Of a DNA stretch of 64,000 nucleotides, positions 1-64,000 are shown piece by piece. The stretch covers positions 868,001 through 932,000 of the forward strand of contig WGMG01000006.1 in the NCBI GenBank assembly GCA_016125185.1, in the 5' to 3' direction. Position 1 is the first letter of the stretch, and the number at the start of each line of letters is the position of its first letter. Below the pieces are notes generated by a model. The model ran no database searches, was not told the DNA's origin, and saw only the letters and a list, made by a program, of their open reading frames with translations. The stretch comes from Armatimonadota bacterium (GTDB lineage: Bacteria; Armatimonadota; Fimbriimonadia; Fimbriimonadales; Fimbriimonadaceae). The translations under genes were made by a program, and so were the position numbers.

Positions 1-47
1 CCCTCTTCCAAGAAAACGAACGTACCGCCCCATCCGCCGACGAAAGG

Positions 48-1067
48 ATGTTTGCCGATGTTGGTGCGTTGGACTGCGAGTGCGGCCAACGCCTGGAGTC
101 GGTGACCGTTGCCTACGAGACGTGGGGAAGCCTTAATGCCGACCGAAGCAATGCGGTGCTGATCTGCCACGCCTTGAGCGGGGACGCGCACGCGATCGGG
201 TGGTGGGATCGGCTCATCGGGCCCGGGAAGGCGTTTGACACAGATCGGTATTTCGTCATAGGTACCAATGCGCTCGGCGGCTGCCAGGGCACGACCGGTC
301 CGGCTTCATTGGCTCCCGACGGAAAGCCGTACGGCTCGCGATTTCCCATGATCACCATTGGCGACATGGTGGACGTGCAGGCGCGGCTCATGGACCAACT
401 CGGCATTTCGCAACTGCTGTGTGTGGCGGGCGGGTCGATGGGTGGCATGCAGGCGCTGGAGTGGACGGTGCGCTATCCTGAGCGGGTTCGAAAGGCCTTT
501 GTGACGGCGTCGTGTGCACGGCATTCGCCGATGCAGATCGCCATCAACGAGGTTGGGCGGCAGGCGATCCTGCGTGATCCTCACTATCGAGGCGGGGATT
601 ATTACGACGGAGAGCCTCCAGCGAATGGCCTGAGCGTGGCGCGGATGATCGGGCACATTTCGTTTTTAAGCAACGCGGCGTTCGAGTCCAAGTTTTCTCG
701 GCGACTGCAGGACAAGGCGGCGTTCGACATGACGTTTGGTGTCGAGTTTCAGGTGGAGAGCTACCTCAGCTATCAGGGCGACAAGTTTACGAAGCGGTTC
801 GACCCAAATTCACTCCTGCACCTGACGCGGGCGATCGATTATTACGACTGGACGGGTGTGGATCGGGCGAAGGCGGAGTTCCTGTTCGTTTCGTACACGT
901 CGGACTGGTTGTATACACCGGAACAGTCGAGCGAACTGTATCGCATGACGAGGGGGGCGGGCAAGCGGGCTTCGTACTATGACATTGACCTTCCTTACGG
1001 GCATGATGCTTTCCTCTTGGACGGTGAGCTTCAAGCGGCGCACCTGCGGGAATTTCTGGCGAGCTAA
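48..1067 (+). CDS. metX: homoserine O-acetyltransferase (MetX), start may lie upstream
   Basis: An alpha/beta-hydrolase acyltransferase that acylates the hydroxyl of L-homoserine in methionine synthesis. The nucleophile elbow GGSMGG puts the serine at residue 130, the acid Asp286 is in SYTSDWLY, and His319 is in YGHDAF, so the triad is complete. The stretch ADVGALDCECGQRL matches an internal part of typical MetX proteins, which carry another 15-20 residues before it. The reading frame is open back to base 3, so the true start is probably just outside the window. Acetyl rather than succinyl transfer is inferred from the family. The stop overlaps the stop of the next, convergent gene by 4 nt. 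Confidence 0.9.
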   Translation: MFADVGALDCECGQRLESVTVAYETWGSLNADRSNAVLICHALSGDAHAIGWWDRLIGPGKAFDTDRYFVIGTNALGGCQGTTGPASLAPDGKPYGSRFPMITIGDMVDVQARLMDQLGISQLLCVAGGSMGGMQALEWTVRYPERVRKAFVTASCARHSPMQIAINEVGRQAILRDPHYRGGDYYDGEPPANGLSVARMIGHISFLSNAAFESKFSRRLQDKAAFDMTFGVEFQVESYLSYQGDKFTKRFDPNSLLHLTRAIDYYDWTGVDRAKAEFLFVSYTSDWLYTPEQSSELYRMTRGAGKRASYYDIDLPYGHDAFLLDGELQAAHLREFLAS

Positions 1068-1372
1068 GGGGTGTTTTCCATGCGATGCGGCTTGGGGGTG
1101 TAGTTCCGGCTTTCGAGAGCATCGATCACTCGGTCGACGATGGGGCTGATCCAATCGATGTGCGAGAGTGGGCGCAGGATGAGGATGACAAGGGAGACCA
1201 GCACAGTTGCGCCGAGAACGGTGCCAAGTCCGGTCCAGAGTCCGGCCGTCATGCGGCTTCGGAAAGAACTTTGATTTTTGAGGAAGGCGGCCAACAGTTG
1301 GTTTTGGCGTTCGATCCTTTCGCTCAGTGTGTCTAGCGATTTGATGAGGCTCTTTTCCTGTTCGTCGGTCAC
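1064..1372 (-). CDS. small membrane protein, DUF5665-like
   Basis: A 102-residue protein. Residues 1-35 are a charged helix likely to form a coiled coil (LDTLSERIERQNQLLAAF), followed by a glycine-containing hydrophobic segment (GLWTGLGTVLGATVLVSL) that should span the membrane, and a polar tail. This order (amphipathic helix, then a G-rich segment reading GLGT.LGAT) is that of DUF5665 proteins, whose role is unknown. The match is from memory and moderate. It lies alone on the - strand between metX and a VOC protein and converges on metX. Confidence 0.6.
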   Translation of the reverse strand: MTDEQEKSLIKSLDTLSERIERQNQLLAAFLKNQSSFRSRMTAGLWTGLGTVLGATVLVSLVILILRPLSHIDWISPIVDRVIDALESRNYTPKPHRMENTP

Positions 1373-1431
1373 ATTGGTGTTGACGGTCCCGAAGCCATAT
1401 TCGGTTGCGCAAATCGTGATAGGATGCAGTT

Positions 1432-1866
1432 ATGGCTGGAAAATCTATTGCTCCATATCTCGTCGTCGACGATGCCAATGCGGCCATTGCCTGGTACGAG
1501 AAAGCTCTCGGCGCGACGAAAATCGACGTATCGTATGTTCCCGACAGCGAGAAAGTTATGAACGCCCAACTCATGTTGGGTTCGACTTTGTTCATGCTCA
1601 ATGATGAATTTCCTGACTACGGTTCGGTTGGGCCGAAGAAGATGGGTGGTTCTTGTGTGACCATGCACATCAATTCCGACGACGTGGACGTGGATTGGAA
1701 TCGAATTGTCGATGCGGGCGGGGAAGTCGTGATGCCGCTGGACGACATGTTTTGGGGCATGCGCTACGGCATGTTCAAGGACCCGTTCGGACACAAATGG
1801 TCCATCGGCCAGCAAACATCGAATCCGACCAAAGAAGAGATGGTGGCAGCTATGAAGTCGATGTAG
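1432..1866 (+). CDS. VOC-superfamily protein (glyoxalase/PhnB-like)
   Basis: A single-module vicinal-oxygen-chelate protein of 144 residues. It starts with the usual strand and helix (IAPYLVVDDANAAIAWYEKALGA), has the central FMLNDEFPDYG segment of PhnB-like proteins, and ends with the family's FKDPFGHKW signature. Members bind a metal and act on small molecules or bind antibiotics; the substrate cannot be read from the sequence. Its 3' end overlaps the convergent acetyltransferase gene by 17 nt. Confidence 0.85.
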   Translation: MAGKSIAPYLVVDDANAAIAWYEKALGATKIDVSYVPDSEKVMNAQLMLGSTLFMLNDEFPDYGSVGPKKMGGSCVTMHINSDDVDVDWNRIVDAGGEVVMPLDDMFWGMRYGMFKDPFGHKWSIGQQTSNPTKEEMVAAMKSM

Positions 1867-2335
1867 CGAGATCGATGAGGGCTTGTCCGGTGACACGTTG
1901 GACGGTCCATTCGTCCAACGGCACGGCTCCGATTTTTCGATAGAAGGCGATGGATGGTTCGTTCCAATCGAGGACGGACCATTCGAACCGGCCGCAGCCG
2001 CGGTCGAGAGCCAACTGGGCGAGGTGGCTCAGCATGACCTTTCCATAGCCGCGGTTGCGGTGCTCGGGCTTAATGTAAAGGTCCTCGAGGTATAGGCCGG
2101 GCTTGCCGAGGAAGGTCGAGAAGTTGTGGAAGAAGAGACAGAAGCCGACGGGGACGCCATCGGCGAACGCGAGAAGTGTTTCGGCGTAGGGGCGAGGACC
2201 GAAGAGCGCTTCGTCCAAAAGCTCCTCGGTGATGACGCACTCGTGGGCGAGCTTTTCGTATTCGGCCAGTTCGCGAATGAAGCCGGCGACGAGGTGAAGT
2301 TCGGCTTGGGTTGGTGAGCGAAGCTCAAGACTCAT
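1850..2335 (-). CDS. GNAT acetyltransferase (diamine-acetyltransferase type)
   Basis: A 161-residue Gcn5-related N-acetyltransferase. The acetyl-CoA motif A region reads YLEDLYIKPEHRNRGYGKVM, with the R/Q-x-x-G-x-G/A loop as RNRGYG, followed by WNEPSIAFYRKIGA near the C-terminus. The LEDLY strand and overall length resemble the spermidine/diamine or thialysine acetyltransferase branch, so a small amine substrate is a reasonable guess. It is the last gene of a - strand run: its start overlaps the previous acetyltransferase stop by 11 nt, suggesting coupling with it and the M32 peptidase upstream. Confidence 0.85.
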   Translation of the reverse strand: MSLELRSPTQAELHLVAGFIRELAEYEKLAHECVITEELLDEALFGPRPYAETLLAFADGVPVGFCLFFHNFSTFLGKPGLYLEDLYIKPEHRNRGYGKVMLSHLAQLALDRGCGRFEWSVLDWNEPSIAFYRKIGAVPLDEWTVQRVTGQALIDLATSTS

Positions 2336-2927
2336 ACTTTATTAGCCTCTCTTCCAAGCCAGCTTTGACGGCGGGCCACTCTTCTCGCAAGATGCCGTAA
2401 TAGGCGGTGTCGCGCATCTCGCCGAATTGATTGAGACGGTGCTTGCGGAGGGTGCCTTCGTACACGGCGCCAAGCTTCTGTATCGCGGCTTTGGAGTGCT
2501 CGTTACGGTTGTCGCACTTGATCGTGACTTTGGCGCAACCCAACTGCTCGAAAGCGTAGCCCAGGAGCAAGAGTTTGCATTCGGGATTGACGAACGTGCC
2601 CCGCCATTCGGGGGCGTACCAGGTCATTCCGATTTCGACATGGTCGTCTTCGGGACGAATGTCGAGGTAGCAGGAGGAGCCGACGACTTGGCCGGTTTCG
2701 AGGAGTTCGCAAGCGAAGCCCAGCGTAATGGGCGAATTGAGCATGAACCCGACGAAGGGTTCGAACCCGGCTTCCGACTGTTCGGTCGGGATGGAAGTCA
2801 CGTAGTAGCGAAACGTCTCGATCGGAGTGATCGACGCGAAGGTAGCGGCGTCCGACGCAACGACGGGTCGGAGCCGAACGTGCTTACCGATGAGCGTGGG
2901 CGGATTCGACTTGGGGTGCGCGATCAT
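2325..2927 (-). CDS. GNAT acetyltransferase (RimJ/RimL-like)
   Basis: About 200 residues from an ATG at 2927, chosen because it overlaps the upstream peptidase stop as ATGA. A longer in-frame start exists but lies inside that peptidase gene. The protein has the RimJ/RimL layout: an N-terminal LIGKHVRLRPV strand, a central VEIGMTWYAPEWRGTFVNPE, then IKCDNRNEHSKAAIQKLGA and a charged GTLRKHRLNQFGEMRDT hairpin. Such enzymes acetylate N-terminal amines of proteins or small amines. The substrate is unknown. It sits between two likely co-transcribed genes. Confidence 0.85.
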   Translation of the reverse strand: MIAHPKSNPPTLIGKHVRLRPVVASDAATFASITPIETFRYYVTSIPTEQSEAGFEPFVGFMLNSPITLGFACELLETGQVVGSSCYLDIRPEDDHVEIGMTWYAPEWRGTFVNPECKLLLLGYAFEQLGCAKVTIKCDNRNEHSKAAIQKLGAVYEGTLRKHRLNQFGEMRDTAYYGILREEWPAVKAGLEERLIKYES

Positions 2928-4408
2928 TTCAGGTCGTAGATCGCCGAGAATTTCTCGGTTGCATAGTTGAGCCACGGCTGGGCGTTCATCGGCTCGCCGA
3001 CAACGTGTTCGATGAGTTCCTTCGGACGCATCATGCGCCCATAGCCGTAGACTCGTTCCACGAGCCAATCGAGAATGGCGCGGTACGAGCCGGATTGAAT
3101 CTGCTGGTCAACATCGGGAATGTCTTCGCGCAGGCGGTTCCAGATTTGCACGCCAATCAGGTTGCCATAGCTGTAGGTTGGGAAGTAGCCAACCGAGCCG
3201 CGGCTCCAGTGGACGTCTTGCAGACACCCTTCGGCGTCGGTGGCGGGGCGAACGCCGATGTACTCTTCGTACTTGGAGTTCCAGGCCTCGGGGAGGTCTT
3301 TGACGTCCAACTGCTTGGTGACGAGGGCGACCTCCAACTCGAACCGGATGAGGATATGAAGGTTATAGTGCAGTTCGTCGGAGCCAACGCGGATGAGGCC
3401 GGGTTCGACCTTGTTGTAGGCACGCCAGAACTGGTCGGTGTCGACCTCCTTGAAGAACGCAAACTGTTCTCGGAACCAAATCCAGAAGAAGTCCCAAAAT
3501 TCGCGGCTGCGGCCGACGACGTTCTCCCACGTTCGGCTTTGGGATTCATGAACGGCAAGGCTGACGCCGCCGCGAAGGGACGTGAATTCCCAGTCTGGAC
3601 GTTGGTTCTGTTCATATAGGCCGTGCCCCATCTCGTGCAGAGTGGACGAGACGACACCTCGGAAGTGCTCGCTGGGCCGGGTGGTCATACGCACGTCGCG
3701 CGACGAAAGGTTGGTGCAAAAGGCGTTGGCGGCGATGTCCAGGCGGCCGCAGTCGAGGCTGAAGCCGATCTGGTTGATGATCCGCTCCATCGCCATACGG
3801 AGCTTGGTCTGATCCCAATCGCGGATGAGGAAGCTATCGTCGATGGGGCGGCCCTCTTCGCGGATGCGTCGAACGAGGTCGATGGTGGGAGCTTTCAGCG
3901 CTCCTAGCGTCTTGACAGCTTCGGCGTGGGTAGAGCCTTCCTCATAGATGTCGATGAGGGCGTCGTAGATGTGATCCTTGTATCCGAGCAGCGTGGCGGT
4001 TTCGCGGGCAATATCGAACAGCTCCCGGTAGTGAGGGATCATGGAGGGGAAGTCGTTGGCTTCCCGGCTCTTGCGCCACTGCTGGTAGGCGGCGCTGCTG
4101 GCCATGGCTTTGCGCTGGACGAGGGAGGTCGGCAGCTTTTTGGCCTTGGCGATGTCGTTTCGGAGTACCCGCAATTGAACGGCTTCGAAGTCCGATGCCT
4201 CGGTGAGGGCCTTCTCGACGAGTTCGGACAGGCGGTCTGAGGTCAGAATCTGGTGTTCGAGCTTTGTGAGGCGAAGGAGATGGTTGCCGCGGGCTCGCTG
4301 GCCGCCCGTCGGCATCAACACTTGTTGGTCCCAGTTGAGGAGGCTTAATGCCGCGCGAATGGACCTCGTGTCCTGATAGAGGCTCGCCACCTCGTCGTAA
4401 GACCGCAT
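2924..4408 (-). CDS. M32 family metallocarboxypeptidase (Taq type)
   Basis: A 494-residue zinc carboxypeptidase of family M32, which removes C-terminal residues from peptides in the cytoplasm. The zinc motif HEMGH is at 258-262 and the third ligand Glu288 is in VHESQSR, both typical of the family; length is normal and there is no signal peptide. Other family signatures include NWDQQVLMP near residue 25 and DVHWSRGSVGYFPTYSYGN toward the C-terminus. It is the first gene of a three-gene - strand run with two GNAT proteins. Confidence 0.95.
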   Translation of the reverse strand: MRSYDEVASLYQDTRSIRAALSLLNWDQQVLMPTGGQRARGNHLLRLTKLEHQILTSDRLSELVEKALTEASDFEAVQLRVLRNDIAKAKKLPTSLVQRKAMASSAAYQQWRKSREANDFPSMIPHYRELFDIARETATLLGYKDHIYDALIDIYEEGSTHAEAVKTLGALKAPTIDLVRRIREEGRPIDDSFLIRDWDQTKLRMAMERIINQIGFSLDCGRLDIAANAFCTNLSSRDVRMTTRPSEHFRGVVSSTLHEMGHGLYEQNQRPDWEFTSLRGGVSLAVHESQSRTWENVVGRSREFWDFFWIWFREQFAFFKEVDTDQFWRAYNKVEPGLIRVGSDELHYNLHILIRFELEVALVTKQLDVKDLPEAWNSKYEEYIGVRPATDAEGCLQDVHWSRGSVGYFPTYSYGNLIGVQIWNRLREDIPDVDQQIQSGSYRAILDWLVERVYGYGRMMRPKELIEHVVGEPMNAQPWLNYATEKFSAIYDLK

Positions 4409-4431
4409 CCGGCTAGTTTATCCGACTGAGC

Positions 4432-4671
4432 TTAGATGTTAAAGCCCAAGTTGTCGAGGATTGTGCGGGTTGTGATCTGTTCCGTCTGCTCTTCGACGAT
4501 ATCGCTCGACTTGAGGGCGTCCAGACTGCAGTTGGTGGTTCGCTCGCGAACTCGACAGTCTTCGCATTCGGTTCGGTGTCGCTCAAGGAATTCGGTTTCC
4601 TCAACGGTTAGGTCTCGGTCTCGCTTCTCGCGAACGAGGTTCCCAAATACGTAGCAACGAAGTCTTAACAT
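4432..4671 (-). CDS. small zinc-finger anti-sigma factor candidate
   Basis: A 79-residue protein whose start overlaps the end of the ECF sigma gene by 7 nt. It contains ERHRTECEDCRVRE, an H-x3-C-x2-C pattern at His32, Cys36 and Cys39, the core of the ZAS zinc-binding anti-sigma domain. It has no membrane segment, so it would be a soluble cytoplasmic regulator, possibly redox-sensitive. The extra cysteines (Cys6 and Cys48) are notable. Assignment rests on the motif plus the sigma-gene overlap. Confidence 0.7.
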   Translation of the reverse strand: MLRLRCYVFGNLVREKRDRDLTVEETEFLERHRTECEDCRVRERTTNCSLDALKSSDIVEEQTEQITTRTILDNLGFNI

Positions 4672-5216
4672 TCTAAACCTACCTCCTGTATCCAGACCTT
4701 TCGGAAGCGCTCTCGCGCAAAGTGTAACCTTGATCGTACCGTACCTACAGGGATTTTGAGCATATCCGCTATCTCGTTATAGTCAAAATCATGTATTTCT
4801 CTCAGGAGAAGAATGGTCCGCATCTGGGGATTTAGCATCTCCAGCGCCTTTTCGACACAAATCTTCGAATCGACATCGACGGGCAATTGGGCCTCTTCGC
4901 GAATCTCTGACACTAGGCATGACCGTCTTTTTCGTAACCGATCGAGGCACTGGCGCGTCGCTATCCTGTAGAGGTAGTTCTTGAAGGAACAATCAGATCG
5001 AATGTGATGTATTCTCTGGTAAGCGCGCAAAAATGAATCTTGAACGACATCTTCGGCCTCATTGCTATCGCGGAGGATGGTTGTCGCAACCGAAATGATG
5101 CCTGCTCGGTGGATTTCAATCAACCTGGACAGCGCCTCGACGTCACCTTTTTGGACTCGCTCGACAAGAGCGCTTTCGGTGGCTCGTAAATCTAGGGCTG
5201 GATTGACTACCGACAT
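4665..5216 (-). CDS. ECF-type RNA polymerase sigma factor
   Basis: A 183-residue sigma-70 family factor with region 2 (DVVQDSFLRAYQRIHHIR ... FKNYLYRIATRQCLDRLRKR) and region 4 (LLREIHDFDYNEIADMLKIP, then GTVRSRLHFARERFRK), and no region 3, which defines the extracytoplasmic-function group. A strong Shine-Dalgarno (AAAGGAGATAA) precedes the ATG. It overlaps the downstream zinc-finger gene and is divergent from the LptD-like gene 67 bp away, so it may respond to envelope or redox stress. That role is inference. Confidence 0.93.
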   Translation of the reverse strand: MSVVNPALDLRATESALVERVQKGDVEALSRLIEIHRAGIISVATTILRDSNEAEDVVQDSFLRAYQRIHHIRSDCSFKNYLYRIATRQCLDRLRKRRSCLVSEIREEAQLPVDVDSKICVEKALEMLNPQMRTILLLREIHDFDYNEIADMLKIPVGTVRSRLHFARERFRKVWIQEVGLEC

Positions 5217-5283
5217 TTATCTCCTTTATACGCCATTGCCTGGAAGAATTACTAAAATTTTGGCAACATCTGCCTAGAAACTT

Positions 5284-6912
5284 ATGCCTTTTCCTCTCTA
5301 TATTCTGCCAGACCTCAGTCGATCGGGCTTGATGCATCAGGGGACACCTGGCGACGACCTGGTCATCGTGAACAGGGAGGCAGAGGCGGACCAGAAGGGC
5401 GGATACATCATCTATCGGGGTGGAGTGGAAGCCACTTACGGCGTGACGAAGTTGACGACGGACACTCTGATCGTTCGCCGTGGCAACAAGGGAGATCCCC
5501 CGATTGAAGTCAAAGATGGCGATAAGACCTATACATTACGCCCAATGGAGGCGGTGGCGGTCGGAAAGGTTTTGCTGGTGGACCCGGCAGGGACAATTCA
5601 GGCGAAGAACCTTTGGTTCACGTGGGATCCCGATCGTCGCGCGGCGATGGACGAGGTCGTGGGGCAGGGCGATTCGGTCGATGTCCACATCGCTAACTTC
5701 TCGATTCGGGCCGATAAAATGTCGCAATCGCTGAAGGGCATCGACTTCAGTCATGTGCAGGTTTCCACCAGCGGTTGGAAGCATCCTTATTTCAAATTCG
5801 ATGCGAGATCGGTTTTCATCGAGCCCGGTAAAAGGGGGACAGCACGGTCGGTGCGACTCTCTCTGCTCGGGGCGACGCTGCCAGCGATTCCACTGTTCCG
5901 ATTTACCCTCGACCCGAGAGCGAACGGCTCTCAGATTCCGCGGGTTGGATTGCGTCAGGGTTCGGGGATCGGTATGTCGTGGGGCGGGGACTTTGTCACC
6001 AGCGACTCGACCGATATTTCCACCGCGGTCAACGCGTATCCGAAGGTCCAGCCGACGTATCTGCTTTCGTACGGGAAGTCATTCGTTCCCGCCGAGCGCG
6101 CGGCGGAAAATCAATTTAGAGTGTACGATCCGTTCGGTGAGCGCTCCGACTACTCGTTCTTCGGAAACATCTACACGAATAGCATCGAGCGCGCGTACGA
6201 GGGATTACGGACAGAGAAGGACCTCTTCTCGGTCGGCACGTTCTACAACTACCACACACTAGGACGGCAGAGCGACGATAAGATCAGCTACTCGCGGCCG
6301 ATCGAGATTGGTTATTCGCGAGGTGGCCCTTCCGGCGCTTGGGGCTATATGGTGCAGGCCAAGGCGATGCGCGTGCTGGAAGAAGGCGCTCATGCCGGCA
6401 ATCGGCTTTCTTTGCAAGGAAACTTCTTTACCCCGCTGATGCGCAAGGGCAAACTCGTCGGAGGGGCACGGATCGACGGTCAGGCTCGGCTAGACGCCAG
6501 TTCGTCCGGGTATTTAGGCGGGGAGGGTGGCTTCACCTATGAAGCCTCGAAAGACTTCAATCTCAGTGCCGGTGCTTACGGTTATCGCAACTTTGGAACC
6601 CCGCTTTACGTGGGTGACCACTTCCTGACGGATCAAGGCTTTGTCGTTCGCGGCGACATTTTTGGGAATTCCACTAACTTCTCGATCATGTTCCGCTACG
6701 ACCCGACGCAGGGGTGGTTTGATCGCGAGTATCGATTCTCGCAGGTGGTCGGCCCCATCGAGCCCGTCATCGTATACCGTGCGTCGCCGCACCAGTACCA
6801 ACTCGGATTCCGCTTTAGGACGCAAGATCTTGCACGAATGCTCGAACGAAGGAAGCTGGAACGTGATAAAACTTCGAAGAGCGATCAAACGTCCGGCGGA
6901 GGATCCGAATGA
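5284..6912 (+). CDS. LptD/OstA-like outer-membrane beta-barrel protein
   Basis: A 542-residue protein. The N-terminal part (YIIYRGGVEATYGVTKLTTD, then AKNLWFTWD) resembles the OstA/LptA-type beta-jellyroll seen in LptD. The rest alternates polar and aromatic residues in strand-like runs (SYGKSFVP, SFFGNIYTNSIERAY) and ends FGFRFRTQDL-like, as outer-membrane barrels do. This suggests lipopolysaccharide or lipid export to the outer membrane. An in-frame stop at 5275 fixes the start, yet there is no convincing signal peptide, which is odd for a barrel. Its stop overlaps the next gene as ATGA. Confidence 0.6.
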   Translation: MPFPLYILPDLSRSGLMHQGTPGDDLVIVNREAEADQKGGYIIYRGGVEATYGVTKLTTDTLIVRRGNKGDPPIEVKDGDKTYTLRPMEAVAVGKVLLVDPAGTIQAKNLWFTWDPDRRAAMDEVVGQGDSVDVHIANFSIRADKMSQSLKGIDFSHVQVSTSGWKHPYFKFDARSVFIEPGKRGTARSVRLSLLGATLPAIPLFRFTLDPRANGSQIPRVGLRQGSGIGMSWGGDFVTSDSTDISTAVNAYPKVQPTYLLSYGKSFVPAERAAENQFRVYDPFGERSDYSFFGNIYTNSIERAYEGLRTEKDLFSVGTFYNYHTLGRQSDDKISYSRPIEIGYSRGGPSGAWGYMVQAKAMRVLEEGAHAGNRLSLQGNFFTPLMRKGKLVGGARIDGQARLDASSSGYLGGEGGFTYEASKDFNLSAGAYGYRNFGTPLYVGDHFLTDQGFVVRGDIFGNSTNFSIMFRYDPTQGWFDREYRFSQVVGPIEPVIVYRASPHQYQLGFRFRTQDLARMLERRKLERDKTSKSDQTSGGGSE

Positions 6913-8792
6913 GCTACACCTTTTCGAAAGAGAACTGTCGAAACTTCGAAGCGTCGAGCAGCCAAGAATGGCTGCTGACCAATGGCATCGGCGGTTTTGC
7001 CATGGGCACGATCTCCGGGGCGAATACGCGTCGGTACCACGGCCTGCTGGTCGCGGCTCTGAACCCTCCCACGGGACGGACCATGATCTTTGCCGCCTGC
7101 GATGCATTTGCAGTTTCGGGCAAGAAGAAGATTCCCTTGAGTTCGAACCAATATCCTGGAGCGATTTATCCGGGCGGATTCCAGCAGATGACTTCGGCCG
7201 AAGTGGACCAAGAGGTCCGGTGGACCTTTGCCGGAGAGGGCATGGAGGTGGAAAAGGTCATTTCGATCGAGCCCGGGCACAACCTGGTCCGGCTGGAGTT
7301 TCGGAACCTGGGCAAGAAAGGCGTGGTGATTCAACTTCAGCCGCTGATCTGCTTCCGCGACTTCCATGCGAACTTTTCCGAGCGAGACGACTTTCCGACT
7401 CAGGTGGAGTATCACGCCGAAGAGACGGTGATTGACGAAGGTGGGCACACGATCGTCTTGCAACACAAGGACGCTTTGCGGCGACCGGTTCACGGTTGGT
7501 ACTACCGATTCGAACATGAGCGGGAAGTCGATCGGGGATTGGACCCTCGCGACGACCTTTACTGTCCCTGCGATCTGGAGTTCCAGGTTGCGCCGGGTGC
7601 ATCGTGTTTTCTGACGGCCTACGTGGACACTACAGATGCGGTTGACTTTGGGCCTCGAACAGGAGACGCGGCCACGTTGGTTCAGAGGCTGGAGGAAGCG
7701 GCGGAAAAGTTCCTGGTTCAAACCAAGACGCGGTCATCGATTTTGGCTGGTTACCCGTGGTTTAGTGACTGGGGCCGCGACACGATGATTTCGATTCCGG
7801 GCGTGTGCCTCGCCACCGGGAAAGCGGACATAGCGCGGCAAATCTTGCGGGACTATGCTTCGCAGATGGAACACGGTCTGATTCCGAACCGGTTTGTGGA
7901 GCGCGGCGAGAAGGCGGACTACAACACAGTCGATGCGACCCTCTGGTTTGCCAACTGCGTGTATCTCACTCTCGATCAGGCATGGGACAAGGGTTTTGCC
8001 GAGGAGATGTACGCCAAGATTCAAGAGTCGATTCGGTACCACCGGCACGGCACGCTCTTCGGAATTCACGTTGACCCGGCCGACGGCCTTCTGGCGCAAG
8101 GCGAGCCGGGCGTTCAGCTCACGTGGATGGATGCCAAAATTGGCGACTGGGTGGTAACGCCCCGCCATGGTAAGCCGGTGGAGATCAATGGATTGTGGAT
8201 CAACATGCTCCACGTCGCGGCTTGGCTTGCGGAGAAGCTCGGCGACGACACCAGCCAGTTTCTGACCCTCGCCAAGCTCGCCAAGAAGAACTTTGAGGAA
8301 AAGTTTTGGCATGACGGCGTGAAGTACTACCTCGACACGGTGGAACCGAACGACGCGTCGCTTCGCCCGAATCAGGTCATCGCGATGAGCCTGCCGTTCA
8401 CGCCTTGCGATCCCAAACATATCAAGACGGCCCTGAAGGCGGTCGAACGAGAATTGCTGACGCCGGTTGGCTTGCGGACGCTTTCGCCAGAGGATCCTAG
8501 TTACCACGGCAAGTTCAAGGGGCCGATGCGGCAGTTGGATGAGGCGTACCACCAGGGCACGGTTTGGCCCTGGCTGTTTGGGCCCTACATCCGCGCCTTC
8601 GTGAAGGCGGGCGGGAGCGCGGCGGCGGCCAAGAAGCGGCTTGCCAATGTAACTCACATGTTGACGGAATACGGAATCGGCGGCATCGCAGAATGCTATG
8701 ATGGAGATGCCCCCCACGCTCCGGGCGGGTGTCCTTGGCAGGCGTGGTCGGTAGCCGAAATCCTTTGGGTTCTCAAGAACGTCGCCCGCTGA
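6909..8792 (+). CDS. glycogen debranching enzyme (amylo-alpha-1,6-glucosidase, GH133)
   Basis: A 627-residue bacterial/archaeal-type debranching enzyme that hydrolyses alpha-1,6 branches of glycogen. The N-terminal beta domain starts with EWLLTNGIGGFAMGTISGAN and TRRYHGLLVAA, classic for GDE_N. The C-terminal (alpha/alpha)6 domain begins near SSILAGYPWFSDWGRDTMIS and runs through LDEAYHQGTVWPWLFGPYI to GGCPWQAWSVAEILW. Length and domain order are normal. It overlaps the LptD-like gene by 4 nt, so the two are probably co-translated, although they have no obvious functional link. Confidence 0.95.
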   Translation: MSYTFSKENCRNFEASSSQEWLLTNGIGGFAMGTISGANTRRYHGLLVAALNPPTGRTMIFAACDAFAVSGKKKIPLSSNQYPGAIYPGGFQQMTSAEVDQEVRWTFAGEGMEVEKVISIEPGHNLVRLEFRNLGKKGVVIQLQPLICFRDFHANFSERDDFPTQVEYHAEETVIDEGGHTIVLQHKDALRRPVHGWYYRFEHEREVDRGLDPRDDLYCPCDLEFQVAPGASCFLTAYVDTTDAVDFGPRTGDAATLVQRLEEAAEKFLVQTKTRSSILAGYPWFSDWGRDTMISIPGVCLATGKADIARQILRDYASQMEHGLIPNRFVERGEKADYNTVDATLWFANCVYLTLDQAWDKGFAEEMYAKIQESIRYHRHGTLFGIHVDPADGLLAQGEPGVQLTWMDAKIGDWVVTPRHGKPVEINGLWINMLHVAAWLAEKLGDDTSQFLTLAKLAKKNFEEKFWHDGVKYYLDTVEPNDASLRPNQVIAMSLPFTPCDPKHIKTALKAVERELLTPVGLRTLSPEDPSYHGKFKGPMRQLDEAYHQGTVWPWLFGPYIRAFVKAGGSAAAAKKRLANVTHMLTEYGIGGIAECYDGDAPHAPGGCPWQAWSVAEILWVLKNVAR

Positions 8793-8853
8793 CAACCCGA
8801 AAAACGGCGATGCTAATGCGGGCGTAGAACCGTCTGTTCCTTGCCCCACAACT

Positions 8854-11800
8854 ATGTCTAAGAACTTTGTCCATTTGCACAACCACACCGAGTATTCGCT
8901 ACTCGACGGGGCGAATCGCATCTCGGACATGGTGAAGCGAGCCAAAGAGCTTGAGATGCCCGCGATGGCGATCTCTGATCATGGCGTCATGTTTGGCGTG
9001 ATGGAGTTCTACATGGAGGCCAAGAAGGCGGGCATTAAGCCGGTCTTGGGCGTCGAAGCGTACGTGGCTCCGCGCGGCATCGATAAGCGCGACGGCCGGT
9101 CGGATCGTGAGAATTTCCATCTTCTGCTCTTGGCTAAGGACCTTGAAGGCTACCGAAACCTCTGTAAGCTATCGTCGGTCGCGGCGCTGAAAGGCTTTTA
9201 CGGCAAGCCGCGGGTCGACCACGAACTGCTGAGGAAATACAGCAAGGGCATCATCGGCACGTCGGCGTGCTTAGGTTCGGAAGTGTGCCAGGAGCTGATG
9301 AAGGGCAATTACGACCAGGCCCAATACATTGCGGGTATGTACGCCGAAATCTTTGGCAAAGAGAACTATTTCATCGAGCTTCAGGACCACGGTCTGCAGG
9401 AGCAGAGGGCGATCTACGAGCCGCTCCTGAAGATTGCCAAGGACATCGGGGTGGATACGATCGTGACGAACGACGCCCACTACCTTTGCAAGGGCGACTC
9501 GCGCCCACACGACGTGCTGCTGTGCATCCAGACGGGCGAAATGGTGGCGAACACCAAGCGCATGAAGTTTGAAACTGAGGAGTTCTATGTGAAGTCCGCG
9601 GAGGAGATGGCGGCGCTGTTCCCCGACAACACGGATGCCTTGGAGAACACGTTCAAGATCGCAGAGATGTGCAACGTCGAACTCGATAAGTCTCGTGCAC
9701 CGATGCCAAAGCCAGACGTACCGGACGGCAAGACGAGCTACGAGTACCTTCGCGAATTAGCTTTTGCGGGGTTACAAGACCGATCGAAGGATGCAGAAGA
9801 GAAGATCGAGCGGCTGGAATACGAGTTGGGTGTTATCCAGCAGACGGGATTTTCCGACTACTTCCTGCTGGTGCGCGAGTTTGCAGCGGAGACCCGAAAC
9901 CGAAACATCTTCTTTGGCGTGCGCGGCTCGGCGGCAGGTTCGTTGGTTTCGTATACGGTTGGGATCACAGACGTAGACCCGGTCGATTACGATCTGACGT
10001 TTGAACGCTTCCTTAACCCCGAGCGAATCTCGATGCCCGATATCGACATGGACTTTGAGGACGCCCGACGGGATGAGATCATCCAATGGGTGACCGAGCG
10101 GTTCGGCCAGGACCATGTGGCGCAGATCGTGACGTTTGGAACGCTGGGTGCGAAGGCGGCCATCAAGGACTGCGGGCGGGTGCTGGGCTACACGCCGCAA
10201 GAGACCGACAAGATCACGAAGCTGATTCCGGGCGTTCCGGGCATGACGCTAGACAAGGCGTACTCGGAAGTGACCGAATTTCGGCAACTGATCGAAGGCG
10301 ATGCGCGAATCAAGGACCTTTTCGACAATGCGAAATCGGTCGAGGGAATGTCGCGCAACTGCGGCGTCCATGCGGCGGGAATCGTCATCTCGAAGGACCC
10401 GTTGGTGGACTATGTGCCGCTGTACCGCGGTAACGACGGCCAGGCGGTCACGGCGTACGAAATGGGCATTCTGGAGAAGATCGGCCTGCTCAAGATGGAC
10501 TTCCTTGGCCTTTCGAACCTGACGGTTTTGGCGAAGGCAGTCGAGCACATCAAGCGAACGACCGGCAAGACGATCGAGCCTCGCGACGCCCCAGAGGAAG
10601 ACCAGAAGACGTGGGACATGCTGGCTCGGGGCGAGACGACAGGCGTCTTCCAGGTCGAAGGCGGCGGCATGACGCGCTGGCTGGTGCAACTGAAGCCGCA
10701 AAACGTACGGGAATTGGCGGCCATGATCGCGCTGTATCGGCCAGGACCGATGGGCGAAATTCCTGGCTTCATCGATACCAAGTTCGGCAAGAAACAGCCC
10801 AGCTATCTCGATGATCGGATGATCCCAATCCTCCAAGAAACGTATGGGGTTATCGTCTACCAGGACCAGGTTTTGAAGCTGGTGCAGGCGCTGGCGGGGT
10901 TCACGCTTGGCAAAGCGGACATCCTACGCCGTGCCATGGGTAAGAAGGACGCTAAGGCGATGGCCGACATGAAAGTCGAGTTCATTGCCGGAACCAACGC
11001 CAACAGCATTCCCGAATCGTCGGCGGAGAAGATTTGGGAGTTGCTTCTGCCGTTCGCAGGCTATGCCTTCAACAAAGCGCATGCGATTTGCTATGCGATT
11101 CTCAGCCACCAAACGGCGTGGCTGAAGGCCAATTACCCGGTCGAATACATGGCGGCGCTCCTCGCCGTGTACCGAACCAAGGAAGACCGCGTGACGGCGT
11201 TCATCGAGGAGTGCCGGCGCATGAAGATTCCGGTTCTGCCGCCAGACGTGAACAAGTCGGAAGCCGACTTCAGCATCGAGAAGAACGCAAAAGGCGACAT
11301 GGCGATCCGGTTCGGTTTGGGTGCGATCAAGGGTGTGGGCGACGGCATCGTCCAAGCGATCATGACCGAGCGGGCCGAGAATGGGCCGTTTATTCACCTT
11401 TACGAGTTCTGCGAGCGGATTCGCCCGTCTGGCCTCAATAAGACGGCGACGGAAGCCCTGATCAAGTCCGGTGCATTAGACAGCATCGACGACAACCGCG
11501 CGACAAGCCTGGAGTTCATGGAAGCCGCCCTCATGTTTGCCAGCGATATGACGCGCGACAAGGCGATGGGGCAGGATTCGCTGTTTGGCGGCGACGACGA
11601 TAGCTCGGTCGCGGTCTCGTATCCTTCCTTGCCCGCGGCGACGCCGCTTGAGCGGTCGGACAAGTTGGCGATGGAACGGGAAGTGATGGGCATTTACGTG
11701 TCCGATCACCCTCTGCGCGGCTTGGAGCGAGTGCTGGCCAAGCAGGCGTCGCACCAGTGTGGCGACCTCGCCGAGATGGACGAGGCGCAGTCGGTGAAGC

Positions 11801-12327
11801 TGGCGGGCGTTATCGCCTCGACGCGGTCGATCCTCACCAAATCTGGCAATCGAATGCTCTCGATGACACTGGAAGACTTCACTGGCATTGCGCCCTGCAT
11901 CGTGTTTGCGTCGTCGTACGAAAAGTACCGCGACATTCTGGTGAAGGACAAGCTCGTCGTCATCAAAGGCGAGACGATGGTCAATGAGCGTCGAGGCGAG
12001 AAGCTGACCGAAATTCGAGTCTTCGAGGCGAAGGAGTTGGACGGCGTGCTGGACATGTCCAGCGACGAGTCGCCGCAGAGTGGCTCGATCATCGTGCGAA
12101 TCTTGAAGGCGACGCAGACGGAATTGAACCGCCTGATGTTGCTCCTGAGGGACCACCCAGGCGACCACGAGGTCTTTATCCAGATCGAACCGAAGACCGA
12201 ATATCCGCCGATGCCTCTGCAGATCATGTCGAAGGCGGGCGAGATACTGGAGAGGGAAGTGAATAGGCTTTTTGGTCCGGGATCGTTCCAGATCATGCCT
12301 CATAAGGAATTTCCCAACACGTTTTAG
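8854..12327 (+). CDS. dnaE: DNA polymerase III alpha subunit (DnaE)
   Basis: The replicative polymerase catalytic subunit, 1157 residues, normal for the DnaE1 class. An N-terminal PHP domain opens with HLHNHTEYSLLDGANRI and keeps SDHGVMFGV. The palm has the catalytic aspartates in MPDIDMDF (about 394-401) and KMDFLGLSNL (about 548). Further on come the FNKAHA fingers segment, a helix-hairpin-helix region, an OB fold (VKLAGVIASTRSILTKSGN) and a C-terminal domain. There is no clear Shine-Dalgarno before the ATG. It follows the debranching gene by 61 bp. Confidence 0.98.
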   Translation: MSKNFVHLHNHTEYSLLDGANRISDMVKRAKELEMPAMAISDHGVMFGVMEFYMEAKKAGIKPVLGVEAYVAPRGIDKRDGRSDRENFHLLLLAKDLEGYRNLCKLSSVAALKGFYGKPRVDHELLRKYSKGIIGTSACLGSEVCQELMKGNYDQAQYIAGMYAEIFGKENYFIELQDHGLQEQRAIYEPLLKIAKDIGVDTIVTNDAHYLCKGDSRPHDVLLCIQTGEMVANTKRMKFETEEFYVKSAEEMAALFPDNTDALENTFKIAEMCNVELDKSRAPMPKPDVPDGKTSYEYLRELAFAGLQDRSKDAEEKIERLEYELGVIQQTGFSDYFLLVREFAAETRNRNIFFGVRGSAAGSLVSYTVGITDVDPVDYDLTFERFLNPERISMPDIDMDFEDARRDEIIQWVTERFGQDHVAQIVTFGTLGAKAAIKDCGRVLGYTPQETDKITKLIPGVPGMTLDKAYSEVTEFRQLIEGDARIKDLFDNAKSVEGMSRNCGVHAAGIVISKDPLVDYVPLYRGNDGQAVTAYEMGILEKIGLLKMDFLGLSNLTVLAKAVEHIKRTTGKTIEPRDAPEEDQKTWDMLARGETTGVFQVEGGGMTRWLVQLKPQNVRELAAMIALYRPGPMGEIPGFIDTKFGKKQPSYLDDRMIPILQETYGVIVYQDQVLKLVQALAGFTLGKADILRRAMGKKDAKAMADMKVEFIAGTNANSIPESSAEKIWELLLPFAGYAFNKAHAICYAILSHQTAWLKANYPVEYMAALLAVYRTKEDRVTAFIEECRRMKIPVLPPDVNKSEADFSIEKNAKGDMAIRFGLGAIKGVGDGIVQAIMTERAENGPFIHLYEFCERIRPSGLNKTATEALIKSGALDSIDDNRATSLEFMEAALMFASDMTRDKAMGQDSLFGGDDDSSVAVSYPSLPAATPLERSDKLAMEREVMGIYVSDHPLRGLERVLAKQASHQCGDLAEMDEAQSVKLAGVIASTRSILTKSGNRMLSMTLEDFTGIAPCIVFASSYEKYRDILVKDKLVVIKGETMVNERRGEKLTEIRVFEAKELDGVLDMSSDESPQSGSIIVRILKATQTELNRLMLLLRDHPGDHEVFIQIEPKTEYPPMPLQIMSKAGEILEREVNRLFGPGSFQIMPHKEFPNTF

Positions 12328-12352
12328 CGTTTCGAGTATCTTAAGGTTAGTG

Positions 12353-13093
12353 ATGCGAATATTTATGATCGTTCCGATGCTTTGCCTTTCGATGGCGGCG
12401 CTTGCTGCGGATAGCTTCGATCTGCAGGTGGCCAATATCGAGTTGCTGCAGGATAAGAACATCCAAAAGGAAGTCAAAATCACGACAGCCCAGCACAGCA
12501 AACTGGAATCGCTGGCTCAGGCATACAACAACAAAACCAAGGCGAAAGTTGAGGAGTACCAGAAGGCTAAGAAGGGTATCGACGGCGACTTTCAGCGGTT
12601 TATGCTCCAACAGCACGATGAGCTTCGAACCAATGTTTTGAAGGAGCTTTCGGCCGCCCAGTTGAAGCGGTTGCGAGAGATCACTCTTCAGGCCGTCGGT
12701 CCGCGCGCCCTGCTTGATAAGGCGGTGGCGAAGAAGGTCGGCATGAGCGACGCGGAGTTTACGAAGTTCCGAGCCGCCATCGTCGAAGGCGATCAGAAGA
12801 TCGCCAAGATCAAGAAGCAGGTTTCGGACAAAATTCGACCCAAGTACGCCAATGTGCAGAAGCCGAAGACCAAGGAAGAGGCCGAAAAGCTTCAGGCGAG
12901 CCTGAACAAAGATTTGGAAAGCGAGATGCACAAGCACGACGCCGAGATGAAGACGATCATCGCCGAGTCGGAAAAGAAGACGGCGGCGATTGTGAAGAAG
13001 GAGTATCTCCAGCGTCTGAAGGACTTGATGGGTACGCCGTTCCTGCCGCCGAAGTCGTCTGCTTTTGCTCCGAAGGGAAACGGTAAGGGTTGA
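12353..13093 (+). CDS. secreted lysine-rich coiled-coil protein of unknown role
   Basis: About 246 residues from the ATG at 12353, chosen because a signal peptide follows at once (MRIFMIVPMLCLSMAALAAD, cleavage after ALA). A longer in-frame start lies inside dnaE. The mature part is almost all charged helix (EVKITTAQHSKLESL, IAKIKKQVSDKI) and should form coiled coils. The segment LSAAQLKRLREITLQAVGPRALL resembles the 'LTPEQ.KRL.QI..Q..GP.AL' pattern of secreted planctomycete proteins and, loosely, Spy/CpxP chaperones. A periplasmic role is inferred. It ends one base into the trpA start codon overlap. Confidence 0.7.
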   Translation: MRIFMIVPMLCLSMAALAADSFDLQVANIELLQDKNIQKEVKITTAQHSKLESLAQAYNNKTKAKVEEYQKAKKGIDGDFQRFMLQQHDELRTNVLKELSAAQLKRLREITLQAVGPRALLDKAVAKKVGMSDAEFTKFRAAIVEGDQKIAKIKKQVSDKIRPKYANVQKPKTKEEAEKLQASLNKDLESEMHKHDAEMKTIIAESEKKTAAIVKKEYLQRLKDLMGTPFLPPKSSAFAPKGNGKG

Positions 13094-13875
13094 CGATCCA
13101 CGATAAGTTTTCCGAGTTGCGCCAGAGGGGCGAGAAAGCCCTGGTGTGCTTCTTCACCGCTGGCGACCAGCCGCTTGAAGACCTACCGGCGATTGTCGCA
13201 CTGCTGGAGTCCAGTGGGGCCGACGTGATCGAGATTGGCATTCCTTTTAGCGACCCTTTTGGCGAGGGGCCGACGATTCAGGCCTCGAGCCAGCGAGCGC
13301 TCGACCAAGGTGTGACGCTGACCGGAATTCTTGAGGCGATTGCGAAGTGCAATGCGAGCATTCCGCTCGTGACGATGGGCTACTACAATCCAATCCTTCG
13401 GTTCGGGTTAGACGATTTCGCCAAGAAGTCGAAGGAAGTCGGGAGCACGGGAACCATCGTGTCCGACTTGGTGCCGGACGAGGCGGGCGAATGGGATAAG
13501 GCGTGCGCCGCTAACGGCATTGAGACGATCTATCTCGTTGCGCCGACTTCGACCGATGAGCGCATCAACCAGGTTGCGGGTCAATCGACCGGCTTTGTTT
13601 ACGTTGTGTCGCGAACGGGCGTGACGGGAGCCGAGTCGGCGGTTCCTCCGGAGATCAGCCAGCTAGTGCGGAAAGTCAAGGCTTTGACCGATAAGCCAGC
13701 CTGCGTCGGGTTCGGCATTTCGACACCGGACCATGTTCGGCTCGTGTGTCAGGAAGCGGACGGCGCGGTGGTTGGATCGGCGGTTGTCGCCAAACTTCAT
13801 CAGCATTGGGGGCATCCCGACGAACGGTCGAAGATTGCGGAGTATATTCGCTCCCTGAAAGACGCAACCGCTTAG
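13090..13875 (+). CDS. trpA: tryptophan synthase alpha subunit with Glu at the Asp60 site
   Basis: TrpA converts indole-3-glycerol phosphate to indole, which is passed to TrpB. The 261-residue TIM barrel keeps ADVIEIGIPFSDP (catalytic Glu48, E. coli Glu49), the loop-6 region SRTGVTGAES and GFGISTPDHV. The second catalytic residue, normally Asp in ADGPTIQ, is Glu59 here (GEGPTIQ). It begins with TTG, overlapping the TGA of the preceding gene, so coupled translation is likely. No trpB or other trp gene is in the window. The end overlaps the next convergent gene by 4 nt. Confidence 0.95.
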   Translation: MTIHDKFSELRQRGEKALVCFFTAGDQPLEDLPAIVALLESSGADVIEIGIPFSDPFGEGPTIQASSQRALDQGVTLTGILEAIAKCNASIPLVTMGYYNPILRFGLDDFAKKSKEVGSTGTIVSDLVPDEAGEWDKACAANGIETIYLVAPTSTDERINQVAGQSTGFVYVVSRTGVTGAESAVPPEISQLVRKVKALTDKPACVGFGISTPDHVRLVCQEADGAVVGSAVVAKLHQHWGHPDERSKIAEYIRSLKDATA

Positions 13876-14681
13876 GCGACGTTCTTAAGGTTCGTGATGG
13901 CCTCGTCGAGGAGGCTGGCAACGCGCTTGGCGCGCATTCCCATTGCCTGAATGAGGGCGATCTGTTCGATGCGATCGGTCTTCACGATGTAGGGCCACGG
14001 TTCAAGGCTGACGGCCGCACTCTGGGCCGCCATGGTCGCGACCTCGGTCGCGCCGATGATGAGCTTTTCTTCTTTGGTTAAATCGAAGTCTTTCGGACCT
14101 TGGAGAGCGATGGTGAGCTCCCGCGTGAGGTTCCACGCCTTGGCGAGCTTGCCGGCGTCTTCGCGAATTGTCCGTCCGACGACGTTCTTATAGGCATCGG
14201 AAATGGGGACCTGTCGGAACTGCGCTACGGACGCCGCATTTTCAAACTCTTCCGAGTATTGGCGGGCGACTAGGCTGTAGGCGAGGGTCGAAAAGAGCGC
14301 AAATGCCGATGCGCGCACCTGCATTTCGGAGTTGACCGAAGTGAAATCCTGTTCGAGGGCCGAAGGCGTGAGAACGGCGATGACCATACTGCCCAGCGAC
14401 ATGTGGTTTGCCGAAACCGTTTTCGACTTAACTCGTGAACCCGAAATCCAAAGGTCGCAAGCAATGGCAAGCTGGGTGAGGGACCGAGCGCCGCACTGCT
14501 GAACGATGTGAATGAGCTGGCCTTCGAAGCCAATCATCTCGCAAACCATGCCAACGGTTTTAGTGACCAAAAGGTCGGACGCGAGCACCGTGAGGGTCGA
14601 GCGTGAATCCTGAATACCGCTGCTCTGCACGAGCAGAGTTGCCGCAGTCGGTGGCAGCGGGGCAACATTAGCTGTAGTCAT
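13872..14681 (-). CDS. unknown protein, possibly a divergent HDOD-type domain
   Basis: A 269-residue, mostly helical soluble protein without signal peptide. The start (VAPLPPTAATLLV) and the following helices (VLASDLLVTKTVGMVCEMI, IVQQCGARSLTQLAIACDLW) have the rhythm of HDOD domains, which begin with a PxLP element and sit in signalling proteins, but the conserved 'DP.L..K.L..AN' core is not evident. I therefore do not assign a function. It stands alone on the - strand, convergent with trpA and divergent from the L31 gene. Confidence 0.55.
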   Translation of the reverse strand: MTTANVAPLPPTAATLLVQSSGIQDSRSTLTVLASDLLVTKTVGMVCEMIGFEGQLIHIVQQCGARSLTQLAIACDLWISGSRVKSKTVSANHMSLGSMVIAVLTPSALEQDFTSVNSEMQVRASAFALFSTLAYSLVARQYSEEFENAASVAQFRQVPISDAYKNVVGRTIREDAGKLAKAWNLTRELTIALQGPKDFDLTKEEKLIIGATEVATMAAQSAAVSLEPWPYIVKTDRIEQIALIQAMGMRAKRVASLLDEAITNLKNVA

Positions 14682-14755
14682 TTGGTTTAGATTCCCTCAA
14701 TCCTGTTATTGTTGTCGGGTATTCGGAACCGATTCTAAAGGGAGATTGTTTCAGG

Positions 14756-14761
14756 TATAAT
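14756..14761 (+). promoter_or_regulatory. putative -10 element upstream of the L31 gene
   Basis: A perfect TATAAT lies 20 bp before the L31 start, in an A/T-rich stretch between divergent genes. The position 17 bp upstream (TTCTAA) is a poor -35, so the call rests on the -10 hexamer and its place. GGAG precedes the ATG by a few bases. Confidence 0.4.
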
Positions 14762-14781
14762 CTTCCCTCGCTGGAGCAACA

Positions 14782-15033
14782 ATGAAAGAAGGCCTACATC
14801 CGACCCTTTATCCGATTTTGTACGTTGACGGAGAACACAAATTTACGGGCGTCTCGACCATGAAGTCGAATGCCACCGAAGTCGTGAATGGAGTTGAGCA
14901 CTACGTGGTCAACTTGGAAATCAGTGCCTTCAGCCATCCGTTTTACACTGGTCAGAAGAAATTGGTCGACACCGCCGGACGCGTCGAGAAGTTTATGCGA
15001 CGATACGGCCAGCAGACGGGCAACAAGTCGTAA
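14782..15033 (+). CDS. rpmE: 50S ribosomal protein L31, cysteine-free (type B-like)
   Basis: An 83-residue bL31. It opens MKEGLHPTLYPILYVDG and ends with the family signature HPFYTGQKKLVDTAGRVEKF. It contains no cysteine, so it lacks the zinc site of the C+ form, and it has the extra residues around NGVEHYVVNLEIS typical of type B paralogues. In many bacteria such C- forms are used under zinc limitation. Whether this genome has a second L31 cannot be seen here. A TATAAT and GGAG sit upstream. Confidence 0.93.
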   Translation: MKEGLHPTLYPILYVDGEHKFTGVSTMKSNATEVVNGVEHYVVNLEISAFSHPFYTGQKKLVDTAGRVEKFMRRYGQQTGNKS

Positions 15034-15086
15034 GCGCGTTCGCCCAACTGTTGCTTTAGTACGACCCCACAGTCAGTTTTGGTACT

Positions 15087-15965
15087 ATGCGCCTCTCCAA
15101 AACCGTTGGTGTAGCCCTAGCCGTTATTGCGGTAGGGTTACTTTTGTACGGGGTCGAAGCCGTCCGCGTGCGTGGTGAGGCGGGCGGACTATCCAAGTCG
15201 ATCTCTCCAGCTTATTGGCTCGACCGCGCCGCTGGTCGCGACCTTTTTGATCCTGACAAGCGAATTTTCTATAAGGGTGTGCGCGAGCGCAACGAAGTGT
15301 GCATCACCTTCGACGACGGTCCCCACCCGCTTTCCTGTCTCTCCATTCTCTCCACTCTGAAGGAGAAAAAAGTCACGGCGACCTTTTTTGTGGTGGGTCG
15401 TCAGGTGGATGGCAACCCCGATTTGGTCAAGCTGATCGCCCAGGAAGGGCATGAGATTGGGAATCACACATACGACCATGTGCGGTTGGACAAGTTGACG
15501 CGCGAGCAGGTTTACGACCAGATCGACGAATGCGACAAGGCGGTCGAGCGCGCTACTGGCCTTCGGATGGTGCTTTTCCGTCCGCCCGGCATGCGCTACA
15601 GCGATACGGTTCTCTCGGTCGTCCACCAGAAGCAGGACTTGATGGTTCACTGGGTCATCGGTGCGAAGGACTTTATCGGCACGGTTCCGTCCGAGGAACT
15701 CACGTCTGAGCAACAAAAGATGCCGGACATCACGCCGGAGAAGATTATTCAGTACGTGGAGAAGCAGTTGCGCCCAGGCGCGATCATTCTTCTGCACGAC
15801 AATCCGGTCACCGCGGCGGCTCTGCCAAAGCTGATAGACATGGTGCGCTCCAAGGGCTACGAGTTCAAGTCGTGCCAGGAAATGATGAGCGAGCTGCCCC
15901 AGCACGTGGTTTTCGATCCGAACCCACCGGCCAACGCCACCGCGACCGTCGTAAGCCATAATTAG
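15087..15965 (+). CDS. membrane-anchored polysaccharide deacetylase (NodB domain, CE4)
   Basis: A 292-residue protein with an N-terminal hydrophobic anchor (residues about 6-22) and a NodB-homology domain. Motif 1 is TFDDGPHP (Asp76 and Asp77), motif 2 is HEIGNHTYDH (His127 and His131 as metal ligands), and motif 3 is RPPGMRYSD. Family CE4 enzymes remove N-acetyl groups from peptidoglycan, chitin or similar polymers; the actual substrate is unknown. It would act on the outer face of the inner membrane. It precedes glyA by 3 bp and may share its transcript. Confidence 0.9.
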   Translation: MRLSKTVGVALAVIAVGLLLYGVEAVRVRGEAGGLSKSISPAYWLDRAAGRDLFDPDKRIFYKGVRERNEVCITFDDGPHPLSCLSILSTLKEKKVTATFFVVGRQVDGNPDLVKLIAQEGHEIGNHTYDHVRLDKLTREQVYDQIDECDKAVERATGLRMVLFRPPGMRYSDTVLSVVHQKQDLMVHWVIGAKDFIGTVPSEELTSEQQKMPDITPEKIIQYVEKQLRPGAIILLHDNPVTAAALPKLIDMVRSKGYEFKSCQEMMSELPQHVVFDPNPPANATATVVSHN

Positions 15966-15968
15966 GGA

Positions 15969-17228
15969 ATGGCTTCGGCTCACCCTCATCGAGTTCCTCT
16001 TCAAGAAAGCGACCCAACGATCTTCAATCTGATCGAGCAGGAAGAGGCTCGGCAAGAGCGTAACCTCGAACTCATTGCCTCGGAAAACATTGCGTCGCTA
16101 GCTGTGCGCCAGGCGATGGGGAGCGTGCTGACGGATAAGTACGCCGAGGGGCTTCCCGGTAAGCGGTACTACGGCGGATGCGAGATTGTGGACCAGGTCG
16201 AGCAGTTGGCGATCGACCGGGTGAAAGAGCTTTATGGGGCGGAGCACGCTAATGTTCAGCCGCACTCTGGCGCATCGGCCAACATGGCCGTGTATTTGGC
16301 CATGCTGAAGCCTGGCGACACGCTGATGGGCATGAACCTGTCGCAAGGCGGCCACCTCACGCATGGCTCGCCGGTGACGTTCAGCGGGCAGTATTACAAC
16401 ATCGTGGCATACGGCGTATCGCCCGAGACCGAGCAGATCGACTACGACGAGTTCCGCAAGGCGGCGCTGGAGCACAAGCCAAAGTTGATCGTCAGCGGAG
16501 CGTCGGCGTACTCGCGAAAATTCGACTTCAAGCGCATTCGCGAGATTGCCGACGAGGTTGGAGCCCTCCACATGTGTGACATGGCCCACTATTCCGGCCT
16601 GATCGCCGCCGGTGAGTATCCAAACCCGGTTCCGTACGCCGACTTCGTCACCTCGACCACGCACAAGTCGATCCGTGGTCCGCGCGGCGGCATCATTCTG
16701 TGCCGCGAGCAGTACGCCAAGGATATCGATAAGTCGGTGTTTCCCGGCATTCAAGGTGGTCCGTTGATGCATGTGATCGCGGCGAAAGCGGTGGCGTTTG
16801 GCGAGGCTCTCCGACCGGAATTCAAGACGTATCAGCGACAGATTCGCCTCAATGCGGCGGCCCTTGCCGAGGCGCTGATTGAGAACGGATTCCGTATCGT
16901 GAGCGGCGGCACGGATTCGCACCTGATGCTGGTTGACCTTCGACCGTACGGCGTGACGGGCAAAACGGCGCAGATCGCGCTAGATGAAGCAGGCATCACC
17001 ACCAACAAGAACTCGATTCCGTTCGACCCCGAGAAGATGTTCGTGACGAGCGGCATTCGGTTGGGCACACCAGCAGTAACCACGCGCGGCATGAAGGAGC
17101 CAGAGATGAAGGAAATCGCTGGCTTCATTGCAGCGGCGCTGAAGGTTCACGACCAGCCCGAAAAGCTTCACGAGGTCAAGCAACAGGTGATCGGGCTGAC
17201 CAAGCGGTTCCCGATTCACATCTTCTAG
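15969..17228 (+). CDS. glyA: serine hydroxymethyltransferase
   Basis: A 419-residue PLP enzyme that interconverts serine and glycine and makes 5,10-methylene-tetrahydrofolate. Signatures: [40 protein letters not shown], and the PLP lysine Lys233 in [12 protein letters not shown]. Length is normal and all motifs are intact. It starts 3 bp after the deacetylase gene and converges on the membrane protein gene 3 bp downstream. Confidence 0.98.
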
Positions 17229-17231
17229 TCG

Positions 17232-18719
17232 CTAGGGCACGAACTCGTAGATTCGCGCGTGGTCGTCTTCGTATCGGAGCTTCACGTGCGGGTCTTGCTT
17301 GAGTTCGGTTTGGATGGCTTCGCCCCAGTGTCGGCCGACGATCATCCATTTGGTTTTGAGGTCGCGCGGCCAGACGGTCGAAATCGGCTCTTCCTTGTCG
17401 GGCACGATCAGCGGATTGTATTTGCTGGTCTTGCCGAGATCGCGGCCCGAGGCGTTGATGGTCATCATCCAGTAGGTTTCAGGGCTGTAAGTGTATTGGA
17501 AAATCGGGTCGAAACCGCCAAAGAATCGGTTGTGTTTGTCCCAATAGAACAAGGGGCCGAAGTCGGACCAGACCGCTTGCCCGACCAATTCGCCGGGTTG
17601 GGTATGGTCGATCAGCCAGTTAGCAGCCCCGCGAAAGTCGGTGGCGTTCTTGGGATGAGTCCGCTCGGCGTTCTGCCAGCCCATCATGATCAGCACGTAG
17701 GTGAAATGGATGCCAAAGATAACGGCGGTGAACTTGCGGAGATCGGGGCAGAGGTGGAAGAGCAGCAGGGCAGTGAGGATCGTGAACGGCGCAAACTGGT
17801 CGATCCCCCGACGGGTGATGGCGAACGAGAGAACGAGGGCGGCGAGGACAACTCCGAAGGCGGCCCACATGGCGGCCGGGCTCTTTTCTTTGCTCCGGAA
17901 TCGCAGAGCCGTCGCGGCTCCAACGGCAAGCACGATCAGCGGGCTCATGTAGGCGCGCAGGAAGTAGGGCCAATTGGTGCGGTCGAGCTCAACGCCGAAA
18001 TTCTTGACCTCACCGGCTCGACGAACCTGCATGAGATCGAGAAGCTGAACCTTCATGAGATGAAGACCGTCGGGAATGCCGGGACGGATAATGGCGACGG
18101 ACAGGGCGACGATTAGGCAGGAGAGTTCGGTCCAGAGGTTCCACTCTTTCTTGACAAAGCCTCGGTGCAGGAATGTGATTCCGCCGACCATGATGACCAT
18201 GTAGCAGAGGGTCGGATGGAAGAGCCCCAGGAAGAAGGATGCGCCGACCGCGAGCCAGGGTGCTTCGGAAATGATAGCGGCGAAGACGAGCACCAGTAGG
18301 GCGGCGGAGAGGACCTGCGGGCGCACGGTTTCCATGCGCGTAAAGTAGCCTAGCGAGGCGGGAAGCATGACGAGGCCATACCAGTGGCTCATGCCAAGGC
18401 GAATCACCGCCCAGCGGCTGATGAGCAGGTTCAACAGCATCAGGTAGCCAGGCCCGGCTATGAGGATGAGCACTTTGTCGCCCAAGGCCGTCAGGGGCGC
18501 AAGGAGGACGTGGAAGCCCCACCAAAGATCGGAGTTGTACTGGCTAGCGACACTGTAGTGGACCCACGGAAATGGTCGGAAAAAGATGCCGTGGTTCCAG
18601 TAGACCGAGGCGTGGGCCAGGTGGTAGAAATTGTCTCCGTCGTAGACGAATTGGCAGTACCAGCAGGTCGCCACGACTAGTAGCAACGCTGCTCCGAGGT
18701 AGGAGAGAAAGGCCCTCAA
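17232..18719 (-). CDS. multi-pass membrane protein, GT-C glycosyltransferase-like
   Basis: A 495-residue protein with about ten hydrophobic segments and a soluble C-terminal part. Just after the first membrane segment comes FVYDGDNFYHLAHA, which resembles the first-loop acidic motif (D-x-D and a following His/Tyr) of GT-C enzymes using lipid-linked sugars. The C-terminal region (WLIDHTQPGELVGQAVWSDF) is like the extracytoplasmic domain seen in such proteins. Transfer of a sugar to lipid or protein is inference. Its start overlaps the MFS transporter stop by 4 nt. Confidence 0.6.
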   Translation of the reverse strand: MRAFLSYLGAALLLVVATCWYCQFVYDGDNFYHLAHASVYWNHGIFFRPFPWVHYSVASQYNSDLWWGFHVLLAPLTALGDKVLILIAGPGYLMLLNLLISRWAVIRLGMSHWYGLVMLPASLGYFTRMETVRPQVLSAALLVLVFAAIISEAPWLAVGASFFLGLFHPTLCYMVIMVGGITFLHRGFVKKEWNLWTELSCLIVALSVAIIRPGIPDGLHLMKVQLLDLMQVRRAGEVKNFGVELDRTNWPYFLRAYMSPLIVLAVGAATALRFRSKEKSPAAMWAAFGVVLAALVLSFAITRRGIDQFAPFTILTALLLFHLCPDLRKFTAVIFGIHFTYVLIMMGWQNAERTHPKNATDFRGAANWLIDHTQPGELVGQAVWSDFGPLFYWDKHNRFFGGFDPIFQYTYSPETYWMMTINASGRDLGKTSKYNPLIVPDKEEPISTVWPRDLKTKWMIVGRHWGEAIQTELKQDPHVKLRYEDDHARIYEFVP

Positions 18720-20065
18720 CTCACGCCCTTAACATTCCTGAGGAGAATGGCACCAAGACCAAAACAGATTGCGCAGAAGACAAAGATGAAGGTGTAGCCG
18801 AGGGGAAAATAGTGAACGATCGGCTCTCCGTGGGGATTGGGAGTTATTTTTGAGCCGGGCCATGCCAGCAGAACGCCAGCGATTGGTGCCGCGATCGTTT
18901 GCGGCAAGGTCATTGCGATATGCCATACCGCCATATCTTTGCCAGCCTTTTCCTTGTCGGGAAGGACGTCCGTACCAAGAGCGTAGTCCACACTGATGTA
19001 GGCCCCATAGCCCAATCCAAAGATGGCGGCCACTGCAAGCACGAGAGGTATTCCGTTGCACAGAACAAAGAATGGCGTCACGATCGAAATAATCGCATTC
19101 GAAATGTAAACGACTCGTTTCTTACCGATGCGGTCCGACAAGACGCCGCCGTAGATCCCAGTTATGCTCGAAACGACAAGGATGAGCCCGAAGACTTTTG
19201 GCACAACACCTCCTACGTCGTCGGGCGAGACGCCAACAATATCCACAAGGTATAAGCTGACATAGCCTAAAATTGCGTAAAAGCCGAGCATCACCAGGAA
19301 GCGGGTAATCCAAACCCAGGCGAAGTTAGGATATTTCTTCGGGCTTATCCAAAGTGAGCGAACGTAATTGGCGAAGTCGAATGGAGGCTTGGTCGTAATT
19401 GGGGTTTCTCGAATACAGAAGTATGAAATTCCTGCAAACAAGAGCAAGACGACCCCAATGACAGCGTATCGAGCCACTTCGAGATGCGGACGAATCACGA
19501 TTCCGATCGTAACCATTCCAAAGAGGGTCCCTAATTGGGACATCAGAGCCATAAACCCCGACGCTTTCCCATGTTCGGACTTAGGTACCACATCAGGAAT
19601 CACGCCCATGTAGGCACCCGAAGCGATGTTATTGCCAATCTGGACAACGGCGTAGCCGACCAAGTAAGCGTATACCGATTTGATCGACGTGGCAGCCACA
19701 GCCATAAAGAGAAGGCCAATGAAATTGATGATCGCCCCGACCGCGATGTATGGCTTTCGTCGTCCGGCTTTGCTGGTACATCGATCCGAAACTGGACCTG
19801 AGATCAACGGGACGATGAGGGCAGGCAGCGCCCCGAGGCCAATGACGATTCCTGTCAGGGTGGAGAGATTGCTTCCCGCCAACCGACGCATGTCTTCGGG
19901 TATGAGGATCGCGAGAATCGCCCCCCACTGGAAGTTCGTTGCAAACCAGAACCCCGAAATGATCAAATGCTCAAGAACGGTCAGAGGTCGATTTCCGTAA
20001 GGAGACGAATAATCTGAGCTTTCTGAGGGAGAGGAGTTCGAGTTGACTTCCAACGACGATTCCAT
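18716..20065 (-). CDS. MFS transporter (sugar-transporter-like)
   Basis: A 449-residue major facilitator with 12 predicted membrane helices. The cytoplasmic loop-2 motif appears as GPVSDRCTSKAGRRKPYIAVG, the form seen in GPH/SLC45-type sugar carriers, and its second-half counterpart is GVLSDRIGKKRVVYIS. A polar, Ser-rich N-terminus of about 30 residues precedes helix 1. The substrate is not determined. It overlaps the GT-C-like gene by 4 nt and follows the nucleotidyltransferase by 18 bp, suggesting a small glycan-related operon. Confidence 0.88.
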   Translation of the reverse strand: MESSLEVNSNSSPSESSDYSSPYGNRPLTVLEHLIISGFWFATNFQWGAILAILIPEDMRRLAGSNLSTLTGIVIGLGALPALIVPLISGPVSDRCTSKAGRRKPYIAVGAIINFIGLLFMAVAATSIKSVYAYLVGYAVVQIGNNIASGAYMGVIPDVVPKSEHGKASGFMALMSQLGTLFGMVTIGIVIRPHLEVARYAVIGVVLLLFAGISYFCIRETPITTKPPFDFANYVRSLWISPKKYPNFAWVWITRFLVMLGFYAILGYVSLYLVDIVGVSPDDVGGVVPKVFGLILVVSSITGIYGGVLSDRIGKKRVVYISNAIISIVTPFFVLCNGIPLVLAVAAIFGLGYGAYISVDYALGTDVLPDKEKAGKDMAVWHIAMTLPQTIAAPIAGVLLAWPGSKITPNPHGEPIVHYFPLGYTFIFVFCAICFGLGAILLRNVKGVS

Positions 20066-20083
20066 AGATTGTTGAATGCCAGT

Positions 20084-20851
20084 TTACTTATTCCGCAGAG
20101 CGTATTCGTAGTCATTGATGTCGTCGATATCGTAGGCGAATTCGGCCGGACCGCCTCGGACCACGCCGACGCGGCATCCGAGAATGGTTTCGACCTTGCG
20201 AACGATGTCGTCGGTGGTCACGCTCCGGGTCAGCACCTTCCACAGGAAGCCAAAACCGAAGAGCTTCGCCATCGAGAAAATCTTCTTGCGGTTGGCGACG
20301 ACCTTTTCGACCTCGGGAATGATCTTGAGGAAGACGTCGGGCTTGATGAGATAGATGCAGCCGAGGGTCCATTCGCCGTCGCGGAGCTTGGCAAAGGTGC
20401 CGGACGCGCTCGGGAAGCGATCAATGTACTCCTCCTTTGAAATAAGGGGCACACAGATATCGGCATCGTCGCGGCAAGCGTCGAGAAAAGCCTGGATATT
20501 CTTGCCCTCGACGTACGGTAGGTCGGTGGTGAGAATCACGACGCGCGAACTGCAGTCGCCCGAGTTCTTGAGCTCCCGAACAGCCATCGTGATGTTCTTG
20601 GTGAGGTCGCCCGAATCGTTGAGCTTGTTGGGAATGCGGATGCCGAAAGCATCCTGAACCTCTTTAGGTGCGACCAGGACGATTTTGTTCAAGCGGCCCG
20701 AGTCAATGATGGCTTCGAGGACCTTAAAGCCCACCATGTAGTCTTGGACTTTGATGAGCGACTTGTAGGGCGTTAGCGCAACGCGCGCGAAATGGTCGTC
20801 GATTTTTCCGCCCGATGGCAGCACTACGTCGTATTTTTCCAAGTTGTACAA
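20084..20851 (-). CDS. MobA-like/IspD-type nucleotidyltransferase family protein
   Basis: A 255-residue NTP-transferase-fold protein. It opens DVVLPSGGKID, a variant of the nucleotide-binding L-x-A/G-G-x-G-x-R loop, continues LTPYKSLIKVQDYMVGFKVLEA (the fold's K...P...M/L..A element), and keeps VVILTTDLPYVEG, where the Asp would hold the metal. Members join a nucleotide to a sugar, polyol or cofactor; the substrate is unknown. It appears to start with TTG, preceded by AAGG and a perfect 8-bp hairpin. It leads into the MFS transporter gene. Confidence 0.75.
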   Translation of the reverse strand: MYNLEKYDVVLPSGGKIDDHFARVALTPYKSLIKVQDYMVGFKVLEAIIDSGRLNKIVLVAPKEVQDAFGIRIPNKLNDSGDLTKNITMAVRELKNSGDCSSRVVILTTDLPYVEGKNIQAFLDACRDDADICVPLISKEEYIDRFPSASGTFAKLRDGEWTLGCIYLIKPDVFLKIIPEVEKVVANRKKIFSMAKLFGFGFLWKVLTRSVTTDDIVRKVETILGCRVGVVRGGPAEFAYDIDDINDYEYALRNK

Positions 20852-20858
20852 CCCGCCT

Positions 20859-20880
20859 TACCGGGTCGTACAACCCGGTA
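20859..20880 (-). repeat. 8-bp hairpin just upstream of a TTG start
   Basis: Perfect arms TACCGGGT and ACCCGGTA enclose six bases. On the - strand the hairpin ends at AAGG, the ribosome site of the nucleotidyltransferase, and the sequence GGGTTGTAC occurs twice, once in the loop arm and once covering the TTG start. It could terminate the upstream gene or modulate initiation. Confidence 0.45.
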
Positions 20881-20881
20881 G

Positions 20882-21124
20882 CTATGACTTAAAGACGGTG
20901 ACGCGGGTGATTTGGCTCCACAAATAGGTGTCAATTAGGCTGCCTTTTGTGAATTCGATCGTGTCGTCGTCGTATCCGGAAACGTCGGAGAGCTTGTACT
21001 CCATCGTGCCGAGTTGGATCGTGGCCTGGCGAGCGTTAACTGGCTGCTGAATGTGACCTTCCGTGTCGATCCATCCTCTCTTTAAGAAAACATCTTTCCA
21101 AGTATTGAGTGAATTGAGTGTCAT
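20882..21124 (-). CDS. unknown 80-residue protein
   Basis: The ATG at 21124 is chosen because GTAGGGTTACG precedes it; a longer in-frame start 27 bases upstream has no ribosome site. The protein (TLNSLNTWKDVFLKRGWIDTEG ... WSQITRVTVFKS) is soluble, mixed alpha/beta, with no cysteine and no known motif that I recognise. It is upstream of the nucleotidyltransferase/MFS/GT-C-like run, with the 8-bp hairpin in between. Confidence 0.55.
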   Translation of the reverse strand: MTLNSLNTWKDVFLKRGWIDTEGHIQQPVNARQATIQLGTMEYKLSDVSGYDDDTIEFTKGSLIDTYLWSQITRVTVFKS

Positions 21125-21218
21125 CGTAACCCTACGAAAAATGATCGGCACCCAGGAAGGTCAACCTATAGGTAAAAGTGCGAAAGTTATGCACACGTCA
21201 TGAATATCAGGTATTCGC

Positions 21219-24797
<3,579 letters not shown>

Positions 24798-24812
24798 TGG
24801 TTATAGAGTACC

Positions 24813-24843
24813 AGCCTTCTGTATTCAGCCTTCAGCCTTCTGC
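24813..24843. repeat. inverted repeat copy A beside the four-helix-bundle gene
   Basis: The 16-mer gccttcagccttctgc at 24828-24843 is the exact reverse complement of the 16-mer at 25337-25352. A direct partial copy (agccttctg) sits at 24813-24821. Copy A supplies the final codons and stop region of the gene. Confidence 0.75.
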
Positions 24844-25226
24844 TTTCGCGAACTATCCAACGAACACGACTTTTCGCCGTTGAGCTTATTTATGAGCCCG
24901 GTCAACATTTTGGCTACCGTCTGAAGGTCTTCGATTGGCGCATCAGTTCGTCGCAAGAACGAAAGGCGAATAGCCACCTCAAGGATGGACTCCATTTCAC
25001 GAACCGACCCAAGGGCCATGTAGAGGAATCGGCTGAAGTCGGCGTCCGTGCTTCTTCCATGCCCTTCGGCGATGTTGGAAGTTACGGAGATGGCGGCGCG
25101 CCGTAATTGTAGCGTCATGCCAAACTTCTCCCCACTGGGAAACTGATCGGTGACTCGGTAGATCAATACGCCCACCTCAGCGGCTTTTTCCCATACCTGT
25201 AAGTCGCGAAAGTCGGATCGTCTCAC
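24825..25226 (-). CDS. four-helix-bundle protein (S23/bAvd-like)
   Basis: A 133-residue protein of the family first seen as S23 in 23S rRNA intervening sequences and related to the Avd accessory proteins of diversity-generating retroelements. Family marks: FRDLQVWEKAAEVGVLIYRV near the start, GMTLQLRRAAISVTSNIAEG in the middle, SRFLYMALGSVREMES after it. No reverse transcriptase or rRNA is nearby. The last codons (KQKAEG) are encoded inside a CTTCAGCCTTCTG-type repeat whose inverted copy lies beyond the gene's 5' end, suggesting a small mobile or repeat-borne unit. Confidence 0.88.
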   Translation of the reverse strand: MRRSDFRDLQVWEKAAEVGVLIYRVTDQFPSGEKFGMTLQLRRAAISVTSNIAEGHGRSTDADFSRFLYMALGSVREMESILEVAIRLSFLRRTDAPIEDLQTVAKMLTGLINKLNGEKSCSLDSSRKQKAEG

Positions 25227-25336
25227 CCGTCGAGAATTCTACAGGAAAACTAGCATTTATAGCTGTAAGCGGCTGTTTGGTGACGAGTAACTAGTTCAAA
25301 GTTTTTGAGAAGAGTAGAAGACGTGGCGGGGCTCCC

Positions 25337-25352
25337 GCAGAAGGCTGAAGGC
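25337..25352. repeat. inverted repeat copy B beside the four-helix-bundle gene
   Basis: gcagaaggctgaaggc is the exact reverse complement of copy A at 24828-24843, about 500 bp away. The 188-bp gap between the four-helix-bundle start and the kinase start holds this repeat and no other gene I can support. Confidence 0.75.
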
Positions 25353-25414
25353 AGAAGACTGACAGCAAAAGGCAATCGTGGTACCATTTTCTTAACTTTG
25401 GGGAAACCGGCAGA

Positions 25415-26716
25415 GTGAAAGAAAAGGTGCTTACGGATAGAGCGGTCATCGAGGGGCGACCCTCCCACTTCACAGGCGCATACGAGGATTACACGACCGC
25501 CGACATTGTTTGGGTTGTCGAGCAATTCCAAGTTCAGGGCGATATTGAGGTCGCTCCCTTCCCCGGTCGAGGCAACATCAACCTTCACACTTACGAGGTG
25601 GTTGCCGGTGGCCGTGAGTACCTGCTTCAGAAGGTCAACACCGACGTTTTTGCCCTGCCATACCGCGTGATGGATGGCATGTCGGCGAGTATCCAGGCTC
25701 AGCGCGAGTCGCTCGATAAGGTTCGAATCGACGGATGGGTGCCGATCGACCTCGTGCCGACACACCACGGTAAGACTTTCCTCGACCTGACCGACGAGCA
25801 CGGATGGTCGGTGTGGCGGATGATGGACCGCATTCCCGACTCCATCACTTACAAGAGCCTCAGCGAGGTCGATTGCCGCGAGGAACAGCTTCGACTGGCC
25901 TCCGAGGTCGGTCGCGGACTGGCGATCTACTCCGATCTGACGTCGTGCATCAAGCCGCACTCCATCGAAGGATCGTTGCCCGGCTACCGCGACACCGGAC
26001 TTTACTATCGACAATTTCATTCCGTCATTGCGGGCAATCGCTCGCTGGGAGATGCCGCTGCGCTCCTTCCCGACGATCCGATTCTGCGGACCTCGATGGG
26101 CCCGCACTTCTTGGTCGCGATTCCCGAAGAGGAGTATCAGGCTCGCCTGAACGACCCCGAACTCGCGCCATACATCGCGCTGGTGCAAGAGCAGGAGCCG
26201 TTTGCGATGGCCCTATGGACTGCGGTCGCGCAAGGGCGAATCCGCCATACGCTGATCCATGGCGACACCAAGATCGAGAACTTCTTGTTCGACTCGAACA
26301 CCGGCAACGTGAAGGCGCTGGTCGACCTCGATACCATCATGCCTTTCACGTGGCTGGCGGATTGGGGCGACATGCTTCGCTCGCTGGTGAATGTGGCGGG
26401 CGAAAAGGAGACCGACCTGAGCAAAGTGAAGGTCGACGAAGACGTGTACAAGGCCGTGGCCGAAGGATTCCTTTTGGCGGCGACCGAGATCACCGACCAG
26501 GAGGTTTCGATGATGGTTCCGGCGGTTCAGGCAATCGCGCTTGAGCTTGGCCTTCGCTTCCTGACGGACTATCTGAAGGGCGACACGTACTTCAAGCTGG
26601 GCGACGGCGATCCGAAGACCCTGAACAAGACCCGCGCGATGGTGCAGTTGACGCTGTACCGGCGGCTGGTGGAGTTTGGTCCCGAGGCGGAAGGCTTCAT
26701 TCGCTCCCTTCGGTAA
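25415..26716 (+). CDS. phosphotransferase-family sugar kinase (NahK-like)
   Basis: A 433-residue aminoglycoside-phosphotransferase-fold kinase. The catalytic loop reads LIHGDTKIENFLFD (His282, Asp284) and the metal-binding motif LVDLDTIMP (Asp304, Asp306). The 'GDTK.NN' plus 'DLDT.MP' pair is characteristic of N-acetylhexosamine 1-kinases, so phosphorylation of an N-acetylated hexosamine at C1 is likely but not proven. The N-terminal lobe has PFPGRGNINLHTYEV, a glycine loop. It starts with GTG. Confidence 0.8.
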   Translation: MKEKVLTDRAVIEGRPSHFTGAYEDYTTADIVWVVEQFQVQGDIEVAPFPGRGNINLHTYEVVAGGREYLLQKVNTDVFALPYRVMDGMSASIQAQRESLDKVRIDGWVPIDLVPTHHGKTFLDLTDEHGWSVWRMMDRIPDSITYKSLSEVDCREEQLRLASEVGRGLAIYSDLTSCIKPHSIEGSLPGYRDTGLYYRQFHSVIAGNRSLGDAAALLPDDPILRTSMGPHFLVAIPEEEYQARLNDPELAPYIALVQEQEPFAMALWTAVAQGRIRHTLIHGDTKIENFLFDSNTGNVKALVDLDTIMPFTWLADWGDMLRSLVNVAGEKETDLSKVKVDEDVYKAVAEGFLLAATEITDQEVSMMVPAVQAIALELGLRFLTDYLKGDTYFKLGDGDPKTLNKTRAMVQLTLYRRLVEFGPEAEGFIRSLR

Positions 26717-26756
26717 AATGAGTGGTCTCTACCGCGAAAGGTAGTAATATTACCTT

Positions 26757-28730
26757 GTGGACAAACATCCGCTAGAGCCATCCCTAAACAAAATTCAAGA
26801 GGGCTTAGCAGCTAAACTTTTAGAAAGTAAGTCTGTAGAGAAGCTTCTAGCAAAACTTGCACAGAAAACGCCAGGGCTTCGCTTCAACTCTCAAGTCTAC
26901 GTAGAGAGAGCGATGCAACTGCACGCCAAATTTAAGAACATTATATCACCGGATAACCCGCTGGATATAAGGCGTCAATACGTCCCAATACAATTTGAAA
27001 TCCGGTCCCGAGATAAGCGACATAATGTCGACCCTCAAACTGTGGCATTTTTCGACGGAAAGCTTATCTTAAAAGGGACTGGAGGCTGCGGCAAGACGAC
27101 GCAATTAAAATGGCTGTATTTCAAGTATATAGAGGAAGGGGAACGCATGCCAATCCTCATTTACTTGAAGAGTTGGAGCCTTTCCGAGTTTCCGCAGCAG
27201 TCTAACTCTATTCTTGAGATGGTTCGAAAGGATCTAGCATTGAACGGCAGAGACGTAAGTATCTCGTTCGCCGAACTCGTTCTTCGCTCCTCTTGCGCAT
27301 TGCTTTTAGACGGGTTTGATGAGCTGCCTACTTCTATCCAAAACCAAGTTATCAACGAAATTCGAGACATTTCCATCCGTTTTCCTTATTTACATATTGT
27401 CCTTACTTCGAGGCCTGAGAGTATCCTCTCAGGATTAGAAAAATTCTGCACATTGTACCCCGTAAAACTTCAACTTAAGCAAATAAGCAATATTCTGAGT
27501 AGGTTAGTACCCGAGACTGATCAAGAGCGCGTAACATCATTCATAGATTACGTTAGAAGGCATAGGTCTGTTGCGGTTTCAAGTTTTACATCAACACCGC
27601 TTCTTGGAATAATGTGTTTTATGGTTTACGTGTCTCAAGGAATGATTGAATCTGCGTATACCTCATTCTATAATCAGGTAGTTTATACTCTTTGGCTAAC
27701 TCATGATCAAACAAAAGGCTTCGTAAGAAATCGGCCAAATGGTTGTGACTTTGCGACTATTACGTTAATTCTCGAATATGTTTGTCAGAAGCTTTATAGA
27801 ACATCGAAACTTACATACGATTCATATCATGGCTATACCCGTAGTCAAGTATTGGAATTAATTGAGGAAGCCCTAAGGGGCTTTGGTCTGTCAGATGTGA
27901 AAGCTGATGATGTGTTTCACGTGATAACATCTTCAATGTGCATAATGCACACTGAAGGCAATTTAGTTGAGTATAGCCATCGAACTTTCGAGGAGTATTT
28001 TGTTGGGTTGTATGTGTCGAAAGTGCAACAGGATAGTGCTAAATGGAGCAAGTGGGTTGATGTACTTAGAGATCGTGCGTCGGACTCGATATTCCACGCT
28101 GTTGTATTTGAGTTGTGTCGTATTAAGTATATTCATGATTTACTTTTGCCGGAAATTGACGAGTTGCTTAGAAGATACAATAAAGCTGCAATGTCTCGGG
28201 ATCAAAGTATTAAGTTAGCATTGAAAAACTGCCGAATAGCTCTGGTGGCAACGGATGCGATTAGAATAACCTATATTGATGGCGGAGATGATGATAGGAC
28301 CCTGCGCTCAATATTTACCCATGTTGTTAACGGTGGACGTCTTGATCAGATCATGTTAGAGGTCAATGCCCTCAGTGAAATAACGATTCCTCAGTTCGTT
28401 CAGGAAATCATCGGATCTGACGTTGAGGAAGATTGTAGGATCTTTGGACAAGTTGAAGGACCGCTATCTTACTACGATAAGATTTTTCATTACTACATAA
28501 AGATATATTTTCCTGAGTCCCTTATCTTGGCGATTATGAACAAGATAAGCGAACGCACTGATAAAATTCTGGAGGAGTCAAACGATTCCTTGAGCTGGAG
28601 TCGGGCCATTGAAGCCTGCGCGTTTGGATTCTTTGGGGAGCTTCATGGATGGCTTGAGTCCCGCAAGAAAGAATACTTAGTTGTAATTGAAGAATTTGCG
28701 GATAGTGGCATGGCAACAGATAGCTTCTAG
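26757..28730 (+). CDS. NACHT-domain STAND NTPase (candidate antiphage NLR-like protein)
   Basis: A 657-residue protein starting at GTG. A helical N-terminus (1-75) precedes a NACHT module: Walker A GTGGCGKT at 107-114, Walker B ALLLDGFDEL at 181-190, sensor VLTSRP near 215-220, and the winged-helix end YSHRTFEEYFVGLY. The roughly 240-residue C-terminal region is helical with no repeats or named effector that I recognise. Bacterial NACHT proteins include antiphage effectors; this role is inferred. Base composition is clearly lower in GC (about 40% in sampled lines) than its neighbours, suggesting transfer. It has no partner gene. Confidence 0.85.
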   Translation: MDKHPLEPSLNKIQEGLAAKLLESKSVEKLLAKLAQKTPGLRFNSQVYVERAMQLHAKFKNIISPDNPLDIRRQYVPIQFEIRSRDKRHNVDPQTVAFFDGKLILKGTGGCGKTTQLKWLYFKYIEEGERMPILIYLKSWSLSEFPQQSNSILEMVRKDLALNGRDVSISFAELVLRSSCALLLDGFDELPTSIQNQVINEIRDISIRFPYLHIVLTSRPESILSGLEKFCTLYPVKLQLKQISNILSRLVPETDQERVTSFIDYVRRHRSVAVSSFTSTPLLGIMCFMVYVSQGMIESAYTSFYNQVVYTLWLTHDQTKGFVRNRPNGCDFATITLILEYVCQKLYRTSKLTYDSYHGYTRSQVLELIEEALRGFGLSDVKADDVFHVITSSMCIMHTEGNLVEYSHRTFEEYFVGLYVSKVQQDSAKWSKWVDVLRDRASDSIFHAVVFELCRIKYIHDLLLPEIDELLRRYNKAAMSRDQSIKLALKNCRIALVATDAIRITYIDGGDDDRTLRSIFTHVVNGGRLDQIMLEVNALSEITIPQFVQEIIGSDVEEDCRIFGQVEGPLSYYDKIFHYYIKIYFPESLILAIMNKISERTDKILEESNDSLSWSRAIEACAFGFFGELHGWLESRKKEYLVVIEEFADSGMATDSF

Positions 28731-28819
28731 CTGCTTGTACCTATTGCTTTGACGTCTGAGGGATAGTCTGTGTTGAGTCACTACTGTTTTTGGTTGGTTG
28801 TTAGGTAACTTCATAGTCA

Positions 28820-29698
28820 ATGGAAAGGCGGCAATTCGGCGAAACCGACATGCAGGTTTCGGTCCTCGGCTTTGGAGGATCGGAGATTGGATTTGGCGGC
28901 ACAGCGCAAAGCGACGTCGAGGTGATCCTCAACGAAGCCCTCGACAACGGCATGAATGTGATTGACACCGGCGAGTGCTACGCCGACAGCGAAGAGAAGA
29001 TCGGGAAGGCGGTGGGGCATCGCCGCGATGACTATTGGCTGTTCACCAAATGCGGACACACGTCGGGCCTGCCGGGCGAGGATTGGGAGCCGGACATGCT
29101 TCGAAAGTCCATCGATCGCAGTCTTCAGCGCCTTCAGACGGACCGTCTAGACTTGATCCAGCTTCACACTTGTAGCATCGAGGTTCTCGACCGGGGTGAG
29201 GCTATTCAGGTGATCCAGGAAGCCAAGGCGGCGGGCAAGGCGCGCTACATCGGGTACAGCGGCGATGGTCAGACGATGAAGCATGCGCTCGGTCTTGGCG
29301 TGTTCGACGCCATCCAGACAAGCGTGAACTTTGCCGATCAGGAGTGCATCGACCTGACGCTGCCGCTGGCCAAGGCGCAGGGTTTGGGCGTCATCGCCAA
29401 GCGCCCGGTGGCCAATGTCGCCTGGCGGCACAAAACCGGCGAGGAGGCGGGTTACGGACGAGTTTATTGGGAGCGACTGCAGGAGCTCAAGTACTTGTAT
29501 CCCGAGATGTTCGACGCGTGTCTGCGGTTCACGATCTCGCAGGATATCCACGTCGCCATCGTTGGGGCGTCGAAGCCAGAGCGGTTTGCTGAGAATGAGG
29601 CGATCGTCTCCAAGGGGGCGCTCGACACCATGACATTGAATTGGATTCGCAATCGGTGGAAGGAAGTGGCGAAGCCGGATTGGGTGGGACAGACGTAG
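28820..29698 (+). CDS. aldo/keto reductase family oxidoreductase
   Basis: A 292-residue NAD(P)H-dependent reductase of the aldo/keto reductase superfamily. The catalytic tetrad is readable as Asp49 (VIDTGECY), Tyr54, Lys77 (LFTKCGH) and His116 (DLIQLHTCS). The cofactor-binding end contains FTISQDIHVAIVGASKPER. The substrate is unknown. It is a single gene between the NACHT NTPase and a structured intergenic region. Confidence 0.92.
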   Translation: MERRQFGETDMQVSVLGFGGSEIGFGGTAQSDVEVILNEALDNGMNVIDTGECYADSEEKIGKAVGHRRDDYWLFTKCGHTSGLPGEDWEPDMLRKSIDRSLQRLQTDRLDLIQLHTCSIEVLDRGEAIQVIQEAKAAGKARYIGYSGDGQTMKHALGLGVFDAIQTSVNFADQECIDLTLPLAKAQGLGVIAKRPVANVAWRHKTGEEAGYGRVYWERLQELKYLYPEMFDACLRFTISQDIHVAIVGASKPERFAENEAIVSKGALDTMTLNWIRNRWKEVAKPDWVGQT

Positions 29699-29749
29699 GG
29701 AGAGCTTCTAGCTTGGGGGCTTACGGAAAATTGTAAAGTCTCCGGTTTC

Positions 29750-29869
29750 GATCCTTAAGGATCGTAGAAGGTAGCCAGGTGGTCGAGCGAAGCGAAGACC
29801 CCTGGATAGACCGAAAGTTGCCGAGTCCGAGGTGTGCCGAGAATCGGTACGACCCGGTCGTTACGACCG
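29750..29869. repeat. intergenic region with three hairpins
   Basis: Between the reductase and the epimerase are a 14-bp perfect palindrome (gatccttaaggatc, 29750-29763), a 9-bp stem with one bulge (29775-29784 with 29797-29805, loop gagcgaagcgaa), and a 6-bp stem (29855-29860 with 29864-29869). No gene is seen. The loop wording suggests a dispersed genomic repeat; it may also end transcripts from both sides. Confidence 0.5.
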
Positions 29870-29890
29870 CCTCTCATCGTCGCGGGGCCG

Positions 29891-30835
29891 TCAGCGATTC
29901 GCTGTAGCTAAATCTTCTGCGGCTGGCCCCCAGTTGGGAAATTCGAACGTAAAACCCGCCTCCAACAATCGAGTCGGGATGACGCGACGGCTCTTGAGCA
30001 CCAATTCGCTTTCGGTTTGTCGAAGCCAGGTCCCGATTTCGACCATCCATTCGGTGGCGGGCAAGCCGAACGGCACATGCCACACCGCACGCAATAGGGA
30101 AGCGAACTCGGCTTGCGGCAAGGGATTTGGCGAGCAAAGATTGACGGCTCCATCCAAGTTCTCACGGTCGATGAGGAAGGAAACCGCGCGAGCAAAGTCG
30201 GTCTGATGAATCCAGGAAACGTACTGGCGGCCGTTGCCCAGCCTTCCGCCCAGGCCGAGGCGAGTCAGGTGAGATAGAACATCGAAGACACTCCCTGAAT
30301 CCGGCGACATGGTCATCGCGCTTCGCATCAGCACCTTGCGGGTACTTGGCGTCTCAATTGCTAGCGTCTCGGCTTCCCAAGCCTTGGCGATAGCAATGCT
30401 GGCGTTCCAGGTGCGGGGTGCCCCGGGCTCATCGCCTCCCAGGATTCCTGTTGCCTCGTCGTTCGGCGCATCGTACCGATGAGCATAGATCGTGGCGGTG
30501 CTGGCCTGCAGCCACACGCGTGGAGGATTTTTGGCGGCGGCGATCGCTTGTCCAACGGCCCGAACCGAGCGCACGCGGCTATTCATCATCGCGTCGAGGT
30601 TGGCTTGGCGATACCGGCAGTTCACACTTCGACCCGCGAGGTTGACGACTACCTCGGTTCCATCGACGGTGCTTGCCCAATCACCAACCGTTTCGCCATC
30701 CCACGTTAAGACCGCCACGCCTGGAAGTTCGAAGGAATGGCGAGAGAGCACCGTCACCTCGTGCCCCTGAGCCAGAAAGTGTCGGATCAGAACCGCGCCC
30801 ACGTGTCCAGAACCGCCGGGAATGAGTATTTTCAC
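29891..30835 (-). CDS. TIGR01777-type NAD(P)-binding epimerase (YfcH-like)
   Basis: A 314-residue extended short-chain dehydrogenase. It begins MKILIPGGSGHVGAVLIRHF (cofactor loop GGSGHVG at 7-13) and has the family's LTWDGETVGDW segment, VVNLAGRSV and the C-terminal LLEAGFTFEFPNW end. TIGR01777 members are mostly uncharacterised; SulA/YfcH is the best-known relative. It is divergent from the DUF1990-like gene, 44 bp away, a pairing seen elsewhere with related lipid or stress genes. Confidence 0.88.
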   Translation of the reverse strand: MKILIPGGSGHVGAVLIRHFLAQGHEVTVLSRHSFELPGVAVLTWDGETVGDWASTVDGTEVVVNLAGRSVNCRYRQANLDAMMNSRVRSVRAVGQAIAAAKNPPRVWLQASTATIYAHRYDAPNDEATGILGGDEPGAPRTWNASIAIAKAWEAETLAIETPSTRKVLMRSAMTMSPDSGSVFDVLSHLTRLGLGGRLGNGRQYVSWIHQTDFARAVSFLIDRENLDGAVNLCSPNPLPQAEFASLLRAVWHVPFGLPATEWMVEIGTWLRQTESELVLKSRRVIPTRLLEAGFTFEFPNWGPAAEDLATANR

Positions 30836-30879
30836 AAAATTCTGAAATCTCCGACATAATTATAGCGTAAGGTTGAAAT

Positions 30880-31482
30880 ATGGATGCCGCGATAGAGAAG
30901 AGATTTCGGGAATACGAGTCAGCGCCGCTCTCGTGGGACCCAACGACGGGTGGAAAGCGCGCGTTCGTCTGCTTCGAAGACTCCATCTGCGAAACGGTAG
31001 TCGAGCATGCCCAGCCGGGCCAATTCGAGCAGGCGGCACGCCAAATGCTGGCGGGCGACTACTATCCCACCGACGCCGTACAGTTTTTTGGTCGATTCCG
31101 CGACGAGAAGCGAAACCTGATGAAGGGCGAGCGGGTGCTTCAGCGAGCACGGTTTTTTCCGTTCTATGCCGGCCTCTATCTCTGGTCGATGGTCGAAATC
31201 TACGTCGCCGAGCAAACCGAGAACACCTGTCGCATTGGCTACGTGACGACCCAAAAGCACCACGGCCGAGGCATTTGGACGGCGACGCTGGAGCAAAAGG
31301 ACGGCAAGCTGACGCTCACGGTTGAGAGCACCGCGTGCCCCAACAGTTGGGCGTTCTGGCTCGGCTTGCCAATCGCAAGATTTCTTCAGCTCCGCGCCCG
31401 AAGACGCGGAATCGAGAATATCAGAAGCCAGTTAAGCCGTTCGGAGAGCCCACGCCCGTCAGGAAGTCCCAACCCGTCGTAG
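30880..31482 (+). CDS. DUF1990-like protein
   Basis: A 200-residue soluble protein. The central and C-terminal segments (FFPFYAGLYLWSMVEIYVAEQ, RIGYVTTQKHHGRGIWTATLEQ, then LTVESTACPNSWAFWLGLP and FLQLRARRRGIENI) follow the layout of DUF1990, in which a G-x-x-Y-G-T-L-x-x-H motif is replaced here by GYVTTQKHH. The function of the family is unknown. The last ~20 residues (Ser/Pro-rich) lie beyond the domain and overlap the 3' end of the convergent peptidase gene by 62 nt. Confidence 0.65.
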   Translation: MDAAIEKRFREYESAPLSWDPTTGGKRAFVCFEDSICETVVEHAQPGQFEQAARQMLAGDYYPTDAVQFFGRFRDEKRNLMKGERVLQRARFFPFYAGLYLWSMVEIYVAEQTENTCRIGYVTTQKHHGRGIWTATLEQKDGKLTLTVESTACPNSWAFWLGLPIARFLQLRARRRGIENIRSQLSRSESPRPSGSPNPS

Positions 31483-32686
31483 CGGAAAGCGCACCCGACT
31501 TGCCAGCCTTCACGTCAAACAGCGCACCGGTCGTGATCTGGTTGTAGAGATTGGTATTGAACGCCTGACTGCTGGTCCAGTTGTTATCGGCGGCGTTGAC
31601 GATGGCGGCGATGATCGGACAAGCAACGCTAGTTCCGCCAAAGGTAATCCACCCGCTAAGGCCGCCGTCAGGCGTGCTGTCGTAAACGGAAACGCCAGTT
31701 GCCGGATCGCCCACGGCCGAGACGTCGGCCGCCCCACGGTAGCGCTGAACGAAGTCTACGACGACGTTCTGGAACGTCGGTCGAGGCTCTAGGGTACTGA
31801 GTCCGCCACCCGTCTTAGTCCAAGCCGTTTCGGCCAAACGCGCATCGCCGGTGGTGAGGGTTAACCTTGTTCCGCCGACGGCGACGCAGTTCTTCGAGAG
31901 GCTGGGGAAGTCGAGTTCGCCGCTAGTGTCGCCCGCTGCGGCAAAGAAGGTGACGCCGGACTTGGTGAGGTTGGCGTTGTAGTGCACGTACAGACAACCG
32001 TCTTCGGTCGCGCCGAAGCTCATCGAAACTTGCTTGACCCCCACGATGTTCTTTGCCACATTGACGGCGGCCATCAGGTCGGCCAGCGAGTTCGAAGCCG
32101 CCTCCACAAGGTAGATCTTGGCGTGCGGCGCCATGGCGTGGGCCCATTGGGTGTCGATAGCGGACTCCTGAGACCAACTGGTATCGACGGTTGGCTGCGA
32201 CCCCGAGGCGTACACGACTTGGAATACGGCATTCGAAGTGCCGTTTGGATCGGATGACGACTCGGTGGGAAGGCCGAACTCGGTGGAGAAGACGTTAAAG
32301 TCGTTAAGGGCGCTAGGGTAGTGGTACGCATCGACGATGGCGATAGCGCCGGAACCAAGATCAGCCGGGATGCTGTAAGCCGTTCGAAGCTGGTCTGGCG
32401 TTAAGCCCGTGGGACCCGTGCCACGTCCTACCGAACTGGCGTTGATCAGGTGGTTGGTGTGGGCTCGATAACCGATATCGGCAGCTCGGGCGACGGTCGA
32501 AGATGGGACGATCACGCCTGGTTCGGCCAAAAGGGAGGCGTTATCGCCTTGCGGTCGGGCAATAACATTGCTTGAACAGGTTGGGTCGTTGGCGGGGTCG
32601 ATGATAGATGAGCCGCTGTTTCCGCCGCCTCCGCATCCAGCCAACAAAAACAACGCGACGAGTGAAAGAGTTGAAGTCCGAAGCAT
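31421..32686 (-). CDS. S53 (sedolisin) family serine-carboxyl peptidase, lipoprotein
   Basis: A 421-residue protein from the ATG at 32686, preceded by AGGGA. A lipoprotein signal ends LLAGC with Cys18 as lipid site, followed by a Gly/Ser linker. Catalytic residues of sedolisins are readable: Glu174 and Asp178 (SQESAIDTQWAHAMAP), oxyanion Asp253 (FFAAAGDTSG) and Ser353 (GGTSVACPIIA). The usual ~180-residue propeptide is missing or shortened to about 75 residues, so it may not need classical activation. It would act at the cell surface or in the periplasm on proteins. Confidence 0.88.
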   Translation of the reverse strand: MLRTSTLSLVALFLLAGCGGGGNSGSSIIDPANDPTCSSNVIARPQGDNASLLAEPGVIVPSSTVARAADIGYRAHTNHLINASSVGRGTGPTGLTPDQLRTAYSIPADLGSGAIAIVDAYHYPSALNDFNVFSTEFGLPTESSSDPNGTSNAVFQVVYASGSQPTVDTSWSQESAIDTQWAHAMAPHAKIYLVEAASNSLADLMAAVNVAKNIVGVKQVSMSFGATEDGCLYVHYNANLTKSGVTFFAAAGDTSGELDFPSLSKNCVAVGGTRLTLTTGDARLAETAWTKTGGGLSTLEPRPTFQNVVVDFVQRYRGAADVSAVGDPATGVSVYDSTPDGGLSGWITFGGTSVACPIIAAIVNAADNNWTSSQAFNTNLYNQITTGALFDVKAGKSGALSATTGWDFLTGVGSPNGLTGF

Positions 32687-32808
32687 TTTGTTCCCTAACA
32701 AAATGAAGCCCAAGCATTCGGAGGAAAGCCGAAAGCTCTTTCTATAGTGAACTAAAAAGCCGCTCTTTGGTTCACCAAAAAGCGGCTATTGAAGTTAATT
32801 TAGGGGAT

Positions 32809-33342
32809 TTAAGCCTTTCGCTTTCGTCGCAGAGCAATCAAACCGATGCTGAGCGCGGCAAATGCGGCTGGCTCAGGAACCACAGCGATATGGCCCGTGT
32901 TGCCCGTGGTGCCAGGGAACGTACCGTTGATGCGAACGTCGAAGCCGAGTTCATCGACCGTGCTTGTGTCGAGCGAGTCGTATACAAACGTGTAGGACTG
33001 ACCAGGGGTCAAGCCAGAGTTCGGGTTCGTCTTCCAGCCTGCGATTCCGCCAGTACCTGAGTTCTTGATGTTGGCCGTCCAAACGCCTTGGTTGGAGGCT
33101 GTCGCGTTTACATCAACATCGTTCGAAAGGGCATAAAAGCCGATCAGATCGGTGATGGTGTAAACGACGCTATTATAGGTAAAGGTCGGGTTGGCACCCA
33201 AGACCACTTGGTAGGAAAGACCGTCTCCAAGCGAATTCACCGTAATGTCAGACACACCGTCGACATCCAGGAACGAGCCTCGAGTTTGAGAAAACGCCAC
33301 TGCGGATAAGAAGGCCGACGCCACAAAAGCAAGAGCCTTCAT
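32809..33342 (-). CDS. PEP-CTERM-sorted exported protein
   Basis: About 177 residues from the ATG at 33342 (an in-frame ATG at 33360 is also possible). A signal peptide (MKALAFVASAFLSAVAFSQT) is followed by a beta-rich body and a C-terminal sorting tag: VPEP, a hydrophobic segment and RRKRKA. This is the PEP-CTERM signal, recognised by exosortase and linked to surface polysaccharide. No exosortase gene is in the window. The body (DLIGFYALSNDVDV) has no domain I can name. Confidence 0.85.
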   Translation of the reverse strand: MKALAFVASAFLSAVAFSQTRGSFLDVDGVSDITVNSLGDGLSYQVVLGANPTFTYNSVVYTITDLIGFYALSNDVDVNATASNQGVWTANIKNSGTGGIAGWKTNPNSGLTPGQSYTFVYDSLDTSTVDELGFDVRINGTFPGTTGNTGHIAVVPEPAAFAALSIGLIALRRKRKA

Positions 33343-33493
33343 TTTATTTGAAACCAGCATAAATCACCATGACTCGAATTTGCCCTCGAGCCAACACCAA
33401 TAAGTCTAACACCGTTTGTGAGGGTTTCAGGCTAAAAGGCTGATGATTCCCGGTAATCCTACCGGGCAAGAACCGGCAGAAATACCTGGTGCA

Positions 33494-33525
33494 CCGCCCG
33501 GGGTCCAAGTAGGACCACCGGGCGG
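33494..33525 (-). terminator. strong hairpin after the cysteine-less thioredoxin-fold gene
   Basis: A 13-bp stem with one bulged base: CCGCCCGG plus GGTCC pairs with GGACC plus CCGGGCGG around a 5-nt loop. It lies 7 bases past the stop of the - strand gene. No long T-run follows, so it may be an RNA-end stabiliser rather than a classical intrinsic terminator. Confidence 0.5.
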
Positions 33526-33531
33526 AGACGG

Positions 33532-34116
33532 CTAGCCGATCGTGACGCCGAGCTTCTGAAGGGCGTCTTGTAGCCGGGTATCGCCCTGCTGGAATCCAGA
33601 GAACGCGGCGGCGACTTTGCCGTCCTTGTCGATGACGTACGTGGTCGGAAGATCCGTCACCTTATACAGTCCCTTGGCGATGTTCATATCGTCCTTGGGC
33701 GAAGGGTCCATACCGAACATCAGCGTGGGGTAGGCCGATATGTTGGCGTTCATGTAGGTCTCGTAACTGCTCTTGTCGTCCCAGGTGTCCACTTGGACGA
33801 AGTCGACGCCTTGCTCTTTGGTCGACTTGGCGAGTTTCTCGGTGTCGGCAAGACCGGTCGAGCTGGCAGGAACCGTGGTCGACCAGAAGGTCAACACGAC
33901 GATCTTGCCCTTCGACGACGACAGTTTGATGTCGCCACCCGCCCATTTGCTGACGGTGAAGTCGGGGGCGTCGGTGCCAACGGTGAGGAGGGCTGCGGTT
34001 TGGGCCTTCTGATCCTGGATCTGTCCTTGTTTTTGACCTTGGATCGCTGGCATTAGTGGCGAGATGTTGGGGGTTTGCAGGCTGGTGATAAGCAGCCCCG
34101 CATAGACTGACAACAT
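33532..34116 (-). CDS. thioredoxin-fold exported protein lacking the CxxC cysteines
   Basis: About 194 residues from the ATG at 34116 (AAGGAG 11 nt upstream). The body follows the TlpA/AhpC layout: APDFTVSKWAGGDIKLSSSKG, IVVLTFWSTTVPASS, then DLPTTYVIDKDGKVA with the cis-proline. The position of the active-site WCxxC reads TTVPAS, so both cysteines are gone and disulfide chemistry is impossible. The neighbour at 34284-35537 is a similar protein with intact WCGPC. A binding or scaffolding role is possible. The N-terminus is hydrophobic enough for export. Confidence 0.75.
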   Translation of the reverse strand: MLSVYAGLLITSLQTPNISPLMPAIQGQKQGQIQDQKAQTAALLTVGTDAPDFTVSKWAGGDIKLSSSKGKIVVLTFWSTTVPASSTGLADTEKLAKSTKEQGVDFVQVDTWDDKSSYETYMNANISAYPTLMFGMDPSPKDDMNIAKGLYKVTDLPTTYVIDKDGKVAAAFSGFQQGDTRLQDALQKLGVTIG

Positions 34117-34245
34117 GTTCTGGTTTTCTCCTTTCAAACGAATGCGTAAAACCCCGGAACCGCACTGTCATTGTAGGAGGCAACCTGAGCCAGTTCGCTA
34201 AGGACCTGTTAAAATTGCTGGGAATTGGGCCGTTCGGCTAAGTTC

Positions 34246-34276
34246 GATGGCTCCAACCCAGTCGGTCGGAGCCATC
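34246..34276 (-). terminator. hairpin after the TlpA-like gene
   Basis: Perfect 9-bp arms (gatggctcc and ggagccatc) around a 13-nt loop, 8 bases past the stop of the - strand TlpA-like gene. There is no T-tract, so its strength as a terminator is uncertain. Confidence 0.4.
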
Positions 34277-34283
34277 AATGCGG

Positions 34284-35537
34284 CTACATCTTCACGCCGA
34301 GCTTCTTCAGCGCGTCTTCGAGGCGATGGTCGCCTTCGTCGTAGCCGACGATCGCGTCAGCCACGTTGCCGTTCTTGTCGATGATATAGGTGGTCGGAAT
34401 GCCGGAGACATTGAAAAGCGAAGAAGCGATGCTCTTCGTTGTGTTGTCGGCGGCGGGGTCGAACGCAAACGGGAACGTGTACTTGCTCTGGTTCTGCGGA
34501 ACCCACTTCTCGTAAGCGGCCTTGGTGTCCCAAACGCACAGGCCGAGGACGGCGACGTCTTGGCCCTTGATGGCTTCGTACACCGACTCAAGATGCGGCA
34601 TCGACTTTTGGCATGGGCCGCACCAGGTGGCCCAGAAATCGAGGATCACGATCTTGCCCTTCAGGTTGGAGAGGTTGACGTCTCCGCCACCCCACATCTC
34701 AGCCGTGAACTGCGGCGCGGGCGTGCCTGGCTTCAGAAGAGGCTTGGACTCGGCGCGCTTGGGAGCCAGATCCAGCACCGGCTTGGTGGTGGACTTCACC
34801 GAAATGCTCGATCCGTCGGCGCTAATCTTCGCCTCATAGGCTTTATCCCCCATCGAGAAAGGAGCGCGGACGTCGAGCATGCCGCTGGCGTACTTTCCGT
34901 CGTCGTTGAGGTCGATCAGCATCCACACCGGTCGGGTCTTGGTGGCGTCTTCGACCTTGTCGACCGGCTTGTCGAACAGTCCGTTGGCATCGTTTTCGAC
35001 GAGCAGAACCTTATGCTTTTTGCCGTCGAGGGTGACGTTGCCGGTTCGAGCCGACTCGCGATAGGAAAACACGGGGTTATTGCCCTCGCGGACGAATCGA
35101 TAAAGTCCGATGGTGTATTCGGCCGAAGACTTCTCGCGCTTCGCGTCACCGTACGAAGCACGAAGCGTGACGTCCATAACGCCGTACATCGGTCGATCGC
35201 CGGTTCGCTTGGTGTTCCAAGCGCCATCGCCGTCGTCGGTCAGATCGCCGTTGTGGTTCTTATCGATGTAAATCTTGAAATCGGCGTCGGACGGCTCGTC
35301 GAGCGCAAATGCAAATTCACTCTTGGGGCCATCACCAACTTTGATGATGCCGTACTTGGGCGTGGCTCGGTAGGTCGGCTCCTTCTTGATAGAGGCAGGC
35401 TTCTGGTCAGAAACCTGGATCGGAACCGGATAGTAGCCGAGTTTCGCGGCAACCGCTCCCTTGGGGTCGATGGTGAGTTTGTCCGCCTTTTGGCCGGCCA
35501 TGGCCATGGACGAAGCGAGAATAAGTGGGGTTAGCAT
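34284..35537 (-). CDS. exported TlpA-like thiol-disulfide protein with acidic N-terminal domain
   Basis: A 417-residue protein with a short signal peptide (MLTPLILASSMAMAGQ). The N-terminal ~260 residues are beta-rich and contain three Asp/Asn-rich loops resembling calcium-binding dockerin/EF loops (DKNHNGDLTDDGDG, ENDANGLFD, DLNDDGKYASG). The C-terminal 150 residues are a thioredoxin fold with WATWCGPC (Cys306 and Cys309) and GIPTTYIIDKNG. It would reduce or transfer electrons to periplasmic disulfides, a role known for TlpA/ResA relatives. The cysteine-less paralogue follows downstream. Confidence 0.85.
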   Translation of the reverse strand: MLTPLILASSMAMAGQKADKLTIDPKGAVAAKLGYYPVPIQVSDQKPASIKKEPTYRATPKYGIIKVGDGPKSEFAFALDEPSDADFKIYIDKNHNGDLTDDGDGAWNTKRTGDRPMYGVMDVTLRASYGDAKREKSSAEYTIGLYRFVREGNNPVFSYRESARTGNVTLDGKKHKVLLVENDANGLFDKPVDKVEDATKTRPVWMLIDLNDDGKYASGMLDVRAPFSMGDKAYEAKISADGSSISVKSTTKPVLDLAPKRAESKPLLKPGTPAPQFTAEMWGGGDVNLSNLKGKIVILDFWATWCGPCQKSMPHLESVYEAIKGQDVAVLGLCVWDTKAAYEKWVPQNQSKYTFPFAFDPAADNTTKSIASSLFNVSGIPTTYIIDKNGNVADAIVGYDEGDHRLEDALKKLGVKM

Positions 35538-35666
35538 GATGGCGTCTCCTTCTTAACAGCATTGTACTTCCCCGCATATTTGCGGAGGGGGTAAAAAAAT
35601 TCCAACGGAAGGCAGCGACCTTGCGTGTTAGTTGTCAGAGGTTTGGCAACCCGCCAACGAGAAGCC

Positions 35667-36371
35667 ATGACAGACGAAAATCAAGAACAAAACTCTTCGA
35701 ATCGAACGCCCCGCGCCGGAGTCATCCGGGATATGGGGGTCGTCGATTTGCGATTCGCAAAGAGTCCCGAAGACCTGAACGATATCCAGATGATCCGCGA
35801 CGTGGGAGTCGTGTTGATCCCCGAATGTGCCGCTGCTGCCCTCAACCGAATTCAGGTTTCGGACGTGGGTTCGATGGTGATTCTTCCGTCGAACGTGCCG
35901 GTCAATTGTATGACTGGTCAACTCAAGCTTGCCGGAGAAGCGCTGGCGGCTGGCGACCCCGACACCATTCTCGTGATCGTCGGGCAGTGCTTCGTCACGA
36001 GCACGGTGCCGAGCGTGGGCTACAAGGAAGTCCGGGTGGTTGGTCAGATATTAGTTCCTCGCGACAGTCAAGCGGCCTTCTCGTCGAAGCTCTCGCAGAT
36101 CACTGGGCAAATTTTGTACGTGCCGGGCGGGTGCCGAACGGTGATGGGCAAAGAGACGATCGACCGTGAGTTCCTGGAATATCTGAAAGAGCCGGTGCCG
36201 CTCGTGATCATGGGCAAGGTGACGTTCGCGTCGGACGTCCCGAAGGAGCTTCTGCAGGCAAAGATTTCCGAAATCGTCCTGATGGGCAAAATTACGGCTC
36301 CGAAGGAGTTGATCTCGCTCCTCAACGTGATCACCTCGGAGAAGCTGGGCTCTATTGGAACCGACGATTGA
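35667..36371 (+). CDS. unknown protein with short G-x-hydrophobic repeats, possible beta-solenoid
   Basis: 234 residues from the ATG at 35667; an upstream in-frame start lacks support. From residue 70 it contains repeated short units at 20-35-residue spacing: MTGQLKLAG, IVGQCFVTS, VVGQILVPR, ITGQILYVP, IMGKVTFAS, LMGKITAPK. Such G-Q/K-hydrophobic units are what one expects in a stacked beta-strand or bactofilin-like solenoid, but I do not recognise the family. There is no signal peptide. Its end overlaps the next sigma gene by 17 nt, so the two are probably linked. Confidence 0.65.
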   Translation: MTDENQEQNSSNRTPRAGVIRDMGVVDLRFAKSPEDLNDIQMIRDVGVVLIPECAAAALNRIQVSDVGSMVILPSNVPVNCMTGQLKLAGEALAAGDPDTILVIVGQCFVTSTVPSVGYKEVRVVGQILVPRDSQAAFSSKLSQITGQILYVPGGCRTVMGKETIDREFLEYLKEPVPLVIMGKVTFASDVPKELLQAKISEIVLMGKITAPKELISLLNVITSEKLGSIGTDD

Positions 36372-36885
36372 TCTTGCGGCGCGGCAAAGAGCCGATCATT
36401 TCGATCGGCTCTTTGCTGAGCACCAAAAGGTCCTTTTTTCGTACCTGCTTGGTCAATGCGGCCGACGAGACGAGGCCGAAGACCTGCTTCAACAGGTCTT
36501 TGTCCGTGTCTGGCGGCACATTGGTGAGGCGATCGAAAAGCCAGAAACGGCAATGCGACCATGGCTCTTTGCGATTGCATCGAACTTGGTGGTGGACCAT
36601 CGTCGACGGAAGAGAACGAGAAAGGACCTGGAGTACGCCATGCCGTTCGAAGTGGTGGACGGTGCGTGTGGGCCGGACAAGGTGGTGGAAATGAACGATT
36701 CCATGCGACGACTGGATGAGGCCATTGGGCGACTGCCCGAAGAGTGGCGAACATCGTTTACAATGAACATAGTAGGCGGCATGAGCAGCGAAGAGATCGG
36801 GAAAGCTTTGGGAAAGCCGGCGGGCACCATTCGATACCACGTTTCGGAAGCCCGCCAACGTCTGGCGAAGGAGATGGAGCGATGA
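36355..36885 (+). CDS. ECF-type sigma factor (TTG start)
   Basis: A 176-residue sigma-70 family factor: region 2 reads FDRLFAEHQKVLFSYLLGQ, then DEAEDLLQQVFVRVWRHI and AMRPWLFAIASNLVVDHRRR; region 4 reads MSSEEIGKALGKPAGTIRYH. It starts at TTG within the preceding repeat-protein gene. A 13-bp perfect hairpin lies inside its first codons (36384-36416). Its stop overlaps the next small gene as ATGA. Confidence 0.9.
   Translation: MEPTIDLAARQRADHFDRLFAEHQKVLFSYLLGQCGRRDEAEDLLQQVFVRVWRHIGEAIEKPETAMRPWLFAIASNLVVDHRRRKRTRKDLEYAMPFEVVDGACGPDKVVEMNDSMRRLDEAIGRLPEEWRTSFTMNIVGGMSSEEIGKALGKPAGTIRYHVSEARQRLAKEMER
36384..36416 (+). other. 13-bp perfect hairpin at the junction of two overlapping genes
   Basis: GCAAAGAGCCGAT pairs with ATCGGCTCTTTGC around a 7-nt loop, 12 bases after the repeat-protein stop and within codons 10-21 of the sigma factor. 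It sits where a terminator for the upstream gene would be, but it is translated. It could act as an attenuator of the sigma gene. No T-run follows directly. Confidence 0.55.
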
Positions 36886-37055
36886 ACGAACTCGATGTTC
36901 TGCTTTCTGCTTGGGCCAATGAAGTGCAGCCGAACCAGACTCGCCTGGACGAAATTCGCTTGGCCGCCCGTCTGGACGATTCCGATCTTGATGCCGAGTG
37001 GTGGCAGATGGTTCTGTCCATCCCTAAGACCGCATTCCTAACTTGGGCCGCTTAA
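36882..37055 (+). CDS. 57-residue protein coupled to the sigma factor
   Basis: The ATG overlaps the sigma gene stop as ATGA. The protein is acidic (MNELDVLLSAWANEVQPNQT, then LDDSDLDAEWWQMV) and ends with a short hydrophobic stretch (LSIPKTAFLTWAA). Its gene order suggests a partner or minimal anti-sigma factor, but no zinc motif or membrane segment supports that. The stop overlaps the convergent repeat-protein gene by 4 nt. Confidence 0.55.
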   Translation: MNELDVLLSAWANEVQPNQTRLDEIRLAARLDDSDLDAEWWQMVLSIPKTAFLTWAA

Positions 37056-38008
37056 GTCGGCTTGAGGATGACCAGCGTCGTGGGCCAACCGTAGGCTCTC
37101 GATTTGGCGGTGGCCAAGATTTCGCCCTTGGCGCTCACGCCGAGGGCACTGATGATCTCCAGGTTGGCATCGGCGGGAATCAGGTCGTTGAGGTCGTAGG
37201 CAATGCCCGCTCGCCACAGGAAGCCATGGACGACATTGGCGATGCCATTGGGAATTTTCTGTTGCCAGTCGCACCAGCCGACGCACTCGTTTCGGTCGTT
37301 GATTCCAACCACCTGACCAGTGGAGGAGTTGCCTGCAGGTACGGGCAGAGCGCGGAAGTAACCGTCGGCCCAGTCGAAGGGAAGCGACAAGACGCTTCCG
37401 GGCGTGGTGAACGTCCCGCCCACGCGGTGGGCACGGCTGATGCAGGTGGGAACCGCCTGTTGTTGGGCCGTCCCGATCGGCCTTTCTTTCACCCCTGCAA
37501 CCCACAGCCATCCGAGTGGCCGATCGTGCAAGCGGAACTGCAGGCCGTAGCCATGCGTTCCGGCGATGCTTCCGTCCGGCGCGACCGCGCCGGGGCGGGG
37601 ACGAACTTCGAACGAGTGAGCAACAGGGTTGGTCCTTGGCCAAACCGAAATGTTGTACATGCCTTCCGATCCGGTCGAGACGATTTCGGTGATTTGGCCG
37701 TCGTCGCTTATTCCGGCTGGTTGCCCGACCGTATCGCCCGGTGAATGCAAAGTGACAATTCCGTTATTCCAGAGACCGTAGCCCTTGTCGGACTGCACCG
37801 CCATTTGGCCACTGGCGTTGATCGCATAAATTTCCCGGATGGTTGGCAGCTTGGTCAGCTTGCCGTGCCTCCAAACGAAGGCTTCGGCCGAGCCCCGGTC
37901 GGCGGAATACATCTTCCCGGCGATGATTCCGGTTTCGCTCATGATGGCGGATTGAGCGGCAAAGTGCAGATCGGTGACCGTGTAGCTGGGAGCCAGAAGC
38001 GGAATCAC
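37052..38008 (-). CDS. HAF-repeat protein
   Basis: A 318-residue protein starting at GTG (an in-frame stop lies just upstream). It holds several copies of the HAF-type repeat, in which a [HA]-F-x-W-x-x-G unit is followed by a loop and AIN-x-x-GQ: EAFVWRHGKLTKLP with AINASGQMAV, and HGFLWRAGIAYDLNDLI with ALGVSAKGEILA. These repeats occur in predicted extracellular proteins of unknown function. No signal peptide is visible, so export is uncertain. Confidence 0.7.
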   Translation of the reverse strand: MIPLLAPSYTVTDLHFAAQSAIMSETGIIAGKMYSADRGSAEAFVWRHGKLTKLPTIREIYAINASGQMAVQSDKGYGLWNNGIVTLHSPGDTVGQPAGISDDGQITEIVSTGSEGMYNISVWPRTNPVAHSFEVRPRPGAVAPDGSIAGTHGYGLQFRLHDRPLGWLWVAGVKERPIGTAQQQAVPTCISRAHRVGGTFTTPGSVLSLPFDWADGYFRALPVPAGNSSTGQVVGINDRNECVGWCDWQQKIPNGIANVVHGFLWRAGIAYDLNDLIPADANLEIISALGVSAKGEILATAKSRAYGWPTTLVILKPT

Positions 38009-38073
38009 AAGTACTTAGACGGATGAGCCCCAGGAAAGCAACAGCGAATGCTAAGTCGGAGTAGGGAAGCGAT

Positions 38074-38418
38074 ATGGAGCGAGAGGAGATGCTGCGGGAG
38101 TTGTACCGTCGATTCAACGATCGGGATATTGATGGCGTGCTTTCTGGGATGACAGAAAACGTCGATTGGCCGAACGGGTGGGAGGGCGGTCAGGTCCACG
38201 GTAAAACTGCCGTTCGCGAGTATTGGGAGCGCCAGTGGGAGGTCATCGATCCCACCGTGAAACCAATTGGCATGATCGAGCTTGGCGATGGCCGAGTGCA
38301 GGTGAGCGTTCACCAGGTCGTTCGAAACACGACCGGGGCAGTCATGGCCGACGCCGTCGTCGTGCACACCTACACGTTTGACGGCAGTCTCGTGTCGCGG
38401 ATGGACATCGAAAGCTAG
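38074..38418 (+). CDS. SnoaL/NTF2-like fold protein
   Basis: A 114-residue protein with the SnoaL-like pattern: helix RELYRRFNDRDIDGVLSGM, ENVDWPNGWEGGQVHGKTAVREYW, and terminal strands ending VVVHTYTFDGSLVSRMDIE. This alpha+beta cone fold carries enzymes and binding proteins; the active residues are not conserved enough to call a reaction. It lies between divergent and convergent small genes. Confidence 0.85.
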   Translation: MEREEMLRELYRRFNDRDIDGVLSGMTENVDWPNGWEGGQVHGKTAVREYWERQWEVIDPTVKPIGMIELGDGRVQVSVHQVVRNTTGAVMADAVVVHTYTFDGSLVSRMDIES

Positions 38419-38696
38419 TTGTCCTGAGTCATGGAGGCAGAAGGGCCAAGGTACGACGCGACCTTTTTCATGTAGAGGTGCCAACCAAAGCAAAGAATGG
38501 ATGCACCCAAGAGAGTCAGAACAAGTCGTCCACGCCACATTCCGAACCGCATTCCGAACCGCGGACCGTTCTCATATCCACGCTGAAGCGAGTCACGTTT
38601 GAGCCAAAGGACCCTCCTCGGGACGAGAAACATGGCCATCAGAATGGTGGCCGCCGTGAAGATATAGGCAAAGGTAAGCGGAACGTCTTGGAACAC
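38415..38696 (-). CDS. small two-helix membrane protein
   Basis: A 93-residue protein with two hydrophobic segments (LTFAYIFTAATILMAMFLV and LVLTLLGASILCFGWHLYM) joined by a basic loop. The start is a GTG at 38696 without a good ribosome site, and a later ATG is possible. I do not recognise a family. It overlaps the SnoaL-like gene by 4 nt at the 3' ends. Confidence 0.5.
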   Translation of the reverse strand: MFQDVPLTFAYIFTAATILMAMFLVPRRVLWLKRDSLQRGYENGPRFGMRFGMWRGRLVLTLLGASILCFGWHLYMKKVASYLGPSASMTQDN

Positions 38697-38731
38697 TTAA
38701 TTCAAGCTACAGGACTCGCCACCAAAAGGTT

Positions 38732-39208
38732 TCACGATGCGCGGTGATAATGGCACTTGAAGACCGGCTCCCACTTACCGTCGCCCGCTTCGACCTCCCA
38801 AAGCCATTCGAAAGAGTCTTTCTTGACGTCTTGGTAGATCATTCGGTGGTGCTTGGCCCCTTGGGGCGGCTGGTCGTATAGCACCATCTTGTCGTCCTCC
38901 CATTTGCCGTTGAGCACGATGTAGCCCGAGCTGTTATCAACCCAGGTTTGACGCCAAGACTTGGTGGCCGGGCTGTACACCGACCAGCTTTTGCCGGTGA
39001 GGGCGCCGCCGGAAAAGTTTTCCTGGACCACTTTGCCGTCGAGGATTTTTTCGATGACATTCTTTCCTTTGGTCTTGGTCCACTCCTTGACGGAGGGATC
39101 GCGGCGGGTTTCGATGTCGAGGTTCCAAGTGCCGACCCAAAAATCGAACTGAGTTTCGGGCGGCGCCTGCACGGCACACAGGCATGCAAAAACGGGAATA
39201 AAGCTCAT
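38732..39208 (-). CDS. exported DUF1579-like protein
   Basis: A 158-residue protein with a short signal (MSFIPVFACLCAVQA) and AAGGA before the ATG. The body FDFWVGTWNLDIETRRD, with later SWRQTWVDNSSGYIVLNGKW, follows the DUF1579 pattern (F.FW.G.W....). The family is thought to form a lipocalin-like barrel; ligand and role are unknown. Confidence 0.75.
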   Translation of the reverse strand: MSFIPVFACLCAVQAPPETQFDFWVGTWNLDIETRRDPSVKEWTKTKGKNVIEKILDGKVVQENFSGGALTGKSWSVYSPATKSWRQTWVDNSSGYIVLNGKWEDDKMVLYDQPPQGAKHHRMIYQDVKKDSFEWLWEVEAGDGKWEPVFKCHYHRAS

Positions 39209-39248
39209 TCTGTCCTTAAGGACGAATTTAAGCTCTCAAGAAATGCAC

Positions 39249-39677
39249 TTAGTGCGATCGCTCGTCGGTGAACTTGGCCATGAGACCCAGCGTTCCTTCG
39301 CCGACGTGATGTTCGATGCCTTCGGCCTCGATCTCGGCTGTGATCGGGTCGACGCCCAGGGCCAGCAGGAAAGCGACTACCGTTTGGTGGCGTTGGCGGC
39401 ACCGCTTGGCCAGTTCCTCGCCCTCGTCCGTTAGCTTCAGGGCTCGGTACGGTTTGAGAACGACGAGACCTTCTTGCTCCAGCTTTTTCAGGGCTTTGGA
39501 AACCGTGGGATGCGCGACCCCGAGCCGCTTGGCGATATCCACCAGGCGAGCCTCGCCGTGTTCGTCGCTCAGGTCGAGAATGACTTCGACGTAGTCCTCG
39601 GCCAGCTCCGTGCGGTGCGCCTCTCGCGTCTGCGCAAAGTTCTGCGCGAGTTCGTTCTGCGGTTTCTCGATCGTCAT
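39249..39677 (-). CDS. mntR: manganese-responsive repressor MntR
   Basis: A DtxR/MntR-type regulator of about 142 residues from the ATG at 39677; a longer in-frame ATG at 39716 would put coding sequence into the promoter. The helix-turn-helix reads ARLVDIAKRLGVAHPTVSKALKKL, and the metal-binding C-terminal helices keep the MntR pattern (QRHQTVVAFLLALGV, EAEGIEHHVGEGTL). The preceding TREAHRTELAEDYVE is the Gram-negative MntR signature. It is divergent from mntH, over a palindromic operator. Confidence 0.93.
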   Translation of the reverse strand: MTIEKPQNELAQNFAQTREAHRTELAEDYVEVILDLSDEHGEARLVDIAKRLGVAHPTVSKALKKLEQEGLVVLKPYRALKLTDEGEELAKRCRQRHQTVVAFLLALGVDPITAEIEAEGIEHHVGEGTLGLMAKFTDERSH

Positions 39678-39709
39678 TGTGAGCCCAGCCAACAAATTGT
39701 AGCATAGGC

Positions 39710-39740
39710 TTGACATTTTAGAGGAAACTAAGGCTATACT
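39710..39740 (+). promoter_or_regulatory. putative mntH promoter (-35 TTGACA, -10 TATACT)
   Basis: TTGACA at 39710-39715 and TATACT at 39735-39740 are separated by 19 bp, 37 bp before the GTG start. The MntR operator lies just downstream of the -10, so repressor binding would block initiation. Confidence 0.55.
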
Positions 39741-39744
39741 TTAC

Positions 39745-39766
39745 AAATGTAGCCAAGGCTACATTT
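39745..39766. promoter_or_regulatory. MntR operator palindrome
   Basis: Two perfect 10-bp arms, AAATGTAGCC and GGCTACATTT, separated by AA, lie between the putative -10 and the mntH start. Arm sequence and spacing resemble the known MntR box, and the flanking divergent genes are mntR and mntH. A weaker, partly matching copy (TGTAGC near 39699 with GACATTT) overlaps the mntR side. Confidence 0.8.
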
Positions 39767-39776
39767 TGGAGAAGCG

Positions 39777-41162
39777 GTGGCGAACGAGTTAGAGGGCCGG
39801 TCCCTCCCCGAAGTAAACGAGACCGTCGAAGTTCCGAAAGGGGGCTCGTGGGTTCGTCGTTTCCTTGCGTTCGCGGGACCAGGATTCCTCGTCAGCGTAG
39901 GCTATATGGACCCCGGCAACTGGGGTACCGATCTCGCGGGGGGCTCTAAGTACGGCTACGCCCTGCTGTGGGTGATCTTCCTTTCGAACCTGATGGCCCA
40001 GTTCCTGCAGATTCTCTGCGCCCGCATGGGATTGGTAACGGGAAAAGACTTGGCGATGGCCTGCCGCGATTACTACAAGAGGCCGGCTGCGGTGGCGATG
40101 TGGATTCTCTGCGAGATCGCCATCATCGCTTGCGACCTGGCCGAAGTGATCGGCTCGGCTGTTGCCCTCAACCTCCTGTTCCATATCCCGCTCGAACTTG
40201 GCGTCGTGATTACGGGATTCGACGTCTTGCTCCTGCTGGGATTCATGAAATTTGGCTTCCGCAAGGTGGAAGCCATCGTCTTAACCCTGGTCGCGACGAT
40301 CTTCCTCTGCTTCCTGTATGAGGTCGTCATGTCTCAGCCCGCTTGGGGCCAAGCATTACGGGGCACCTTCGTTCCCACCGTGCCCGACCGCGATGCCTTG
40401 CTGATTTCGCTTGGCATCCTCGGCGCGACGGTGATGCCTCACAACCTTTACCTGCACTCTAGCATCGTTCAGACGCGAAAGCGCGGAAAGGAGGCGGGCG
40501 ATCTCGATCAGGCGATCAAGTACAACACGATCGACACGATCGTTGCCCTCAGTTTTGCCTTCTTCGTCAACGCCGCCATTCTCATTCTGGCTGCTGCCGT
40601 TTTTGGCAAAGCCGGAACCGTGGTCGAAGAGCTTCAGCAGGGTCACGGCCTGCTTCACGGCGCACTTGGGGCCGCCTCGGCGACCATCTTTGCGGTGGCG
40701 CTCCTGGCTTCAGGTCAATCATCCACGATCACGGGCACGCTAGCTGGCCAAATCGTGATGGAGGGCTTCATGAAGTGGAAGGTCGCTCCGTGGTTGCGGC
40801 GGCTGATCACCCGCCTGCTCGCCATCGTCCCTGCCATCATCCTCATCCACCTCAGTGGCGGCAAGGACACAGTTCAACTTCTTGTGATCTCGCAGGTCGT
40901 ACTTTCGATGCAGTTGCCCTTTGCGATCTTCCCGCTGTTGATGGTCACAAGCGATCGGGCAAAGATGGGTAACTATGCCAATGCGCCATGGGCACAGGTA
41001 GTCGGCTACGTGGTGGTCGCCGCCATTACCGCGCTTAACGTGTACCTGTTATACGACACAATTGGCCCGATGTGGTTGGGAGCGGCTTTGGCGGCGGTGG
41101 TCGCGTTCATTCTTTACGTCCAGTACGTCTACCAGCCCGAAATCGCCGCCGAAAACAAGTAA
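39777..41162 (+). CDS. mntH: NRAMP-family Mn2+/H+ symporter MntH
   Basis: A 461-residue transporter from GTG with GGAGAAG before it. The metal-binding motif of helix 1 reads SVGYMDPGNWGTDLAGG and helix 6 reads GATVMPHNLYLHSS, the two diagnostic NRAMP signatures. It has about 11 membrane segments. It would import manganese (or iron) with protons, repressed by MntR when manganese is abundant. The operator upstream supports this. Confidence 0.95.
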   Translation: MANELEGRSLPEVNETVEVPKGGSWVRRFLAFAGPGFLVSVGYMDPGNWGTDLAGGSKYGYALLWVIFLSNLMAQFLQILCARMGLVTGKDLAMACRDYYKRPAAVAMWILCEIAIIACDLAEVIGSAVALNLLFHIPLELGVVITGFDVLLLLGFMKFGFRKVEAIVLTLVATIFLCFLYEVVMSQPAWGQALRGTFVPTVPDRDALLISLGILGATVMPHNLYLHSSIVQTRKRGKEAGDLDQAIKYNTIDTIVALSFAFFVNAAILILAAAVFGKAGTVVEELQQGHGLLHGALGAASATIFAVALLASGQSSTITGTLAGQIVMEGFMKWKVAPWLRRLITRLLAIVPAIILIHLSGGKDTVQLLVISQVVLSMQLPFAIFPLLMVTSDRAKMGNYANAPWAQVVGYVVVAAITALNVYLLYDTIGPMWLGAALAAVVAFILYVQYVYQPEIAAENK

Positions 41163-41242
41163 TTTGACGCGGCTTTTGAGCCTGGTCCTTGCTCTGTTGC
41201 CACGCCCTTGGTTCGGTCCTGAGAAAAAATCTCGGGTATACT

Positions 41243-41360
41243 TAAATCTCGTCGAGTCCGGACAACGTTCGGAACGGGGGACCCAGACTTTTGGGGTGAA
41301 TCCAATCTTGGAAGAGCATCTTTCGGCTCTAACCCGGCAGCTAACCTCGTAGACACGTCG
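41243..41360 (+). promoter_or_regulatory. cyclic-di-AMP (ydaO/yuaA-type) riboswitch
   Basis: The conserved core is readable in order: ggaacGGGGGACCCA (41271-41284), TTGGGGTGAATCC (41291-41303), a local hairpin AGAGC...GCTCT (41313-41330), then AACCCGGCAGCTAACCTCGT (41331-41350). These elements match the ydaO consensus, including the GGGGGACCCA/TGGGGTGAAT pair and the invariant CAGCTAACCTCGTA. I did not confirm the outer P1 stem, which pairs poorly by eye. A TATACT at 41237-41242 may be the promoter -10. Downstream, AGGAGG can pair with CCTC, which would let the switch control translation. Confidence 0.85.
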
Positions 41361-41391
41361 AAAGAGATAGTCGATCAGACGTCTCGTGGCC

Positions 41392-41421
41392 GTTCCTCAA
41401 AGGAGGTGTCATTTGCGGAAC
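41392..41421 (+). promoter_or_regulatory. Shine-Dalgarno hidden in a hairpin downstream of the riboswitch
   Basis: The strong ribosome site AAGGAGGTG (41400-41408) can be paired with CCTC at 41395-41398, and outer arms GTTCC (41392-41396) and GGAAC (41417-41421) can also close. This is a plausible expression platform for the riboswitch, opening or closing translation of the following TTG start at 41413. Confidence 0.5.
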
Positions 41422-41622
41422 ACATCGTCGCATCCGAGTTGGTGCGGCAAACGGGTTTTATCCTTGACCAAACAAGGTTTTAACGAGAACATATCGAGAA
41501 AGGGAAGCCAAGGGCGGATATTGAGCCCTGCCACCCACTTGTTCACACCGCTTCGATTTACGTCGGCAACGCCGAGGCACAATGCTGTGCCTCGGCCCAA
41601 CTACCAAAAGGAGATCAAATGA
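41413..41622 (+). CDS. 69-residue leader ORF after the riboswitch (uncertain)
   Basis: A TTG start lies 4-5 bases after a strong AAGGAGGTG, and the ORF ends with a TGA overlapping the next ATG. The product (RNTSSHPSWCGKRVLSLTKQ ...) is basic and polar with no domain or signal. It also contains an 11-bp perfect hairpin near its 3' end, so the region may act as RNA leader rather than protein. Start, signal and overlap favour translation; composition does not. Confidence 0.35.
   Translation: MRNTSSHPSWCGKRVLSLTKQGFNENISRKGSQGRILSPATHLFTPLRFTSATPRHNAVPRPNYQKEIK
41571..41596 (+). other. 11-bp perfect hairpin in the leader of the small-gene operon
   Basis: GCCGAGGCACA pairs with TGTGCCTCGGC around a 4-nt loop, followed after 10 bases by AAAAGGAG and the ATG of the next gene. 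It has no T-tract, so it is unlikely to be a terminator. It may set relative expression or protect the downstream RNA. Confidence 0.55.
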
Positions 41623-41882
41623 ACCAAATCATCACACTTGAAAAGCGCCTCGCCGAAACTTGGAAAAGCAATCTTGACCCGAAAGCCAAAGCAGAGACTC
41701 TGCTGAAGCTTCAATTGGGAATTCAGGCTTATACCGGTCGATGTCGAGAAAAGCTTTCCTCGTTGGGGTCGGAGAAAAAGTGGGAGCGCGGCTTCTTGAA
41801 TCGGTCGATCGATCACCTCGAACACCTCGCGGCGGATTGCCGTCTCCTGCAGACGTGCCTGACGCAAGACCGGGGTGAATGA
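41619..41882 (+). CDS. unknown 87-residue helical protein
   Basis: AAAAGGAG precedes the ATG by a few bases. The product (ITLEKRLAETWKSNL, KAETLLKLQLGIQAY, RSIDHLEHLAADCRLLQTCL) is soluble and nearly all helix; I do not recognise it. It lies between the riboswitch-led leader ORF and the Acb2/Tad1-like gene, 5 bp from the latter, so it is very likely in the same operon. Confidence 0.7.
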   Translation: MNQIITLEKRLAETWKSNLDPKAKAETLLKLQLGIQAYTGRCREKLSSLGSEKKWERGFLNRSIDHLEHLAADCRLLQTCLTQDRGE

Positions 41883-41887
41883 TCTAG

Positions 41888-42235
41888 GTGAGTAGGCATA
41901 TCGATGGCTCGGTGCCGGTCGTAGACCAGCCGCACATTCGCCTGGAATTTCAGCACGGAAATCCGAAAGAAGTGGGAATCAACGGCTGTACGATCGAAGA
42001 AGTGATCGATGTCCTTGTCGACAAATTGGCGGAGTTTCAGAAAAGAGGTTTGGCTTGCAAAGAGAACTCCGTCGCCCTATGGCATTTAACATCTGCTCGT
42101 GATGTCCTCATCCTTCGTGCGAAGGTTCGAGAGGCGCAAGGGGTTCGTGGTGAAGATATTCCCCACGAAAGCCCCCATTTGATTGCGGAACTTCCTCCGA
42201 AATTTTCTGAGGAAGGAACGCTGATTGAGGCCTAA
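41888..42235 (+). CDS. protein resembling phage Acb2/Tad1-hairpin family
   Basis: A 115-residue protein from GTG, with GGGGTGA before it. The stretch LEFQHGNPKEVGINGC, followed by IEEVIDVLVDKLAEFQKRGL, CKENSVALWHLTSARDVLIL and VREAQGVRGED, has the order and wording I associate with a group of small phage/prophage proteins: 'FQ.GP..EVGVNG', then an 'EN..AL..LEEA' helix hairpin, then 'R..RGVEG'. Those are now grouped with the Acb2/Tad1 hairpin fold, whose founders sequester cyclic-nucleotide signals of CBASS and Thoeris. The ligand here is unknown and the match is from memory. Confidence 0.6.
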   Translation: MSRHIDGSVPVVDQPHIRLEFQHGNPKEVGINGCTIEEVIDVLVDKLAEFQKRGLACKENSVALWHLTSARDVLILRAKVREAQGVRGEDIPHESPHLIAELPPKFSEEGTLIEA

Positions 42236-42247
42236 CTTCTGGGTCAG

Positions 42248-42282
42248 GGCCGCCTGGGACAGGTACCCGGGCGGCCTTTTTT
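42248..42282 (+). terminator. intrinsic terminator of the riboswitch-led operon
   Basis: An 11-bp stem (GGCCGCCTGGG with CCCGGGCGGCC, one G-T pair) around a 7-nt loop is followed at once by six T. It is 12 bases past the Acb2/Tad1-like stop and closes the operon. Confidence 0.9.
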
Positions 42283-42328
42283 CGTCAGGTCCTATGCGTT
42301 TTTGCCCACCCTGGTGCAAACTTGGAAC

Positions 42329-42835
42329 ATGTCGCCAACCGAGCTCACCGAAAACGGTCCTCTCTACAGTTATTACCACGACCATCCCGAGGTCAAAAAT
42401 GTCAACGAAGTCCATGATTCCAAGATGACGGTTGGCCAAAAAGTTGCCGACCGGGTCGCGTCCCTCGTTGGCAGCTGGCCTTTCATCATCACGCAGTCGG
42501 TTGTTTTGTTTTTCTGGATCGTCGCCAACGTCTATTTCGCAATCCATCCCGGCGCACTCAAGGCGTTCGATCCCTATCCCTTCATCCTCCTGAATCTCGC
42601 CCTCAGCTTCCAGGCGGCGTACACCGGCCCGATCGTCATGATGAGCCAGAATCGGCAGTCGGAAAAGGACCGACTGGTGGCGCAGAGCGACTATCAGTGC
42701 AACCAGACGGCCGAAACTGAGATTCGCCTCCTGATGGACCACCTGATGCACCAGGACAAGATCATGGACTATATGATCGAGAAGATCGACAAGCTGGAGG
42801 CTCGGCTCTCGGAAGCCAAGTCCGGTCAGCCGTGA
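42329..42835 (+). CDS. DUF1003 membrane protein
   Basis: A protein of about 168 residues from the ATG at 42329. It has the DUF1003 order: a soluble N-terminus ending VGQKVADRVASLVGSWPFII, two membrane segments (TQSVVLFFWIVANVYFAI; PFILLNLALSFQAAYTGPIV), then MMSQNRQSEKDRLVAQSDY and a helical tail. The function of the family is unknown; it is often found with transport or stress genes. The operon before it is closed by a terminator. Confidence 0.9.
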   Translation: MSPTELTENGPLYSYYHDHPEVKNVNEVHDSKMTVGQKVADRVASLVGSWPFIITQSVVLFFWIVANVYFAIHPGALKAFDPYPFILLNLALSFQAAYTGPIVMMSQNRQSEKDRLVAQSDYQCNQTAETEIRLLMDHLMHQDKIMDYMIEKIDKLEARLSEAKSGQP

Positions 42836-42897
42836 ATTGTTAAGAAAGTGTTAATTCCCCCAACCCGAGCGATCGTGTTAAAGTAGCTCTTATTGAG

Positions 42898-44286
42898 ATG
42901 GAAGCCAATTCTGCTCTCCGAAAGCGACTGGAGGAGTACAGCCTTGACGATCCCAACGCCAGTTTTCCGTTCTCGGCAAAGCTGGCCAAAGAGAATGGCT
43001 GGTCTGCGGCGTTTGCGCAGCGAGCCATCGACGAATACAAACGATTCTGCTTTCTGGCGATCGCGTCCGGGCATCCGGTTTCGCCCAGCGAGGTGGTGGA
43101 CGAAGTCTGGCACCTTCACCTGACCTACTCCTTCGACTATTGGCAGAACTTCTGCCCGAACGTGCTCGGCAAGCCGTTCCACCACTATCCGTCCACCGGT
43201 GGGCCGGACGAGAGGGCCAAATTCGACGACTGGTTCGCCAAGACCCTCGCCAGCTACCGTGAGGCGTTTGGCGAAGAGCCCCCGGCCGATATCTGGGGTC
43301 CCGCGCCTAAGAAACAGAAGACTCCCAGTTACATCGTCCCAAAGGCCCTGGTGCGCGACCTCCTGCAAGGCGTCGGTTTGGTAGGGGCGCTGCTGGTGAT
43401 TGCTGGATGTGCCGAGAATGCCGTCGGCAATCCCCTCGATTTTCGCGGACCCGACTTCCTACGCTTCTACGTTGTTATTTGGGTCGCCCTCTTCTCCGTC
43501 GCGCTCACTGCGAGGTGGTTGTTGAGTGTTCCGGCCACCGGTCGGATCGACCAATCGAACTACCCGAGCCCGTATGCCATCGCCTACCTGAACGGTGGCC
43601 CGGTCCTCGCCTTTAATGCGGCCCTCACTCACCTTTTGAATATTGGCGCGCTTGAGCTTGACCTTCGGCATATGGATGTCAAACGCACCGACATGCCGTA
43701 CACCACGAATGATCGGTTGGAGAATGCGATCCTGGCGAGCGTGTACGGCGGTGAACCTCGAAAAGTTTTGTCCATCCGAAGGGCATGCGAGACGGCAACG
43801 TATGATCTGCTGGGAGACCTCGTGCGGGCCGGACTGGTGATGCGTCCTGACCAAGCAAGGGTAGCTTCGCTGGTTGCGTTCGCCATTTCGCTTGCCGCAC
43901 CGATCTACGGCGCGATGAAAATCAGCGTTGGCATCAGTCGAGATAAGCCGGTGATGATTCTAGTTATTCTGTGTTGTCTGTCGCTGGCCGCCAGCATCTT
44001 ACTAGTCTTCAAGCCGCCGGTGCGAAGCCGGAAGGGGCAAACGTTCCTCAGTTCGATCCGGCAGACGCACTCTTCGCTTCAGTCTCAGAACCACTATTCG
44101 GCAGCAGATCAGGCGGTGCTGGCCTGCGCCCTCTTCGGTTCGCTGACGATGTACGGCGCGTATCGAGAGCCGACCTACACCAACTCAAGTTCCAACTCGT
44201 ACTACAACAATTGCAGCAGCAGTTCGAGTTGCGGCGGTGGGGGAGGTTGTGGTGGCGGAGGCGGATGCGGAGGGTGCGGCGGCTAA
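42898..44286 (+). CDS. membrane protein with TIGR04222-type domain and Gly/Cys-rich tail
   Basis: A 462-residue protein. The N-terminus (EYKRFCFLAIASGHPVSPSEVVDEVWHLHL, split here as EYKRFCFLAIASG and VDEVWHLHLTYS) is a glycine-rich-domain-like module; then come two membrane segments and a domain reading YLNGGPVLAFNAALTHLLN, as in TIGR04222. Two further membrane segments follow, and the tail is SSSCGGGGGCGGGGGC-like, typical of these proteins. No function is established for them. It heads a run with two related membrane genes. Confidence 0.75.
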   Translation: MEANSALRKRLEEYSLDDPNASFPFSAKLAKENGWSAAFAQRAIDEYKRFCFLAIASGHPVSPSEVVDEVWHLHLTYSFDYWQNFCPNVLGKPFHHYPSTGGPDERAKFDDWFAKTLASYREAFGEEPPADIWGPAPKKQKTPSYIVPKALVRDLLQGVGLVGALLVIAGCAENAVGNPLDFRGPDFLRFYVVIWVALFSVALTARWLLSVPATGRIDQSNYPSPYAIAYLNGGPVLAFNAALTHLLNIGALELDLRHMDVKRTDMPYTTNDRLENAILASVYGGEPRKVLSIRRACETATYDLLGDLVRAGLVMRPDQARVASLVAFAISLAAPIYGAMKISVGISRDKPVMILVILCCLSLAASILLVFKPPVRSRKGQTFLSSIRQTHSSLQSQNHYSAADQAVLACALFGSLTMYGAYREPTYTNSSSNSYYNNCSSSSSCGGGGGCGGGGGCGGCGG

Positions 44287-44293
44287 AGCCACC

Positions 44294-45070
44294 ATGCCCG
44301 AAGGAAACCGTTCTTTTTCACCAAGAGCCCGCCGTTGGAAGGGCGTTTTGCTGTTGTTGGCCGGAATTCTTTCGGCGATCATCCCGATGGTCATCGCTTT
44401 TCCTTTCCGCGACACGCTTCGTTATTCGGGAGGGGATCCGAACAATCCACTTAGTCGATATACGTTCGGTACGAAATTCGGCCACTTTCATTGGTTCCTT
44501 TTCGGTGCGCTACTTTGCTATTCGTTTGTCGTGATCCTTGAGATTGGCCGAAAGCCTCTTTGGCGAACCTTTCCGTCAGCGATCGTCGCTTTTGTCCTGG
44601 GCGGCCTTGCCACGATGTCGGCCGATGCCCTTGGAGACCTGTCGGGTGTCCACGCCGAGAACATTTTGCATTTTCCGTCAACATTTGCTGATCAGATGGT
44701 TTGCAGTTTGGTTGCCACGTTAGGCATGTCGTTTGCCATCTCGATTGGGCTGGGAAGGCGTTCGACGTTTAGGTGGCGTCCAACCTATTGGGTGGTTGTT
44801 GGCTTGGTGACCGGGTTTGCCGTCGATATGATTGGGGCTTTGTTTAGCAGTATTTACACAACATGGTTTGACTACACCCATCGTCAGGCGACCTCAAACC
44901 TAGTGGATGCACACTTCTACAGGAACGCGCCTCGGTGGACGGTTTACGACATTGTCATCGGCATTGCCATGGCCCTCGCGATGTACGAAGAGTTCTTCGA
45001 ACCGCGCAATCTTCGCGAAGACTTCGAGCGTCCTAGTAAAATTGAGGGCACGCGCCAAGAATTGAAATGA
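44294..45070 (+). CDS. multi-pass membrane protein paralogous to the next gene
   Basis: A protein of about 258 residues from the ATG at 44294, 8 bp after the previous stop, with about six membrane segments. FGALLCYSFVVILEIGRKPL is close to FGAILCGSFCFILEIGRRTP in the next gene, and the preceding YTFGTKFGHFHW aligns with FTFGTLWTNVQH, showing tandem duplication. Unlike its paralogue it has no FHA domain. Role unknown. Confidence 0.75.
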   Translation: MPEGNRSFSPRARRWKGVLLLLAGILSAIIPMVIAFPFRDTLRYSGGDPNNPLSRYTFGTKFGHFHWFLFGALLCYSFVVILEIGRKPLWRTFPSAIVAFVLGGLATMSADALGDLSGVHAENILHFPSTFADQMVCSLVATLGMSFAISIGLGRRSTFRWRPTYWVVVGLVTGFAVDMIGALFSSIYTTWFDYTHRQATSNLVDAHFYRNAPRWTVYDIVIGIAMALAMYEEFFEPRNLREDFERPSKIEGTRQELK

Positions 45071-45071
45071 C

Positions 45072-46532
45072 ATGTCGTATCGGCTGAAGTATTTCCTGTT
45101 GCCCATCATGGGAGCCGTGGCGGCATTCTTGTCGTTCTTCTTCGCCCACCCGTACGAGAAGACGCTGATTCGTCCTTGGCTCAAGCCCAGCGATCCCGAA
45201 TACCATTTCACGTTTGGGACTCTATGGACCAACGTTCAGCACGCGACCTTCGGGGCGATCTTGTGCGGATCGTTCTGCTTCATTCTAGAAATTGGTCGCC
45301 GAACGCCGAGACGGGTGCTTTTCTCGACGATCCTCGGCACGGTTTTGGGGGCGATTCTCAATAGCTGCGCCGACTCTGGTTCGGATTACATCGGTATCTT
45401 GGCTATGCGCGCCAGTGGTCCCTCGGGACAGTTTTTGGGTGAGATGGCGTGGTTTGTCCTCGTGCCCGCCTCTATGTCCTTGACCATTGCGCTTGCCGTC
45501 GGACCGACGCGCCAACGCATGGCTCGGGCCATCTTTTCGACCATCGTCGCTGCCATTTTTACTTTCATCGGGAGGGCTGTGGCCGATTTGATCGCGGCGG
45601 CCCGGATGATGACGTCGCTCGATGTCACCAAGTTGGCTCAGAGCGATTCGTACATGTTGGCATCAATTTCAATCTGGATGACGGAAGCGGTCGTCGTCGG
45701 TGTAGCCCTCGGCTTGACGGTTCTAATTGCTGACGTAACCTCGCGCCGCGCTTCGCTGCGCTTGGTGCACGGTCGCAACGAGTTCCGAGATTGGAGCCTA
45801 GACTATCAGGCCAACCGAATTGGCTCGGGCGAAGTCGAGATTCCCATTCGGGGTTACAAAGGCGTCGAGCCGGTCCACGCTTGCATCTTTCGGCAAGGCA
45901 ACCAGTTCATTCTCGACTGCCAACATTTTCCTGGCTTGCTGAATGGCCAGCCCGTCACCCAAGCGTCACTCGGTCCCGGCGATACGATTCAAATCGGCGA
46001 GGCCACGCTGGTCTTCCACAGTGGTGGAGCGGTACGACCCGCCCGGCAAATGATGCCCCAGTACCCCCAGGGATACCCGCAATCTGGCTATCCGCACCCA
46101 GGCATTCCCCAACCCGGAATGCCTGCCGGCGCTTTTCCCCAGCCAGGTCCGCCCCAACCGGTAGCCACCGGCCCTGATCCGATGATGCAAAGTCAGCCCG
46201 TGCCCGCCGCGAGTCTAACCGCCGTCGTCGCACCCGAGCCAATCGCCGCCTACGCTCTGGTCGACCTCAGCGGGAAGCCGTATCCGCTGTCACCAGGCGT
46301 CAACACAGTCGGGCGAGACGCGGGGAATACCGTGTTTCTTCCTTCCAACACCACCGTCTCCCGGCGTCACGCCACCGTGACAGTCGAGAACGACCAGGTC
46401 GTCGTAGCCGATACCGGTAGCGCCAACGGAACAAGGGTCAATCGCCTGCCGATGACCGCCCCAACCGCCCTCAATCCCGGCGACGAAGTCGCCTTCGGAA
46501 GCGCGGTTTTTACTCTCCAAAAGCAAAGCTAA
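45072..46532 (+). CDS. membrane protein with two FHA-like domains
   Basis: A 486-residue protein. Residues 1-220 form a membrane module shared with the upstream paralogue. A first, degenerate FHA-like region follows (IGSGEVEIPIRGYKGVEPVHA ... LNGQPV), then a Pro/Gln/Gly-rich linker, then a canonical FHA domain with VGRDAGNTVFL, SRRHATV and GSANGTRVN. FHA domains bind phosphothreonine, so this may sense a Ser/Thr kinase signal at the membrane. No kinase gene is in the window. Confidence 0.82.
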   Translation: MSYRLKYFLLPIMGAVAAFLSFFFAHPYEKTLIRPWLKPSDPEYHFTFGTLWTNVQHATFGAILCGSFCFILEIGRRTPRRVLFSTILGTVLGAILNSCADSGSDYIGILAMRASGPSGQFLGEMAWFVLVPASMSLTIALAVGPTRQRMARAIFSTIVAAIFTFIGRAVADLIAAARMMTSLDVTKLAQSDSYMLASISIWMTEAVVVGVALGLTVLIADVTSRRASLRLVHGRNEFRDWSLDYQANRIGSGEVEIPIRGYKGVEPVHACIFRQGNQFILDCQHFPGLLNGQPVTQASLGPGDTIQIGEATLVFHSGGAVRPARQMMPQYPQGYPQSGYPHPGIPQPGMPAGAFPQPGPPQPVATGPDPMMQSQPVPAASLTAVVAPEPIAAYALVDLSGKPYPLSPGVNTVGRDAGNTVFLPSNTTVSRRHATVTVENDQVVVADTGSANGTRVNRLPMTAPTALNPGDEVAFGSAVFTLQKQS

Positions 46533-46583
46533 ATCATGGCTTGTTAAAAAAATCGCAATTAACCTCACAATGCGGCCATTTGT

Positions 46584-46601
46584 GTGTTATAAAATTAACA
46601 C
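46584..46601. promoter_or_regulatory. palindrome over the promoter of the BlaI/BlaR1 pair
   Basis: Arms GTGTTA and TAACAC surround TAAAAT, and the site covers a TATAAA at 46588-46593, ending 5 bases before the regulator start. A BlaI-type repressor binding its own promoter would be expected here. The arms share only the ACA/TGT-like core with classic BlaI boxes. Confidence 0.5.
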
Positions 46602-46606
46602 CAACT

Positions 46607-46993
46607 ATGAGAGGTCGAAAGAACTACTTGAGCAAGCGCGAACAGGAGATCATGGAATCCCTGTTCAGCCACGGGCCGATGACCGCGAACGAACTGATGT
46701 TGAAACTCGCGGGCAGCCCCAGCAATTCGTCGGTTCGCACCCAGCTTCGAATCCTGGAGCAGAAAGGTGTGGTCTCCCACGACGTCGTCGACGGAGCATT
46801 CGTCTTTCGCCCAACCGAGGCGAGAGAGCAGGCGGCGGAGTCGGCCTTATCGAACGTGGTCAAAACCTTCTTCCAAGGTTCCATCTCGCAAACGGTCGCA
46901 TCGCTGATTTCCCAAAACGAGTCGTCGTTGACCGACGACGAACTGGCCGAAATCGAAGCCCTGATCGCCAAAGCCAAAGAGGAAGGGCGATGA
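46607..46993 (+). CDS. BlaI/MecI-family repressor
   Basis: A protein of about 128 residues from the ATG at 46607 (a longer in-frame start reaches into the promoter). The winged helix reads YLSKREQEIMESLFSHG, PMTANELMLKL and SSVRTQLRILEQKGVVSHD, with FVFRPT as the wing end. The family is inactivated by cleavage after the partner BlaR1/MecR1 senses a signal. It overlaps the M56 gene by ATGA. No beta-lactamase is in the window. Confidence 0.92.
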   Translation: MRGRKNYLSKREQEIMESLFSHGPMTANELMLKLAGSPSNSSVRTQLRILEQKGVVSHDVVDGAFVFRPTEAREQAAESALSNVVKTFFQGSISQTVASLISQNESSLTDDELAEIEALIAKAKEEGR

Positions 46994-48843
46994 ACCTTTT
47001 CAATTTTTACCAAGTGATGATCCTGCCCGCGTTCCTATTGCTCGGGCTTGGCTGTCTGCTGGTGATGCTCGCTTGGCGAGCCTCGGCCGAGCGCAAGCAG
47101 TTCATCGCTTCGGCCAGCCTTTTGTTGGTGGTTCTGCTCAGTGCCGCGTCGTTCATCCCTCAGTCGGCGCGGCCAGACTTTCACGGGGCCACAATCCCCC
47201 GACTAGTGGTGTATTCAAACCCGACGCCGGCCATTGAGGTTGGATTCTCACCACAATCACCATTGAAGGCCGTCAGTTCGGATAGACGACCGAGTATCGG
47301 ACAAGCAAATGCCGTGGCGAACATTTTTACGGGTCTATTGTCTGTAGTTTCGGGACTTCTGCTCCTGAGACTTGGCATAAGCTTCCTTTCCGTCGCTTTC
47401 TTGCGTCGGCGCGCGAAATTTGCCTCCACTCGCCTCTTGCAATCGAGTACACGATCCATTCGGGTCGTCGAAGGTCTGACATCGCCGATCGCGCTGGGTG
47501 GGTTCCGTCCATCGATCTTTCTCCCAGCCTCGGCCGAATCGTGGTCGGATGACGACCTCCGCTCAGTGATCGCTCACGAAGAAGCTCACCTTGAGAACGG
47601 CGACCCAAACTGGCAGATCGTCGCCGAAGTCGCATGCATCCTGTTCTGGTTCATCCCGTTCGCCTGGATTCTGCGCTCAGTGATGCGACAAGCCGCCGAG
47701 CGAGCCGCCGATAATGCTGTTCTGCGGCGGGGCGTCCAACCCAGTCGCTATGCCGAATACCTGATGGACTTCGCCAAACAGCAGGGCAAAGTGCGCCAGT
47801 CGCCCGTCTGGACGACCTTCGCCCGACGCTCCGGGATGAAGGAGCGCATCCGGTCGATTCTCAACAGCCGAACGGCGCGGAAGCCGATCGGACGGCCGAT
47901 CAAAATCGTCGCCGTCGCGACGATCTCCGTGATGGCGTATCTCTCCTCGGCCTACATTCAGACCGGCAAAGCCGTTCCGACCTCGCATTACGACGACGTT
48001 CGGCGCGGGCTGTCTACTCCGGCGAGCGCCAGCAATGGTTATGTTGGAAAACTGATGGATGGTCGCCAAGTGGAAGTCCTGCAAATCAGCCGCCAGCTTG
48101 AAAATGGTCACATTGTCGCATGGAAACCGGATGGAACTCCCTTGGACGATGCGCATCGTCTGAAGCACCAATATCATCCTTTAACCGTTTTGGACAACCA
48201 TATACGCTACATAGTGTTGCAATTTCCAGAAAACAGCGCAACCAAAATGGAGCCAAATGCGGGGCTTGGGAGCGCGAGTGAACGATCTTCAACACCGGGC
48301 CCAAGTGAAATGGAATTCGCGGGCGGTGGCATCCTCTCTCACAAAAGCGGCTACTACACCATCGTCAGCTACGTCGGTCTGCCAAAAGAAGACTGCGAAA
48401 AATTCCAAGTCGGATTTGGAATCTCTGATGGATACTTCGACGAACTCGGCACCCTGAGCCAGACAGACTCAAGTCTCCCGCGAGCGACCGTCAAGGAAGT
48501 GCCCCTGCCGCTGAAGGGTGACCTCGAAAAGAGTCCATGGTGGCCGCGCCACCCGGAACCTTACACGCTCGTTGAGTTCGATATCGCTAATCGTGGCATC
48601 GTTGGAGATCTTGATGTGGTACCTGTGTTCAAAGATTCCTCAAGGGTCTTCAGTGAGGATGATCGATTCGGTTCATTTGGCCAATACGTGAATAAAGGAC
48701 CCGGCGAGCCAAATGATGCCCTACGGTGCCGTTACTACTTCGCGTACCGCCTTGCCGATGTCACTGGATACAAAGTCATGATTCGTTCGGCCCTCCAATG
48801 TGACGTGGATGACCTCGCGGCGAACCCGCGGTCCCATCCGTAG
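46990..48843 (+). CDS. M56 (BlaR1/MecR1-like) membrane metallopeptidase
   Basis: About 617 residues from the ATG that overlaps the repressor stop. N-terminal membrane helices lead to a cytoplasmic zinc site HEEAH at 196-200 with ENGDPNWQIV and AADNAVLRRG after it. The C-terminal 300 residues, past a last helix (IKIVAVATISVMAYLSSAYI), are extracytoplasmic but are not a penicillin-binding domain, so the signal is probably not a beta-lactam. It likely cleaves, or starts cleavage of, the BlaI-like repressor. Confidence 0.88.
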   Translation: MNLFNFYQVMILPAFLLLGLGCLLVMLAWRASAERKQFIASASLLLVVLLSAASFIPQSARPDFHGATIPRLVVYSNPTPAIEVGFSPQSPLKAVSSDRRPSIGQANAVANIFTGLLSVVSGLLLLRLGISFLSVAFLRRRAKFASTRLLQSSTRSIRVVEGLTSPIALGGFRPSIFLPASAESWSDDDLRSVIAHEEAHLENGDPNWQIVAEVACILFWFIPFAWILRSVMRQAAERAADNAVLRRGVQPSRYAEYLMDFAKQQGKVRQSPVWTTFARRSGMKERIRSILNSRTARKPIGRPIKIVAVATISVMAYLSSAYIQTGKAVPTSHYDDVRRGLSTPASASNGYVGKLMDGRQVEVLQISRQLENGHIVAWKPDGTPLDDAHRLKHQYHPLTVLDNHIRYIVLQFPENSATKMEPNAGLGSASERSSTPGPSEMEFAGGGILSHKSGYYTIVSYVGLPKEDCEKFQVGFGISDGYFDELGTLSQTDSSLPRATVKEVPLPLKGDLEKSPWWPRHPEPYTLVEFDIANRGIVGDLDVVPVFKDSSRVFSEDDRFGSFGQYVNKGPGEPNDALRCRYYFAYRLADVTGYKVMIRSALQCDVDDLAANPRSHP

Positions 48844-48855
48844 GACAATGCTCTT

Positions 48856-48898
48856 AAAGCAGGACCAACCGCCCTCGACCCGCGGACGGTCTTGCTTT
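48856..48898. terminator. hairpin between convergent genes
   Basis: AAAGCAGGACC pairs with GGTCTTGCTTT (one G-T pair), loop about 21 nt, in the 53-bp gap between the M56 gene and the DinB gene. The A-run and T-run on the two sides fit a bidirectional terminator. Confidence 0.6.
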
Positions 48899-49385
48899 AG
48901 GATTCGGTTCGCCAATGAGCCCAAATGTTCGGTTCTTCCCACTCTTCCGGCATGTCATCCCCATTGAGCCTAAGGGCCGCCATGATCGCCCCGACGTGCC
49001 ATCCCTCGTGCCACATCATGTGTTGGAGATACAACACGGGGTGGTCATAGAAGCCCACCGGCTTGCCCTCATCGAGGAGTTCGTTCATCGCCGTTCGAAT
49101 CTGCCTTGCGCTGATGGGAAGCTGTTCCTTGATCTTGTCGATATCCGTGCTCGGCGACCAACCGTCCGCCGCGACCTTTTCAATCCCGTCCATATGGTTC
49201 GGCGCGATGTTGCTAAGGAAGAACGAACGGACCTGGTGGATGTGGCCGAGATGGTTCACAATAGAAAGCTCACCATCAGCGATTTTGAAGCCGAGCCAAT
49301 CCGGTTCGATCAGATTGACAACGTTCGTGAGAATGGCGTTCTGGCGATCCCAGGAATCCAGCAGGGCGTTCTTCAATTCAGACAT
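48897..49385 (-). CDS. DinB-family metal-dependent protein
   Basis: A 162-residue four-helix protein of the DinB/YfiT group. The three metal-ligand histidines are expected in NHLGHIHQV and in MMWHEGWHVGAI. Members include thiol S-transferases and uncharacterised enzymes. It stands between two convergent neighbours on the + strand and a GNAT protein upstream on the same strand. Confidence 0.88.
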   Translation of the reverse strand: MSELKNALLDSWDRQNAILTNVVNLIEPDWLGFKIADGELSIVNHLGHIHQVRSFFLSNIAPNHMDGIEKVAADGWSPSTDIDKIKEQLPISARQIRTAMNELLDEGKPVGFYDHPVLYLQHMMWHEGWHVGAIMAALRLNGDDMPEEWEEPNIWAHWRTES

Positions 49386-49420
49386 GGCACCGAGAGTTTA
49401 CGGCATCGCCAGGCAACCCG

Positions 49421-50248
49421 CTAGAACTTCAGTTCCATTTCGAACTGAGAAATCGGGTGATGTTCGAAGCCGAGGGCGGCGAAGAATTCGGGAAAGTGGT
49501 CGTCGGGCAATGCGACCGGCGTCATCAGTGAGGCACCAGGGCTGCGCCCGGCGATCGCCTCGACGATCGTGCGTCCGAGGCCCGCTCGTCGATGATCCCG
49601 CCGGGCAAAGACACTCCACAACACGACCCTCTCCGGCGTTTCGGTGATCAGAGCGTAGGCTTGATCAACAAGCGATATCCCGACCGTATTGGTCTTGAGC
49701 GTCAGCGTCTCCGGCCGAAAATCCCACGGCAAATCGGTTGAGCATTCGACCGACTGCAAGCGAACAACATCGGCCGGATCCATTTCTCGAAGATCGAACG
49801 GCGAGCCGCTTTGAGCCCCACGTCGATATCCGACCAACCGACGGGTTTTAGCAAATCCCACGCTTTCATAAAGGCCGATGGCGGGCGGATTCTGTTCGAT
49901 CACTTCGAGGACCAAGCGCCGATCTTTCCGGTCCTTCGCCTCCTGAATCACCCTCTGCATCAGTCGTTTGCCCACGCCCTGCGAGCGGAAGTCAGGCGCG
50001 ATCGCCATCGCTGCTACTCGTGAAGTCCAACCTTGCCGAGCGATCAGGCAGACCCCGGTCGGAGCGTCGCCGTCGAATAACAGAATGCTTGCCTGCGAGT
50101 CCAATCCCTCCGGTCGAAATCGCCGCTCAAAGGTCGGTGCATCAAGCCGAAAAGGCATGATATATCCCTCAAAGCACCGTGTCACGACGTCGGCCATGTC
50201 GGCCGCATTCAGTTCGATCGCACGTCTTTCCGTCAGCGAATCTGTCAC
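49421..50248 (-). CDS. tandem GNAT acetyltransferase
   Basis: A protein of about 275 residues, most likely from the GTG at 50248 since the longer ORF runs into the divergent sigma gene. It has two GNAT modules: the first has acetyl-CoA motif APDFRSQGVGKRLMQRV and NPPAIGLYESVGFAK; the second, weaker, has DHRRAGLGRTIVEAI and FAALGFEHHPI. Two-module GNATs acetylate small molecules or peptides; substrate unknown. Start uncertain, no ribosome site seen. Confidence 0.8.
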   Translation of the reverse strand: MTDSLTERRAIELNAADMADVVTRCFEGYIMPFRLDAPTFERRFRPEGLDSQASILLFDGDAPTGVCLIARQGWTSRVAAMAIAPDFRSQGVGKRLMQRVIQEAKDRKDRRLVLEVIEQNPPAIGLYESVGFAKTRRLVGYRRGAQSGSPFDLREMDPADVVRLQSVECSTDLPWDFRPETLTLKTNTVGISLVDQAYALITETPERVVLWSVFARRDHRRAGLGRTIVEAIAGRSPGASLMTPVALPDDHFPEFFAALGFEHHPISQFEMELKF

Positions 50249-50300
50249 GAAAGGAGAGTACTGTGAAAGGAACCCGCGCAGTTTCCAAAAGAAATAGAAA

Positions 50301-50903
50301 ATGATCCGAACCAAACGAGGGCGAGATGGCGCAATGGATTCGTCTCCGGACAGAAGAGAAGGAATGAACGACGCAACCCTGGTGGAGAAGGTTCGGCAAG
50401 GAGATCGCGAAGCGGCGCGAGAGATGATTCGGCGGTATTACCCGTCGGTCCTGCGCTTCCTTAGCACCCTCTGCGCCAATCCCGCCGATGCCGAAGAATT
50501 GACGCAAGAAGCCTTTGTGAAAGCGATGGGCTCCCTGCGCCGATTCCGAGGTGAAAGCGGTCTCCGCACTTGGCTTCATCGCATCGCTTTTTACGAGTAC
50601 ACCCATCGACGCCGACGAGAGCGCCCGACGCTCCCGTTGCCAGAGGAGGCGACCTCTCAGCTTTTTGAAGCAAACAGCCTGCTGGCGATCGACCTAGAGC
50701 GCGCGCTGAGGTGCGTGCCCGAGGATCAGCGAGCCGCGTTCGTGCTGTGCGATATCCAAGAACTCACGATGGAAGAGGCGGCCGATGTGCTGTCGATTCC
50801 GGTGGGAACCGTCAAGTCTCGTCTTCACGCCGCCCGAAAGCGGCTCCAAGCCCTCCTCGAATCGGAGCAAGAGGTGAATGAATATGTTGCAAAATCCAAA
50901 TGA
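50301..50903 (+). CDS. ECF-type sigma factor
   Basis: A sigma-70 family factor of up to 200 residues. Region 2 reads DAEELTQEAFVKAMGSLRRF with LRTWLHRIAFYEYTHRRRR; region 4 reads ELTMEEAADVLSIPVGTVKS followed by RLHAARKRL. The first ATG is at 50301; ATGs at 50334 and 50364 are in frame and the last is as likely. Its end overlaps the next membrane-protein gene by 26 nt, so they form a sigma/partner pair. Confidence 0.92.
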   Translation: MIRTKRGRDGAMDSSPDRREGMNDATLVEKVRQGDREAAREMIRRYYPSVLRFLSTLCANPADAEELTQEAFVKAMGSLRRFRGESGLRTWLHRIAFYEYTHRRRRERPTLPLPEEATSQLFEANSLLAIDLERALRCVPEDQRAAFVLCDIQELTMEEAADVLSIPVGTVKSRLHAARKRLQALLESEQEVNEYVAKSK

Positions 50904-52158
50904 ACGGCTGAACCAGGCGGTGATGGAGGCTCATAGAGCATCCATCAGTCGGGAGGCCCTCGACCGCGGCGAAGACGCGATTCTATCGCGCGTGGCGCTC
51001 AACCGGAGCCGGTCCCGATGGCGACTAGCGTGGGGTGTTGGTGCCAGTGCGACCGCGGTTGTCGCCCTTGGTCTTCTCCTTGGCGCCCCTTCGAAGGCGT
51101 CGGCGTCCGACCTGATGCGCATCGCTGAGAATGGCGACCGCGTACTTCGGCACGTTCGTAACTACACCGTCCAACCCGACGGCACGCTGAAGATGTACTT
51201 TGAGGTTTTTGCCGAGGGCCAAGACGCCAAGTACGTCGACCAATATGGCGGCACCTATCTGTTTAAGAACGGGCGGCTGACCAGCCTGCCAAAGGATGGA
51301 AACGCCACCATCGTATCCCAGGGCCAGTCGAAGGAAGTCGCTTGGGCGGCTTCGGCAAGGACCATCTTGGAGACAAATACCAAGGGGCACGACTACCAGG
51401 TGTCAGTGAAGCGCGGCATCGAATGGCAAGGCCTGAGGGCCGACCGCTACCAAGTCGACGAGGACTTCGTCGATGGGCAAGGCAAGACGCTCCATCTCAA
51501 GATGGAGATCATGGCCGATCCTGGAACTCAGCGACCACTCCAAGTTCAATCCGACGTGACCGGCTCGCCGCGAACGATTTCGAAGTGGGACTATCCGTCG
51601 TCGGATAGCGGCATCTTCGAACTCGACATGCCTCCGGGCACGCAGGTGTACGACATTGACGCCTCGCGCGATTTGGTGAAGAAGGCGATCGAAGGCGGCG
51701 GACCGGTTCAGATCGTCGATGGCGTCTCGGTAGAACTGTATCAGGTCTGGGCGGATGATCGAGGAAGCGTGACGGCGGTGGCCGGCGCAACCTATGCCTA
51801 TCCGTGTAACTACGGAGTGCACATCAATGGTCGCCAGATCGGGACCTTTGAGGAAGGCGAGCCGTTCTCCGGGCGGTACGCCATCGTTCAGCCGTGGACC
51901 TACGGCCACAAGGTCGGGCAGTTCTTTACGGGTTATGTCGGGCCAAAGGACGGTTCGCCGGTGCCCGACCGAATCACGATCGAGATTCCCGTCTTCAAGG
52001 ATAAGGCGCTGGTCGGCTATGCCAAGTTCGCCGACGTTCGGGTGAACCGAACGCAGGACGTCATGAGGCTGCTTGAACCCGAAAACGTGCCGTTCTGGTA
52101 CCCGGCCCGAACTCAAATGAACCCGACCAAAGCCGTCAAAGCCGACGACTCGAACTAG
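50878..52158 (+). CDS. membrane-anchored protein coupled to a sigma factor (possible anti-sigma)
   Basis: A 426-residue protein with AGAGGTG before the start. A cytoplasmic N-terminus (1-47, helical), one membrane segment (about 48-70), then a long beta-rich periplasmic part. Its cytoplasmic part has no zinc-finger motif. The periplasmic domain (ENGDRVLRHVRNYTVQPDG, later FELDMPPGTQVYD) has the style of LolA-like sensor regions found on anti-sigma factors. Anti-sigma function is inferred from the overlap and topology. Confidence 0.65.
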   Translation: MNMLQNPNERLNQAVMEAHRASISREALDRGEDAILSRVALNRSRSRWRLAWGVGASATAVVALGLLLGAPSKASASDLMRIAENGDRVLRHVRNYTVQPDGTLKMYFEVFAEGQDAKYVDQYGGTYLFKNGRLTSLPKDGNATIVSQGQSKEVAWAASARTILETNTKGHDYQVSVKRGIEWQGLRADRYQVDEDFVDGQGKTLHLKMEIMADPGTQRPLQVQSDVTGSPRTISKWDYPSSDSGIFELDMPPGTQVYDIDASRDLVKKAIEGGGPVQIVDGVSVELYQVWADDRGSVTAVAGATYAYPCNYGVHINGRQIGTFEEGEPFSGRYAIVQPWTYGHKVGQFFTGYVGPKDGSPVPDRITIEIPVFKDKALVGYAKFADVRVNRTQDVMRLLEPENVPFWYPARTQMNPTKAVKADDSN

Positions 52159-52167
52159 GTTCGAAAA

Positions 52168-52198
52168 GTGGCGCCCAACCGTGTTCCTTGGGCGCCAC
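52168..52198. terminator. hairpin between convergent genes
   Basis: Perfect 10-bp arms GTGGCGCCCA and TGGGCGCCAC around an 11-nt loop lie between the anti-sigma-like stop and the GH116 stop. It can serve both strands. Confidence 0.65.
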
Positions 52199-54690
52199 TA
52201 GACGCTTATCGATATTGGCGAGCCTACCGACGCCACGGCATTGACCGACTTCTTCGACCGAGAATCCTTCGCCGTGACGACCGCCGATTTGACATCCAAA
52301 CTCCCTTCGATCATCGAAACCGTCACCTTTCCGCCCTTGACCGAAATCGTCCCGAACCCGCTCGCGGCGCTGAAGAACGTCCTCATCGGCTTGCTCGCGT
52401 CGATCCGCAATTCGCCCGTCACCGCCGAATACCAGAAGCCGGTCACGGCCTGAAGCAACGCATAGCTCGCCATTGCCCGCGCGTAGTAACTTCCGCATTC
52501 GTATTCGTTGAACGGGTTCCGAACGTGCCCGTCATACCGCCCCCTGGCCGCCTCCACGATGTGCATTCCCTCGTCGATCAGCCCTTCGCACAGGCAGTGC
52601 GAAGCAACCTGATACTCGATGCCGGTCCAAACCTCGTCCGAATACACGAACGGAAGCGTCGGCTTGCCACCCCGCGGCCACGTGCACAGCAACAACCCGC
52701 TCTCGTGCCCAAGAGCATAGCCGGGCCGCTGGAGGCAGGCGTGCTCGAACAGATCCTTCTTGAAGTTGAATCGGAAGATGCTGGAAAGGTGATGACGCAC
52801 ATTCTTCTGACTCAAGGGCGTCTCTACGCCGTACAGCCGAGCCATCCAAGCGCCGATAACCCCGTCTGAAAGGCATCCCGTACCGTACTGGTACTTCGGG
52901 CCTTCCTTTTTCAACAACCGATCCACGTCGTCGTCGGTGTCGTTGGGGATCTTTGCAAGTAGTTCGGAAAACGAGCTATCTCGTAAATTCTCCCACTGAA
53001 CGTGGTGCTCGTAATAATCCCCGTTAAACAAGTTCGAATCGAGGTACTTCGCTCCTTTCTCGGCGATAGCATGGTATTCGGATGACGAACCATCTCCCGC
53101 CGCTTCGCCCATCTCCGCCATCGCACAAAGAGCGCCGATATAGATGCTGGAGCACATGCCGTCGGGCCCCCAAAACTCGATGTCATACGTGTTGTGGTGT
53201 GGCTCGAAAAGCGCGCCCTGGTGATCCGGGTCCCACGTCTCGATGCAATAGTCAAGGCTCCGCTTCGCCAGCGGATACAGCTTCTTCATCCACTCGGTAT
53301 CGCCCGAAATATGCCAGTCGCGGTACAGCTTGAGGATGCCGCCCAACTGCCCGTCCGAGGCAGCGTGGAAGTCGTGGCTGGTGGGGTTGTCCGGCAAGGC
53401 GCTACGGAAGTTGATGTGCCCCTTTGGGTCCATCGAGCGGATATATTCCTGCTCACGCAGGGTGCGCTCGAGGGCAGGGAAGAGGTGCGGAAACGCCTGT
53501 GCGTAGTTCCAAACATGGGTGCAACTGCCATGGCAACAGCCGCTATTGACGAAACATCCCTCCCACGCCCACATATTGCCGCTCGACTGCCGAAGCACTG
53601 TCGGCGACTTCACAATGGCAAGATTGGAAGCAATGGCATCGGTGACGATCTTGGGCAGAGTCGAGCCATGGATCGCGTCGGCAAACGCTTCGGTGCGACT
53701 CCGTAGGCTCTCCAGGTGGTCCAGCACATAGATGGAAACATCTGCGGCGTCCTTCCACTGCGTCGCGTACCACGGGTGCCACGTCATCTTGACGTTGTTG
53801 GCAATCCCCACACTGTACGGTACGTTCGGAAAGTACCAGGTCAACACGACCGAAAAAGTCTGCTTCTCACCTGGCTTAAGTGAAACTGGAACCAGAAGAG
53901 AACCGCCATTGCGCCCGCCCTGTCCCTTGTCGCTCGCCGAGCCGTTATTCTCGCGAAAATCGCCCGACGAAACCTCGCGGTGGAGCGCTGAAATCGAATC
54001 GAACCAGCCACCCCGGAACCACATACCCTTCAGGCGAACGTCATGGGCCGAAACCGCAACCGCCGCACTGCCGAACGTCTCGTGGTTTGGCTCCTCGGTG
54101 TTGTAAAACTCGACGCCTTGATGGTTAGAAAGGAGCCGATTTCGAGTTCCTTCTTCGCCTTTGCTGCCCTGAGCCGGATGCGCCAAATGGTACGAAAACT
54201 CAAGCTCGACCGCCGACTTCGATGTGTTCTCGAAGGTGTATGTGAGGATCGCGGCGGGGATTCCCGAGACCTTCTCGTCGTTGGGCACAAATGGGCTCCA
54301 GCCTCGAATTTCGACCTTCACCGGAATTTTGGGGTCGGCCAAACGCACGATACCAAACGGATAGTGATTCTCAAATTCGCAAGACTCAAAGCGCGGTATG
54401 CCCTCATGTCCACCGCCCCGGTACCCCTGCCCCTGAAGCCCCTGATTGTAAAGCTTTTCTGGCGGAATCGGACCTTCGATGAGACGAGTGACCGACCCGC
54501 TCCCCTTTACGTGGAGCATCGCAAAGGCGGCATCGCGGAAGCCGTGACCATCGGCCTGAGCGCTCGTCGCGGGTTTATTGTAAATCGAGAAATCTTGGAG
54601 GCCGCCGTACCCGTTGAGGCACACACACCCGGCCCCGATCCCTCCCATCGGCATCGAAATTTGGAGCAACTTTGCTCCCTTGTAAACCAT
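52198..54690 (-). CDS. GH116-family beta-glycosidase (glucosylceramidase-like)
   Basis: An 830-residue retaining glycosidase. It opens with MPMGGIGAGCVCLNGYGGLQ, the family's N-terminal signature. The likely nucleophile Glu505 is in HHNTYDIEFWGPDG and the acid/base Asp609 in GCLSDGVIGAW, as in characterised GH116 enzymes. These act on beta-linked glucosides or xylosides. No signal peptide is visible, so it is probably cytoplasmic. It is divergent from the AfsR-like regulator 70 bp away. Confidence 0.9.
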   Translation of the reverse strand: MVYKGAKLLQISMPMGGIGAGCVCLNGYGGLQDFSIYNKPATSAQADGHGFRDAAFAMLHVKGSGSVTRLIEGPIPPEKLYNQGLQGQGYRGGGHEGIPRFESCEFENHYPFGIVRLADPKIPVKVEIRGWSPFVPNDEKVSGIPAAILTYTFENTSKSAVELEFSYHLAHPAQGSKGEEGTRNRLLSNHQGVEFYNTEEPNHETFGSAAVAVSAHDVRLKGMWFRGGWFDSISALHREVSSGDFRENNGSASDKGQGGRNGGSLLVPVSLKPGEKQTFSVVLTWYFPNVPYSVGIANNVKMTWHPWYATQWKDAADVSIYVLDHLESLRSRTEAFADAIHGSTLPKIVTDAIASNLAIVKSPTVLRQSSGNMWAWEGCFVNSGCCHGSCTHVWNYAQAFPHLFPALERTLREQEYIRSMDPKGHINFRSALPDNPTSHDFHAASDGQLGGILKLYRDWHISGDTEWMKKLYPLAKRSLDYCIETWDPDHQGALFEPHHNTYDIEFWGPDGMCSSIYIGALCAMAEMGEAAGDGSSSEYHAIAEKGAKYLDSNLFNGDYYEHHVQWENLRDSSFSELLAKIPNDTDDDVDRLLKKEGPKYQYGTGCLSDGVIGAWMARLYGVETPLSQKNVRHHLSSIFRFNFKKDLFEHACLQRPGYALGHESGLLLCTWPRGGKPTLPFVYSDEVWTGIEYQVASHCLCEGLIDEGMHIVEAARGRYDGHVRNPFNEYECGSYYARAMASYALLQAVTGFWYSAVTGELRIDASKPMRTFFSAASGFGTISVKGGKVTVSMIEGSLDVKSAVVTAKDSRSKKSVNAVASVGSPISISV

Positions 54691-54760
54691 ACTCGCTCAT
54701 ATTTACCTGGTCTTGGCCCGGCTGGGCGGATCGGAAGCGTATTTGTTACACTGAATTGGG

Positions 54761-57589
54761 ATGGCGGCACCGACCTGGACAATCAAAACCTTCGGTTCCT
54801 TCGAAGTTACATCGAAGGATGCCGTTGCGAAGTTCCGAACCAGGAAAACGGCGGGCCTGGTGGCTCTCCTAGTCATCCGCCCCGGCGAGCAATTGAGCCG
54901 TGAGTCTTTGGCCGCCCTTTGCTGGCCCGATTCCGATGCTAGTCGCCAAAGCCTCCGAATGGCGATTTCCGATATCCGCTCCGTCCTGGGCGAGGACGCC
55001 GTTCTAGCCGACCGCGACCGTGTCGGGCTGAATGCCGGGCGAGTGTCTGTCGATGTCGCCCTATTCGAGAAGTTGACGCGAGAAAAGCGATTCCGAGAAG
55101 CCCTCGATTTGGTGCAGGGTTTGTTCCTCCAAGGTCATGAAGAGGACTGGGTGGTGCCGGAGCGCCTTCGCCTCACCGACATGATCGCGACCGCCGCGGT
55201 CTCAATGCTGGCCGACGATCCCGGCGAAGAAAATGCGTCGGTGGCCAAGCGAATTCTGACTGTAGTCGGCTGTCGCGAGGACATTCATGTCGCGCTCATG
55301 CAGGCCTATGTTCGCCGAGGTCAAACCAGCCTCGCCATCGCCCAGTTCGAGGAGTTGGAGCGTCAGCTCAACGAGTTATGGGGCGAGCCGCCATCGCAAG
55401 CCGCCGTCGACGTTCTCGAATCCGCACCGCAACCACGAGCCGCCAGCATCAGCCGTCCCTCGTGGCGACACCAACTCGTGGGTCGAGAAGGGTTGATCGA
55501 CGATGTGATCGTCACATTAAAGCAGGCTAACCTGGTGACGCTGATCGGCCCTGGAGGCTCGGGCAAAACGTCGCTCGCCCGAGCGGTCATGAACGAGGTC
55601 GAGGGGACCACGTGGTTTGTTGACCTGACTCCCGAAACCACCGCAACCGGAGCCGCCCGTGCCATTCAGACCGCCCTCGGCCTGCCTCACGCCGAGCAGA
55701 GCGAGGCCGTTCCCGCCATAGGTCGGTTCCTCCGGTCGCACCTGGGTCTGATGGTGCTTGATAACTTCGAGCAGTTGGCCGCCGTCGCAACCCCGATGGT
55801 CGAGGCCCTTGCCAAAGACGGTCAAATTCTCGTAACGAGCCGCGTCGAACTAGGGCTCCGAGGCGAAATTCTCAAGCGCGTTGGACCGCTGGACCTGCCG
55901 AAGATGGGAGCGAGCTTGGAGGAAGTTCGCCTTTCGCCTGCCGTTTCCGTGTTCGAGCACCGAGCCCGAGCCGCCAACGATTCATTCACCGTTACCGGCG
56001 ACAATGCACCATCCGTGGTCGAACTTTGCCGCCGCCTCGACGGCCTACCGCTGGCCATCGAGCTTGCCGCCGCGCGGGTCGTGGTTCATTCGCCCGCTCA
56101 GATTCTCGCCAGCATTCAGCGTTCGATGAGTGCGATTGATTCCCGCCAAACTAACGGAGTAGATCGCCACAGTAGTCTGGATCGAACCATCGCTTGGAGC
56201 TTTGACCTGCTCGACGACGATTCCAAGCGAGCCGCCCTCGCCTCCAGCCTCTTCGCCGGGCTGTTCACCGAGATCGACGTCGCAACCCTCCTGCCCAACA
56301 CCAATCTTACGAAAGCTCTCGAAACGCTGGTACGATCATCGGTCATCAATGCCGACACGTCGTCGGACGTCGCCCGCTACTCGATGCTTGAGACAATTCG
56401 TACCTGCATTCCGAACCTGGTCGAGAATCGAAACGAGTTCCAACCCCGTTTCCTCGTATGCATGGCGCACAAGGCAAGGGAAGTGGAAGAAGGCGATTTG
56501 CGCTATGAGGAGCGACTGCGGCGACACCAGAGCCAACTCGCCAATTACTTCGCCGCCCTCGACTTCTTCGTCGAGTCGCGAGCCTCGATCCCAATCGGAA
56601 TCCGCTTGGCCCTCGACCTCATGCCTGCCGCCGCCGTCTACTCTCTTGGCGACCGACTCGGCGCGGTCTTGACCGCTATCCTGACGTGGCCAAACGACGA
56701 AATCGACCCGGCGCTTCGAGCCCAAGTCGTGATGGCTTCGCTGAACCTGTCGGCAAATACCGACGACCTCGATCAGTCCATCGCCCTCACCCAAGCGCAA
56801 CTTCCCAAGGTCGCCGGAAACCTAAAACTCGAAACTCAGGCCAAGTTGCAATTAGCTTCTCTATACAAGTCGCGCGGTCGTTATAAGGAGGCCATGACGA
56901 ACTTAGAGTGGTCGATCGGCCACTTCGATGACCTTTCCCACCACGAACGCGCCCGAGCCTTTTATCTCGCCGGCCTCACCGCCTGTTGCATGGGCGAGCA
57001 CGTCCGCTCGCTCGACTATCATCTGGAAGCCCTCAAGCACGCGCGTAAGGGTGGCGACCGCGCTCAACTCATCCGAATCCTGTTCGATGTCGGCTCCGAA
57101 TTGGCCCACCAGGGGCGGTCCGAAGAGTCCCTCGAACTCTTCGACGAAGCCGTGGAGCATTGCGAAATCCTCGATAGCAGCAAGCTCGAAGGACTGACCC
57201 GTTGGCAACAAGGCGACGCCCTCCTCTACATGAACCGCCCCGAGGACGCGGTGCCGATCCTCCAGAGGAGCATCGAACTCGTCATGGAGGTGGGATTCAA
57301 AGCCGCCCTCAAATGGATCTTCCTCAAAATGGGCGAAGCCCTCGCCAAGTGCGGTCAACCCGTAACCGCAGTTCGGCTGTTTGGCAAAGCTGTGGAAACA
57401 CGCAACGCCGAATCACGCCCGCTGGCCGTGTACGAACAAAACGACCTCGACAAAACCATGGAGATCGTCCGGGGCCAACTTTCCCAAAACGCCATCGACC
57501 GCCACTGGTCTGAAGGGGCCCAAACCAGTTGGGAAGAATTGATCGAAGAAGCGTTGTCGGCGGGAGTGCCGACGGCATCGCCGATGTGA
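54761..57589 (+). CDS. AfsR/SARP-like NTPase transcription regulator
   Basis: A 942-residue regulator. The N-terminal winged-helix domain starts TIKTFGSFEVTSKDAVAKFR, followed by a bacterial transcriptional activator (BTAD) domain with RQSLRMAISDIRSVLG. Then comes a STAND NTPase with Walker A GPGGSGKT at 263-270 and Walker B LMVLDNFEQL (Asp334), and a C-terminal TPR-rich region. Such proteins activate target operons after ligand or protein binding. Its position between GH116 and GH172 genes suggests control of the glycan locus. Confidence 0.85.
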   Translation: MAAPTWTIKTFGSFEVTSKDAVAKFRTRKTAGLVALLVIRPGEQLSRESLAALCWPDSDASRQSLRMAISDIRSVLGEDAVLADRDRVGLNAGRVSVDVALFEKLTREKRFREALDLVQGLFLQGHEEDWVVPERLRLTDMIATAAVSMLADDPGEENASVAKRILTVVGCREDIHVALMQAYVRRGQTSLAIAQFEELERQLNELWGEPPSQAAVDVLESAPQPRAASISRPSWRHQLVGREGLIDDVIVTLKQANLVTLIGPGGSGKTSLARAVMNEVEGTTWFVDLTPETTATGAARAIQTALGLPHAEQSEAVPAIGRFLRSHLGLMVLDNFEQLAAVATPMVEALAKDGQILVTSRVELGLRGEILKRVGPLDLPKMGASLEEVRLSPAVSVFEHRARAANDSFTVTGDNAPSVVELCRRLDGLPLAIELAAARVVVHSPAQILASIQRSMSAIDSRQTNGVDRHSSLDRTIAWSFDLLDDDSKRAALASSLFAGLFTEIDVATLLPNTNLTKALETLVRSSVINADTSSDVARYSMLETIRTCIPNLVENRNEFQPRFLVCMAHKAREVEEGDLRYEERLRRHQSQLANYFAALDFFVESRASIPIGIRLALDLMPAAAVYSLGDRLGAVLTAILTWPNDEIDPALRAQVVMASLNLSANTDDLDQSIALTQAQLPKVAGNLKLETQAKLQLASLYKSRGRYKEAMTNLEWSIGHFDDLSHHERARAFYLAGLTACCMGEHVRSLDYHLEALKHARKGGDRAQLIRILFDVGSELAHQGRSEESLELFDEAVEHCEILDSSKLEGLTRWQQGDALLYMNRPEDAVPILQRSIELVMEVGFKAALKWIFLKMGEALAKCGQPVTAVRLFGKAVETRNAESRPLAVYEQNDLDKTMEIVRGQLSQNAIDRHWSEGAQTSWEELIEEALSAGVPTASPM

Positions 57590-57601
57590 TAGATTTACCG
57601 A

Positions 57602-58687
57602 ATGTCATCCTTCAATGGCCTAGGTTTGCACCTCGGCAACCTCTCACGGCTCTCCGACGCGAAGACGCGCTCGATCAGCCCAGAAAATTTCACCGGCGAA
57701 AAAGGGAAGGGAGGGATGTCTACCGACGGCCCGGCCAAGAACTGTGCCAGAGACCTTGGCGTAGGATGGAAACTTTCGCCATTGGTGAGAATCCCCGGCG
57801 GGGAAGAGCACGTGGTGGCCGACATTGAGGGTCCCGGTGCCATTCAGCAGATCTGGCTAACCCCAACCGGCAATTGGCGTTACACCATTCTCCGCATCTA
57901 TTGGGATGACCAGGAGCACCCATCCGTCGAATGCCCGATCGGCGACTTCTTCGCCTGCGGATGGGGCAAATATGCCCAAGTCTCCTCGCTCGCCGTATGC
58001 GTCAACCCCGGAAGCGCCTTCAACTGCTACTGGGAGATGCCGTTCCGCAAGCGATGCCGTATCACGGTCACCAACATTGACAGCGAGCAGATGGTGCTGT
58101 ACTACCAGGTCAACTACACTCTCACCGAAGTGCCCGAGGACTGCGCCTACTTCCACGCCCAGTTCCGCCGCACCAACCCCCTGCCGTACAAGGAGGTCTA
58201 CACCATTCTCGATGGCGTGCAGGGCAAGGGCCACTACGTCGGGACCTACATGGCGTGGGGCGTCAACAACAACGGTTGGTGGGGCGAAGGCGAAATCAAG
58301 TTCTTCATGGATGGCGACGGCGAATTCCCAACCATCTGCGGCACCGGCACCGAGGACTATTTCTGCGGCTCATACAACTTCGATGTCGGCAAGGAAAACG
58401 GCGGCTACCGCGAGTTCACTACTCCTTACGCCGGTCTGCCCCAGGTCCTACGGCCCGATGGGCTGTACCAAGCCAACACCCGTTTCGGCCTCTATCGCTG
58501 GCACATCATGGATCCCGTTCGGTTCGAGGAGGACCTTCGAGTGACCATCCAAGCTCTCGGCTGGCGAAGCGGGCATCGGTACCTACCGCTCCAGGACGAC
58601 ATCGCGAGCGTCGCGTTCTGGTATCAGACCCTGCCTACCGCCCCATTCCCCAAGCTCCCCGACAAGGATTATTTGGAGATCATCTAG
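57602..58687 (+). CDS. GH172-family (DUF2961) glycosidase-like protein
   Basis: A 361-residue protein with the DUF2961 pattern: RSISPENFTGEKGKGG near the start, PGAIQQIWLTP, and the acidic active-site region GWWGEGEIKFFMDGDGEFPT with CGTGTEDYF. Members of GH172 act on fructofuranosides or arabinofuranosides. No signal peptide, so cytoplasmic. It follows the AfsR-like gene by 12 bp and may be its target. Confidence 0.88.
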   Translation: MSSFNGLGLHLGNLSRLSDAKTRSISPENFTGEKGKGGMSTDGPAKNCARDLGVGWKLSPLVRIPGGEEHVVADIEGPGAIQQIWLTPTGNWRYTILRIYWDDQEHPSVECPIGDFFACGWGKYAQVSSLAVCVNPGSAFNCYWEMPFRKRCRITVTNIDSEQMVLYYQVNYTLTEVPEDCAYFHAQFRRTNPLPYKEVYTILDGVQGKGHYVGTYMAWGVNNNGWWGEGEIKFFMDGDGEFPTICGTGTEDYFCGSYNFDVGKENGGYREFTTPYAGLPQVLRPDGLYQANTRFGLYRWHIMDPVRFEEDLRVTIQALGWRSGHRYLPLQDDIASVAFWYQTLPTAPFPKLPDKDYLEII

Positions 58688-58721
58688 GGTTTCGCCGCCG
58701 AAAATCGGATAAAGTCTGGCA

Positions 58722-60845
58722 ATGATTTTTGCATTGACCGGATTGGTCACGCCTGCACCGAAGTTCGAACTCACCATCGAGTCGATCATGCGCGGTTACG
58801 CGCTGGTCGGCCACTCGCCGCGCCGCCTGCGATGGTCCGAGGATGGAACCAAGGTCGGCTTTTCGTGGGCGAAGGCCGATGGAACCCAAAACGAGGCGTA
58901 CAAGAATTACACGGTCGATGCCGACGGATCAAATCTGAAGGAGGATTCGCTGCCGAGGACCGAGCGCAAGCCGTGGGAAGGCGGGAGCAAGCTTGGGTTC
59001 GAGGTTGCCTATGAGAAGCTGGGCGACATCTACATCCACAACCTCAACGACGGGTCGGACAAGAATCTGACCGACTCGAAGGAGAGCGAATCTAGCCCGG
59101 TCTACGCCCGCGATGGGCAGTCGATCGTCTTCCGCAAGGGCCCAAACTGGTACCGACTCTCGCTGGTCGATAAGAAGACGACCCAACTCACCCAGCCAAA
59201 GTCGGACACGAACTCGACCGACGTTCCCGTCACCATCGACCCGCCAAAGGACTTCATGGCCGGTGGCTCGACGGTGTCGCCATCGGGCACCCACGTAGCC
59301 GTGTCGCTCTTCGAGCGAGGCGCAGCCGACCAGCCTGCCCAGGTCGCGAGCTTCATCAACTCCAGCTCCTATGTCGAACTAGTCCAAACCTATCCACGCG
59401 TCGGCGGGCCGCAGTCACACAGCCAAGTGCGAATCTACAACCTTGCCAACGGCAAATCGTTCGACATCAGCACTCCTCGACCCGGCACGGTTCGGCAGAT
59501 TCAGTGGTCGCCAGACGGCAAGTACGGCGTGGCGTGGGGCTTCGCCGAAGACCACAAGGACGCGTGGCTGTTCGAGTTCGATACAACCTCCGAGAAAGTC
59601 GCGACGATGTACGACGAGCACGATAACGCCTGGGTAGGCGGCGCGTTCGACGGATCGCTCGGCTGGCTCCCAAATAGCTCCAAGTTCTATTTTCTCTCCG
59701 AAAATTCCGGCTATGCCAACCTGATGACGATGCGCCCGACCGACGAAAAGGCGACCGACATCACCGATGGGCAGTTCGAAGTTTCGAACGTGCAGATGGA
59801 CGAGGACCGCGGCCGGTTCGTGTTCGTCTCTAGCGAAGGCAGTCCCTTCGATCGGCACATCGACGCCGTCTCGTTCGATGGTGGTGCCCGCCGCAAGCTC
59901 GCCGACTACTCGGCTGGCGACGACTCCGAGTTCGCCATCTCTCCCGACGGAACCAAGATCGCGGTGGTGAAATCCAAGTCCGACCATCCCGCCGAACTAT
60001 TCCTGAACGGCAAGCAGATCACCGAAACGCCGAGCGCCGAATGGCTCTCGGGCCCGTGGATCGATCCGCCCATCGTCATGGTTCCCGCCCGCGACGGCGT
60101 AAAGGTTCCCGCCAAGCTGTACAAGTCGAAGGACTGGCGCAAAGGCGGTCCCGCGGTCGTCTTCGTCCATGGCGCCGGCTATCTGCAAAACGTGTTCAAC
60201 GGTTGGAGCTACTACTACCGCGAATACATGTTCCACCACCTGCTGATGGACCACGGTTACGCCGTTCTCGACATCGACTATCGCGCCTCCGCTGGTTACG
60301 GTAAGGCGTGGCGAACCGCAATCTACCGCCACATGGGCGGCACCGACCTGAACGACGTGGTGGATGGCGCAAAGTACATGGTGGACGAACTCGGCGCTGC
60401 GCCCGACCGACTGGGCGTTTACGGTGGAAGCTACGGCGGCTTCATCACCCTCATGGCGATGTTCACTTCACCCGACACTTTCAAGTCCGGCGCGGCCCTG
60501 CGCCCCGTCGGCGACTGGGCCAACTACCACCATGGCTACACTTCTCCGATCCTCAACACGCCCCAAGAGGACCCCGAAGCCTACAAGGTCAGCTCGCCGA
60601 TCAACTTCGTCGACGGCCTGAAAGGGAACCTACTGATCTGCCACGGCATGGTGGACACCAACGTGCAGTTCCAAGACTCCGTCCGTGTCGTCGAGAAGCT
60701 GATCGAGCTTGGCAAAAAGAATTGGTCGGTCGCCCCGTATCCGGTCGAAAACCATGCCTTCACCAAACCCGAAAGCTGGACTGACGAATACAACCGCATC
60801 TTCGATCTCTTCGAACGAACGATTGGCACGAAGCGCAAAGACTAG
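58722..60845 (+). CDS. S9-family prolyl-oligopeptidase-like peptidase
   Basis: A 707-residue serine peptidase of the S9 group. The first part is a beta-propeller of WD-like repeats (SPSGTHVAVS, SPDGTKIAVV); the C-terminal alpha/beta-hydrolase has Ser570 in GGSYGG, Asp645 in MVDTNVQF and His678 in ENHAFTK, so the triad is complete. The N-terminus (MIFALTGLVTPAP) is a weak signal candidate. It would cut small peptides. It ends 4 nt into the convergent sialidase-like gene. Confidence 0.93.
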   Translation: MIFALTGLVTPAPKFELTIESIMRGYALVGHSPRRLRWSEDGTKVGFSWAKADGTQNEAYKNYTVDADGSNLKEDSLPRTERKPWEGGSKLGFEVAYEKLGDIYIHNLNDGSDKNLTDSKESESSPVYARDGQSIVFRKGPNWYRLSLVDKKTTQLTQPKSDTNSTDVPVTIDPPKDFMAGGSTVSPSGTHVAVSLFERGAADQPAQVASFINSSSYVELVQTYPRVGGPQSHSQVRIYNLANGKSFDISTPRPGTVRQIQWSPDGKYGVAWGFAEDHKDAWLFEFDTTSEKVATMYDEHDNAWVGGAFDGSLGWLPNSSKFYFLSENSGYANLMTMRPTDEKATDITDGQFEVSNVQMDEDRGRFVFVSSEGSPFDRHIDAVSFDGGARRKLADYSAGDDSEFAISPDGTKIAVVKSKSDHPAELFLNGKQITETPSAEWLSGPWIDPPIVMVPARDGVKVPAKLYKSKDWRKGGPAVVFVHGAGYLQNVFNGWSYYYREYMFHHLLMDHGYAVLDIDYRASAGYGKAWRTAIYRHMGGTDLNDVVDGAKYMVDELGAAPDRLGVYGGSYGGFITLMAMFTSPDTFKSGAALRPVGDWANYHHGYTSPILNTPQEDPEAYKVSSPINFVDGLKGNLLICHGMVDTNVQFQDSVRVVEKLIELGKKNWSVAPYPVENHAFTKPESWTDEYNRIFDLFERTIGTKRKD

Positions 60846-61927
60846 CGCTTCGCCATCGCGTCGAGCTCGGACGGCTTGAAGCGAAACGACAAGATGTATG
60901 GCTCCTGGCCCTCGGTCCAGTGGCCGTACGTCGTGGCCACCACCGTGCCATCCGGCAGGACCTCGACACCGGGATACCCGCAGTCCCAACTGCTCAAATT
61001 GTCCTTCAGGCGTACCCGGTATTGACCGTCGTGACCATTCACCAAGTCGTCCCAGGTGCCGACCCACGCAACAAAGGCGCCCTTCCACGGACCCTCTGGC
61101 GGCATGTCTCGGAAGCACACCACCAACCGGCCGTCCTTTGTGTAGCGCGCCGTGTGCCGATCGCCCGTGAGCGTCAGCGGAAGCGCGCGAGGAAGCGACC
61201 ACGTCTTGCCCTCATCGTGCGAGAAGATGATCTGCGAATGGTACTTTCGGGCGTTCTTCCGGAGCAGAACCGCCAGAGTCTTACCATCCGGCGATCGAAC
61301 CAAGCCCGGTTCGCAAAGGAGCATGTCGTTCGAAGCGTACACGGATTGCGGATAGTCCCAATGCAGGCCGCCATCGTGCGACAGCGTTTTGTACAGCGTA
61401 AACCGACCCGTGGTCTGAGCCGTTTTCTGGAAGAATCGACCGTCGTCGTGAAACATCGCCATATAGTCGCCGTTCCGAAGCCGCTCGACAAAGCCCATGA
61501 CCACGATGCCGCCCCACTCGCCAACGGGCTCCAACTCGGACCACGTCCGTCCGTCATCCTCGCTATGCGCCAGCCGAGCCGGGTACAAACCCGACCACAG
61601 AATCAAATGCTTCTTCTTCGTCCTGAGATCGATGGTCCGGTGGATCGTCGGCGTCTCCAGGCTGGTCTCCCACGACTTCGGCGTGGGCAGTCGTTCACTC
61701 CAGGTCTTGCCTCCGTCTTCGCTTCGTTTAAGTTGAACCGCGCCCTTCCCGTGACCCTTTGGGTACACGCAGAGGATCGTCTTACCGTCCTCAAGCAGGA
61801 CTGTGGAGACATGCCCGAGGTACTGACCTGCCTGCCGATCGACCACGACCTGGCGGGCGGTATCGCCGTCCAAGTCGATTTCCTGAATGGGCTTTTGCAG
61901 GGTGGACATGAGAAGACCGAGGATCAC
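60842..61927 (-). CDS. sialidase-like BNR-repeat protein
   Basis: A 361-residue six-bladed propeller with several Asp-box repeats (RSEDGGKTWSE, HSEDDGRTWSE, LSHDGGLHWDY, SHDEGKTWSL), as in exo-alpha-sialidases and related proteins. Start: GTG at 61927, or ATG at 61909. A typical sialidase arginine triad is not clear, so enzymatic action on sialic acid is uncertain. A short hydrophobic N-terminus could be a weak signal. It closes the carbohydrate/peptide locus. Confidence 0.8.
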   Translation of the reverse strand: MILGLLMSTLQKPIQEIDLDGDTARQVVVDRQAGQYLGHVSTVLLEDGKTILCVYPKGHGKGAVQLKRSEDGGKTWSERLPTPKSWETSLETPTIHRTIDLRTKKKHLILWSGLYPARLAHSEDDGRTWSELEPVGEWGGIVVMGFVERLRNGDYMAMFHDDGRFFQKTAQTTGRFTLYKTLSHDGGLHWDYPQSVYASNDMLLCEPGLVRSPDGKTLAVLLRKNARKYHSQIIFSHDEGKTWSLPRALPLTLTGDRHTARYTKDGRLVVCFRDMPPEGPWKGAFVAWVGTWDDLVNGHDGQYRVRLKDNLSSWDCGYPGVEVLPDGTVVATTYGHWTEGQEPYILSFRFKPSELDAMAKR

Positions 61928-61959
61928 GGGCCGATTTTACCAATCCCGTAGCGAAGAAC

Positions 61960-61979
61960 AATATTATCCGGGTAATATT
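61960..61979. promoter_or_regulatory. palindrome upstream of the DUF2239 gene
   Basis: Arms AATATTA and TAATATT flank TCCGGG, 8 bp before the DUF2239 start, in a short divergent region. The two-fold symmetry and A/T-rich arms suggest an operator; the protein that binds it is unknown. Confidence 0.45.
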
Positions 61980-61987
61980 AATTCACC

Positions 61988-62548
61988 ATGACGAACTTCA
62001 ATCCAAGGCTGGATCGATACACGGCTTTCGAAGGTACGAACATCATCGCCGAGGGAACTCGGCGCGAAGTGCACGAGATGTTGCGCCTGGAAGGCAAAGA
62101 CAGCGCGATCATCTTCGAAGACTGGACGGGCAAACAGATCGACTTTGACCTCGCCCAACCTTACCAAGACGCGCAAGACGAAATTAAGCCAGTCGGTCCC
62201 GGTCGGCCCAAGCTCGGCGTTAAAGCCCGCGAAGTGACGCTTCTCCCCCGCCATTGGGATTGGCTCGACGGCCAGCGTGGCGGAGCTTCTGCCCATCTGA
62301 GGCAACTGGTCGAAAAGGCGATGAAGCAGAACCCCGGACGCGAACGCGTGAAGCAGTCTCAAGACGCCTGCTGCCGATTCCTCTCCGCAGTGGCGGGCAA
62401 CCTGCCCAACTTCGAAGAAGCGACTCGCGCCCTATACCGAAAGGATCGCGACAAGTTCTCTGAAGAGATGGGCGAATGGCCCGAGAGCGTGCGCGGATAC
62501 GCGATGTTCTTGGCCCACGACTCGTTTTTGGAGCCAGAACCGGCGTAG
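61988..62548 (+). CDS. DUF2239 family protein
   Basis: A 186-residue soluble protein. YTAFEGTNIIAEGTRREV, the VGPGRPKLGVKAREVTLLPR block and WLDGQRGGASAHLRQLVEKA are the DUF2239 signatures. Function unknown. A palindromic site sits directly in front of its start. Confidence 0.93.
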   Translation: MTNFNPRLDRYTAFEGTNIIAEGTRREVHEMLRLEGKDSAIIFEDWTGKQIDFDLAQPYQDAQDEIKPVGPGRPKLGVKAREVTLLPRHWDWLDGQRGGASAHLRQLVEKAMKQNPGRERVKQSQDACCRFLSAVAGNLPNFEEATRALYRKDRDKFSEEMGEWPESVRGYAMFLAHDSFLEPEPA

Positions 62549-62569
62549 GCATTGGGTAGCCTGCCCCTT

Positions 62570-64000
62570 ATGGGACGGGTACCTACTTTTCTAATCATTT
62601 CGGCTCTATCCATCTCGTTTGCATTCGCCCAAAGTGAGCAAGGCCCAGGTCAGCGAGGACCGGGCCAGGGGCGGTTCCAGCGCAACCAGCAGGAACCGCC
62701 TGCCCAAAGCTCTGGCGAGCAGACCAAGAATGCCTCGATCGAGATTCCCACTTCGGTGACGCACCACACCATCAGCCTGCCGAGCGGAAGTCTGAAGTAC
62801 ACCGCGACGGCGGCACAGATTCCGCTTCGAAACGACAGCGGGGAAGTCGAGTGCCGAATGTTCTACGTGGCCTACACCAAGGACGATGAGGACATCTCCA
62901 AGCGGCCCGTCACGTTTGCCTTCAACGGCGGACCCGGAAGCGCGACGATGTGGCTCCATATGGGCGCCCTCGGACCCAAGCGCGCTCCCATGCCCGACGA
63001 TGGCTCGCTTCCCGCCGCTCCCTACACAGCCGTCGACAATCCCGACACATGGCTGGACTTCACCGACGTCGTCGTCATCGACGCCCCCGGCACCGGCTAC
63101 AGCCGCCTGGCAAACCAATCGTTGGCCTCCAAATACTACGGCGTGCGCCAGGACATCCAAGCCTTCACCGAGTTCGTGCGCGGCTGGCTGAAGGAGCATC
63201 ACCGATGGACTTCGCCGCTCTTCATCGCCGGCGAGAGTTACGGCGGTATCCGCGGCTCCGGCCTCAGCGCCAGCTTGGTCAATGCCGGAATCGGCGTCAA
63301 TGGCTTCATCAGCATCTCCGGCACCAGCAGCTACATGACCATCCGCGGCATGCGCGGCAATGACTCGCCCTACATCGGCTTCTTCCCCTCGATGGCGGCG
63401 TGCGCCTGGTACCACCACAAGCTCGCCCCGCGATTCAAGACTGTCGATCAGGTCGTGAAAGAAGCACAGCAGTTCGTGGATACCGAGTACGTTTCGGCCC
63501 TCGAGCGCGGCGACAGCCTTTCCGACCAGGAGAAGGACCACATCGCGACCAAGATGTCCGAATTCCTCGGCATCAGCAAGGAGTACTGCCTTGGCGCGAA
63601 TCTTTCCGTTAACGTCGGCGCGTTCTTCAAGGAGCTTCTTCGCAAGGAAGGCTTGATGATCGGCCGCTACGATGGCCGCCTCACCGGACGCGAGGAGACG
63701 AAGGTCGGCGACCGTGGTCTGGGCGACCCAAGCGACGACGCCACGACTCCACCGTTCACCAGCACAATCAACGACTATCTCGACCGAGAGTTGGGTATCA
63801 AGACCGACCTCACGTACCTCAACTCGGGCCGAGTCCGGCCCTGGTCGGAGGACGAAGGTGTGTACTCCGAGACCGCCACCGACCTGAGCCACCTCCTTCT
63901 TCGCGATCCGCACTTCCACGTGATGTATTGTTGCGGTTACTACGACCTCGCCTGCCCGCTCAACGCGACGGTGTATACGGTCAACCACATGGGCTTAGAC
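62570..64000 (+). CDS. S10-family serine carboxypeptidase, cut by window end
   Basis: The first 477 residues of an exported peptidase. The signal is MGRVPTFLIISALSISFAFA with cleavage before QSEQ; a Gln/Pro-rich linker follows. Family marks: FAFNGGPGSATMWLHMG, DAPGTGYSR, and the nucleophile elbow IAGESYGGIRG. The acid region appears as CCGYYDLACPLNAT near the end; the catalytic histidine should lie just past the window. It would cut C-terminal residues in the periplasm. The frame is open at the last base. Confidence 0.9.
   Translation, partial: MGRVPTFLIISALSISFAFAQSEQGPGQRGPGQGRFQRNQQEPPAQSSGEQTKNASIEIPTSVTHHTISLPSGSLKYTATAAQIPLRNDSGEVECRMFYVAYTKDDEDISKRPVTFAFNGGPGSATMWLHMGALGPKRAPMPDDGSLPAAPYTAVDNPDTWLDFTDVVVIDAPGTGYSRLANQSLASKYYGVRQDIQAFTEFVRGWLKEHHRWTSPLFIAGESYGGIRGSGLSASLVNAGIGVNGFISISGTSSYMTIRGMRGNDSPYIGFFPSMAACAWYHHKLAPRFKTVDQVVKEAQQFVDTEYVSALERGDSLSDQEKDHIATKMSEFLGISKEYCLGANLSVNVGAFFKELLRKEGLMIGRYDGRLTGREETKVGDRGLGDPSDDATTPPFTSTINDYLDRELGIKTDLTYLNSGRVRPWSEDEGVYSETATDLSHLLLRDPHFHVMYCCGYYDLACPLNATVYTVNHMGLD

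Follow-up and report, generated by a model that had tools for sequence, protein, structure and literature searches.

A c-di-AMP riboswitch recurrently paired with the gene of a distant Tad1 homologue in Fimbriimonadaceae

Tad1 (Thoeris anti-defence 1) is a hexamer that sequesters gcADPR, cyclic dinucleotides or cyclic trinucleotides. Acb2, a phage anti-CBASS sponge, is also small and helical and is grouped with Tad1 in a Pfam hairpin family. According to a review the Tad1 proteins characterised so far bind gcADPR as well as cyclic trinucleotides, Tad1 binds c-di-AMP (3',3'-cAA) weakly and Acb2 binds it with high affinity (PMC12043709). T4 Acb2 binds 2',3'-c-di-AMP with a Kd of about 62 nM, and the same compound is among the decoys of Panoptes (OptS/OptE, mCpol), which is triggered by CbTad1 and ColiTad1 (PMC12657218). 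Bacteria with Panoptes sense the loss of cyclic dinucleotides that is due to Acb2 or Tad1 (PMC12657218, PMC12657230).

Here we describe a Tad1 homologue that is not encoded by a phage but on a bacterial chromosome, behind a c-di-AMP riboswitch; Tad1-type ligand binding by this protein is putative. The locus lies in a 64,000-nucleotide stretch of DNA of a member of the Fimbriimonadaceae (the window). Panoptes likewise couples a cyclic dinucleotide to sponge proteins, but in the cassette of the window an RNA serves as the sensor and belongs to the very operon that encodes the sponge-like protein, and neither an mCpol nor a membrane effector was found. The pairing of riboswitch and Tad1-like gene joins known parts, is conserved and, as far as the literature searched shows, undescribed; neither Tad1-family proteins nor the three-helix proteins encoded beside them were found there as reported targets of c-di-AMP riboswitches.

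The aptamer of the ydaO/yuaA class (RF00379) occupies positions 41240..41371 of the plus strand. It is full-length and far above threshold: cmscan yielded 86.4 bits (gathering score 38), with E=9e-19 over the whole window and complete coverage of the model from 1 to 134. It was the sole Rfam match in the 64-kb window and bears out the ydaO-type riboswitch proposed in an earlier sequence-only reading of this DNA. The putative expression platform (41372..41412, plus strand; assigned from the sequence and a terminator scan) contains the Shine-Dalgarno sequence AAAGGAGGTG. Because the scan found no terminator-like element between the aptamer and the first start codon, control of the cassette at translation appears more likely than control at transcription. 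This Shine-Dalgarno sequence is covered by a CCTC-AAAG-GAGG hairpin, and just 5' of it CCGTTCC is able to pair with GGAACGG of the aptamer, a possible anti-aptamer pairing. When the accessibility of the Shine-Dalgarno sequence was computed by folding with and without the folded aptamer core (fixed P3 helix), little changed and no consistent direction was seen. The sequestered ribosome site of the sequence-only reading is plausible on account of the CCTC/GAGG hairpin, while switch behaviour was not seen in folding. In several leaders the Shine-Dalgarno sequence could form 5-7 bp with the UAACCUC strand of the aptamer itself; this pairing was considered and not accepted, as there was no covariation where the strand reads ACCCC or ACUCC.

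A frame of 69 aa (TTG...TGA, 41413..41622, plus strand) starts behind AAAGGAGGTG; its coding status is doubtful. It overlaps the start of the next gene as ATGA, and the possibility of a decayed member of the helical family described below was dismissed since the family profile matched no frame. Within this region a perfect 11-bp hairpin (41571..41596, plus strand) was found by folding just 5' of the ribosome site of the next gene. It has no T-run, the 66-nt stretch folds with -24 kcal/mol (z -3.5), and it may shield or couple that ribosome site. The next gene, gene A (41619..41882, plus strand), starts with ATG behind the Shine-Dalgarno sequence AAAAGGAG and encodes an 87-aa three-helix protein. 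It is followed by the gene of a 115-aa Tad1-family protein with two strands and a helical hairpin (41888..42235, plus strand, GTG start). An intrinsic terminator (42246..42282, plus strand) with a 13-bp stem (42246-42278), a 7-nt loop and a subsequent T-run closes the cassette. Thus the terminator that had been read from the letters was confirmed; of the two to three small genes claimed with it, those of 87 and 115 codons stand and the third frame is doubtful.

The whole cassette (41163..42301, plus strand) was delimited by comparison with congeners. To its left lies mntH, which encodes an Nramp manganese transporter (39777..41162, plus strand) and is divergent from mntR (39249-39716), to its right the gene of a DUF1003 membrane protein (42302..42835, plus strand). 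In the two closest congeners, G002 and G009, mntR, mntH, the DUF1003 gene and a TIGR04222 gene are contiguous, with a gap between mntH and the DUF1003 gene of a few tens of bases as compared to 1.14 kb in the window. In none of nine congeners whose mntH loci were compared was a Tad1-like gene present at the corresponding place. The G+C content of the cassette is 0.53, that of the window 0.57 and that of mntH 0.59. Direct or inverted repeats of more than 8 bases were not found at the ends of the cassette. In a tree of 61 copies the Tad1-like protein of the window grouped on a long branch with the copy of another genus (support 95/92). Taken together the insertion, the lower G+C content and this grouping point to horizontal arrival of the cassette. 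The notion of a prophage gene was rejected for the window copy, which sits in a chromosomal insertion between mntH and the DUF1003 gene without adjacent phage genes. The neighbours MntR, MntH, DUF1003 and TIGR04222 agree with the earlier statement that no prophage structural genes are near. Defence genes were absent from the cassette and the flanking genes examined, and no defence island was seen.

The 115-aa protein as a single sequence matched PHROG_2428 (E 5e-15) and, in a PDB sequence search, Tad1 8kbb (E 9.5e-7). A family profile of 21 Fimbriimonadales relatives reached 8kbb (CmTad1) with E 2.8e-15, the Clostridium Tad1 7uav with 2e-10 and gp184 (8y6v) with E 1.9e-13. AlphaFold2 predicted strands at residues 11-14 and 17-21 and helices at 36-52 and 58-83 with a mean pLDDT of 81.8; the N-terminal sheet of the model is shorter than that of Tad1 and of lower confidence. 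In a Foldseek search of the PDB the best 20 matches were Tad1 chains without exception (probability 0.99-1.00), followed by a match with an E of 2.9. The best match in VIA-align was CbTad1 with 1',3'-cADPR and cA3 (Z 8.4, rmsd 1.6 A over 68 residues). This Z is only modestly above the 6.1 of unrelated rows, and the Tad1 claim is carried by the sequence evidence. Compared with CmTad1 (8kbb) and CbTad1 (7uav/8kbf) the window protein is predicted to have the same strand-plus-hairpin fold over 68-88 residues, and it has the common signature Q/G/N-G/E-N/R...R; the FQxG motif is preceded by ~20 residues as opposed to ~50 in CbTad1. We conclude that the 115-aa protein is distantly homologous to Tad1.

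The sequence-only reading had spoken of an Acb2/Tad1-like protein. The profile and Foldseek results uphold Tad1; the nearest relative appears not to be Acb2, which gave no sequence or fold match among the matches listed (PDB sequence and profile searches, Foldseek and VIA-align), an absence that is weak evidence. At Pfam's own thresholds the 115-aa protein had no match, and the search against the hairpin family suggested at that time was negative, no match to PF24729 (Acb2_Tad1_hairpin) being found at E<=1 for the 21 relatives. Since Bacillus phage Tad1 does reach PF24729 with 33-34 bits, the family of the Fimbriimonadaceae is, judged by its profile, a divergent branch of Tad1.

The motifs EVGINGC, CKENSVAL and AQGVRGED, from which the kinship had been guessed, occur in the 115-aa protein and can be aligned with Tad1 of phages. 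When four family members were aligned with four phage relatives, one of them annotated as Tad1, residues Q22, G24, G30, N32, G33, E37, Q51, C57, E59, N60, A63, A70, R77, R81 and G85 were invariant. N60, R77, R81, E59, Q51, Q22, G24, G30, N32 and G33 were invariant or nearly so over the 61 chromosomal copies also. By alignment F50, N60, R77 and R81 correspond to F82, N92, R109 and R113, which we take to be ligand contacts of CbTad1; this serves as a lead only. All four residues are present in the window protein, and N60, R77 and R81 are invariant in all rows. The window copy is the most derived of the linked copies, with a branch of 0.98 and A/K/V in place of R78/R79/R80 of the family, and may have changed its ligand or decayed. 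Giant Pseudomonas phages have a larger protein with the Tad1 domain at its C-terminus (8y6v chain I, gp184; phage PA1C, locus L138), which is possibly packaged into the virion.

The synteny of the riboswitch and the Tad1-like gene, which the sequence-only reading had proposed to check in related genomes, was followed in 85 Fimbriimonadaceae genomes (Armatimonadota), many of which are metagenome assemblies. A Tad1-like gene was present in 63 and a c-di-AMP riboswitch in 74 of the 85. By comparison of coordinates, at least 16 genomes of 8 genera have an aptamer that is followed on the same strand, at a distance of 46-806 nt, by a Tad1-like gene, a lower bound because the genome-wide RNA search used strict filters. 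Random placement would yield about 0.02 linked pairs, and chance pairing was therefore rejected. In G030 and G086 the Tad1-like gene starts 46-48 nt behind the aptamer with no intervening gene. The Tad1-like gene is the last of the unit, and the outer neighbours vary between genera. On the tree of 61 copies the linked state needs 5 changes, at least 4 of which are forced by well-supported branches, and no shuffle matched this; therefore the linkage was gained or lost several times. No missed riboswitch was detected at 18 unlinked Tad1-like loci.

Most Tad1-like genes in these genomes are without a riboswitch, and such genes are common on chromosomes of the order. Elsewhere in the phylum copies did not extend beyond this order (67 of 291 genomes). 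A search of contigs with the single window protein gave no match; a profile search with the family alignment gave 50 loci, and most of the named relatives belong to the Fimbriimonadaceae or to other Armatimonadota. A Tad1-like gene with the same signature is present in genomes of Metabacillus and Bacillus (loci L230-L234, L236-L238 and L241). No riboswitch was found near the Tad1-like genes of these genomes and of viral contigs. All 20 genomes of the genus possess a second Tad1-like gene that is not linked to a riboswitch (in the source genome L006, C6:772210-772542). It has been kept vertically, and its C-terminus ...RTED..EFSATGA is constant in the copies read.

The product of gene A was 31% identical (E 3e-11) to that of the second gene behind a riboswitch of G025 and 30% identical to the corresponding one of G036. 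A profile seeded with ten small proteins encoded behind riboswitches without a Tad1-like gene needed two to three rounds to reach most middle genes at the Tad1 loci; the 87-aa protein of the window joined in the first round at a marginal E of 0.0087. At the 61 Tad1-like loci this helical family was found at riboswitch loci only (13/16), and it often occurs behind c-di-AMP riboswitches without a Tad1-like gene. Among its 34 copies in the 85 genomes 29 are located directly behind an RF00379 match by coordinates. The five genes without a detectable riboswitch nearby are G025 C6:203595, G017 C102:15965, G004 C124:3806, G073 C4:262074 and G032 C25:3893 (L242-L246). AlphaFold2 modelled the 87-aa protein as a three-helix bundle (pLDDT 93.5). 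Profile matches in the PDB were limited to designed helical bundles and coiled coils, Foldseek returned nothing under E 0.001, and Pfam had no match for the window protein. By these profile comparisons the 87-aa protein is a member of an as yet unnamed three-helix family associated with c-di-AMP riboswitches.

The source genome (4.52 Mb, 13 contigs) contains four RF00379 copies and one diadenylate cyclase with a DAC domain; because of the latter the host presumably synthesises the riboswitch ligand. Our literature search found no paper naming Fimbriimonas together with c-di-AMP, and c-di-AMP biology seems to be hardly studied in the phylum. Elsewhere in the source genome RF00379 copies stand ahead of hisB and of an ABC transporter gene of the osmoprotectant type, both named from the sequence by eye. 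As a target the hisB gene (imidazoleglycerol-phosphate dehydratase-like) is unexpected, and its leader is unusually long. It is located about 180-870 nt behind c-di-AMP riboswitches in many Fimbriimonadaceae (L001, L026, L028, L034, L163, L168, L173, L179 and L182, comprising C6:1175596 of the source genome and loci of relatives). About 12 kb past the end of the window a riboswitch on the minus strand (L004, C6:943701-943834) heads a gene for a second type of helical protein, 132 aa in length, which was seen also at L162 and L190 and is outside the reach of the helical-family profile. Genes of MFS-like transporters, again recognised by eye, are found behind or near c-di-AMP riboswitches of several genera (L041, L052, L187, L188, L189 and L191).

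We favor the view, at a probability of about 0.4, that the riboswitch controls a cassette whose Tad1-family protein binds c-di-AMP and so adjusts or buffers the free c-di-AMP. The cassette would be a self-contained, horizontally moving unit of the Fimbriimonadaceae, in which the riboswitch governs the three-helix and the Tad1-family protein, probably at translation. The Tad1-family protein would most likely assemble like Tad1 and hold cyclic nucleotides in a conserved pocket between protomers. Its likeliest ligand would be c-di-AMP, given that in hosts making this nucleotide the gene has been put under c-di-AMP control time and again. Such binding is chemically reasonable since Tad1 and Acb2 are reported binders (PMC12043709, PMC12657218). 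If c-di-AMP turned the operon on, the outcome would be buffering; if it turned the operon off, a fall in c-di-AMP would become steeper. Against a c-di-AMP sponge speak the weak published affinity of Tad1 for c-di-AMP, the strongly derived window copy and the many Tad1-like genes without a riboswitch. Furthermore, the Tad1 domain at the C-terminus of the larger gp184 means that the fold need not denote a free sponge.

The binding of gcADPR and cyclic trinucleotides by characterised Tad1 (PMC12043709) would also suit a protein whose ligand is not c-di-AMP but a signal of defence systems (gcADPR, cA3 or a CBASS dinucleotide). It would be a domesticated anti-defence protein that shields the cell against its own alarm systems, and the switch would merely tie its expression to the osmotic or envelope state. 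The best fold match, the form bound to cADPR and cA3, and the relatives in phages are in line with this idea. Yet the cassette and the flanking genes examined lack defence genes, and there would be no obvious reason for the repeated coupling to c-di-AMP in 8 genera; we regard it as rather unlikely. A further explanation takes the Tad1-like fold as a nucleotide-free assembly scaffold and partner of the three-helix protein, with c-di-AMP acting via the RNA alone. It would account for the helical protein being the more constant partner of the riboswitch (29/34 copies) and for its gene being the first small one at many riboswitches that have no Tad1-like gene behind them, and the domain does occur in other contexts, e.g. 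in the 230-aa gp184. However, the Tad1-like gene is alone behind the aptamer in G030 and G086, most Tad1-like genes have no helical partner, and the polar and charged residues common with phage Tad1 are not needed by a bare scaffold, which leaves this explanation with a small likelihood.

Finally, the operon might act as an alarm akin to Panoptes, where the riboswitch frees the operon once c-di-AMP has been lowered by a sponge or nuclease of a phage, and both proteins act in defence. Panoptes indeed senses the loss of cyclic dinucleotides caused by Acb2 and Tad1 (PMC12657218, PMC12657230), and the cassette is mobile and patchy as defence genes are. Such an alarm requires an OFF switch, whereas folding gave no consistent direction. 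In the same genomes c-di-AMP riboswitches also precede hisB, transporters and osmolyte-type genes, no toxin-like protein was recognised and no defence island was seen. We consider it highly improbable.

To return to the binding of c-di-AMP by the Tad1-family protein, we tentatively propose that it would be a Tad1-type sponge of the bacteria themselves, a receptor or buffer of c-di-AMP that is feedback-coupled via the riboswitch and accompanied by a new three-helix family. Tad1 and other sponge proteins are known as means by which phages counter nucleotide alarms; the conserved pairing described here suggests that bacteria may use Tad1-type sponges in their own signalling. It adds a small protein family to the genes controlled by c-di-AMP riboswitches. 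With a Tad1 homologue in a host module under an RNA sensor of an essential second messenger, a role of sponges in normal signalling is now directly testable, as is the question whether phages took their sponges from host signalling. If the protein is indeed a c-di-AMP sponge of the host, it would be the host counterpart, and perhaps the source, of the anti-defence sponges of phages.
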